DNA of 37,424 nt from Saprospiraceae bacterium. Lineage in GTDB: Bacteria; Bacteroidota; Bacteroidia; Chitinophagales; Saprospiraceae. The notes under the pieces are model-generated. The model searched no databases and was not told the origin of the DNA. It saw only the letters and a list, made by a program, of their open reading frames with translations. This document shows positions 1 to 37,424 of the stretch, piece after piece; positions within the stretch are counted from its first letter, which is position 1; every line of letters begins with the position of its first letter. The stretch covers positions 1 to 37,424 of the forward strand of contig JAHDFQ010000026.1 of assembly GCA_020628085.1 (NCBI GenBank). Direction: 5' to 3'. The position numbers and the translations under genes are program-made.

Positions 1-850
1 ACCATTCATAGATAAATCCAGTTGTTACCGTCGCAAAATTCAACCAATTTTTGACGTATCCGTCACCCGGACCAGGGTCATCGTCGGATGTTCCGACCGC
101 ACCACCACCCAAATAGCGTACATTTAAGAACGTATCGACATGATCGCCTAGTTTTAGACCTGCTCGGAGGCTAGCATCGACAATTGCACCTACCACTTCA
201 TTATCACTACCATTCAAGTAACTCACAGGTGCATACATGCCGTCTGCTTCTAATTCTACATAAAAATTGGGATTAACGTGCGCTGTTCCCTTTATTTTTA
301 ATGCAGGAACAATACCCAAATCTCTATTGGTTCGAAACAATGTGCCATCCGATGATTCAAAAGAAATAGTGGTGTTTCGGATTTGGATCGTTCCACCCCA
401 TGCAAAATCGTACTTTTCATTGTTGGGTAAGATTTCCCTTAAATAACTCAATCTATAAAAAGGGAAATTATATAATAAATTGACGCTAGTAGAAGCAGGA
501 AATGTTAGATTGTCGACCACTAAATCTTCACTTAAAAGTACTTGTGTTTCTAATCGTAAGGGCTGATATAAAAAAATAAGTGTATTTCGTTCTTTAAGGT
601 CGAGTTCTAAAGAAAGTCGGCTGATTGGAAATAGGACGTCTTGCCCACCATCTTTTTGATAGTCGAAATAAGTGCCACTATTGCTAAACTGTACTTTATG
701 ACTTAATACACCCAAATAACCAATTTCTGCAACGGCTCTGAAGGCATAATTTTTATCAGATGAAGTTGTTGGACTAGTAATTTGAGCAAATGAAGTATAA
801 CTTATGAATACTGTTATACATAGAAGAAGATATTTTTTGGTATTCGTCAT
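1..850 (-). CDS. outer-membrane beta-barrel-like protein, 3' end missing
   Basis: An open frame starts at ATG 850 and runs off the left edge (283 codons visible, no stop). The first 22 or so residues are a Sec signal peptide: MTNTKKY, a hydrophobic stretch, then a cleavage region ending SFAQ. The mature part alternates polar and hydrophobic residues in short strands with many Y, F and W (for example AEIGYLGVLSH, FYVELEADGMYAP, DTFLNVRYLGGG), as in Bacteroidota outer-membrane barrels. Late in the visible part is a loop rich in D, G and P (SDDDPGPGDG). I recognise no family. The gene lies 121 bp downstream of the GT-C glycosyltransferase on the same strand. Barrel topology is inferred from strand pattern and signal peptide only. 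Confidence 0.7.
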   Translation of the reverse strand, partial: MTNTKKYLLLCITVFISYTSFAQITSPTTSSDKNYAFRAVAEIGYLGVLSHKVQFSNSGTYFDYQKDGGQDVLFPISRLSLELDLKERNTLIFLYQPLRLETQVLLSEDLVVDNLTFPASTSVNLLYNFPFYRLSYLREILPNNEKYDFAWGGTIQIRNTTISFESSDGTLFRTNRDLGIVPALKIKGTAHVNPNFYVELEADGMYAPVSYLNGSDNEVVGAIVDASLRAGLKLGDHVDTFLNVRYLGGGAVGTSDDDPGPGDGYVKNWLNFATVTTGFIYEW

Positions 851-971
851 TGTTGAGAATTCTTTTAGAATAAATATTTGAGTATTAATCCTAAAAGTGT
901 TGATATAAAGAATTGTTCGATAAATAGTTCATCATTTTAAGAAATGGAATGTAAGTAGTAAAGGCAATTAT

Positions 972-2375
972 TCAATTAGCTTTTAAAATTTCAACTCTAA
1001 CATTTCGAGTACTAAACGTTTTTAGAATGGTATATTTACGTCGAAGTAAATCAAATTCTTGATCGGTTAGATTATAAACATTGGAGTATAGTACAAACGG
1101 TTCATCACCCGTAAAACTGATGAAAGAGCGTTGATCTCCGTTCAAATCAATATGGTCTAAAGTTGTAATGTTTGGGAAAAAAGTAGCTGTTGTCGATATT
1201 GGAATATCATTTTCATCAAGATAATGAATGGCATTTTTACGTAAATTCCAATATGGAATGTGTGCGAGTGAAGCATCCCATCCTTGTGCAAAATCATCTG
1301 GATAAACGATTAAATTTCCCAACAGTAAACTGCTTAATAGGACAGTATATATCGTTTTTGTTAAATGGTAATATTCAATCAATATAAAAGCTAGTAAACT
1401 TAAAGCTAAATAAGAAGGTATAAAATAGCGATGCCCCATTGAATTTTTAATGAGGAGACTAGTAGTATAAATCACAATCGTGGAAAAAATAGCAATAATT
1501 AACAATAACTGTGTTTTATTCCATGGCAGTACTTTTCTTTTGATATAAAGCGTAGTCAGTATGAAAAGCAACAGGATTATTCTACCAAAATCAGAAAATA
1601 GATACCCCAGTACAATGATATTTCTAGAAAAGTTTTTAAAGAAGTCGAGACTAGATTGATATTGCCACGCATTTCCCCATTCTGCGAGTGGGTTGGTACT
1701 AATCCATCCTTTTGTGATTAATCGCCAACTGATATAAGCAATCGCTGGTAAAGCACCAATGGCATAGGTTAAAATAGTCTTTTTATCAAAAAACGCCCAC
1801 CATTTTTTTTGATCTGTCCAAATGTATTTAAAAAAATCTATTAAAAAAATACCCATACAAAGCATCATTCCTCTATAACTAACCATCCCTAAGAACATCA
1901 GTCCAATCACTTTGAAATGAAGTTTATCATTCAGAATAGCATTAAGAGATAAAAAAAAGAAGAATAATTGAATCACCTCAGGATTAACCAGAACCAATTG
2001 TGCCAGTAGCGTGGGGTCTGCAATGACTAAGACAAATGCACACAACTGCAACTTTTTATGATGGATGAAAAAATTTACAAACAGACTGATTTGCCAAAGT
2101 AAACCAAACACAAATGGAAGCATCACCCAATGTGATACGGCTAGAGATTTACCAAACAAACACCAAGAAGTCGCCATTAAGGTCGCCAAAAAAGGAGGAT
2201 GTCCTGGATCAATGGTCGGTGGAATACTCGCCCAGTTAAATAGACCATTTTCGAATAATACAGTACCCATTTTGGAAGCAAAAAGTACATTATCCCAAAG
2301 CATACCGAATTCAAGGCTACACAGTTTTATCAGTATGCTCAATATGAGTAAACAGCATATTTTTTTATAATCCAC
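972..2375 (-). CDS. GT-C fold membrane glycosyltransferase (PMT/ArnT-like)
   Basis: A 467-residue polytopic inner-membrane protein with about ten hydrophobic segments. The arrangement is that of GT-C enzymes, which take a sugar from a polyprenyl-phosphate donor: a first membrane helix (residues about 6-21), an acidic residue right after it (W27-D28-N29, the usual catalytic Asp/Glu place), and DPGHPP at 56-61, matching the D-x-x-H-P-P motif of the PMT_2/GT39-GT83 relatives. The C-terminal 110 residues look soluble and periplasmic. The start is GTG at 2375; no in-frame ATG lies between it and the upstream stop, so the start is uncertain. A second, unrelated-looking GT-C gene lies at 4643-6151, so the locus may serve glycan or glycolipid modification. 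Acceptor and donor cannot be told from sequence. Confidence 0.75.
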   Translation of the reverse strand: MDYKKICCLLILSILIKLCSLEFGMLWDNVLFASKMGTVLFENGLFNWASIPPTIDPGHPPFLATLMATSWCLFGKSLAVSHWVMLPFVFGLLWQISLFVNFFIHHKKLQLCAFVLVIADPTLLAQLVLVNPEVIQLFFFFLSLNAILNDKLHFKVIGLMFLGMVSYRGMMLCMGIFLIDFFKYIWTDQKKWWAFFDKKTILTYAIGALPAIAYISWRLITKGWISTNPLAEWGNAWQYQSSLDFFKNFSRNIIVLGYLFSDFGRIILLLFILTTLYIKRKVLPWNKTQLLLIIAIFSTIVIYTTSLLIKNSMGHRYFIPSYLALSLLAFILIEYYHLTKTIYTVLLSSLLLGNLIVYPDDFAQGWDASLAHIPYWNLRKNAIHYLDENDIPISTTATFFPNITTLDHIDLNGDQRSFISFTGDEPFVLYSNVYNLTDQEFDLLRRKYTILKTFSTRNVRVEILKAN

Positions 2376-2594
2376 ACAAGCAATTTTAGAATTATGCTTG
2401 TAAAGATATAAAAACTCAACATGGGTTTTGGATTTGTTGCACGGTTTGTTGTGTGAAGCATATTTTGAGGATGCGACATTTTAAATTATGCTGTATTTCA
2501 AAGAATTACGATACCATATTATCTAATAATTCTCTCTATAAAACACCCATAATCAAAACAAAAAATATAAAACAAACATTTTATTGTGAAATTA

Positions 2595-2626
2595 TTTGTT
2601 TGTAAAAATTATTTGTTTTAAATTTG
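2595..2626 (+). promoter_or_regulatory. Bacteroidota-type promoter for the S24 repressor gene
   Basis: TTTG at 2595-2598 and TAAATTTG at 2619-2626 are 20 bp apart, matching the Bacteroidota TTTG / TAnnTTTG promoter pattern. The start point would be near 2633, giving a leader of about 107 nt before ATG 2740. A 12-bp direct repeat AATTATTTGTTT overlaps the region. Confidence 0.5.
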
Positions 2627-2656
2627 AAACAGATTTAGGTAATGATAGTAATTTTT

Positions 2657-2676
2657 CGTTATTGCAACTGATAACG
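2657..2676. promoter_or_regulatory. candidate operator in the S24 repressor leader
   Basis: An interrupted palindrome, CGTTAT at 2657-2662 and ATAACG at 2671-2676 with 8 bp between, lies just downstream of the predicted start point. A second one, CAAGTT / AACTTG (2679-2684 and 2692-2697), follows. Two dyads ahead of a dimeric repressor gene suggest autoregulation. This is inference from position only. Confidence 0.3.
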
Positions 2677-2739
2677 TTCAAGTTGTTTTGGAACTTGGGT
2701 TAAGTTACTTGTATTTTTTCACTTTTAAAACAGTCAGGT

Positions 2740-3480
2740 ATGATTAGAGAAGATCGAATTCGACTAAATGAGCGTTTTGCAAAGGTTTTTGGACTTTTGG
2801 AGGAACGTGGTGAGATTGTCAAAAATGATCGAAGCGGAAAAGGGATGGGAGATTTTGCACGTAGAATTTTAGGTAATCGAGCCTACGGACATATTATTCG
2901 TGCTTTTTTAAACCCAGATGATAAGCGCGTCATTGATTATCACCAAGCACGTTCACTTTGTCGAGAATATGGTGTTAATGAAGAATATTTAATTGATGGT
3001 GTAGGTACACCGTTTGGATTTGATCTACCTCGACCAAAACTAAATGATAGTAACTCGGATATGCCTATGCCGCTCGGTAATATTTTGTTTACCACCACAG
3101 AGGCATTTGCAGGTACAGCCGTTGATGTTGGTTCTGCACCCGAAGACTTACAGTTTTTTGCCATTCCTGGTCTGTCTGGAAGTGGACTCGTAGCCTTTCC
3201 CATTAAAGGAAATAGTATGGAACCCGTCATTTTGGACGATGATATAGTCATTTGTAAAGAAATTAGTAGCCTTCGAGATATTCGAGACAATGAAATCTAT
3301 GCCGTTAAAAATAATGGGGCACTTTGGGTGAAATATGTCCAAAAAATATTCGATCGAAAAGGACGTATCCACCGTCTAAAATTGATTTCCGCCAACTATC
3401 TAGAACATGATCCATTCGAGGAAGATGTGAATGAATATACCCGTTTATATAAAGTGATTAGTCGAGTCAATAAGCTATGA
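2740..3480 (+). CDS. LexA/CI-like S24 repressor
   Basis: A 246-residue transcriptional regulator with an N-terminal DNA-binding part (about 1-90, HTH-like with an ARSLCREYGVNEEYL segment) and a C-terminal S24 peptidase domain. The catalytic Ser is S159 in GNSMEP (157-162) and the Lys is K198 in ALWVKYV. An Ala-Gly pair, A124-G125 (EAFAGT), lies 35 residues before the Ser, the same spacing as A84/S119 in E. coli LexA. Self-cleavage upon DNA damage or another signal is therefore plausible. The N-terminal domain is longer and less canonical than in phage CI. Its leader holds a promoter and dyads, suggesting autoregulation. The last two codons and stop (K-L-stop) lie in a 22-bp sequence repeated exactly at the end of the next gene. 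Confidence 0.85.
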   Translation: MIREDRIRLNERFAKVFGLLEERGEIVKNDRSGKGMGDFARRILGNRAYGHIIRAFLNPDDKRVIDYHQARSLCREYGVNEEYLIDGVGTPFGFDLPRPKLNDSNSDMPMPLGNILFTTTEAFAGTAVDVGSAPEDLQFFAIPGLSGSGLVAFPIKGNSMEPVILDDDIVICKEISSLRDIRDNEIYAVKNNGALWVKYVQKIFDRKGRIHRLKLISANYLEHDPFEEDVNEYTRLYKVISRVNKL

Positions 3481-3492
3481 AATGAAAATTAG
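3471..3492 (+). repeat. 22-bp direct repeat, copy 1, over the stop codon of the S24 gene
   Basis: The sequence beginning TAAGCTATGA and ending GAAAATTAG is identical over 22 bp to 4432-4453. It covers the last Lys-Leu codons and the TGA stop of the repressor gene. Flanking bases differ on both sides, so 22 bp is the full exact match. Confidence 0.95.
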
Positions 3493-3586
3493 AATTTATG
3501 AACACTACTTCCTTAACTGAATTTTGCTTTTGATTACAGTATCCTACTAAAAGATTTTTAATTAAACATCCCGAATATTAAATGGT

Positions 3587-4441
3587 ATGACAAAGAAAAA
3601 TATTGAAGTAGATGATAAAGTAATTAGTATTGAGACCAGAAATGATAATGATTATATCTGTCTGACAGATATGATAAGAGGCGATGAGGGTTCAGATCAT
3701 ATTAGAAATTGGATGCGTAATAGAAATACTGTAGAATTTATAGGTCTTTGGGAAACGCTACATAATCCAAATTTTAAAGGTGTCGAATTCGACAGGTTTA
3801 GAAAAGAAGCAGGTTTGAATAGTTTCAATTTGACCCCAAAAAAGTGGATAAATGCTACGAGTGCCATTGGGATTTATTCAAAATCAGGGAGATATGGCGG
3901 TACTTATGCACATAAAGACTTAGCATTTGAATTTGGTTCATGGATAAGTCCTATATTCAAGTTGTTACTTTTAAAGGAATTTCAAAGACTTAAAGAAAAG
4001 GAAAACGATAAATACAATCTTGAATGGAATGTCAAACGTTTATTAGCAAAGACTAATTATATTATACATACTGATGCAATCAAAGATCATATTATTCCTA
4101 CATCTAATTATTCTAAAAATGCTGAATGGTTGTTGTATGCAAAAGAAGCGGATATTTTGAACGTTGCAGTATTCAAGTGTTCTGCAAAAGATTGGAGGAC
4201 TGCAAATTCAGAACATGCGGAGAAAGGTTTAAATATTAGAGATTTTGCCAGTATAAATGAGTTAGTCGTTCTTTCAAATATGGAAAATATAAACGCTGTA
4301 TTGATTGAGCAAGGAAAAAATAAAATTGAAAGAATAAAAGAGTTGAGTCGATTAGCAGAAAAACAATTGCAAACATTAGATGCTGCTAGTATTATCAAGT
4401 CAATAAAAAAGGAAAATAAAACGAATAAAGGTAAGCTATGA
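3587..4441 (+). CDS. KilA-N domain protein
   Basis: A 284-residue protein with the KilA-N module, a DNA-binding domain best known from phages and large DNA viruses. The module covers about residues 20-135. Signature parts visible are YICLTDMIR near 23, W87-x-x-A-T, then GIYSKSGRYGGTYAHKDLAF and GSWISPIFK, ending in a charged EFQRLKEKE helix. Residues 140-284 form a helical C-terminal region (with AEWLLYAKEADILNVAVFKC) of unknown role, rich in Lys at the end. About 11 of 14 arginines use AGA/AGG, while the adjacent S24 gene uses CGN for nearly all. The gene ends in K-L-stop inside the repeat shared with the S24 gene. Similar proteins occur sporadically in Bacteroidota, probably as phage- or island-borne genes; molecular function is unknown. 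Confidence 0.85.
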   Translation: MTKKNIEVDDKVISIETRNDNDYICLTDMIRGDEGSDHIRNWMRNRNTVEFIGLWETLHNPNFKGVEFDRFRKEAGLNSFNLTPKKWINATSAIGIYSKSGRYGGTYAHKDLAFEFGSWISPIFKLLLLKEFQRLKEKENDKYNLEWNVKRLLAKTNYIIHTDAIKDHIIPTSNYSKNAEWLLYAKEADILNVAVFKCSAKDWRTANSEHAEKGLNIRDFASINELVVLSNMENINAVLIEQGKNKIERIKELSRLAEKQLQTLDAASIIKSIKKENKTNKGKL

Positions 4442-4453
4442 AATGAAAATTAG
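4432..4453 (+). repeat. 22-bp direct repeat, copy 2, over the stop codon of the KilA-N gene
   Basis: Exact copy of 3471-3492. It again encodes Lys-Leu-stop, here at the end of the KilA-N gene. Its AATGAAAA (4442-4449) can pair with TTTTCATT at 4486-4493, with GGTA/TACC pairing inside, forming an imperfect hairpin that may end transcription. Confidence 0.95.
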
Positions 4454-4566
4454 GTAGCATAAATAAAAAGATGACTGAAGTTACCTTTTCATTCAAACTA
4501 CCTGCAAAATATTTTTTAATATCCTGCTGTTTTTCCTGAAGATTATTTCTTTGGGAATGATTGACC

Positions 4567-4595
4567 CTCCCGAATGTGTTTATTCGGGAGTTTTT
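4567..4595 (+). terminator. intrinsic terminator after the KilA-N gene
   Basis: CTCCCGAAT (4567-4575) and ATTCGGGAG (4582-4590) form a perfect 9-bp stem with a 6-nt loop, followed at once by TTTTT. It separates the S24/KilA-N unit from the next gene and shows that the next gene must start at ATG 4643, not further upstream. Confidence 0.85.
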
Positions 4596-4642
4596 CCTTT
4601 TATCGTACGCCTTTCTTAATCCTATTTTCGTATCCTTGTGAT

Positions 4643-6151
4643 ATGAATAAATGGTTTGTTTTTTTAGCATCTAAAGCACGTTATTACGCTTACTTTGTCT
4701 TAGGATTAAGCGTAGTACTACGTCTGAAATGGTATGTTGAAAATCGCTCTTTATTTATAGACGAGGCAAATGTTGCCCGAAATATTGCCGAACGTTCTTT
4801 TCCCCAATTATTCCAAAATTTAGATTACGATCAATATGTTCCACCACTGTTTTCGGTGAGTTTAAAGATTTGTGCATCCATATTTGGATATTATGAATGG
4901 GCACTTCGATTAGTTCCGTTATTGAGTAGTTGTATTGCATTGTGCTTGTTGTGGAAATTGGTCAAACGATTTTGTGTAGTCTCCTATATTCGATGGTTTC
5001 CGCTGGTATTGATGGGATTTTCTGTTGTTTTTATACAGTATTCAACGGAAGTTAAACAGTATTCAAGCGATATAGCTTCGGCTTTATTATTGATTTATCT
5101 AGCTACAGATCAGCGATTTGATCTTTTTGATCCTTCACATCGACAAACACGTAATTATGTAATTTGGGCTGTTTTGGGAGCTGTTGTAGTTTGGTTTTCC
5201 ATGCCTTCCGTTTTCTTTTTAGCGGCTATCGGCTCTGCATTCTTTATAAAAGCTATTCAAAAGAATCGCTCCGAATTATTACCCATACTTATAATTGGCG
5301 GTTGTTGGTTGATGAGTTTTGGCTTATATTATCAATTAATTTTGGTCAACGATATTGGTGATCCGAATTTAAAAGGTTATCACGGGAATCACTTCTTTCC
5401 ACTATTCCCATCTTCTCTGGATATTCTGAATCAGCAGTGGCGATTGATACGACGTTTGTTTGCGACTACCTTCGGTGGAACGGCGATTGCTATCATTTTC
5501 GGGATGTTGACAACTGTGTTTGGAGCATTAAATTTATTTAGACGAAATCGTTATTTACTTTGGATATTAACGATACCAATTTTGTTGGTTTTGATTGCTT
5601 CAGGACTGGAATATTACACCCTCATTCAGCGACTAACACTGTTTTTTCTACCTAATTTGATGTTACTCTCGGTGATTGGAACGGCTTTCCTTTTCAAACG
5701 AAGTCCTATTTATGTAAAAGGAATATTGATATTTATCATGTTGATAATTACCATCAATCAGAAAAGTAAAAAATATATTACTCAGCCTTTTCAAATAGAA
5801 GAACTTCGACCATTATTATATACGATGAAAGCAACCTGGAATGCTCCTGATGTACTGTTTGTAGCAGATGGCGGCGTACCAGCTTTTCGTTTTTATAAAG
5901 ATCATTATGCCCAGAAGAATGATTTTAGTTGGTTAAATGATGTCCGTACAATCGAAGGAAAATGGGATCAAAAATCTGATGAACTGATGCTATTATTGGA
6001 AGAAAATAAAGCAGAAAAAGTAGGTTTGCTATTTTCGCATACTTCTACAGAGCAACGTAATAACATGCTTAATAAATTAACAACAAAAAGAACAATTGTA
6101 CAGCATCTAGAAAATGTCGGAACACACTATTATTTATTAGAAATTCCCTAA
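4643..6151 (+). CDS. GT-C fold membrane glycosyltransferase
   Basis: A 502-residue polytopic membrane protein of the GT39/GT83-like group. After the first helix (about 16-30) comes the acidic pair D40-E41 (FIDEANVARNI), the expected catalytic position, and D61-x-D63 with PP at 67-68 (DYDQYVPPLF) fills the usual second motif. Some ten further hydrophobic segments follow, then a soluble tail from about residue 400 (PFQIEELRPLLY onward), probably periplasmic. An open frame extends 23 codons upstream, but that part overlaps the terminator at 4567-4595, so ATG 4643 is chosen. TATCCTTG at 4631-4638 resembles a promoter box with one mismatch and would give almost no leader. It likely moves a sugar from a polyprenyl donor; the acceptor is unknown. 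Confidence 0.78.
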   Translation: MNKWFVFLASKARYYAYFVLGLSVVLRLKWYVENRSLFIDEANVARNIAERSFPQLFQNLDYDQYVPPLFSVSLKICASIFGYYEWALRLVPLLSSCIALCLLWKLVKRFCVVSYIRWFPLVLMGFSVVFIQYSTEVKQYSSDIASALLLIYLATDQRFDLFDPSHRQTRNYVIWAVLGAVVVWFSMPSVFFLAAIGSAFFIKAIQKNRSELLPILIIGGCWLMSFGLYYQLILVNDIGDPNLKGYHGNHFFPLFPSSLDILNQQWRLIRRLFATTFGGTAIAIIFGMLTTVFGALNLFRRNRYLLWILTIPILLVLIASGLEYYTLIQRLTLFFLPNLMLLSVIGTAFLFKRSPIYVKGILIFIMLIITINQKSKKYITQPFQIEELRPLLYTMKATWNAPDVLFVADGGVPAFRFYKDHYAQKNDFSWLNDVRTIEGKWDQKSDELMLLLEENKAEKVGLLFSHTSTEQRNNMLNKLTTKRTIVQHLENVGTHYYLLEIP

Positions 6152-6233
6152 ATAGATACTGACAATTAACTGACGAATGAGGTTGAACGAAAGTAAGATA
6201 AACAGGTTGAATGGAGTATAAAAACGTATAATT

Positions 6234-7019
6234 ATGAAAGTAGAACAAATAGAAACAGCAATTGAAGGGTTAAGAAATGAATTGACAACACATCCTTTAT
6301 ATTCAAAATTGGAAAGCATCGAAGATATTCAACAATTTATGGAGTATCACGTGTTTGCGGTTTGGGATTTTATGTCTTTATTAAAAGCCTTGCAAATACA
6401 ATTAACGTGTACGACGCTGCCTTGGATTCCTAGAGAAGATGCTTCTTTGGCTCGTTTTATCAACGAAATCGTTCGAGAAGAAGAAAGTGATGTGAATGAG
6501 CTGGGTGAGCCTAAAAGTCATTTTGAAATGTACTTGGAAGCGATGCAACAGGTGGGTGCAAGTACCAGTCAAATGGTACAATTTATACAACATTTACAGA
6601 ATGGTCATTCTATTGAATCGGCGTCAAAAAAGGCTGATGTTCATTCAGAAATTGGTAAATTTATTAATTACACTTTTGAGGTTATTAACAACGGAAAAGC
6701 TCACGAAATAGCAGCGGCATTTACCTTCGGTCGAGAAGATTTGATTCCTGACATGTTTTTAAAAATTATAGAAGGAGCGGAGCGGCACGACAAAACCGTA
6801 TCTTACGATAAATTATCCTATTATTTGAACCGGCATATTGAGTTGGATGGTGACGATCATGGCCCGTTAGCACTTAAAATGATTACGCAGTTGTGTGGCG
6901 ATGATGCTCAAAAATGGGAAGAGGTAATTGACGTTTCTAAAGCTGCACTACAGCACAGGATTTGGTTGTGGGACGCTACTGCAAAAGCGATTGAAGTGAA
7001 TAAAATGGAAATGGTTTAA
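6234..7019 (+). CDS. DUF3050 protein, heme-oxygenase-like fold
   Basis: A 261-residue soluble helical protein that I recognise as DUF3050. The family is thought to share the heme-oxygenase-like helical fold, whose members include di-iron oxidases. Possible metal ligands fall in helices in the right style: E37-x-H39 (MEYHVFAVWDFM), E82-E84 (REEE), H96, then H201 and D208-H209 (NRHIELDGDDHG). A conserved-looking FTFGREDLIP segment is at 163-172. The gene is 82 bp behind the GT-C gene on the same strand, and its stop overlaps the convergent nucleotidyltransferase stop by 4 bp. Substrate and metal content are unknown; a small-molecule oxidase role is only a guess from the fold. Confidence 0.75.
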   Translation: MKVEQIETAIEGLRNELTTHPLYSKLESIEDIQQFMEYHVFAVWDFMSLLKALQIQLTCTTLPWIPREDASLARFINEIVREEESDVNELGEPKSHFEMYLEAMQQVGASTSQMVQFIQHLQNGHSIESASKKADVHSEIGKFINYTFEVINNGKAHEIAAAFTFGREDLIPDMFLKIIEGAERHDKTVSYDKLSYYLNRHIELDGDDHGPLALKMITQLCGDDAQKWEEVIDVSKAALQHRIWLWDATAKAIEVNKMEMV

Positions 7020-8014
7020 GAAAAATCAATCTCCGTATTATCGCCAATATTTAAACTCTGGCTGAGTCCTTTGATTGCAGCATCATTTCCAACAATAGAA
7101 GCCGTTAAAATGACCTCTTCTATTGCCGCATAATTACCAATAATGGAGTTGCGAATGATGCTGTAATCAATATTCACATTATCGCCAATGGTTACATGTG
7201 GACCGATAATTGAATTTTTGATGGTACAATCTTTTCCGATACTAACGGGATGAATAATAATGGTGTTATCAAACAGTGGTAAATTTGCGGAAGCATACCC
7301 TTCTTTATCTAGTAATAGCGCATTGGTTTCTAACAGAATATCTTTTTTTCCACAATCAAACCAATTGCTAACAGGAATCGTCGAAAACTGAACACCATTT
7401 TCAATCATTCGCATAAGTCCATCTGTCAATTGAAATTCTCCTAGTGTACGAATATCATTTTGAATATTGTAGTCAATGGCCTCAATAAGTGCTGTTACTT
7501 CCTTGATTTTGTATAAACCCACCATTGCCATGTTAGACTTAGGAATTTTTGGCTTTTCGACTGCTTTAATGACAAATTGTCGATCGTTATCATATTCTAC
7601 TACGCCAAAATTACGAGGGTCAGATACTTGACTGACTCCCAAACAAGAATGTGTTTGTTTCAGCATCCTATTTAAGTCTAAATCAAAAATGGTGTCACCC
7701 AAAACAATGATGACTTCTTCCGCATCTTGAATGGCATCTTTAGCTGACCAAATAGCGTGACCCAATCCCATTCGTTCTTCTTGAACAACAAATGTTTTGT
7801 CTAAATCAGGATAAGCTTCTTCTACAAACAGGCGAATTTTTTCACCCAAATAGCCAATAATAAATACAAATTCATGAACACCCGCATGACTCAACTGGTC
7901 TATTATAAAAGAAATAATAGGTTTTCCTGCCACTGGAATCAGTGGCTTAGGTTGGGTATATGTGAGCGGTCTAAGATTGGTACCTGCTCCAGCTACGGGA
8001 ATAATGGCTTTCAT
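7016..8014 (-). CDS. sugar-1-phosphate nucleotidylyltransferase with left-handed beta-helix tail
   Basis: A 332-residue enzyme of the RmlA/long-form nucleotidylyltransferase family, which joins a sugar 1-phosphate to a nucleoside triphosphate, releasing pyrophosphate. The N-terminal Rossmann-like domain has the G9-A-G-T-N-L-R-P loop, the QPKPLIPV segment with K23, the GLGHA segment near 83, the LGDTIFD metal-binding stretch at 105-111 and a VEKP motif. From about 245 to 325 it changes to short hexapeptide repeats (IGKDCTIKNSIIGPHVTIGD), a left-handed beta-helix. Position 13 is Asn where RmlA has Arg. Product is probably a dTDP- or UDP-sugar, fitting the nearby glycosyltransferases. A TATATTTG box lies 32-39 bp upstream. 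Confidence 0.82.
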   Translation of the reverse strand: MKAIIPVAGAGTNLRPLTYTQPKPLIPVAGKPIISFIIDQLSHAGVHEFVFIIGYLGEKIRLFVEEAYPDLDKTFVVQEERMGLGHAIWSAKDAIQDAEEVIIVLGDTIFDLDLNRMLKQTHSCLGVSQVSDPRNFGVVEYDNDRQFVIKAVEKPKIPKSNMAMVGLYKIKEVTALIEAIDYNIQNDIRTLGEFQLTDGLMRMIENGVQFSTIPVSNWFDCGKKDILLETNALLLDKEGYASANLPLFDNTIIIHPVSIGKDCTIKNSIIGPHVTIGDNVNIDYSIIRNSIIGNYAAIEEVILTASIVGNDAAIKGLSQSLNIGDNTEIDFS

Positions 8015-8045
8015 AAACGACGGCTAAAAGTGGGATAAATTCATT

Positions 8046-8053
8046 CAAATATA
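8046..8053 (-). promoter_or_regulatory. promoter -7 box for the nucleotidylyltransferase
   Basis: Reverse strand reads TATATTTG, an exact TAnnTTTG match. The start point would be about 25 nt before ATG 8014. No clear TTG-type -33 box is seen. Confidence 0.4.
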
Positions 8054-8087
8054 CATTAAAAGTTTGAATTTATTAGGAGTAGATGAT

Positions 8088-8122
8088 TAGATAAAAAGCA
8101 TTTTTACAATGCCTTTTATCTA
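8088..8122 (-). terminator. hairpin terminator after the TlpA-like gene
   Basis: Arms 8088-8102 and 8108-8122 pair over 15 bp with one mismatch around a 5-nt loop (core GCATT / AATGC). On the minus strand the core is followed by TTTTTATC. It lies just past the stop at 8142. Confidence 0.75.
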
Positions 8123-8141
8123 CTATTATTTATTGAATTAT

Positions 8142-9212
8142 TTAACCTTTCAACAATTCTTTGATCTTATTATCTAGTTCTGCCCCCTGTGGATTGATGG
8201 CAGCAATTTTACCTGCTTTATCTACTAAATAAACTCTTGGAATACGAGAAGCGCCATAAATAGGAGAAAATTCTCTTTTCGTATCAACTACTTGATGTGG
8301 CCAAGTCAAACCATCTTTTTCAATAGCATCGATCCAACGTTTGTTATTTTGACCTCGTTCGAGTGCCACATTGAATATCGCAAAATCATCTTTTCCGTAT
8401 TTTTTATTTAATTCTACCAATTTAGGGTTTCCATACCTTCGACAAGGGCCACACCAACTCGCCCAAAAATCTACGACAACGACTTTACCTTTTAAAGAAG
8501 ATAATTGCATCATTTCACCATCTGGATTGGGTAGTTTAATATCTGGTGCGACTTGCCCGACCTTGACACCGCTTCCACCACCACTCATTTGTCGAACTTT
8601 TCTGGATAGATCAGTAGTATAAGCTTGAACCAATGGTAAAGTAGGGTGTGCTTGTTTGAGTTTTGATATAGCTAAATTATGAACAGCAACACTGCTTGTA
8701 TTCACTGGAAGATATTTTTGAGTCATGTAAGCAGCTGCATAAGGCATATTTTGCTCCACTAATATTTTAAAATCATTAGCAGAAGCTTTTCGGGTTAGCA
8801 CTTTTTCATATAAAGTTTGAACAGCACTAGATGCTGGAGAACCTTTAACTGTATAATTTCCTTTTATAGGATTCTTAGCATCAGCGTTTAACTCCACTTG
8901 ATTCGTTCCATTTTCATTACTAACAAACATACTGATATTACTAGATCGAAGACGGTATAATTTGGGTGATGCACTAACAGGAACTTCAAATTCAAAGTGA
9001 CCATCCTTCCCTAATTCTACATTTGCAACTGCAGTATTTTTTCCCATTTCTAGTTCATCTAAGTTGACACGCATTCCGACGGCATCTTCAAGTCCTTTGA
9101 TTGTTCCATTAATATAAAATGTATTTGGATCAAGAGGCTTTTCAGTATTACACTGAGCAAAAATAATAACAATGGAAGCTAAAGTGAATAGTAAAAAGTG
9201 ATTGATTTTCAT
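8142..9212 (-). CDS. TlpA-like thioredoxin lipoprotein (DUF4369-type N-terminus)
   Basis: A 356-residue periplasmic thiol-disulfide protein. The start is ATG 9212, giving MKINHFLLFTL, a hydrophobic run and a lipobox-like FAQC with C21; an earlier ATG at 9269 would put 19 extra residues before the signal and is rejected. Residues about 25-125 form a beta-rich domain like DUF4369; 130-215 is helical linker; the thioredoxin domain begins near 216 (VGQVAPDIKLPNPDG) and holds the redox motif W252-C253-G-P-C256 (DFWASWCGPCRRYG) and a cis-Pro region (ASRIPRVYLVDK). It probably reduces or protects periplasmic disulfides. It follows the GH109 gene by 93 bp on the same strand and ends with a strong hairpin. 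Confidence 0.85.
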   Translation of the reverse strand: MKINHFLLFTLASIVIIFAQCNTEKPLDPNTFYINGTIKGLEDAVGMRVNLDELEMGKNTAVANVELGKDGHFEFEVPVSASPKLYRLRSSNISMFVSNENGTNQVELNADAKNPIKGNYTVKGSPASSAVQTLYEKVLTRKASANDFKILVEQNMPYAAAYMTQKYLPVNTSSVAVHNLAISKLKQAHPTLPLVQAYTTDLSRKVRQMSGGGSGVKVGQVAPDIKLPNPDGEMMQLSSLKGKVVVVDFWASWCGPCRRYGNPKLVELNKKYGKDDFAIFNVALERGQNNKRWIDAIEKDGLTWPHQVVDTKREFSPIYGASRIPRVYLVDKAGKIAAINPQGAELDNKIKELLKG

Positions 9213-9305
9213 GTTATGAGATTTTAAAATGCAGAAGATATGTTGATGTACAAAACAATAATTACTCATTAATTAACGAAGACAATCATATAGAGTTGTG
9301 TATTT

Positions 9306-10685
9306 TTAATATAAATCATTAATAGCAAAGGTGTTTTTTTGATTGATCCATCGTCCACGAGTGAAATCTGGAAACATTACAGGCTGACTACCCAACGCAA
9401 TAGATTGTTCAGACAGAGGTGTGATAGCAAGCCACGTTGCGGCATCGTACACATCAAACGGTGGTCGTTCATTGCGTTTTACACATTCTACAAAGGCATT
9501 GATTAAGAAAAAATCCATACCACCATGTCCTGCACCAATCGCTTTTTGTTCATGTCTTTTCCATAATTCATGGTCATATTTATCTAAATAAGGCTGTGCA
9601 TCTTCCCAACGATGTGCTGGGCTAATGCCTTCAATGTGTAAGGATTTATTGACGGCCATCCAAAGTCCTTTTGTTCCTTGCACTCTAAAACCAAGTGAAT
9701 AAGGACGAGGTAGGCTTGTATCATGGTGTAATACAACTGTTTCGCCATTGGAACACTGAATCATCGTAGTGATTTTATCACCCAAATTGAATTTTAATGT
9801 CGCATTGGGATGAGTAGCTCCGCCTTTCGGATGATTGATAATATAGTTGTGTAAACCCCTAGCCTTAGAAGCCATTGATGTTAACTGCAAAAAGCGATTA
9901 CCCCGATTGATATTAATATATTGTGCTATTGGCCCGATACCATGAGTTGGATACAGTTCACCATTTCTATGAATAGAATGGTGCGTTCTCCAGCGCGCTT
10001 CGCTATATCCTTTGTCACCGTATTCTACACCTGAGTTATAGGGCGTAACACCATCATTAAATTTCACACCTCGTAAATCGTGTTGGTAGCCACCTTCTAA
10101 ATGAATTAATTCACCAAACATATCCTGCCGAACCATATTTAAAATGGCCATGACATCCCGTCGATAACAAACATTTTCTAAAAAGAAAAGGGGCGTTTGG
10201 GTTGCTTCATGTGTACGCACGAGCTCCCAACATTCATCTAGTGAAAAACCTCCACAAACTTCTACACCTGTATATTTGCCTGCTTGCATGGCCGCCACGG
10301 ACATTTCAGTATGCCATCGCCAGGGCGTTGAAATAATGACGGCATCAATGTTTTCTTGTTGAAGCAACTCCAAGTATGCACGATCATTTCCAGTAAAGAT
10401 TTTTGGAATAGATGCTCCTGCTTTAGAGATCATTTTTTTGGTTTGATCTAACATGTCATTATCAATATCACAGATCGCTACTATGGCACAATCCTCTCGT
10501 TTTAAACAAAGATCAACATGGTTTTGACCTCGTAAACCAACACCAATAAACCCAATGTTAATTTTAGAATTTGGACTTTTATGAATAAGTCCAGTAGCTT
10601 TAGTTACATGGGTGGGCGCAATAAGTGCTGCACCTGCAAGGGTTGAAGATTGTATGAATTTTCGGCGATTGATATTGTTTTCCAT
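9306..10685 (-). CDS. GH109 family glycosidase, NAD-dependent, Tat-exported
   Basis: A 459-residue Gfo/Idh/MocA-fold protein with strong resemblance to glycoside hydrolase family 109, known for alpha-N-acetylgalactosaminidase activity through an NAD-dependent oxidation-elimination mechanism. The leader has twin arginines (R7-R8-K-F-I-Q) and a hydrophobic stretch, so it is probably exported folded with its cofactor by Tat. The dinucleotide loop is G45-F-I-G48-V-G50-L-R-G53. Family landmarks include GVEVCGGFSL (139-148), FLENVCYRRD (167-176), YPTHG (244-248), DTSLPRPYSLGFRVQGTKG and HGGMDFF (386-392). Length is normal for the family. It may trim GalNAc-containing glycans in the periplasm. Substrate could differ from GalNAc. 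Confidence 0.88.
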   Translation of the reverse strand: MENNINRRKFIQSSTLAGAALIAPTHVTKATGLIHKSPNSKINIGFIGVGLRGQNHVDLCLKREDCAIVAICDIDNDMLDQTKKMISKAGASIPKIFTGNDRAYLELLQQENIDAVIISTPWRWHTEMSVAAMQAGKYTGVEVCGGFSLDECWELVRTHEATQTPLFFLENVCYRRDVMAILNMVRQDMFGELIHLEGGYQHDLRGVKFNDGVTPYNSGVEYGDKGYSEARWRTHHSIHRNGELYPTHGIGPIAQYININRGNRFLQLTSMASKARGLHNYIINHPKGGATHPNATLKFNLGDKITTMIQCSNGETVVLHHDTSLPRPYSLGFRVQGTKGLWMAVNKSLHIEGISPAHRWEDAQPYLDKYDHELWKRHEQKAIGAGHGGMDFFLINAFVECVKRNERPPFDVYDAATWLAITPLSEQSIALGSQPVMFPDFTRGRWINQKNTFAINDLY

Positions 10686-10715
10686 AAAAAAGAAAGCATG
10701 ATTTGAAATAAAAAA

Positions 10716-10744
10716 GTCTTCAAAGCACCTAGTTTATTGAAGAC
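10716..10744 (-). terminator. intrinsic terminator after the membrane histidine kinase
   Basis: GTCTTCAA (10716-10723) pairs with TTGAAGAC (10737-10744); on the minus strand six T follow. It lies 50 bp past the kinase stop and isolates that gene from GH109. Confidence 0.75.
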
Positions 10745-10793
10745 CTTAAAATACTATTTTATTTCCTAAAAATGGCATTCAGTTTTTACATAA

Positions 10794-12149
10794 TTAATTG
10801 GGTAGGGGATTGACATCATAGAAAGATGACCGTTGTTGACCTGTATTTAAGACTGGTATATAATTAGTAGGTGGTAGCGTAATGGTAAAGATAGAACCCT
10901 TGTTTTGAGTAGACATCACTTTAATTTTACCATTTAGGTTAGCTAGCATTTGTTGCGTAATTGCTAGACCCAATCCTGTACCCTCGAAGTTGTTTTGATG
11001 ATTTCCTCTATTATATTTTTCAAAAATAGACTTATATTGGTGTTCAGGAATACCGATACCATTGTCTTCAACAAAATAGACAAACAAACCATTTTTTTTC
11101 TTGTGAGATATGGTAATGATCTTTTGTTCGGATGTATTGTATTTTAGACCATTTTGAATTAGGTTTTGAAATATTTTTTTGTAAATAGTGTGATGACCTT
11201 GGATAGTAGGAAGGTTATTTTTTTGAATAATAAAATTGTCATATTTAGAGGATAAGTCAATCTCAATTTCTTCAATTAATTGTTGAAGATTAATGGATTG
11301 TGGTTGTAAATTCTCAAGGTCACTATCCTGTGCCAATAGAAGGCTTTCGTTGATTAATTTATCCATTTTTTTTGTGCCATCAATTACAAAATGGCAGTAT
11401 TGATTCAATTTAGAATTATTGTATTTTTTAACTTCTTTTTCAATCAATCCTGTAAAATTACTAATAGTATTAAGCGGTGCTTTTAAGTCGTGGTAAACAA
11501 ACTTTTGTAGTTCTTCTTTTTCCTTATTCAAATTTTGATTTTTATCGAGTAACTGCTGATTTAAAGCTTCAATTTCTGCACCAGCAACGATCAATTTGTT
11601 TATAATTTGAAAAATCAGAATTAGAAAGAAAAGGGCAAAGTTTATAAAAACAACGATATTACTTTTATCGTGAAATGCATTATTGATAACCGAGCCATAA
11701 TTCGATTGATACCAATAAATAAAACATAGACAGACAGTATTGTAGGCTACGAAAAAATATTTAATCCATTGTTCCTGACTATATAAAGCTCCGCTGATAA
11801 TAAATGCACAAAAATAGAAAGGTAGAAACTTTACATTGGTATAAAATATGGCAAGCGTACTAATACTTAAAGGAAGCATTATGTTTAATAAAAAAGCACT
11901 TTTCCACAATTCTCCACGATACTTGAGATATACAACAGTAAAAACGGCTAAACATATCACAACATTATTAATTGTCCCGTAAAAATGTCCTTGCGCAACT
12001 TCGTTTATCAGTGACACTAAACTACATAATGTCAATATAAAAAGTATAATATTGTAAATCCTACCAAGTGCAATATGAGCCCTTGATATTAGATAATCGT
12101 TCCCTATGTTAAGCATCTTCTCCCATAGATGCGTGAACGCAATTAGCAT
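10794..12149 (-). CDS. membrane sensor histidine kinase
   Basis: A 451-residue kinase. About six hydrophobic segments occupy residues 30-186 with no obvious periplasmic sensing domain, so the membrane part itself may be the sensor. A coiled coil (190-215) leads to the dimerisation/phosphoacceptor helix with H220 in FVYHDLKAPLNTIS. The ATPase domain shows the N box NLIQNGLKYN, the G1 box EDNGIGIP and the G2 box GTGLGLA. The tail after about 430 is short and has no receiver domain. No response regulator lies next to it, so its partner is encoded elsewhere. ATG 12149 is used; ATG at codon 12, preceded by GGGAGAAG, is an equally possible start. Confidence 0.88.
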   Translation of the reverse strand: MLIAFTHLWEKMLNIGNDYLISRAHIALGRIYNIILFILTLCSLVSLINEVAQGHFYGTINNVVICLAVFTVVYLKYRGELWKSAFLLNIMLPLSISTLAIFYTNVKFLPFYFCAFIISGALYSQEQWIKYFFVAYNTVCLCFIYWYQSNYGSVINNAFHDKSNIVVFINFALFFLILIFQIINKLIVAGAEIEALNQQLLDKNQNLNKEKEELQKFVYHDLKAPLNTISNFTGLIEKEVKKYNNSKLNQYCHFVIDGTKKMDKLINESLLLAQDSDLENLQPQSINLQQLIEEIEIDLSSKYDNFIIQKNNLPTIQGHHTIYKKIFQNLIQNGLKYNTSEQKIITISHKKKNGLFVYFVEDNGIGIPEHQYKSIFEKYNRGNHQNNFEGTGLGLAITQQMLANLNGKIKVMSTQNKGSIFTITLPPTNYIPVLNTGQQRSSFYDVNPLPN

Positions 12150-12403
12150 AAAAATAGTGGTTTGATCAGTATATTTATTGGTAGGGGAGTTCTAGTCATT
12201 AGTAGTAATGTACATTATCATTACACACCTAGATCAGAAATAAAAAATTCAAAAATTAAATTTTGTGACTGTCAAATAGTGAGTTTCAAATATTATGCCT
12301 TAATGGAGTATCCGATTTTTTTTAACAATAAATGGGGATTTATATTGTTGGAAGTAAAAATAGTATTATCAAATAGATGCTTCAGCTGTTGATCTTAGCT
12401 ATA
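12150..12403. other. non-coding stretch upstream of the kinase
   Basis: No convincing gene. A 76-codon plus-strand frame (12162-12392) has no family resemblance and reads like translated AT-rich spacer. The kinase promoter is probably here, but no TAnnTTTG box was found. Confidence 0.4.
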
Positions 12404-12545
12404 GTAAGTAGCTTGTCAGTAAAATTAGTGTAAAACAAATCTTCTAAATCCGTCAAAAAATCGTTCATAATTCTCTTAAAATCAATTATTTACTCTTTTT
12501 ATGACGGATGATTTTTTTACACAAGTAATTTTGACTGACTACTTA
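12404..12545. repeat. long imperfect inverted repeat after the flavin reductase gene
   Basis: The left arm (about 12404-12461, with GTCAGT, AAAATTA, GTGTAAAA, AAATC and ATCCGTCA) matches in order the reverse complement of 12496-12545 (GTCAGT, CAAAATTA, CTTGTGTAAAA, AAATC, ATCCGTCA), with small gaps. The perfect core is ATCCGTCA 12448-12455 / TGACGGAT 12502-12509. The right arm overlaps the reductase stop. It could be an extended terminator or a decayed element. Confidence 0.65.
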
Positions 12546-13063
12546 ACTTCTGTTTCTTGAATAAAGCTATTGAAATCATTTTTTAAAGCCTCGTCAATAA
12601 TACCAGTTTCTATACTAAAGTTTTCATAGAATTTAGGCAGACTGAAATGCCCTAAAATAGTTGCGCCATGAATGGGAAAACGCACTAAAGCGGCATCCAT
12701 TACACCTTTTCCACCTCTGCCGCCTGGTGCTGTTGAAACTAAAACTACATTTTTACCTTCAAACATTTTCAGTCGGTGACGAGAAACCCAGTCGAAAAGG
12801 TTTTTAAAAACAGCCGTATATGTTCCGTTATGTTCTGCCAAAGAAATGACGATCAAATCAGCTCGTTCTAATTTTTTATCAAAAACTTTCACTTCAATGG
12901 GAATACCAATTTCTTGTTCAATATCAACCGTATAAAGCGGTAGTGGATAATCATTTAAATCCAGAAGATCAACTGTACCTTTAAACTGTTGCGCTACAAA
13001 ATGAGCAAAAATTTTATTGATGGATTTTTTACTGGCACTTGCTCCAAAAGCTACTATATTCAT
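12539..13063 (-). CDS. NAD(P)H-dependent FMN reductase family protein
   Basis: A 174-residue flavodoxin-like protein. The phosphate-binding loop G7-A-S-A-S-K-K-S-I-N-K binds FMN; a second flavin-contact region is LAEHNGTYTAVFKNLFDW (75-92), and the loop APGGRGGKGVMDAA (112-125) is typical of the NADPH-dependent FMN reductase/azoreductase group. It is cytoplasmic with no signal peptide. It probably passes electrons from NAD(P)H to flavin and on to quinones or other acceptors. It follows the pirin gene on the same strand but a 12-bp stem terminator lies between them. Pirin plus flavin reductase plus Crp/Fnr regulator is a familiar stress-response grouping. Confidence 0.88.
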   Translation of the reverse strand: MNIVAFGASASKKSINKIFAHFVAQQFKGTVDLLDLNDYPLPLYTVDIEQEIGIPIEVKVFDKKLERADLIVISLAEHNGTYTAVFKNLFDWVSRHRLKMFEGKNVVLVSTAPGGRGGKGVMDAALVRFPIHGATILGHFSLPKFYENFSIETGIIDEALKNDFNSFIQETEVK

Positions 13064-13112
13064 GTTGATGTTTTAAGAATTGGGTGATAGGATGTGTAGA
13101 TAATTGTGAAAA

Positions 13113-13157
13113 ATCAGTTAGCAGATATTTTATATTATTTTATACCTGCTAACTGAT
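13113..13157 (-). terminator. hairpin terminator after the pirin gene
   Basis: ATCAGTTAGCAG (13113-13124) and CTGCTAACTGAT (13146-13157) form a perfect 12-bp stem with a 21-nt loop; on the minus strand a T run follows. It lies 13 bp past the pirin stop. Confidence 0.75.
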
Positions 13158-13169
13158 AGAAGACTTTGG

Positions 13170-14045
13170 TTAAATATTCATGGGTACTTCCATCAATAAA
13201 ACTTCTGCATTATCGCTGTTGGCCTTAATTTGAAGTTCGTTGATGTCCCAGATCCCTAATCCGTCACGGTGATTTAGTTCTTGATCGTTAATCGTGATAT
13301 CTCCATTGATGACAAAAGCGTAAACACCGTTTTTACTGTCTTTCAACTGATAAGTCGTTTCGGCACAGTCATCAAATTTTCCTAAGTGAAACCACGCATT
13401 TTGATGTACCCATACACCTGCATCATGTTGATTGGGTGACAAGATTTGTTGTAATTTATTGGTACGATCCTCTTCCTTTAACGTGATCTGATCGTATCGA
13501 GGCGTTACGTTTCTTTGATTTGGAAACATCCAAATTTGTAGAAATTTCACTTTACTGTCTTTATTTTTATTGTATTCACTATGTGTGATGCCTGTTCCAG
13601 CACTCATCACCTGAATATCACCGTTTTTGATCACCGTCGTGTTACCCATGCTATCTTTGTGTTCAAGATCCCCTTCTAATGGAATACTGATGATCTCCAT
13701 ATTATCGTGCGGATGTTTCCCAAAACCCATTCCTGCATCCACAATATCATCGTTCAATACCCGCAACACACCAAAGTGCATACGCTCGGGGTTGTGATAA
13801 TTTGCGAAACTAAAGGTATGATGAGAATTAAGCCATCCGTGATTAGCCACACCTCTCGTGTTGGCTTTGTGCAATACTGTATTTGCCATAATTGTTGATT
13901 TGGTGTTTGGAATATGATTAAAACCTACAATATCGAGTTCTTTGAGTTCGTCAATATTATTTTTAGTAACATTAGCTATAGCACTGGTTGATGCAAACAT
14001 AGCCGTGCCTAAAAGTCCTTTTTTGATGAAATCTTTTCTATTCAT
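13170..14045 (-). CDS. pirin family protein with an export-type leader
   Basis: A 291-residue bicupin of the pirin family, some of whose members are quercetin dioxygenases and others redox-sensing cofactors. The metal site of the N-terminal cupin is visible: H-P-H-D-N-M-E (FGKHPHDNMEII) and later AGTGITHSEYN. The C-terminal cupin (about 195-290) is more diverged. Unusually, the first 25 residues look like an export leader: MNRKDFIKKG, hydrophobic LLGTAMFAS, then SAIA. It has NRKDF rather than two adjacent arginines, so Tat or Sec is uncertain. The core starts at about residue 53 (IMANTVLHKANTRG), where ordinary pirins begin. A perfect TATCTTTG box lies 38-45 bp upstream of the start. Confidence 0.85.
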   Translation of the reverse strand: MNRKDFIKKGLLGTAMFASTSAIANVTKNNIDELKELDIVGFNHIPNTKSTIMANTVLHKANTRGVANHGWLNSHHTFSFANYHNPERMHFGVLRVLNDDIVDAGMGFGKHPHDNMEIISIPLEGDLEHKDSMGNTTVIKNGDIQVMSAGTGITHSEYNKNKDSKVKFLQIWMFPNQRNVTPRYDQITLKEEDRTNKLQQILSPNQHDAGVWVHQNAWFHLGKFDDCAETTYQLKDSKNGVYAFVINGDITINDQELNHRDGLGIWDINELQIKANSDNAEVLLMEVPMNI

Positions 14046-14082
14046 GATTCTAATATTTTAAGTTTTAATTCAATTGACAATA

Positions 14083-14090
14083 CAAAGATA
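14083..14090 (-). promoter_or_regulatory. promoter -7 box for the pirin gene
   Basis: Reverse strand reads TATCTTTG, a perfect TAnnTTTG. A T-rich TGTTTTT lies about 20 bp upstream where the -33 box is expected. The leader would be about 30 nt. Confidence 0.6.
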
Positions 14091-14155
14091 AGGGGGATAG
14101 AGATTGAAAAACATTGATCTAGTTCAATAAAATGGAATGAAATGTGTCGAAATTA

Positions 14156-14734
14156 CTATTTTTTAGATTTTCTTTTTCGTAGACGGCTTAAAAATTCAGG
14201 TGAAATACCCAAATATGAGGCAATCAAATGTTGAGGTATCCGTTGAGGAAGATCAGGATATTTTTCTAGAAACAGGGCATATCTTTTATCAGCTGTGAGT
14301 GCAATATTACCAAATAATCGCTCTTGATAGGCCGCTAAGTGTCGCTGCACCATGAGTCGAAACATCCGTTCTAAATCTGGATATTTAGAAAGGAGCGCTT
14401 CTTTTGAATCAGGTGTCAAAATGAGCAATTCTGATGCTTCGATAGTTTCAATACAGGTTTTACTGGGTCGTTGATCTTGAAAGCTAGCAATATCGCTCAC
14501 CCACCAATTCTCGGTAGCAAAGGTCAGAATTACTTCAAAGCCATTTTGATCTATGAAATATGTTTTGATACAACCTTTAGTGACAAATCCCTCAAACTTA
14601 CAAATCTCGCCTTCATTTAGTAAAATAGTTTTTTTAGGATATTGAATAGGTTGAAAAAACTCCATAATCCCTTCATGATCGGCAGTTGAAAGGGTAACAC
14701 ATTGATGAATATACTTTAATAGTGGTGTGTCCAA
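14156..14734 (-). CDS. Crp/Fnr family transcriptional regulator
   Basis: A 192-residue regulator. Residues 1-125 form the cyclic-nucleotide-like beta-roll (YPKKTILLNEGEICKFEGFVTKGCIKTYF), followed by the long dimer helix (118-140) and a winged helix with RIPQHLIASYLGISPEFLSRLRKR at 165-188. No Fnr-type iron-sulfur cysteine cluster is seen at the N-terminus. The start must be TTG at 14734: the only codon between it and an in-frame stop is GTA, the next Met is residue 24, and the beta-roll needs the residues before it. This TTG lies 3 nt past the msrB stop, so the genes are probably translationally coupled. It is likely to control the redox genes downstream (pirin, flavin reductase). Confidence 0.87.
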   Translation of the reverse strand: MDTPLLKYIHQCVTLSTADHEGIMEFFQPIQYPKKTILLNEGEICKFEGFVTKGCIKTYFIDQNGFEVILTFATENWWVSDIASFQDQRPSKTCIETIEASELLILTPDSKEALLSKYPDLERMFRLMVQRHLAAYQERLFGNIALTADKRYALFLEKYPDLPQRIPQHLIASYLGISPEFLSRLRKRKSKK

Positions 14735-14737
14735 TAC

Positions 14738-15106
14738 TTAATCATTGTTTTTTGGAATAAAACGCATGGATAAAGAATTGACACAGTGACGCGTATTTTT
14801 AGCAGTCAGACGTTCTCCTACAAAAACATGTCCCAAGTGTCCACCACAGTTATTGCACAGAATTTCTGTTCTACGCCCATCGGCATCTGTTTCTTTTTTG
14901 ATGGCACCTTCAATTTCATCATCAAAACTAGGCCAACCACAACCTGAATCAAATTTATCTTCTGATCGATAAAGTGGGGCATTACATTGGCGACAAATGT
15001 ACGTTCCAGCCGCTTTGTGGTTGTTATATTCTCCTGTGAAAGGACGCTCCGTTCCTTTCTTTAGGATGATGTATTCTTCTTCTGGTGTTAATGGATTATA
15101 AGCCAT
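14738..15106 (-). CDS. msrB: peptide-methionine (R)-S-oxide reductase MsrB
   Basis: A 122-residue MsrB, which reduces the R form of methionine sulfoxide in proteins. It has both zinc-binding pairs (C38-x-x-C41 and C84-x-x-C87), GCGWPSF at 55-61, the GGHLGHVF substrate strand at 88-95 and the catalytic C108 in R-H-C-V-N-S. Most relatives have Tyr where H107 lies. There is no signal peptide, so it acts in the cytoplasm. The gene overlaps in function with the redox genes behind it and shares a transcript with the Crp/Fnr gene. A MITE-like element fills its upstream region (15209-15369). Confidence 0.95.
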
Positions 15107-15208
15107 TTTATTATTTTATAAATCAATAAATGAAGTTGTGTAAGGATAAGGTTTAGAAGAATAGGAAAGTTTAGAAAATGGATGAATTTTTAAAGATTTT
15201 TAACGATA

Positions 15209-15369
15209 AGTAACGATGAAATAATAAGTTGAACAAGTTAGAAATAGAGATTTGGAGTCAAGACAAGGCGAAAAACGCAGGCGATGCCTAGCATCAGCGA
15301 GTATTTTCAACGTAGTATTGACATCAAAGATCATAAGCTAAATGTTCAAGTTATTGTTTTTTCGTTACT
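15209..15369 (+). repeat. MITE-like element E1 with terminal inverted repeats
   Basis: 161 bp ending in 26-bp inverted repeats, 15209-15234 and 15344-15369, with 4 mismatches; both begin AGTAACGA and share AATAA[G/C]TTGAAC. Inside are CAAGACAAGGCGAAAAA (15259-15275), a GATGC-CTA-GCATC hairpin (15283-15295) and TTTTCAACGTAGTATTGA (15304-15321). The same blocks, in the same order, occur in inverse orientation at 24778-24959. No coding capacity and no clear target duplication. It lies between the hybrid kinase stop and msrB. Confidence 0.8.
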
Positions 15370-15396
15370 AAGCTCTATTTAAATTTAGAATATTGG

Positions 15397-17586
15397 TCAA
15401 CTTCTAGCAGTAGCTTTGGGAAGTACCATGTGTTGATTGATTTTTTTATATAAATCTGCTGGTAAGAATGGTTTGGCAATAAAATCTGTAAATCCAATTC
15501 GATTGGTTTCTTTTTGTACTTCATATATAGCTGAAGCTGTTAAGGCAATAATTGGGGCAGTGGAGTAGTAACCTTCCATAGAACGGATAATTTTAGTTGC
15601 TTCAATCCCATCCATAACGGGCATCTGTAAATCCATTAAGATAATTTGATATATTTTGGTTTGAACGAGCTCCGTTGCAATTTTTCCGTTCTCGGCAATA
15701 TCAACGTCGATTCCCCATTTTTTTAAGAAATTAATAGTGACCTTTTGATTGATTTTATTATCCTCCACCAATAATAGTCGAGTATTACTGAGTGTTAAAT
15801 TATTACAAATGGGATAAATAGAATTGGGTTTGTGTGGTCGAATAGGAAGTACGCCTAGTGGATTTTTAGCTTTTTTAAAGTTCAATGTGAATTTGAATAT
15901 AGAGCCTTTATTAAGCTCACTGAATACATTAATATGGCTACCTTGAAGTTCTAAAATATTTTTGGTAATTGCTAACCCTAAGCCAGTTCCTTGACGAATA
16001 TTTGTGTTGTTGACTTGTGAGAAATCATTAAAAATAGAACTCAAATGATCAGAAGGAATACCAATTCCTGTATCTTTTATCACAAACTGAATATTATTGG
16101 AATCTGGAAATTGAAAAATAGTGCTGACATTAACAACTACTTCTCCTTTATGTGTAAATTTAATTGCGTTCCCAACAAGGTTATTTAACACTTGCGTTAA
16201 CCGCAATGGATCGCCTACGACCATGGAAGGGGTGTGTTTATCAAAACGTAAATGCAACTGAATACCTTTTTCTCTAGCTTTGCTTCCTAGACCATGTTGA
16301 ATGGTGGTCAACACTCGTTTAAGATTAAATGTCGTTTCTGTGAAGGTGACTTTACCCGCTTCTATTTTACTAAAATCAAGAATATCATTAATTAGATGTA
16401 ATAAATTTTCCGCTGAGAACTTGAGCGTTTGTAAGTGTTCTTGTTGAGTTTCCTTCGGATCTTCTTCTAACAATAGGTGCGTAAGAGCGATGACTGCATT
16501 CATGGGAGTACGAATTTCATGACTCATAGAAGATAGAAAATGAGCTTTTACTTTTGTAGCTTCAATAGCCTTTTCCTTAGCTCTGACTAATTCTTCTTTA
16601 ATAGCTCGTTCTTCTGTGATGTCTCTTGCAATACACAAAGAACCCTGATTATGACCATTTTCATCAAAAAACATACTAGTTTTTTGCCCGAGCCAAACTG
16701 TTTGACCATTTTTAGAAACCATAGGAAATTCGATATATGAAACTCTTTGTTGATTTTTGGCTTGATTTACAAAGAAGCGTGTTTGTTCTCTTTTAAACCC
16801 TTCTTTCACTAAAGATAAATAATCGAACGATAGTAATTCAGATTCATTAAAACCCGTTTTTTCACAAGCAGTTTGATTAGCGTAGACAATTGCTCCTTTA
16901 TGGTTGACCTTGTAGATTAAGTCATCTACTTCTTCTACTAAATTTTTATATTTCCTTTCACTAGAACTTAGTCGTTTATTTAAAATATTTTTTTGTTGTA
17001 AAAGCTGAATGGTTTTCTGTTCAGTTTTTGCCTTATTGCTAATATAGTTGTTGATTAAAAAGTAGATGACAAAGAATGGAATAACTAATCTAGTATAATA
17101 AAAGAACCCTTTTTCCCGTACTGCAAAATCCTCTAAATGAATTATATTGAATATATTAATACTATAATTTGAGATCACTCCGATAAGAATAGTATTAAAA
17201 AGACATATACCAAGCAAAGTGGCTGCCCATCTTTTATTGATCAAAAAACTTGCAATAAGAACAGCGATCAAATACCATACAATTATGTGAATATTTTCAG
17301 ATTCTTGTACGACATAATGAATGATAGATAAACAAATAAAAGAAGTAGAAAGAGAAAGTTTAATCCCAGAATCGTATTGCTTTTTTTTGATTAAATAATA
17401 TCCTACGATTGAAGTAAAAAAAGCAATGCTACACAGCAATACAATGGCGGTGTGTAATTGTAGGACGGTTAACATGATCGCCAATTGTGTAATGCAGATA
17501 ACGAGACCAATTTGATTCGTCAACACTTTATAAGGTGCTTTGGAATCAAAGCTCGTACTGTCTAGCCTATCTTGATAATTACACAT
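15397..17586 (-). CDS. hybrid sensor histidine kinase/response regulator
   Basis: A 729-residue hybrid kinase. About six or seven hydrophobic segments span residues 25-180; a short coiled coil (185-212) leads to a PAS domain (about 213-325, ending CIARDITEERAIKEEL); then the phosphoacceptor helix with H356 in SSMSHEIRTPMNAV; the ATPase domain with NLVGNAIKFTHKGE, KDTGIGIP and GTGLGLA; and a receiver domain from about 602 with D652 in LMDLQMPVMDG and K near the end in FIAKPF. It is a phosphorelay protein that needs an Hpt partner encoded elsewhere. ATG 17586 is chosen; a TTG ten codons earlier is possible. A near-promoter box, AATCTTTG, is just upstream. Signal unknown. Confidence 0.92.
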   Translation of the reverse strand: MCNYQDRLDSTSFDSKAPYKVLTNQIGLVICITQLAIMLTVLQLHTAIVLLCSIAFFTSIVGYYLIKKKQYDSGIKLSLSTSFICLSIIHYVVQESENIHIIVWYLIAVLIASFLINKRWAATLLGICLFNTILIGVISNYSINIFNIIHLEDFAVREKGFFYYTRLVIPFFVIYFLINNYISNKAKTEQKTIQLLQQKNILNKRLSSSERKYKNLVEEVDDLIYKVNHKGAIVYANQTACEKTGFNESELLSFDYLSLVKEGFKREQTRFFVNQAKNQQRVSYIEFPMVSKNGQTVWLGQKTSMFFDENGHNQGSLCIARDITEERAIKEELVRAKEKAIEATKVKAHFLSSMSHEIRTPMNAVIALTHLLLEEDPKETQQEHLQTLKFSAENLLHLINDILDFSKIEAGKVTFTETTFNLKRVLTTIQHGLGSKAREKGIQLHLRFDKHTPSMVVGDPLRLTQVLNNLVGNAIKFTHKGEVVVNVSTIFQFPDSNNIQFVIKDTGIGIPSDHLSSIFNDFSQVNNTNIRQGTGLGLAITKNILELQGSHINVFSELNKGSIFKFTLNFKKAKNPLGVLPIRPHKPNSIYPICNNLTLSNTRLLLVEDNKINQKVTINFLKKWGIDVDIAENGKIATELVQTKIYQIILMDLQMPVMDGIEATKIIRSMEGYYSTAPIIALTASAIYEVQKETNRIGFTDFIAKPFLPADLYKKINQHMVLPKATARS

Positions 17587-17698
17587 ATTTCTACAAAGAT
17601 TTTTTGCAAATAACAAAATGCGTAATACTTGTAAAAATAATCTTAAAATACAGTAAGAGTTATGACAGCTTTTTAATAAATATAGCTAAAAAATATAT

Positions 17699-19834
17699 CT
17701 ATTCTTCGACGCTTTGTATCAGAATCTCTAAAATACTGGAAGCTGCTTTAGCAATGACAGTTCCTGGACCGAAGACACCTAAAACCCCTGTTTTGTACAA
17801 ATAATCATAGTCTTGAGCAGGAATCACCCCGCCAATAATAACCATAATGTCATCTCTCCCCAAGTCTTTAAGTGCTTTGATGGTTTCAGGGACGAGTGTT
17901 TTGTGACCTGCTGCTAGTGAAGAAATACCTAAAATATGGACATCATTTTCAGTTGCTTGCTTAGCAGCTTCAGCAGGTGTTTGAAAGAGTGGACCGATAT
18001 CAACATCAAATCCGATGTCTGCAAAACTAGTGGCAATCACTTTTGCCCCTCTATCATGCCCGTCTTGGCCTAGCTTTGCAATCATAATTCGTGGTCGACG
18101 ACCATCCAATTTAGCAAATTGGTTAGCTAAATCTTGTGCTTTTTTAAAAGTATCATCCATACGAATTTCATTAGAATATACACCAGAAATAGATCGAGTT
18201 GTGGCGACATAACGAGAGAAAGCACGTTCCATTGCGTTAGATATTTCACCTAAAGTAGCTCTTAAACGAGCAGCTTTAACGGCAATTGCAAGAAGGTTTC
18301 CTTCACCAGATCGAGCTGTCTGATATACTTCTTCTAATACTGCTTGAACAGCCTTTTCGTCTCTATTAGCTTTGAGCGCTGTCAATCGTTTGATCTGTGC
18401 TTCACGAACAGCGGTGTTATCAATTTCCAGAACATCTATCGGAGCTTCTTCTTCTAAACGAAATAGATTAACACCAATAATTTTTTCATTTCCACTATCA
18501 ATACGAGCCTGTTTACGAGCTGCGGCTTCTTCAATTCGCATTTTGGGAACACCTTGCTCAATAGCTTTTGCCATACCACCTAATGCTTCTACTTCTTGCA
18601 TCCATTTCCATGCTTTTTTGACCAATTGATCCGTCAAATATTCTACATAATAAGAACCGCCCCATGGATCAACCGCTTTGATAATATCGGTTTCTTGTTG
18701 TAGATAAATCTGTGTATCTCGTGCAATTTTTGCTGAAAAATCAGTAGGTAATGCAATAGCCTCATCTAGTGAATTGGTGTGTAAAGACTGAGTTCCACCC
18801 AATGTAGCCGCCATGCCTTCAATGCAAGTTCGAGCAATATTATTGAATGGATCTTGTTCTGTTAGACTATAACCAGATGTTTGACAGTGGGTTCTAAGTG
18901 CCAGTGATTTTGGATTTTGGGGATTAAATTCTTTAACAATTTTTGCCCATAACAGACGTCCTGCTCGCATTTTTGCAATTTCCATAAAATGATTCATACC
19001 AATACCCCAGAAAAAAGATAAGCGAGGTGCAAAATCATCTATTTTGAGTCCGACTTTTAGTCCTGCACGAATATATTCTAATCCGTCTGCTAAAGTATAA
19101 GCTAACTCAATATCGGCAGTCGCACCAGCTTCGTGCATGTGATAACCACTGATACTAATAGAATTAAATTTAGGCATGTGTTGTGCTGTAAATTCAAAAA
19201 TATCTGCGATGATACGCATAGAAGGGGCAGGCGGATAAATATAGGTATTACGCACCATAAATTCTTTCAGAATATCATTCTGAATCGTTCCGCTTAGTTG
19301 CTTGGGAGCAACACCTTGTTCTTCGGCAGCCACAATATAAAAAGCCATAATCGGAATGACAGCACCATTCATCGTCATTGAAACGGACATTTTATCCAAC
19401 GGGATTTGGTCAAATAAGACCTTCATATCTTCTACACTATCAATAGCAACACCTGCTTTTCCTACATCACCCTTGACCCGTTCATGATCGGAGTCATAAC
19501 CACGATGTGTTGCTAAATCAAATGCTACGGATAATCCTTTTTGTCCTTGTTCTAAGTTTCTTCTATAAAAAGCATTACTTTCCTCGGCGGTCGAAAACCC
19601 TGCATATTGGCGAATTGTCCAAGCTCGTCCCATATACATAGAACTGTATGGACCACGCAAATAAGGTGGTAAACCTGCTACGTAAGACAGATGTGGTATG
19701 TCTTTAATATCGGTCTTCGAAAAGTGAGATGGGACAGTAATTTTTTCAGCTGTTTCCCATTTTTCAGCGTTCTCTTTTGATGTATTTCCAAGTTGAAGAT
19801 TAAGTGTTCTATTTTTAAAATTGGGTATTGACAT
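17699..19834 (-). CDS. mutB: methylmalonyl-CoA mutase, large (catalytic) subunit
   Basis: A 711-residue B12-dependent mutase that interconverts (R)-methylmalonyl-CoA and succinyl-CoA. The TIM barrel (about 40-440) contains [38 protein letters not shown] and the [11 protein letters not shown] segment with the active-site His. The C-terminal cobalamin domain has D591-G-H593-D-R-G, where H593 is the lower cobalt ligand, followed by [14 protein letters not shown] and [12 protein letters not shown]. The length fits a MutB or Sbm/ScpA large chain. No small subunit or epimerase gene is next to it, although these are often adjacent. It may be homodimeric, or the partner is elsewhere. A strong hairpin sits in its leader. 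It probably serves propionate and branched-chain amino-acid metabolism. Confidence 0.95.
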
Positions 19835-19851
19835 ATTTTTTTTATAGTTAA

Positions 19852-19883
19852 AGTGAAATGATGACTCCAGTCACCATTTCACT
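19852..19883 (-). terminator. long hairpin between the hydrolase and mutB
   Basis: AGTGAAATG (19852-19860), one mismatch, TGACT, a 2-nt loop CC, AGTCA, mismatch, CATTTCACT (19875-19883): a 15-bp stem with one mismatch. On the minus strand it follows the hydrolase stop by 7 bp and is followed by a weak TTTAACTATAA tail, then the mutB start 18 bp on. It could end hydrolase transcripts or act in the mutB leader. Confidence 0.6.
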
Positions 19884-19890
19884 ATTAAGT

Positions 19891-20727
19891 TCAAACCATT
19901 TCTTTTTTATTAAACTGATTTTTTACACGATCATATAAACTGTCATCATTCAGAATATCATACAAATAGTCGTGATAAATTGCATAGTCAGGTAAATTGT
20001 TATGTCCTCCACCTTCGATTTCGAATAATTCTATTTTCTGCGGAGCTAATTGTTTTAACTTTTTACTTTGATTAATTGGAATCAATCGGTCTTTAGTGCC
20101 ATGTAGAATAAAAACGGGACAATCTACTTTTTTAATAAATTGATCGGTGCGAATCTGATAACGCAGTAACCATTGGATGGGTAAGATAAAAGCAAATCGT
20201 CGAATTTGGTAGTAAAAACTGAAATAAGGCGAATCTAAAATTAGCATACGGGGTTTGTTCCAAGAAGCAATTCTCGTAGCGATACCACTACCTAATGATC
20301 TGCCATAGATGATAATCTCTTTCTCCGTATATTGTTCGGTTAGCCATTTGTAGACATGTTGTCCATCGTTGTATAAAATTCGTTCGGAACGTTTTCCTGT
20401 ACTTTTACCAAAACCCCGATAATCAATCATAAAAAAATCGTAGCCTTTACTGACAAAGTCTCGTGCAAATTTCGCCCAGCCCTTGATACTTCGAGAGTTT
20501 CCTTTAAAATAAAAAACAACGCCTTTGGAGTTAGGGACTTTAAAAATTAGACCATTAATGACACCACCATCCTCCATATCAAAATGTACTTCTTCAAATG
20601 GAAACTCATATTTATATGCAAAATTATGAGGTAGTATTTCTGGACGAAAAAAGAAAAAGTGCTGTGTGAAGTAGAAGGTCACACAAAGAAAGATATAAAA
20701 AATTCCAATGTACAGTAATAGAGTCAT
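19891..20727 (-). CDS. membrane-anchored alpha/beta hydrolase
   Basis: A 278-residue alpha/beta hydrolase of the ABHD/YfhR-like type. Residues 1-24 form one membrane anchor rich in Phe and Tyr, with the catalytic domain after it. The triad is S144 in GRSLGSG, D213 in HGTKDRLIP and H242 in EGGGHNNL; the oxyanion strand is VVFYFKGN near 70. The start is ATG 20727: a TTG three codons upstream is possible, but a perfect TATATTTG box at 20734-20741 would put the transcript start at or near this ATG. Likely an esterase or peptidase-like enzyme; substrate unknown. It precedes mutB on the same strand but a strong hairpin separates them. Confidence 0.85.
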   Translation of the reverse strand: MTLLLYIGIFYIFLCVTFYFTQHFFFFRPEILPHNFAYKYEFPFEEVHFDMEDGGVINGLIFKVPNSKGVVFYFKGNSRSIKGWAKFARDFVSKGYDFFMIDYRGFGKSTGKRSERILYNDGQHVYKWLTEQYTEKEIIIYGRSLGSGIATRIASWNKPRMLILDSPYFSFYYQIRRFAFILPIQWLLRYQIRTDQFIKKVDCPVFILHGTKDRLIPINQSKKLKQLAPQKIELFEIEGGGHNNLPDYAIYHDYLYDILNDDSLYDRVKNQFNKKEMV

Positions 20728-20733
20728 GCTATA

Positions 20734-20741
20734 CAAATATA
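20734..20741 (-). promoter_or_regulatory. promoter -7 box for the hydrolase, possibly leaderless
   Basis: Reverse strand reads TATATTTG. The ATG at 20727 begins 7 nt past its last base, so the mRNA may have no 5' leader. No clear -33 box. Confidence 0.4.
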
Positions 20742-20903
20742 AAGATTTTGAACTTATACTTCTTATTTGAATCTAAATACTTACTGTTTTTTAATTTTTC
20801 TCAAAAAAGTATAAATGAGATGCAGCGTTTTATATTTAAGTGCATTAAGTATAGTAGAAGCGGCGCACCTTCGTTCTTTTACTAACAACTGAAATTATAA
20901 AGC

Positions 20904-22652
20904 ATGAAAAATCAATTTTATTTATTAATAATATGTTTAATTGCCATTGTAGGATGTCGAAAAGATGATATTATCACGAATCAGGATGTAGTTATTCCTC
21001 CACCAACTGTAATCGAATACGAAACTGGAAAAGTCTATGGAAAAGTCACCGACAGAGATCAAAATATTATTTCTGAAGCTCAGATAATCTGGGGCAATAC
21101 GAGCCTCCAAACAGATGAAAATGGCTTCTTTTCTATTGAAGCAGTCGTTCAAAATCGAAATGCTGTGTTAACCGTTCTCAAAGACGGTTATTTTACAGCC
21201 ACTAAAACGGTTCAAGTCAATCCAGATCAAGCATTAGAAGCAAACATACAATTGATTCCACGAAATATAACTGGAAGTATTCAGGCAACTACTGGTGGTG
21301 AAATTACGACGAATAGCAATGGTAAAATTACTTTTCCAGCTAATGCTTTCCAAGATGAAAGCGGAAACTCATACACAGGACAGGTAAACGTGTATACCCA
21401 TTATTTAGATCCAACGATAGATGATTTAGATGAAGTTATGCCAGGGAATTTAATGGCTGTTAATCAAGAAAATGAAGCTCAGTTATTGAAAAGTTATGGT
21501 ATGATGAATGTAGAATTGGAGGATGATGCTGGGAATCCATTACAGTTGTCTAAAAATGCAACGTTAACAACACCAGTACCAACTTCTCTGCAAGGTCAAG
21601 CACCCGATAATATTCCATTGTGGCACTTTGATACTGATAGTGGAATGTGGATAGAGGAAGGTGCTGCTACTTTACAAGGAAACGTATATGTGGGTGAGGT
21701 TGCCCATTTTACATGGTGGAATTGCGATGTACCACAAGACTTTATTTTCTTGGAAGGGCGCATAGATAGTGGTAATCGCTTTCCGTATTACCAAGTTCAA
21801 ATTACACAATTATCCAATGAAACCTACGGTATTGTGAATACATTCGAGAAAGGATTCTTTGAAGGGAACGTACCAAAAGATGAGATACTACTATTAGAAG
21901 TTTTCAATCAATGTCAAGAATTATTATATTCTGAACAAATAGGCCCGTTTAATACTGATACAAATTTACCCGTTATTAATATCGATTCAAGTAGTGATGA
22001 GTGGATCAATATTACAGGAATAGTTGTAGATTGTAATGGTCAAGGTGTTAGCAATAGCTATGTTGTTATTCGTACAGATGACGGACTGGTAAACGACATC
22101 GTATTGACTAATGATGATGGCATATTTCAAAGAGTATATCAAGATTGTGGCGCAACAGACATTACTTATTTTGGAGTAGATATTGATGCATCTTTAGGTA
22201 GTACTGAAGAAACTGTAACAATTGCCCCAGAGTTGAATTTTGGAAATATATCCGCCTGCGATCAGGTAATTGAACAAGCGTTTACATTGACAATTGACGG
22301 AGTAGATCAAGTATGGACACCGTGTACTGTTTCAATTGATGAAAATAGTGGAGCGTATACAGTTAAAACAACACAGGATTTTCCAAACGGATCGGTACAG
22401 CACGAACTCGTTTTTATTGACTGGAACATGGGCGTCGGAGAGCCACTTTGGGCGATGTCTTATCAATATACAGTCTTTGGTTCTGTAGATCAAACTTATA
22501 TTATAAATGTATCAGATTTTAATGTCATTGAAGACTCTACTACACCTGGTTCCATTTGGCATTTTAGTTCAAATGAAGTAACTGTCACAGACGAATTATC
22601 GGGTACAGTGTATGAAAACTGTACTTTGGATATAAAAGCTCTAGTGCAGTAA
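20904..22652 (+). CDS. lipoprotein with CarboxypepD_reg-like domain
   Basis: A 582-residue surface or periplasmic lipoprotein. The signal is MKNQFYLLIICLIAIVGC with lipidated C18, followed by RKDD. Residues about 40-118 form a carboxypeptidase-regulatory-like beta-sandwich (TGKVYGKVTDRDQNIISEA ... LQTDENGFFSIEAVVQ). The middle has an ITFPANAFQDESG segment (about 145-160) that recurs in large Bacteroidota surface proteins, and a second sandwich-like repeat appears near 370-430 (ITGIVVDCNGQGVSNSYV). The C-terminal 150 residues are beta-rich and unassigned. It is 53 bp upstream of the ECF sigma gene and on the same strand, so it may belong to its regulon or operon. Ligand unknown. Confidence 0.8.
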   Translation: MKNQFYLLIICLIAIVGCRKDDIITNQDVVIPPPTVIEYETGKVYGKVTDRDQNIISEAQIIWGNTSLQTDENGFFSIEAVVQNRNAVLTVLKDGYFTATKTVQVNPDQALEANIQLIPRNITGSIQATTGGEITTNSNGKITFPANAFQDESGNSYTGQVNVYTHYLDPTIDDLDEVMPGNLMAVNQENEAQLLKSYGMMNVELEDDAGNPLQLSKNATLTTPVPTSLQGQAPDNIPLWHFDTDSGMWIEEGAATLQGNVYVGEVAHFTWWNCDVPQDFIFLEGRIDSGNRFPYYQVQITQLSNETYGIVNTFEKGFFEGNVPKDEILLLEVFNQCQELLYSEQIGPFNTDTNLPVINIDSSSDEWINITGIVVDCNGQGVSNSYVVIRTDDGLVNDIVLTNDDGIFQRVYQDCGATDITYFGVDIDASLGSTEETVTIAPELNFGNISACDQVIEQAFTLTIDGVDQVWTPCTVSIDENSGAYTVKTTQDFPNGSVQHELVFIDWNMGVGEPLWAMSYQYTVFGSVDQTYIINVSDFNVIEDSTTPGSIWHFSSNEVTVTDELSGTVYENCTLDIKALVQ

Positions 22653-22686
22653 TAAAAAAAATACTGGCTCAATAAAATCCATAAAA

Positions 22687-22712
22687 CCTCCAATCCATTA
22701 TCGGATTGGAGG
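22687..22712 (+). promoter_or_regulatory. perfect hairpin over the initiation region of the ECF sigma gene
   Basis: CCTCCAATCC (22687-22696) and GGATTGGAGG (22703-22712) form a perfect 10-bp stem with a 6-nt loop. The 3' arm holds both the TTG candidate start (22706) and a GGAGG sequence 2 bp before GTG 22715. No U run follows, so it is not a standard plus-strand terminator. It could block translation of the sigma factor. Confidence 0.65.
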
Positions 22713-23293
22713 AAGTGAAAACAAACTATTTATTTTTGAATACCCACGAACTTATACAATCTTGTTTAAAAGGAGACCCAAAAGCAGAAAAACAGTTGTT
22801 CTGTACTTTTGCTGGTCGAGTGTTGGCACTTTGCAAACGATATTGTCGCAAAAGCGAAGATGCTAGAGATTTGATGCAAGAATGTTTTATACATGTGTTC
22901 GACCGTTTACCATATTATAATCCTAAAAAAGGCGTTTTCGAGGCTTGGCTTCATCGTGTTTGTACAAATCTTGTCTTACAATATTTACGCAAACAAAAAG
23001 TAACTATTACCCTGACTTTTCCAACGATTCTCCCTGAATTTGGTGAAGTAATAGAAGCAGATGAAATGAACAAAATAAGTGATGAAGCCATCCTTGAAAG
23101 CATTTGGGAACTACCCAATGGCTATCGAGAAATCGTCAATCTATATATTTTTGAAGGTCTCAAACACAAAGAAATTGCGAATTACTTGAACATATCTGAA
23201 GGAACTTCTCGTTCTCAATATACACGTGCTAAAAAATTATTGAAAACGATCTTACAAGAAAAAGCAAGTAAAAAAACACCAAATTATGGATAA
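22706..23293 (+). CDS. ECF-type RNA polymerase sigma factor
   Basis: A 195-residue extracytoplasmic-function sigma factor. Region 2 covers about 14-82 (LIQSCLKGDPKAEKQLF, then DARDLMQECFIHVFDRL and EAWLHRVCTNLVLQYLR). Region 4 covers about 130-188 (LPNGYREIVNLYIFEGLKH, KEIANYLNISEGTSRSQYTR). It directs RNA polymerase to an unknown regulon. There is no ATG start: TTG 22706, GTG 22715 and TTG 22736 are in frame, and the first two fall in or next to a perfect hairpin. Family alignment suggests the functional protein begins near LFLNTHELIQ, so the third is quite possible. Its stop overlaps the next gene by 8 bp, a classic sigma/anti-sigma coupling. Confidence 0.9.
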   Translation: MEEVKTNYLFLNTHELIQSCLKGDPKAEKQLFCTFAGRVLALCKRYCRKSEDARDLMQECFIHVFDRLPYYNPKKGVFEAWLHRVCTNLVLQYLRKQKVTITLTFPTILPEFGEVIEADEMNKISDEAILESIWELPNGYREIVNLYIFEGLKHKEIANYLNISEGTSRSQYTRAKKLLKTILQEKASKKTPNYG

Positions 23294-24779
23294 GGATTGG
23301 CTCGAAAATAATTTAAGAAATCGCTTCGATGGACAAGAAGCACCAATGGATATGGAAGCGGAATGGGCAGCTTTACAGAACCGTCGACAACCCAAGAAAT
23401 CAAGAAGGTTTCTACTCTGGTGGTTCGGTGGTCTTGGAAGCTTCGCGATTCTTTCAATGTTATTATGGACATTTAATAACAATAGTGATTCATATGCCCT
23501 TCAAGATAATAACGTTCAATACAATGAGCAAAAGACTACCCATAGTACGGCGTCAATAACACCTATAGAAAAACCAGTGACCCTACCAACGAAAAAAATA
23601 GAATCAACGAATGCAACTTTACTAGCTTCAACTCATCAGGATGATGCACCTTCTGAAAAAGAAGAAATTAATTCTGTTTTAGAAAAAATATCAGCACTAA
23701 ATAACGAGAAAATAGGCACTAAAAACTCAAAAATTAATGATAAAAATAGAGATGTTGAAAATATTAAAATCCTGAATAATACGACCTCTTTTCCAAGTAT
23801 TAAAGAACAGATCATTCAGACTAAAACTAAGAAATCTATAGAATCAGTAGGTGTTACAGAACAAGATGATTCCTTACTACTAGCATCTCAAAAATTAACA
23901 AAAAACCTTGATCTGCCTATTTTATTAGAAAAACGAACTGTAAATTATTTAGAGAATAGTACCATCACTAATCTTATAAAATATGATTTTAAGATGCCTA
24001 CATTAAAACCTTGGGAAGAACTACCAAAAGTTGATGATCTACCACAATATAATACCAACAAATATAATAAAGGTTTGGGGGTTCATATTGGCTATGGTTG
24101 GAACAATCGTACACTAGAAGCGGAAAATTCGAGTAGTCAAGATATTATTCAGCGCCGAAATGATGCAGAATTGACCTTAGACGTTATAGATATAAGTCTA
24201 TCTTATCGTCAACTTATAAATCAAAAAATATATGTAGAAGGACACTTGGGTGTTCAGCAATCCATGGATCGGTTAGATGATTATTATGCGAATACAGAAC
24301 CCATGTTGATTGAAAATCAACCAATTGTTATCAGAAACTTGCCTGATGGAACGACAGAGACAGAAATGGGAACAATAGAAGCCACTGTTTTTAACTCCGT
24401 TCAAGCAACTTTCTATCAGACTTATCGTCAAGCCTACGGAAATATATGGATTGGGTTTTATGACCAGACGGAAGCCGATTGGATAGTAAGTATTGCAACG
24501 GGATTAGATGTTGCTATTTGGAATAGTGCAAATGGAAATACATTCCAAGATGCAGAGCGTATGGGGGAATATACTCGCTTAGAAGATAGTTCCTACAAAA
24601 AAAGTGGTGTATTGTCTGCTTTAATGCGATTAGAAGGAAGTCGATTAATCAACCAAACCAACGAACTAGGTCTTGGTATACAGGGTAAAATAAATATTAC
24701 TGATAATTACAACAGTATCAACATTGCCGAACGTCGACAATGGATTACTGGTAATATTTTTTATAGAAAATGGTTTTAG
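23286..24779 (+). CDS. anti-sigma-like membrane protein with C-terminal beta-barrel domain
   Basis: A 497-residue protein read from an ATG inside the sigma gene's end. Residues 1-41 are charged and cytoplasm-like (MDKDWLENNLRNRF, then PKKSRR), followed by one membrane segment at about 42-63 (FLLWWFGGLGSFAILSMLLW). Residues 64-260 are a low-complexity Lys/Asn/Ser/Thr-rich stretch. From about 265 the sequence becomes barrel-like (GLGVHIGYGWNNRTL, IYVEGHLGVQQSMD, GNIFYRKWF), ending in Phe as outer-membrane barrels often do. The N-terminal part and the coupling suggest an anti-sigma factor; the C-terminal part suggests a barrel. If both are right, one chain links inner and outer membranes. No known family was recognised. 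Confidence 0.7.
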   Translation: MDKDWLENNLRNRFDGQEAPMDMEAEWAALQNRRQPKKSRRFLLWWFGGLGSFAILSMLLWTFNNNSDSYALQDNNVQYNEQKTTHSTASITPIEKPVTLPTKKIESTNATLLASTHQDDAPSEKEEINSVLEKISALNNEKIGTKNSKINDKNRDVENIKILNNTTSFPSIKEQIIQTKTKKSIESVGVTEQDDSLLLASQKLTKNLDLPILLEKRTVNYLENSTITNLIKYDFKMPTLKPWEELPKVDDLPQYNTNKYNKGLGVHIGYGWNNRTLEAENSSSQDIIQRRNDAELTLDVIDISLSYRQLINQKIYVEGHLGVQQSMDRLDDYYANTEPMLIENQPIVIRNLPDGTTETEMGTIEATVFNSVQATFYQTYRQAYGNIWIGFYDQTEADWIVSIATGLDVAIWNSANGNTFQDAERMGEYTRLEDSSYKKSGVLSALMRLEGSRLINQTNELGLGIQGKINITDNYNSINIAERRQWITGNIFYRKWF

Positions 24780-24959
24780 TAATGGTCAAATAATAACTTC
24801 CCGATTTGGTGACTGGTACTTTTAAATCAATACCGCGTTGAAAAGCCTCCCCGAGGAGTCGGGACAGGCAGTGATAGCTGGGCTATCCCTATTTTTTTCG
24901 CCTTGTCTTGCTTCAAAATTTCCTTGTCAAAATACGGAACTTATTTTTCGTCCATTACT
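24778..24959 (-). repeat. MITE-like element E2 with terminal inverted repeats
   Basis: 182 bp, a diverged inverse copy of E1. Ends: 24778 onward reads AGTAATGGTCAAATAATAAC; the reverse complement of the right end (24936-24959) reads AGTAATGGACGAAAAATAAG; about 24 bp with 4 mismatches. It shares with E1 the exact 17-bp block CAAGACAAGGCGAAAAA (reverse strand, 24894-24910) and the TTTTCAACG.GGTATTGA block (24827-24844). Its hairpin is GATAGC / GCTATC (24873-24887), and it has an extra palindrome at 24845-24869. It fills the gap between two convergent genes, overlapping the stop of the left one, and could end transcription from both sides. Confidence 0.8.
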
Positions 24960-24966
24960 TAGAGAA

Positions 24967-25929
24967 CTAAATATTTAAAACAAATTTACCAAACTGTTCA
25001 TTATTTTGAATACGCTCAAATCCCTTTGCTGCGTCTTCTAAGTCGTATACCTCATCAATAATTGGAATAATTTCATATTCGTTAACAAAACGCAACATAG
25101 ATACGAATTCATCAGATGTTCCTAAAGTGACTCCCAAAATGGATAATTGTTTTGAGAAAATCATTTTTGGATCAAGTTTAGACGTATAACCATTATGACC
25201 ACCATAAACAATAATTTTACCACCAGGAGCAGCAGCATTCACTAAATCGGTAAAACTATTCCCTGCGGCAGCATCTAAAATAATGTCAAATCCACCTGTT
25301 TGAGATTTTAGATCTTTCGCCCAAAATCGAACATCGTGATTTGCTCCGCCCTCAGCACCCAATTCAAGTGCTTTTTCTAGTTTTTCATCTGAACTTGAAG
25401 TTACAAACACACGTGCTCCAACTTCTAGCGCAAACTGCAAAGCCAAAACAGAAACACCTTCACCAATATTGGTAATTAATACTCTGTCATCTTCTTGAAT
25501 ATCACCTTTTGTAAATAAAGCACGGTAAGCGGTCAAACCAGCAGAAGGTAGTGCAGCTGCTTCTTGATAATTTAAGTGAGGGGGCATCGGGTGAATCTGT
25601 TGTTGATTTATGGCAACGGATTCCGCAAACGTTCCATCATCTGGAGCGCCCAATATTTTAAAATTGTCACTTTGAGCAGTTGGATTATCCCCCCAGTTTG
25701 TACTTGGGTTAATGACAACATCTTTTCCATTCAGTGTACCTGCTCCATCAGAACCCAACACAACTGGAAGATCAATTCTACCGTATTTTCCATCTACAAT
25801 CAAAACATCTCTATGATTTAAAGCAGCGGCCTTCAAATCTACCAATACTTGATTGGTTTGCAGTTCTGGAAAATCTATTTCTTCTAATACGGGTAATGAT
25901 CGTTTACGAGATAAAACTAGGGCTTTCAT
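24967..25929 (-). CDS. zinc-free MDR-type quinone oxidoreductase/alcohol dehydrogenase-like
   Basis: A 320-residue medium-chain reductase. The N-terminal GroES-like domain contains AAALNHRDVLIVDGKYG and VVLGSDGAGTL; the Rossmann domain (about 120-255) contains AAALPSAGLTAYRAL, VLITNIGEGVSVLALQFAL and GARVFVTSSSDEKLEKA. The structural and catalytic zinc cysteines of true alcohol dehydrogenases are absent, so it fits the NADPH:quinone reductase/YhfP-like group. It is cytoplasmic. Its ATG overlaps the stop of the methyltransferase gene by 4 bp (ATGA), so it is the last gene of a PPOX-methyltransferase-reductase operon. Substrate is not evident. Confidence 0.87.
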   Translation of the reverse strand: MKALVLSRKRSLPVLEEIDFPELQTNQVLVDLKAAALNHRDVLIVDGKYGRIDLPVVLGSDGAGTLNGKDVVINPSTNWGDNPTAQSDNFKILGAPDDGTFAESVAINQQQIHPMPPHLNYQEAAALPSAGLTAYRALFTKGDIQEDDRVLITNIGEGVSVLALQFALEVGARVFVTSSSDEKLEKALELGAEGGANHDVRFWAKDLKSQTGGFDIILDAAAGNSFTDLVNAAAPGGKIIVYGGHNGYTSKLDPKMIFSKQLSILGVTLGTSDEFVSMLRFVNEYEIIPIIDEVYDLEDAAKGFERIQNNEQFGKFVLNI

Positions 25930-26609
25930 GTGCTTCTTAATATATCTTTTCTGTTAAATAACATCCAATTGCCGTTGACTTGAAGATACGCACCTTCAGG
26001 AAATATCGGTTTGAAAATATCTGAATAAAATAATTGTGATTTATACTTGTCTTCTTTTGTTTGAGACAAGCGATTATACATTAAAACACCTTTAGGGGCT
26101 AGGAGTTTTGTTAAAGAAGTTAAAAAATCTTCTTGCTGGAATGCATCTGGGATAATGTCGTCTAAAAACACATCAACGGCTATCAAATCAAATTGCTCTT
26201 GACAAACGTCTACAAACACGGCTGCATCTGTACAAATGAATTGTATCGAAGATTCCATATCGGGCATCATATATTTATTAGCTAAATATAGAACAGATTC
26301 ATCAATCTCAACGGCTGTATAATCAAACTTTTTTTGGTGTTTTTTTTCTAATAAGAAAGGAATACTACCCAAGCCAAAACCGAGAATTAACATCCGTTGT
26401 CCTTCGATTTTATCCAAGTTCATTTGGTTGAAAGCTAAGCCAAAATTATCATACAAATCTTCATAAGAGTAGATAGCATTGGCAGTACAAAGTTGGTATC
26501 TTCCTCTGCTCAAACTCACATAAAGATGAGGGTTATGGTCACTTGGAGCACTTTCTATATGAAATTCTGTTAAATAACTGAGATAGCGTTTCCAGGCAGG
26601 TGGTCGCAT
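25926..26609 (-). CDS. spermidine-synthase-like SAM-dependent methyltransferase
   Basis: A 227-residue protein with a Rossmann SAM/dcSAM-binding domain. Motif I is MLILGFGLGSIPFLL (about 73-87), motif II AVEIDESVLYLANKY (about 98-112), and the catalytic region has DLIAVDVFLDDIIPDAFQQEDFL. It resembles the spermidine synthase fold but is shorter than true SpeE (about 280-300) and lacks its usual N-terminal beta domain in full, so polyamine synthesis is not implied. The start ATG 26609 lies 2 bp past the stop of the PPOX gene and its stop overlaps the next gene's ATG, so three genes are read together. Substrate unknown. Confidence 0.75.
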   Translation of the reverse strand: MRPPAWKRYLSYLTEFHIESAPSDHNPHLYVSLSRGRYQLCTANAIYSYEDLYDNFGLAFNQMNLDKIEGQRMLILGFGLGSIPFLLEKKHQKKFDYTAVEIDESVLYLANKYMMPDMESSIQFICTDAAVFVDVCQEQFDLIAVDVFLDDIIPDAFQQEDFLTSLTKLLAPKGVLMYNRLSQTKEDKYKSQLFYSDIFKPIFPEGAYLQVNGNWMLFNRKDILRST

Positions 26610-26611
26610 GT

Positions 26612-27154
26612 TTATTGAATTATATTTGTCTCGAAACCATCAATGCTTTTTGTATTTCGATCTTTCCAATAGGTTTCAATACGTTCTTTACCTTGCTTTT
26701 CAGCCCATGATTGTAATTGAGTACGCTCTTCTTTGAACTCCATAAATGGAACGGCATAACCACAAGATGTTTGTACCATTTCTATGTCCATATTAATGAT
26801 CTGTCTCGCACCTGCAATAGTTGGAAACAAATGAATGTATTGATGGTATTCAGCATCTCTTGGATGATAAATTTTAGCATGTCCATACAGTCGTAGAATT
26901 AATGGTTTGCCTTCAAAAGAACAAAACATAATGGTCATTCGATCATTTTTCAGCAAATGTGCTGCTGTTTCGTTACCACTGCCCGTTAAATTAAGCCAAA
27001 TGATTTGATTTTCATCAATAACTCTAAATGAATCCATTCCTTTTGGAGATAGATTAATACGCCCTTCGGCAGCCGCCGTACCTACAAAAAAAACTTTTTG
27101 CTGTTCAATAAATTGTCTCAAATCTGATGTAATTGAAGGTAACTGTTTTGCCAT
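26612..27154 (-). CDS. pyridoxamine-5'-phosphate oxidase family protein
   Basis: A 180-residue split-barrel flavoprotein of the general PPOX family. Typical parts are FFVGTAAAEGRINLSPKGMDS (22-42), IIWLNLTGSGNETAAHLLKNDRMTIMFCSF (51-80) and ILRLYGHAKIY. It lacks the residues that would allow a firm pdxH call and is shorter than PdxH. It probably binds FMN or F420-like cofactor and reduces or oxidises a small molecule. It is first in a three-gene operon, with a TACTTTTG promoter box 31-38 bp before the start. A short inverted repeat GAGGAAT / ATTCCTC (27155-27185) lies between promoter and start. Confidence 0.85.
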   Translation of the reverse strand: MAKQLPSITSDLRQFIEQQKVFFVGTAAAEGRINLSPKGMDSFRVIDENQIIWLNLTGSGNETAAHLLKNDRMTIMFCSFEGKPLILRLYGHAKIYHPRDAEYHQYIHLFPTIAGARQIINMDIEMVQTSCGYAVPFMEFKEERTQLQSWAEKQGKERIETYWKDRNTKSIDGFETNIIQ

Positions 27155-27184
27155 GAGGAATCAATTTATATCATAAAAATTCCT

Positions 27185-27192
27185 CAAAAGTA
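27185..27192 (-). promoter_or_regulatory. promoter -7 box of the PPOX operon
   Basis: Reverse strand reads TACTTTTG, an exact TAnnTTTG match. It overlaps a perfect palindrome AAAAGTA-AG-TACTTTT (27186-27201), which could be an operator. Expected leader about 24 nt. Confidence 0.45.
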
Positions 27193-27276
27193 AGTACTTT
27201 TAGGATAACTATATTCATACTTTAGTGTTAAAAACCAGAATATTATAATTCCGTAAAAATTTACATAGAAAAATTA

Positions 27277-27696
27277 TTAATTATGTTGCTCTAAAAGACT
27301 AACATTATATTTCAGCCAAAAAGTAACCGTTGTTTGAAGTGTTTCTTTCAAAACAATCAAATCCATCGTTTTTTGAATATATCCATTCGTTTGTAGGTTA
27401 TAACACTCTTCTAAGTCTTTTGTATGGCAAGAAGATGAAAAGATAACAACGGGAATATATCGTAAAAATGGTTCATCATTTTTGGCCTTCAGAAATTCTT
27501 TTCCATCCATAATAGGCATGTTAATGTCCAATAAGATCAGACTAGGCGAAGTATCATTAGATTTGAGATAGTTTAATCCTTCTAAGCCATTTTTGAAATG
27601 GAGATATTCGGATTCAATATCTAATCCAGTTATTACTTTTTGGGTAAGAAAAACATCTGCTAAATTGTCCTCAATGTGTATGATGGTTTTTTGCAT
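27277..27696 (-). CDS. single-domain response regulator
   Basis: A 139-residue stand-alone receiver domain of the CheY/Rcp1-like type. It has the acidic pair E9-D10 (IIHIEDNLADVFL), the phosphoacceptor D57 (LILLDINMPIMDG), a Ser for signalling in VVIFSSSCHTKDLEE and the conserved Lys in GYIQKTMD. There is no output domain, so it must act through protein contacts or as a phosphate shuttle. Its start lies 26 bp inside the upstream histidine kinase gene, so the two are coupled and very probably partners. Confidence 0.9.
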   Translation of the reverse strand: MQKTIIHIEDNLADVFLTQKVITGLDIESEYLHFKNGLEGLNYLKSNDTSPSLILLDINMPIMDGKEFLKAKNDEPFLRYIPVVIFSSSCHTKDLEECYNLQTNGYIQKTMDLIVLKETLQTTVTFWLKYNVSLLEQHN

Positions 27697-29134
27697 ACTC
27701 GGTATGGTCTTTTTTTAAACTAAAATAAAATGTAGTTCCTTCTTTTTTATTTGGTTCATACCAAATATTGCCACCATGTCGCTGTGTAATTTTCTTACAA
27801 AGAGCTAGTCCAATACCAGTTCCTTTATAATTTTGCTGATGAAGGCGTTGAAAGATTTTAAAGACTTTAGTTGAGTAACTTTCTGATAACCCAATTCCAT
27901 TATCTGAAACAGAAAAGATATGATGATCTGTATCTGTGGAGTAATCTATTGAAATGACGGGTTTGTTTTCATTAAATTTAATTGCATTACTAATCAAATT
28001 ATGAAATAACATGTCTATTTGACTAGGTTCGCAAAGGATATATTCAGGTAAATTTTGATATGAAATATTAATTGCTTTTTGTTTTTCTGTATTGGCTAAT
28101 GTAAAATGTTTTATTTGCGTATTGAGTACACATTCTATCGAAATAGACTTGAATTCTTGCTCTTTTCGTCCAACCCGAGAATATTCTAGAAGATTTTCAG
28201 TCAAATTCTTCATTCGTACAGCACCTTCTATAATAAAATCTAAGTATTGATGTCCATCTGTATCAATAGTATCTTTATATTGATTTTTCAGCACCTGTGC
28301 AAAACTACCGACCATTCGGATAGGTTCTCTCAAATCATGGGAAGCTACAAACGCAAATTGTTCTAAATCGAGATTGGATCGTTTGAGTTCGTTGACTGTT
28401 TTTTCTAATTTGATTCGACTGTTGACAAGAGGGGTGATTTCTCGAATGACTGCCAAAGCTTCTCTATTTTTCATGGGTAAGAAACGAAGCTCAAAGTGTT
28501 CTGTTCCTGTTGCAGAAGGTAAGGAATATTCCATATGTATAGTTTCTCCCGATTCTAAGCATTTATGTAGTAAAGACATCTGTTGTTTTGCCATGTCTGG
28601 TGGCATAATTTCAGGAATGGTTTTACCCATAAATTGTTCTGGTGGAATAAATGTTTCTTTTGCTCCTGCTTTGTAATCAAGGTATGTACCCTCCTCATCT
28701 AGTCGGAAAAACATGTCAGGGAAAGCATCGAATATTCCTTGTAATTCCTCATTTCGGCGTTCTAATGCTTTTCGGGTTTCGACCACTTCTGTAATCACCT
28801 CCGTAAACATGATTAGACCTTTGATTTCTCCTAATCTATTTTTCCAAGGTCGAAGTTGGTATTTAAGATAAATAACATCACCATTTTCTCGCTGCCATTC
28901 ATCTTCTGAAATAAAGGTCTCTCCTTGTAAAACGCGCTGATGATCTGCTTTCCATTTTTCATTTATATCTGGAAAAACATCATAATGTGATTGTCCTATA
29001 ATGTTTCGATTACCTAAACCATAATCATTTAACCACCGATCACTGTGCGCTAGGTAGCACATGTGTTCATCAAATACAGCTACTGCAGCAGGTGTGTGTT
29101 TGATTAAAGTAGTAAATTGATTTTCAAAAGTCAT
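27671..29134 (-). CDS. PAS-PAS histidine kinase, soluble
   Basis: A 487-residue cytoplasmic kinase with no membrane segment. PAS 1 covers about 5-118 (with NIIGQSHYDVFPDI and FTEVITEVVETRKAL) and PAS 2 about 130-238 (EGTYLDYKAGAKETFIPPEQFMGKT). The phosphoacceptor helix has H266 in FVASHDLREPIRMVGSF. The ATPase domain shows NLISNAIKFNENKP, VSDNGIGLSES and GTGIGLALCKKI. It resembles phytochrome-like kinases that pair with Rcp-type regulators, but no GAF/PHY chromophore domain is present. The overlapping gene downstream supplies the regulator. PAS ligand and signal are unknown. Confidence 0.92.
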   Translation of the reverse strand: MTFENQFTTLIKHTPAAVAVFDEHMCYLAHSDRWLNDYGLGNRNIIGQSHYDVFPDINEKWKADHQRVLQGETFISEDEWQRENGDVIYLKYQLRPWKNRLGEIKGLIMFTEVITEVVETRKALERRNEELQGIFDAFPDMFFRLDEEGTYLDYKAGAKETFIPPEQFMGKTIPEIMPPDMAKQQMSLLHKCLESGETIHMEYSLPSATGTEHFELRFLPMKNREALAVIREITPLVNSRIKLEKTVNELKRSNLDLEQFAFVASHDLREPIRMVGSFAQVLKNQYKDTIDTDGHQYLDFIIEGAVRMKNLTENLLEYSRVGRKEQEFKSISIECVLNTQIKHFTLANTEKQKAINISYQNLPEYILCEPSQIDMLFHNLISNAIKFNENKPVISIDYSTDTDHHIFSVSDNGIGLSESYSTKVFKIFQRLHQQNYKGTGIGLALCKKITQRHGGNIWYEPNKKEGTTFYFSLKKDHTEYAKNHHTH

Positions 29135-29266
29135 TCTGAATAAATGGGTTTACATTTTTTTAGATAAAAAATCGTACCATTTTGTGTGACAAAGGAAGCT
29201 AAATCCCTATAATGATAGATTTAGACAACGATGACTATGAAAATATAGTATTATGAAATAGTAGTA

Positions 29267-30478
29267 CTAGCTATTAGAAGTATCCCATTTCCTATAAGAT
29301 TGAGACAAATCGAATATTGTTGATAAAATAGCCTCGTCTTGATCCGTCAACTTCTTATTTCGTCTTGCCATTACTAAACGTGCCGTTTCAAAAACCTTTT
29401 TTAATTGATAAGTAGAAAAGCCACTATGCCCACCCCAAGCAAAAGAAGGTATAAAGTTGCGTGGAAAACCGCTACCAAAAATATTAGCAGAAACACCCAC
29501 AACAGTGCCTGTATTAAACATAGTATTGATACCACATTTGGAGTGATCTCCCATAATGAGACCACAAAATTGAAGCCCTGTTTTTTGAAAACTTTCGCTA
29601 GAATAATTCCATAGACGAACTTCAGCGTAATTATTTTTAAGATTAGAATTGTTCGTATCAGCTCCAATATTACACCATTCTCCTAAAACGGCATTTCCGA
29701 GATAGCCATCATGTCCTTTACTAGAATAACCTGTAAAAACGACGTTGCTGATTTCACCACCACCTTTACAATGTGGCCCTAATGTTGTTCCACCATATAC
29801 TTTTGCACCCATTTTTATGGTCGCATGTTCGCAGAGTGCAATGGGCCCACGCAAGATTGCACCTTCCATTATTTCAGCATTTTTACCAATATAGATAGGC
29901 CCTTCGGAAGCATTTAAAATGGCACATTCTACCGTTGCCCCTTCTTCAATAAATATGTTTTCAGGAGCAATTACTTTATTGGTAGACGAGATTGGTTGGG
30001 ATAATCGTTTTTTTGTAATGACTCGGAAATCTGATTCGATTGCTCGGCTATTCAAACTAAAAATATCTGTAACTTGTTGGATACGCATAAAAGGTGTGTC
30101 GCCCAATTCAAACCCCTCCAATTCTTCAATTTCTTCATTCTTTATTAAATGTTCAAACTGTTCTGCATGTAGTTTAGCCGCAATTAATTCACCATTTTGA
30201 AGTAGCGCTTCGTTGGTGTCTAATTGAGAAATCAATCGACAAAGCGGATCAGAGGGGAGGACAGAACCATTAATTACATAATTTGATGGTTCGATGTCAA
30301 TCGGATATTTTTCAGCAAGGTAATCTTGAGTGATGTAGGAGACTTTAGCACTCATCCATTTTTCCCATTTTTCTCGGATCGTTAATATTCCACAGCGGAT
30401 TTCTCCTACTGGTCGAGTAAACGTTAAAGGAAGTAGGGCATCTCTAATGTCATCATCAAACAATATTATATTATTCAT
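29267..30478 (-). CDS. GlmU-like sugar nucleotidyltransferase family protein
   Basis: A 403-residue protein of the Bacteroidota GlmU-like family. The N-terminal part opens MNNIILFDDDIRDALLPLTFTRPVGEIRCGILT, recognisable as this family but lacking the G-x-G-T-R-M nucleotidyltransferase loop, so UTP transfer is doubtful. From about 170 it has left-handed beta-helix repeats (APENIFIEEGATVE, IYIGKNAEIMEGAILRGP, GAKVYGGTTLGPHCKGGGE), as in acyltransferases of the hexapeptide class. A late G-F-P-R-N-F-I-P loop is family-specific. It may act in UDP-GlcNAc or capsule precursor metabolism. The start region has TGAGGTTG twice in tandem. Function is unproven in the family, as far as I know. Confidence 0.85.
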   Translation of the reverse strand: MNNIILFDDDIRDALLPLTFTRPVGEIRCGILTIREKWEKWMSAKVSYITQDYLAEKYPIDIEPSNYVINGSVLPSDPLCRLISQLDTNEALLQNGELIAAKLHAEQFEHLIKNEEIEELEGFELGDTPFMRIQQVTDIFSLNSRAIESDFRVITKKRLSQPISSTNKVIAPENIFIEEGATVECAILNASEGPIYIGKNAEIMEGAILRGPIALCEHATIKMGAKVYGGTTLGPHCKGGGEISNVVFTGYSSKGHDGYLGNAVLGEWCNIGADTNNSNLKNNYAEVRLWNYSSESFQKTGLQFCGLIMGDHSKCGINTMFNTGTVVGVSANIFGSGFPRNFIPSFAWGGHSGFSTYQLKKVFETARLVMARRNKKLTDQDEAILSTIFDLSQSYRKWDTSNS

Positions 30479-30781
30479 TGAGGTTGCAAATATTGAGGTT
30501 GAAAAAGGATTTTAGTTTTGTTTATAGAAAACTCTAGTTTTTAAGAAAGATTATTTATGAGTCTTTATTATGTAAACGAATTTTATGCAAAAATGTCCAA
30601 ATTAAAAGATAAAAAATAATTAATGTGATAGAATTTATGTAATAGGACATATATAAATTTCAAAAGGGTATATAAATATTGAAATCCGCTAATTACATAA
30701 GTTCTGCTTCAAAAAATATTAGATGATCTTTTTGAGTCATGTCATTAAATATAATAAACTTAATGCATGTCGCAAAAAAAG

Positions 30782-30838
30782 CCCTGCCATGCAACTGACA
30801 GGGACTAAACAAAAACAAACACTATGAACAAACACTAA
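30782..30838. repeat. hairpin plus A-rich block, copy A
   Basis: CCCTG (30782-30786) pairs with CAGGG (30799-30803); then comes an AAACAAAAACAAACACT stretch and ATGAACAAACACT (30824-30836). Read on the plus strand, the last part is a mini-frame Met-Asn-Lys-His-stop. Read on the minus strand, the hairpin is followed by seven T (30774-30780), a good intrinsic terminator. The same layout recurs at 31028-31087. Confidence 0.75.
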
Positions 30839-30989
30839 AGTTTAATCAAAAGAAAATACTCTATACGATGGCTATAGAATATAAAATGAAAAGATTTTGT
30901 AATGTAATCGTTTAAGAAAATCGTAACTGCGAATACGAATGGAAGGAAACCGATATTCAGTGTGTATAATTAGACTCGTCTTATAATTT
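30839..30989 (-). ncRNA. possible small RNA ending at terminator A
   Basis: On the minus strand a perfect TACATTTG promoter box lies at 30996-31003 and an intrinsic terminator at 30774-30803. A transcript from about 30989 to 30774 would be near 215 nt, and its region up to copy A has no ATG. This is a prediction from signals alone. Confidence 0.3.
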
Positions 30990-30995
30990 ATTATG

Positions 30996-31003
30996 CAAAT
31001 GTA
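30996..31003 (-). promoter_or_regulatory. promoter -7 box upstream of terminator A
   Basis: Reverse strand reads TACATTTG. A T-run lies about 21 bp upstream (TTTTTT of terminator B), a poor -33 match. Confidence 0.35.
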
Positions 31004-31027
31004 TTGTTATGTATTGGTAAAAAATTT

Positions 31028-31087
31028 CCCCCGCGCTAACGGGGGACAAAACAAAAAACAAAAACTATGAACAAACACTCACCCTGA
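31028..31087. repeat. hairpin plus A-rich block, copy B
   Basis: CCCCCG (31028-31033) and CGGGGG (31040-31045) form a 6-bp GC stem; then an A-rich stretch and ATGAACAAACACT (31067-31079). The plus-strand mini-frame is Met-Asn-Lys-His-Ser-Pro-stop. On the minus strand the hairpin is followed by AAATTTTTT, an intrinsic terminator. The stem differs entirely from copy A, while the 30 or so bases after it are nearly the same. Confidence 0.75.
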
Positions 31088-31225
31088 AATATCTTATAAA
31101 TAATTATATATTATTTACAGATAAACAAACGAGTGTAATTCTGATAAGGTTACGATTAAATATGTAAAAAATACACTATATCTAAAAAGCTGTTTTTAAA
31201 TATATTGTTAGATAACAATTACAGG

Positions 31226-31999
31226 TTATCTGTCTAAACTTTTCTGCATCCATACGGGTAGAGCGTCGCCAGATTCTCCTAAAAAAGCAACCTTACCACT
31301 GTCATCTACCTCAAAGGTCCATTTGTGCTGTTTTTTACAAGATTTGAAACACGAATCAAATTTGATAATATAATTGATTAACCAACCATCATCTTTCTTT
31401 ACAATCTCTATATCATTGCCATCACCTGATGGAGTTAACATATCTATTTTTTTGACACCTTCTATTTGTTCAAAGGCTATTGCGACTGGCGTTAAGTTTA
31501 ATGCTTTAGATGATCTGACATTGAAGGAATTAAGATCGTCATCCCACTCAATATTATTGTCAATCACTAGACCATATTTTTTGCAAAGTTCATTTATTCT
31601 TTCATTTGAAGTGCTACAATCTCCTAATCTCAATGGACTTGCCCATTTGATATTGCGCTTATAAATCACCAAAAAATTATTGACTGAAGGAACAGGAAAT
31701 GTATGCAATTTATGTAGGTTGGTGACAATTTTGGAGGCTTCTATTGAACTCATGTGAACAGATATCAGAGCATTATAGATCGAATTAACCAATTCATGCG
31801 AAACCTCTACATCAATTTCTTGAAAATTATAATCACTAGATAGCATACGAAGTGCTAATCGTGTGGCATCACGATGATATTGCTCCTTCTTTGACTTTGT
31901 CAAGTTGCTAGAATTTGTCAATATTTCATCCCCGTTCCAGTCGAAACTAGAAAGGAATAAAACACTCACTACAGTTAATAATTTGAAAGTAATTTTCAT
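31226..31999 (-). CDS. secreted protein of unknown function
   Basis: A 257-residue protein with a Sec signal (MKITFKLLTVVSVLFLSSFDW). I recognise no family. The mature part is mixed alpha/beta: a helical segment (ALRMLSSDYNFQEIDVEVSHELVNSIYNALI) at about 47-80, a beta-rich C-terminal half, and four Cys, two of them in C-x-x-x-C (FDSCFKSCKKQHKWTF). The C-terminus ends in a hydrophobic-polar WTFEVDDSGKVAFLGESGDALPVW pattern. It uses CGN arginine codons like its neighbours, so there is no sign of recent transfer. It stands alone between two large non-coding stretches; terminator B (31028-31045) is 180 bp past its stop. Confidence 0.75.
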   Translation of the reverse strand: MKITFKLLTVVSVLFLSSFDWNGDEILTNSSNLTKSKKEQYHRDATRLALRMLSSDYNFQEIDVEVSHELVNSIYNALISVHMSSIEASKIVTNLHKLHTFPVPSVNNFLVIYKRNIKWASPLRLGDCSTSNERINELCKKYGLVIDNNIEWDDDLNSFNVRSSKALNLTPVAIAFEQIEGVKKIDMLTPSGDGNDIEIVKKDDGWLINYIIKFDSCFKSCKKQHKWTFEVDDSGKVAFLGESGDALPVWMQKSLDR

Positions 32000-32614
32000 G
32001 TTTCGTACAGTTTCTCATATCATTTCTTTCAATGGTAACGACATTCAGTTGTTGTATTATCAAAGAAACATAAAAATGAGGATTGTATTAGCTGTTTATC
32101 TCTTAAATTAGTGACAGATATTTTTCAGGCATTTTATAATGAAATAAAAACTCCCGACCCTTTTCACGTAAATAATTTGTTATGATTTACAAGTCAAAAT
32201 ATATATCATTAAATAAACATCTATTCATTGGTTCTAAAATAAAAATATGAAAAACGGAATCTTTGTGTTAGAAGTACGATGAAAATTTATTTTTCACTTA
32301 TTTTGATCAAAAGGATGTTAAGGGCTTTAGACATTTTTCTAATATTTTCTCAAAGGGTCATAACCCATAGAATTTGAAACGCACTTACAATTTTTATTAG
32401 AACATCCCCTATTATGATCTCTTAAATGATAATTTATACCTAATTAACCCCTTGATCTACTTTATAGAACTTCACAACATTCACAGACCTATATTTCTTG
32501 TGTACATCTTGTTACAAAAAGAATGCCTAAAGTGTTTTTTGCACTCAGCCCCACCGCCATAAGAAACTACTCCATTCAGTCTATTTACTCATAAGTATTT
32601 CTATGGGGAAAAAC
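32000..32614. other. non-coding stretch between the secreted protein and the RND terminator
   Basis: About 615 bp of AT-rich sequence with no convincing gene. A 32-codon hydrophobic frame (32279-32377, plus) was seen but has no support. The promoter of the secreted protein should lie at its left end; no TAnnTTTG match was found. Confidence 0.4.
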
Positions 32615-32654
32615 GGGCAGAAACTTTTCCCGAAAGAGATCAAAATTTCTGCCC
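32615..32654 (-). terminator. terminator of the RND efflux operon
   Basis: GGGCAGAAA (32615-32623) and TTTCTGCCC (32646-32654) form a perfect 9-bp stem; on the minus strand GTTTTT follows. It lies 45 bp past the permease stop. Confidence 0.8.
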
Positions 32655-32698
32655 ATTTATTATACACCTCGCATATTCAACCAAATAATAAACTACAA

Positions 32699-35600
32699 TT
32701 ACCTTGCAAACAACCTACTGACTCTCGATTTCATTCGATACGAAACCCAATACATGGCAGGTACTACAACCAAGGTTAAGAAGGTAGCGAAAACTAAACC
32801 GTAAATCACCGTCCAAGCCATTGGCCCCCAGAAAGCAGCATTGTCACCACCAATAAATAGTTGTGGATCACTATCTGAAATGAGGGTAAAGAAATTGAAA
32901 TTGAATCCGATAGCTAATGGAATCAAACCTAAAACGGTGGTAATAGCTGTCAATAAAACGGGGCGTAAACGGGTTGAGCCACCCAAGATAATCGCATCTT
33001 TGACATCTTCTTTATCCATTTCATTCATCGTTTCAAAACCGAGTTCCTCTCGTTTATTTTTGACCAACAAATTGATATAATCTATCAAGACAATGGCGTT
33101 GTTCACAACAATTCCCGCTAAGGAAATAATACCCACACCTGTCATAATAATAATCAAATCTCGTCCTGTAAATACATATCCGAACAAGACACCAATGGTA
33201 CTAAAAACCACCGATAAAATGATGATAAATGGCGCAATAATCGAGTTGAATTGTGCGACCAAAATAATAAATATCACAAACATAGCGATCAAAAACGCAT
33301 TGGACAAAAAGGCTAACTCTTTCGCTTGTTCTTCTTGCTGACCAGAAAATACGTAGGTCATTCCCTCTGGCATTTCGTAGTCTTCCATTGCATCTTTGAT
33401 CTCTTCTACTATTTCATTGGCATTGTAGCCTTTTTTGACATTTGAATATACATTAATGATTCGTTCTTGATCTTTTCTTAATATGGAGCTGTAAGTAGAC
33501 GAATAATCCACATCCGCCACCGCAGAAATCGGTACTTGACTGATTTGTCCATTGGACGGACTTCTAAACGTGACTTTTTGATTGATAATATCATCTACGT
33601 TATAACGATATTTCTCTGCTACTCGTAACTGAATGGGGTATTCTTCTTCATCTTCTTTGAATTTTGAAATTTCTTTTCCAAAAACGGCTGTTCTAATTCC
33701 ATCAGCAATATTGTAAGTCGAAACACCATATCGGCGAGCAGCTTCTCGATCAATATTGACTAGTAATTCTGGCTTACCAATTTTCACATCTGCCATCAAT
33801 CGTTCAATTCCGTCAATGTCTTTACTGTTGATATAAGCAATAATATTTTCAGATGCGATAGCTAACTCATTTACATCACCACCTTTTAATTCTAGGTTAA
33901 TTGGTCGCCCTGTTGGTGGACCATCTTGGTTTTGAGCCACCGAAATATTGACACCTGCATAATCGCTTACCGATGCTCGGATTTCTTCCATAATTTTGAC
34001 CGTAGAAATATCACCACGTTCATCAGAAGGTACAAAAGAAACCGTCAAACGAGCTTTATGTGGTGATGCCCCAAATTCTGGCGGTGCGTTTGGATCAGTT
34101 GTATTTTCACCAATTTGTGATAAAACGGCTTCTACAATGCCACCATAAGGTTTGACCACTTCGGTAATTTTAGCCTCAATATCCGTCATTAATTTATCCG
34201 TTGCCGTAATGTCTTTCCCTAATGGTAATTCCACAAAAGCATTGACATATAAAGGATCTGCGATTGGGAAGAACTCCACCTTCGGCATATTAGTTGTCAA
34301 CAAACTAGAAGATAAAAAGAGTAGTCCAACCGTTCCAAATATGATTAAAGTCGGTACAACCTTGTACAAAGCCCCTCGAATGAATTTATTATAAACCCGT
34401 TCTAAAGCTGGTAATACTTTTCCTTGAAAAAAGAAAGACATGGGTCGTAATAAAAAGAAATTTGTGAGAGAAACTCCCGCTGCAATTAACAGTAAATTTC
34501 TTGCCCAAATGACTTCTTGTGTATGAAATGCAAATGCCAATAACAACATCACTGCCCCTCCAATTAGAACATTTCTAATCTTTCGACGACGCTGTTGTTT
34601 ATCAGATGCTCGTTCATCAATTTTCATGAAACTTGCTGTTAAAACAGGGTTAATAACAAGTGCTAAAAATAGAGACGATGACAAAACTACGATCAGGGTA
34701 ATGGGCAAATATTTCATAAAACTCCCCATCAATCCAGGCCAAAAAGCGAGCGGTAAGAAGGCTGCTATCGTCGTTGCTGTGGAAGCAATAATCGGCAGTG
34801 CCACCTCTCCTGCGCCATACTTAGCGGCTTCTTTGGCGGGATAGCCTTCTTGCATATACCGATAGATATTTTCGACTACAACAATCGCATTATCCACTAA
34901 CATTCCGAGGGCGAGAATGAGTGCAAACAATACTACCATATTCATGGTGTAACCGATAATACTCAAAATCATAACACCCATCAACATAGACAATGGAATG
35001 GCTACTCCAACGAACGAAGCGTTCCGTAATCCGAGGAAAAAAAGCAGTACCAACACCACTAAAATTACCCCAGAAATAATACTGTTTTCGAGGTTAGATA
35101 CTAAATCACGGGTCTGTACAGATAAATCATTGAATACTTTTACATCTAGTTCTTTGGGTAGATCATTGACAATGGCTTCATCCAAAATCGCTTTAATATT
35201 ATCGGAAGCAATCAATAAGTTTTCACCACTTTCTTTGATAACATCAAGTGAAATAACGGGTCGTTGATCGGCACGAGAGATACTGGTGCGGTCTTTAAAA
35301 CCAAATTTCACATCTGCAATATCACGTAAATAGATTGGGTTTTGGTTTTCACTTTTTACGATCATACGTTCCATTTCTTCGGGAGAATCAAATTCTCCTA
35401 GAACACGAATATTTCGTCGAAATTCATTATTCACCATTTCACCACCCGACATATTCATGTTCTCACTACGAAAAGCATTCTCTATATCTGCAAAGCTAAC
35501 CTGTAAGGATTCCATTTTGGGAATATCCACATTTACCTGTACTTCTCGTTCGAGTGTTCCCTTCATATCAATTTTAGAAACCTGAGGTAAATCTTCTATT

Positions 35601-36121
35601 TTTTCTTCCAAAAATTCAGCATACGCTCGCAATTCATCACTTGGAAAATCGCCCGAAACATTGACTGTCATAATCGGTAATTCTGACATATTGATTTCGA
35701 TCACTTCGGGTTCGTTGGTGAGGTCATTAGGCAGTTCTGGTTTGGCCTTGTCCACAGCATCTTTGATCTTTTGAACCGCAAAATCCATATCCATATCCGA
35801 CTCAAACTCTGCCGTAATGATGGAATAATCTTGCAAGGAAGAAGACGTTACTTTTTTGATTTCCGTAATATCTGCGATTTCTTTTTCCAAAGGTCGAGTC
35901 ACCAAATTTTCAATATCAGAAGCCGCATTACCGAAATAAACCGTATTGACAAATAACTGTGGCATGGTCACCTCTGGATAGGCTTCTTTAGGCGTGTTGA
36001 TATACGAACGCATTCCAAATAACAAAATCATAAACGTTAGGATAAAAATACTGGTCGCATTATCCACAGCTAGATTTGTCAAGCCAAATTTTCTTAATCT
36101 GTCTTTTATTTTATTAGACAT
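32699..36121 (-). CDS. RND family efflux permease
   Basis: A 1140-residue inner-membrane RND transporter that exports drugs, bile-like compounds or metals using the proton gradient. The first membrane helix is at about 23-41, a large periplasmic loop runs to about 340, then TM2-6, including TM4 with GMLVDNAIVVVENIYR (the proton-relay Asp pair region), a second loop (about 600-880), and the C-terminal helices with GVGIISLAGIVVNNAIVLIDYINLL. Extra hydrophobic residues around 530-570 (LIGGAVMLLLAFAF, LLLIAAGVSLTNFFLL) make it longer than AcrB (1049). ATG 36121 is chosen; a TTG five codons upstream is possible. It is 48 bp downstream of the adaptor gene, so both are one operon. Confidence 0.93.
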   Translation of the reverse strand: MSNKIKDRLRKFGLTNLAVDNATSIFILTFMILLFGMRSYINTPKEAYPEVTMPQLFVNTVYFGNAASDIENLVTRPLEKEIADITEIKKVTSSSLQDYSIITAEFESDMDMDFAVQKIKDAVDKAKPELPNDLTNEPEVIEINMSELPIMTVNVSGDFPSDELRAYAEFLEEKIEDLPQVSKIDMKGTLEREVQVNVDIPKMESLQVSFADIENAFRSENMNMSGGEMVNNEFRRNIRVLGEFDSPEEMERMIVKSENQNPIYLRDIADVKFGFKDRTSISRADQRPVISLDVIKESGENLLIASDNIKAILDEAIVNDLPKELDVKVFNDLSVQTRDLVSNLENSIISGVILVVLVLLFFLGLRNASFVGVAIPLSMLMGVMILSIIGYTMNMVVLFALILALGMLVDNAIVVVENIYRYMQEGYPAKEAAKYGAGEVALPIIASTATTIAAFLPLAFWPGLMGSFMKYLPITLIVVLSSSLFLALVINPVLTASFMKIDERASDKQQRRRKIRNVLIGGAVMLLLAFAFHTQEVIWARNLLLIAAGVSLTNFFLLRPMSFFFQGKVLPALERVYNKFIRGALYKVVPTLIIFGTVGLLFLSSSLLTTNMPKVEFFPIADPLYVNAFVELPLGKDITATDKLMTDIEAKITEVVKPYGGIVEAVLSQIGENTTDPNAPPEFGASPHKARLTVSFVPSDERGDISTVKIMEEIRASVSDYAGVNISVAQNQDGPPTGRPINLELKGGDVNELAIASENIIAYINSKDIDGIERLMADVKIGKPELLVNIDREAARRYGVSTYNIADGIRTAVFGKEISKFKEDEEEYPIQLRVAEKYRYNVDDIINQKVTFRSPSNGQISQVPISAVADVDYSSTYSSILRKDQERIINVYSNVKKGYNANEIVEEIKDAMEDYEMPEGMTYVFSGQQEEQAKELAFLSNAFLIAMFVIFIILVAQFNSIIAPFIIILSVVFSTIGVLFGYVFTGRDLIIIMTGVGIISLAGIVVNNAIVLIDYINLLVKNKREELGFETMNEMDKEDVKDAIILGGSTRLRPVLLTAITTVLGLIPLAIGFNFNFFTLISDSDPQLFIGGDNAAFWGPMAWTVIYGLVFATFLTLVVVPAMYWVSYRMKSRVSRLFAR

Positions 36122-36169
36122 AATATATGTTTTCAAGTTCTAGAACTTGGTTTTATTAAATAAAGAGGA

Positions 36170-37312
36170 TTATTTTGACAATTCAATTAATGCCCCGTCT
36201 GTCAGACCACGTGCGCCGTCCATCACGACTTGTTCATCACCTGTCAGACCTTCTTTGATTATAATATTACCGTCGTAGGCTTCGCCTGTTTTCACATAAG
36301 TTTTCTTAGCAATTTTTCCGTTTTCACCATCTGTCACTACATAAATATAGTTTTTGCCACTAACCTCCTGTTGCACTAATTCTAATGGCAGCGTAATGGC
36401 GTTATCAGCCGAAAAATCACGAATCATCATGCTTGCCAGCAAGTTTGGTTTCAATAATTTATCGCTGTTGCGCATTTCAACTTCCACCTTGAAAGTTCGA
36501 TTGGCAGGATTGATACTTCGTCCAATGAGGCTGACCCTCCCTTGCTTTTCCATGTCTAAAGCAGGAAACTTAATGGTTACTTTTTCTCCTTTGTCGATCG
36601 TTCCTAAATACGTTTCGGGTAAGTTGGCGACGACTTTTACTTTTCTCAAATCCAGTAACTGAACGATAGGCATACCTGGGCTCGTCATTTCTCCTGCATT
36701 CACCATTACCATATCGACCACACCAGAAATTGGAGCATATACATTGGCTTTGGTTTGTTGGAAACGTACCGTTTCAAGACTTTTTTCCAGTCGTTCTTTA
36801 TTATTTTTAGCTTGTAAATATTGAATTTCAGAACCAATATTTTGTTTCCATAAACGGTCTTGACGTTCAAATACTTCTTTGGCGAGTTCTAGTGATTTCT
36901 CAATTTCTGCAATCTGTTTATCGACGGATTCCATATCAATCGTTGCTACCAAACTTCCTTTCTTCACATAGTCCCCTTCTTCTAATTTCATCCGAATTAC
37001 ACGTCCGCCCATCTCGCTACTTGCAGCCACCATATCTTCAGCCTCAACGGTTGCTTGAATATCTACAAATCGTTCAAAATCCTCTCGTTTCACCTCAATA
37101 GCTGTTACTTTCTTGCGAGGTTTTTCTTTGCTTGGCTCTACTTTTTCAATATCTGCTTCCAGTTTTGCAATCAGCTTATTCATTTCACGCATTTCCTTTT
37201 TCTTCTCTTTCAATAAAGTCTTTTGCGCTTCTAATTCTTTTGGATATCCTTCTTCTTGCTGACATGCTCCAAAAATGATGATTCCTAATAGTATAAATAG
37301 TATATTTTTCAT
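36170..37312 (-). CDS. RND efflux periplasmic adaptor lipoprotein (HlyD/MFP family)
   Basis: A 380-residue membrane-fusion protein that links the RND permease to an outer-membrane channel. The signal MKNILFILLGIIIFGAC has lipidated C17. Residues about 26-60 add a charged coiled coil before the usual fold (LEAQKTLLKEKKKEMREMNK). The barrel-sandwich lipoyl part begins near 90 (GGRVIRMKLEEGDYVKKGSLVATID), the hairpin coiled coil is about 112-155 and the beta-barrel follows. ATG 37312 is used because it gives the lipoprotein signal; an upstream in-frame ATG at 37378 would prefix 22 non-signal residues. The outer-membrane TolC-like gene is expected just beyond the window edge. Confidence 0.92.
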   Translation of the reverse strand: MKNILFILLGIIIFGACQQEEGYPKELEAQKTLLKEKKKEMREMNKLIAKLEADIEKVEPSKEKPRKKVTAIEVKREDFERFVDIQATVEAEDMVAASSEMGGRVIRMKLEEGDYVKKGSLVATIDMESVDKQIAEIEKSLELAKEVFERQDRLWKQNIGSEIQYLQAKNNKERLEKSLETVRFQQTKANVYAPISGVVDMVMVNAGEMTSPGMPIVQLLDLRKVKVVANLPETYLGTIDKGEKVTIKFPALDMEKQGRVSLIGRSINPANRTFKVEVEMRNSDKLLKPNLLASMMIRDFSADNAITLPLELVQQEVSGKNYIYVVTDGENGKIAKKTYVKTGEAYDGNIIIKEGLTGDEQVVMDGARGLTDGALIELSK

Positions 37313-37338
37313 GTTGTTTTTTTTGCTGTGTCCACGCC

Positions 37339-37353
37339 TGCCTGCCGCAGGCA
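37339..37353. repeat. GCCTGC-type palindrome in the adaptor leader
   Basis: TGCCTGC, one C, GCAGGCA: a perfect 7-bp-arm palindrome, GC-rich in an AT-rich setting. It lies 27 bp before the adaptor start. Short palindromes of this kind recur in Bacteroidota intergenic DNA. Confidence 0.6.
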
Positions 37354-37401
37354 AGTGTTCGTTTGCAGACGTGTTCACGTTGTTCGTTTTGATTTTTTCT
37401 T

Positions 37402-37424
37402 CTTGTGTACTTGTGTACTTGTGT
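37402..37424. repeat. 8-bp tandem repeat at the window edge
   Basis: CTTGTGTA occurs twice in full and once as CTTGTGT before the window ends, so the array may be longer. It lies about 90 bp upstream of the adaptor gene. Confidence 0.8.

What the first reader, a model, noticed from the sequence alone, without database searches (positions are those of the whole stretch)
3471..4453. KilA-N gene boxed by exact 22-bp repeats over two stop codons
The S24 gene and the KilA-N gene both end in the same 22 bp, including Lys-Leu-stop. The proteins are unrelated, so the shared end is best explained by insertion or duplication that rebuilt the host gene's 3' end, as integrating elements do. The unit carries one DNA-binding gene, no recombinase, and is placed behind a LexA/CI-like repressor: a minimal cassette possibly moved by enzymes in trans. 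Only copy 2 can pair with a downstream hairpin arm, suggesting that it holds the ancestral flank.
Basis: partly seen in the sequence, partly recalled or inferred. Interest (0 to 1): 0.75.

Follow-up and report, generated by a model that had tools for sequence, protein, structure and literature searches.

The report
Mobile defence-gene candidate with private palindrome
A single candidate phage-defence gene has dropped in behind an old regulator gene, leaving a duplicated stop-codon end, and inside its own coding sequence it carries a DNA palindrome whose letters differ from copy to copy yet stay self-complementary, as if each copy bore its own recognition tag.

Summary
The exact 22-bp repeats (3471-3492, 4432-4453) are real, unique in the genome, and bracket a one-gene insertion: same-genus G001 has the S24 gene, its 3'UTR motif and the next gene with no KilA-N between. 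They do not look like an att core or cassette end: no terminal inverted repeats, no recombinase; seven of eight other KilA-N copies here have no flanking repeat of 12 bp or more, and flanking repeats are not clearly enriched around 100 relatives. The repeat may be the best-kept part of a longer duplication of the S24 3' end (weak statistics).

The inserted gene matches PADLOC candidate defence family PDC-S22; relatives show it travelling as a unit of about 1 kb. Inside its ORF is a 28-bp palindrome (3774-3801). 119 of 122 distinct genes keep at least 10 of 14 pairs there, with different arms; control positions do in 4 of 1002. Covariation is strong and G-U is not favoured, so the constraint acts on DNA. 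Best reading: each protein recognises its own intragenic site, for self-sparing (as BstA/aba does) or autoregulation. Binding and defence are untested. Ten library searches showed no report of the palindrome.

The parts
2740..3480 (+). S24/HTH regulator gene, target of the insertion; chromosomal gene with orthologues in the family
   Evidence: orthologues with E below 1e-60 in 14 of the 39 other genomes searched
3471..3492 (.). copy 1 of the 22-bp repeat (end of S24 ORF plus 12 nt)
3493..3586 (.). 94-nt leader; tentatively a degraded second copy of the S24 3'UTR
   Evidence: near-diagonal alignment with the stretch behind copy 2: 4, 11 and 14 of 1000 shuffles score as high under three scoring schemes, 1 of 1491 genomic 94-mers; against the 3'UTRs of G001 and G002 no significance
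3587..4441 (+). KilA-N gene, PADLOC candidate defence family PDC-S22 (284 aa)
   Evidence: Pfam PF04383; PADLOC PDC-S22 E 6.7e-121 over residues 1-278
3774..3801 (.). 28-bp intragenic palindrome, codons 63-72, 11 of 14 pairs in this copy; position conserved and arms covarying in the family
4432..4453 (.). copy 2 of the 22-bp repeat (end of KilA-N ORF plus 12 nt)
4520..4537 (+). S24 3'UTR motif (T)ATCCTGCTGTTTTT; marks the ancestral downstream flank
   Evidence: within 420 nt behind S24 in six relatives; present in 8 of 14 orthologue loci
4567..4597 (+). intrinsic-terminator-like hairpin (stem 4567-4590) and T run, now behind KilA-N; an alike hairpin follows S24 in G001
   Evidence: one found; shuffles mean 1.1
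4643..6151 (+). membrane-protein gene (weak PMT_2 match below cut-off; ORF listed from 4574), next gene after S24 in G001

Best explanation
A horizontally spreading single gene of the PDC-S22 (KilA-N) candidate defence family inserted between the stop codon and the terminator of a chromosomal S24 regulator gene. The event duplicated the 3' end of S24 (22 bp exact, perhaps about 90-150 bp originally), so S24 kept its stop codon, KilA-N probably took its last codons and stop from the second copy, and KilA-N now lies between S24 and the old S24 terminator, so the two are probably read as one transcript. The gene carries its own recognition site: the 28-bp palindrome in codons 63-72 is most likely bound by a dimer of the KilA-N protein. 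Because homologues differ in arm sequence, I infer a cognate protein-site pair that lets the protein tell the element carrying its own gene from other DNA, as BstA and its aba element do, or that regulates its own gene. Shown here: the insertion relative to G001, mobility in relatives, the family match, the palindrome and its covariation at DNA level. Inferred: the duplication mechanism, cotranscription, binding, self-recognition, defence.
For: Empty site and synteny. Mobility as a single gene: L101 and L103 are 99.3% identical over 973 nt with no BLAST match beyond; like limits in L113/L115, L102/L106, L100/L110, L088/L137; 9 copies in this genome. Defence candidate: PDC-S22 E 6.7e-121; neighbours include type I restriction-modification parts (no control set). 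Palindrome: at least 10 of 14 pairs in 107 of 109 genes against 4 of 1002 control positions; 27 of 29 in the set found by protein search only, 13 of 14 in phages and plasmids; 119 of 122 distinct genes in all; VEFD written GTCGAATTCGAC in 63 of 64 genes where codon usage predicts 1%; covariation 0.641 against 0.160 (sd 0.019), 107 double-change cells against 29, lost on sliding. DNA rather than RNA: 8 G-T, 16 A-C and 43 other among 67 mispaired cells of 759. Seven of the nine copies in this genome carry it, with seven different arms. Precedent: BstA has a KilA-N-like domain, lies in many cases downstream of repressor genes and has cognate DNA elements.
Against: No binding, transcription or defence assay exists. 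No homology to BstA was detected, and aba overlaps the start of bstA with direct repeats, whereas this site is a palindrome at codons 63-72; none of comparable score was found in bstA with 150 nt upstream. The palindrome could be upheld by mutation alone. The window copy is imperfect (11 of 14). Three of 122 distinct genes lack it. Two of the five covariation measures are less telling: pairs with a double change 9 against 7.1 (12 of 500 shuffles as high), further pair types 24 against 21.8 (91 of 500). Own palindromes are not clearly commoner than foreign ones upstream of the genes. Two of the 40 pairs listed share long flanks (L135/L136, L142/L157). Several homologues end in Lys-Lys-Leu-Glu-like tails, so the Lys-Leu end of KilA-N may be its own. 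The 22-bp exactness is odd if the rest of the duplication is only about 60% alike.
Confidence: 0.5

Rival explanations
1. The intragenic palindrome is only an operator: the KilA-N protein represses its own gene by binding within it, with no role in telling self from non-self.
For: DNA-level covariation, private arms, window-type sites in this genome confined to KilA-N genes apart from two weak hits; the KilA-N domain model resembles the DNA-binding domain of Mbp1 (Z 6.8).
Against: Codons 63-72 are an odd place for an operator; the gene is scored as a defence family and lies beside restriction-modification genes in several genomes, which autoregulation alone does not explain.
Confidence: 0.25
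2. The palindrome has no function: a quasi-palindrome is kept perfect by template-switch correction during replication, which by itself makes both arms change together.
For: Such correction is general knowledge (recalled, no call); perfect forms (14 of 14) occur in 11 of 109 genes.
Against: It would have to persist at one codon position in Bacteroidota, Firmicutes and Gammaproteobacteria while changing the protein; other positions of the same genes show almost none (4 of 1002).
Confidence: 0.12
3. The palindrome is an mRNA hairpin (stem of 12, loop of 4) that controls translation or decay.
For: The central four bases vary more freely, as in a loop (one search list, by eye).
Against: G-U pairs are not favoured over A-C (8 against 16).
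Confidence: 0.05
4. The 22-bp repeat is an attachment-site core or target duplication made by a recombinase acting in trans.
For: Exact 22 bp, one-gene insert, empty relative.
Against: No terminal inverted repeats; of the eight other copies in the genome seven show no flanking repeat of 12 bp or more and one (C236) a 12-bp one; no clear enrichment in relatives (4 of 100 against 8 of 321); the GTT ends seen in other genomes are absent here.
Confidence: 0.15

Closest known systems
PADLOC candidate defence family PDC-S22
   Same: Window protein matches the model over residues 1-278 of 284 at E 6.7e-121; so do a paralogue (E 2.1e-61) and a streptococcal satellite-phage protein (E 4.1e-123).
   Different: The model describes a protein only. 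The one paper found that names it lists it among candidate types in Streptococcus suis (one passage read).
BstA with its aba element (Salmonella prophage BTP1)
   Same: Reported KilA-N-like N-terminal domain and separate C-terminal domain; gene often downstream of a repressor gene; cognate, variant-specific DNA element inside the locus.
   Different: No match by profile comparison; BstA hits its own PADLOC model, not PDC-S22. aba is 63 bp over the start codon with direct repeats; here the site is a palindrome at codons 63-72.
DdrC of Deinococcus radiodurans (solved fold)
   Same: Best solved match of the model: Foldseek E 1.8e-4; VIA Z 9.7 over 191 residues at rmsd 7.0, Z 10.1 over 110 residues of the C-terminal part.
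   Different: 11-16% identity; a shared fold shows no function, and such Z is common for helical models; ddrC was not looked at for a palindrome.
Integron gene cassettes
   Same: In several Bacteroidales relatives the unit begins with GTT and four letters and ends in their complement, followed by an imperfect palindrome that in four contigs recurs beside other genes.
   Different: The window copy has no such ends. Fold support for the sites is modest (z -2.4 to +0.9 in eight). No integrase search and no attC model were run.
Viral KilA-N proteins and the fungal APSES domain
   Same: Pfam KilA-N E 9.8e-23; model matches the Mbp1 DNA-binding domain at Z 6.8, 80 residues, 2.4 A.
   Different: No covarying intragenic site turned up for them in the listings (listings only).

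Membership tests
PADLOC PDC-S22 | Full-length match to the family model | tested here: met
   E 6.7e-121, residues 1-278 on model 1-278 of 281
PADLOC PDC-S22 | Protects cells from phage | not testable with these tools
   needs plaque assays; the family is itself a candidate
BstA family | Match to the BstA model or detectable homology to BstA of BTP1 | tested here: not met
   PADLOC lists only PDC-S22 for the window protein at E up to 1; hhalign probability 0.5 against the single BstA sequence; control: BstA hits the BstA model at 1.9e-124
BstA family | KilA-N-like N-terminal domain plus separate C-terminal domain | tested here: met
   Pfam residues 8-137; model with a helical C-terminal part
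BstA family | aba element over the start codon with short terminal direct repeats | not tested
   repeats of that length around 3587 were not searched for; the candidate site is at 3774-3801
BstA family | Cognate DNA element, specific to each variant | tested here: inconclusive
   private covarying arms seen; specificity needs an assay
Transposon or IS | Terminal inverted repeats and a transposase | tested here: not met
   no inverted repeat at the unit ends; the unit has one gene, KilA-N
Integron cassette (window copy) | Seven-letter GTT complement at the two unit ends | tested here: not met
   window scored 0; 13 of 77 loci scored, against 22 of 308 shifted controls
Integron cassette (window copy) | attC site behind the gene | tested here: inconclusive
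   fold of 4400-4520 z -0.40; no attC model was run
DdrC | Same overall fold | tested here: inconclusive
   Z 9.7-10.1, within the range common for helical models

The most novel reading that the evidence does not exclude
Probability: 0.3. Interest if true: 0.9.

Novelty: new variant of a known kind. Interest (0 to 1): 0.7.

Why it matters
How a defence protein spares the element that carries it is answered for few systems (general knowledge); BstA with aba is one. A short DNA palindrome fixed in position but private in sequence, inside the coding region of a candidate defence family found in Bacteroidota, Firmicutes and Gammaproteobacteria, makes the question directly testable by binding and plaque assays, and gives a way to predict which homologue recognises which site. 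It also suggests that a mobile gene can carry its cis-acting site within its ORF, so that an insertion of little more than the ORF, as in this window, could be complete.

Tried and rejected
Flanking direct repeats as a family trait. A first test with random positions looked strong (7 of 71 loci with exact repeats of 17 bp or more against 1 of 355; BLAST repeats 15 of 76, window included, against 14 of 243). With other ORFs of the same loci as control it shrank (7 of 70 against 9 of 193, p 0.10; BLAST repeats 11 of 70 against 11 of 193, p 0.012); in a wider set any repeat was 10 of 100 against 12 of 321 and unique pairs 4 of 100 against 8 of 321, p 0.31. The window was not.

Single cases that look alike (L128 151 bp at 96%, L151 about 370 bp at 87%, L160 276 columns at 76%) were read, but do not carry the statistics. 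A 23-bp repeat around the broken copy in G039 is a dispersed repeat there.

Operator copies upstream: 4 of 55 genes have a match of 20 or more of 28 letters to their own palindrome within 400 nt upstream, against 16 of 330 for foreign palindromes, so no excess. L123's copy is probably a gene fragment (67 nt match); L160's lies at a short ORF that reads VVEFDSFRKK (by eye). By my criteria 3 such palindromes stand alone in 680 kb of flank, one of them in a KilA-N relic.

Longer duplication of the S24 3' end: a softer local scoring gave 59 of 1000 shuffles as high, and the leader against the 3'UTRs of G001 and G002 gave 192 and 613 of 1000.

Empty sites for other copies: at the C58, C60 and metH loci the flanks lie apart or with other genes between in the three same-genus genomes.

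A claim dropped on checking: I had taken a terminator annotated in a Mannheimia phage for the palindrome; it lies elsewhere (1564-1593 against 1655-1682). The RNA rival was lowered by 0.01 for that.

RNA families: only a tRNA in ten relatives. Sequence search of solved structures: five matches, E 0.13 to 0.97. No complex with DNA was examined, so whether helix 65-74 touches DNA is not known. Paper searches: all ten allowed (one search gave unrelated papers). Read: BstA paper, outline, passages and sections 9 and 12; one passage of the S. suis paper; a term search of the PADLOC paper found no PDC. The others were seen as listings only.

Full report
1. The observation. The 22-bp repeat is exact, at 3471-3492 and 4432-4453. 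Both ORFs, S24 (2740-3480) and KilA-N (3587-4441), end inside it with Lys-Leu-TGA. In 30 Markov windows the longest direct repeat at 100-5000 bp was 13-19 bp; in the real window the next longest is 16 bp. With three mismatches allowed, the genome as held has just these two copies, so it is not a terminator motif shared by many genes.

2. The insertion. Of 40 genomes searched, 15 including this one have an S24 orthologue with E below 1e-60; in none of the other 14 is there a KilA-N match on the same contig, although some contigs are short. In G001 (same genus, S24 89% identical) S24 is followed by the 3'UTR motif, a terminator-like hairpin, the membrane-protein gene and a nucleotidyltransferase-like gene (name by eye); the window has the same order but with KilA-N behind S24 and a 261-aa gene ahead of the last. 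G002 keeps the motif but not the membrane-protein gene within the stretch read. From S24 stop to the motif is 82 nt in G001 and 60 in G002; in the window it is 78 when counted from the stop in copy 2. So copy 1 sits on the ancestral left flank and copy 2 on the ancestral right flank. One terminator-like site was found in 2500-4800, behind KilA-N (shuffles mean 1.1), so S24 and KilA-N are probably cotranscribed (inference).

3. What the repeat is. The 94 nt behind copy 1 align near the diagonal with the 3'UTR behind copy 2, down to TCCCGAAT of the terminator's left arm; 4, 11 and 14 of 1000 shuffles score as high under three schemes, and 1 of 1491 genomic 94-mers. Free local alignment gave 10 of 1000 and, scored more softly, 59 of 1000; against the 3'UTRs of G001 and G002 it gave nothing (192 and 613 of 1000). 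If real, the 22 bp are the best-kept part of a duplication of roughly 90-150 bp. The perfect 22 bp beside a rest of about 60% identity stay unexplained, so I hold this loosely. Against an att core or cassette: no inverted ends, seven of the eight other KilA-N copies in this genome without a flanking repeat of 12 bp or more and the eighth, on C236, with one of just 12 bp, and no clear enrichment of flanking repeats around relatives with proper controls (see Tried and rejected).

4. The gene moves by itself. The genome has 9 KilA-N matches, 7 with E below 1e-37. The two nearest relatives are in other genera, probably of the same family: G007, whose copy is broken by a frame shift and is the same gene as L137 (84-85%), and L088 (82%). 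Next come other orders and classes of Bacteroidota and Balneolales, while same-genus genomes have at best about 50%. L101 and L103 are 99.3% identical over 973 nt, from 98 nt before to 56 nt after the aligned coding match, with no match beyond; other pairs show like limits, but L135/L136 and L142/L157 share long flanks. In several Bacteroidales genomes the unit starts with GTT plus four letters and ends in their complement, followed by an imperfect palindrome that in L100, L104, L108 and L113 recurs beside other genes, like integron cassettes. The window copy lacks these ends.

5. Family. Pfam KilA-N E 9.8e-23; PADLOC PDC-S22 E 6.7e-121. In 58 relatives with enough flank the upstream neighbour is on the same strand in 44 and the downstream one in 45. 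I scanned 69 of 108 neighbour proteins (69 of the 89 on the same strand, short ORFs dropped by eye; no control set): 5 hold an N6 methylase domain, 4 a type I specificity domain, 5 a ResIII domain, 2 RhuM; PADLOC agrees on type I methylases. In satellite phage Javan279 the gene lies between an annotated repressor and the integrase, in Javan97 behind an XRE regulator; in Javan625 and phage EW the gene upstream is unnamed. bstA of BTP1 lies behind cI. The window's S24-KilA-N order is alike, though by eye no phage genes surround it.

6. The palindrome. A self-complementary stretch lies in the ORF at 3774-3801, codons 63-72. Of 81 genes (window plus 80), 64 have the peptide VEFD, written GTCGAATTCGAC in 63; gene-wide codon usage predicts 1%. 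Over 109 genes, 107 have at least 10 of 14 Watson-Crick pairs at this codon position, against 4 of 1002 control positions in the same genes. One search used peptide patterns that include NFKGVEFD, so I checked sets found by protein comparison alone: 27 of 29 (29 of the 42 matches; the other 13 were partial or without a locus) and 13 of 14 phage and plasmid records (14 of 43 hits fetched, chosen for diversity before the site was looked at). Together 120 of 123, or 119 of 122 since one gene came in twice.

7. Covariation. On 36 of 58 distinct 28-mers, chosen by eye for diversity, 93.5% of cells pair against 67.2% in shuffles; covariation 0.641 against 0.160 (sd 0.019); 107 double-change cells against 29; sliding by one base drops pairing to 44-48%. 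Two measures are less telling: 9 pairs with a double change against 7.1 (12 of 500 shuffles as high) and 24 further pair types against 21.8 (91 of 500). On 69 distinct 28-mers 692 of 759 cells (pairs 2-12) are Watson-Crick; the rest are 8 G-T, 16 A-C and 43 other. An RNA helix should favour G-U, so the constraint is on DNA. Seven of the nine copies in this genome carry it, each with other arms. In the genome, window-type sites with up to two mismatches lie in the KilA-N genes of C272, C248 and C58, plus two weak hits.

8. Structure. AlphaFold2 on 31 sequences: mean pLDDT 84.8, pTM 0.51; the palindrome's codons cover most of helix 65-74. Best solved matches: DdrC of Deinococcus (Foldseek E 1.8e-4; Z 9.7-10.1) and the Mbp1 DNA-binding domain (Z 6.8). 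Helical models often reach such Z, and no DNA contact was mapped.

9. Reading. A site fixed in place, private in sequence, palindromic and inside the gene of a protein with a DNA-binding fold is best explained as the protein's own binding site. BstA offers the closest precedent: a KilA-N-like defence protein with cognate DNA elements in its own locus that spare the element carrying it. But PDC-S22 is not BstA by sequence and the elements differ in place and form. Self-sparing, autoregulation and pure mutational upkeep remain open, in that order of likelihood. Ten searches of the open-licence library (listed in Tried and rejected) showed no description of the palindrome.

Noticed in passing
window 4520-4537; L020, L021, L022, L023, L027, L032: A 3'UTR motif ATCCTGCTGTTTTT follows the S24 gene in the window and six relatives within 420 nt, by eye ahead of a hairpin; it occurs in 8 of 14 orthologue loci. 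Possibly a conserved RNA or regulatory element.
   Followed up: partly
L100, L104, L108, L113: attC-like palindromes behind KilA-N genes that recur beside other genes of the same contig, suggesting cassette arrays in Bacteroidales that carry this gene.
   Followed up: partly
window 6234-7019: A 261-aa gene (DUF3050-like from memory, not tested) lies between the membrane-protein gene and the nucleotidyltransferase-like gene; G001 lacks it there, so this neighbourhood differs by a second single gene.
   Followed up: no
L128, L160, L151: KilA-N genes set between duplicated sequence: 151 bp with the start of a 639-aa gene, 276 columns in an operon of MoxR- and DUF58-like genes (names from memory), about 370 bp in an intergenic stretch.
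   Followed up: partly
L208:1465-1695: In Mannheimia phage 3927AP1 the annotated KilA-N ORF is short and ends 13 nt behind the palindrome at 1655-1682.
   Followed up: no
L101:72-1842: A tyrosine-recombinase-like ORF and an IS91-type transposase-like ORF (both named by eye) lie upstream of a KilA-N unit.
   Followed up: no
L012 and L018 (G000 C129, C236), L205: Three KilA-N genes without the palindrome; useful negative controls for a binding test.
   Followed up: no
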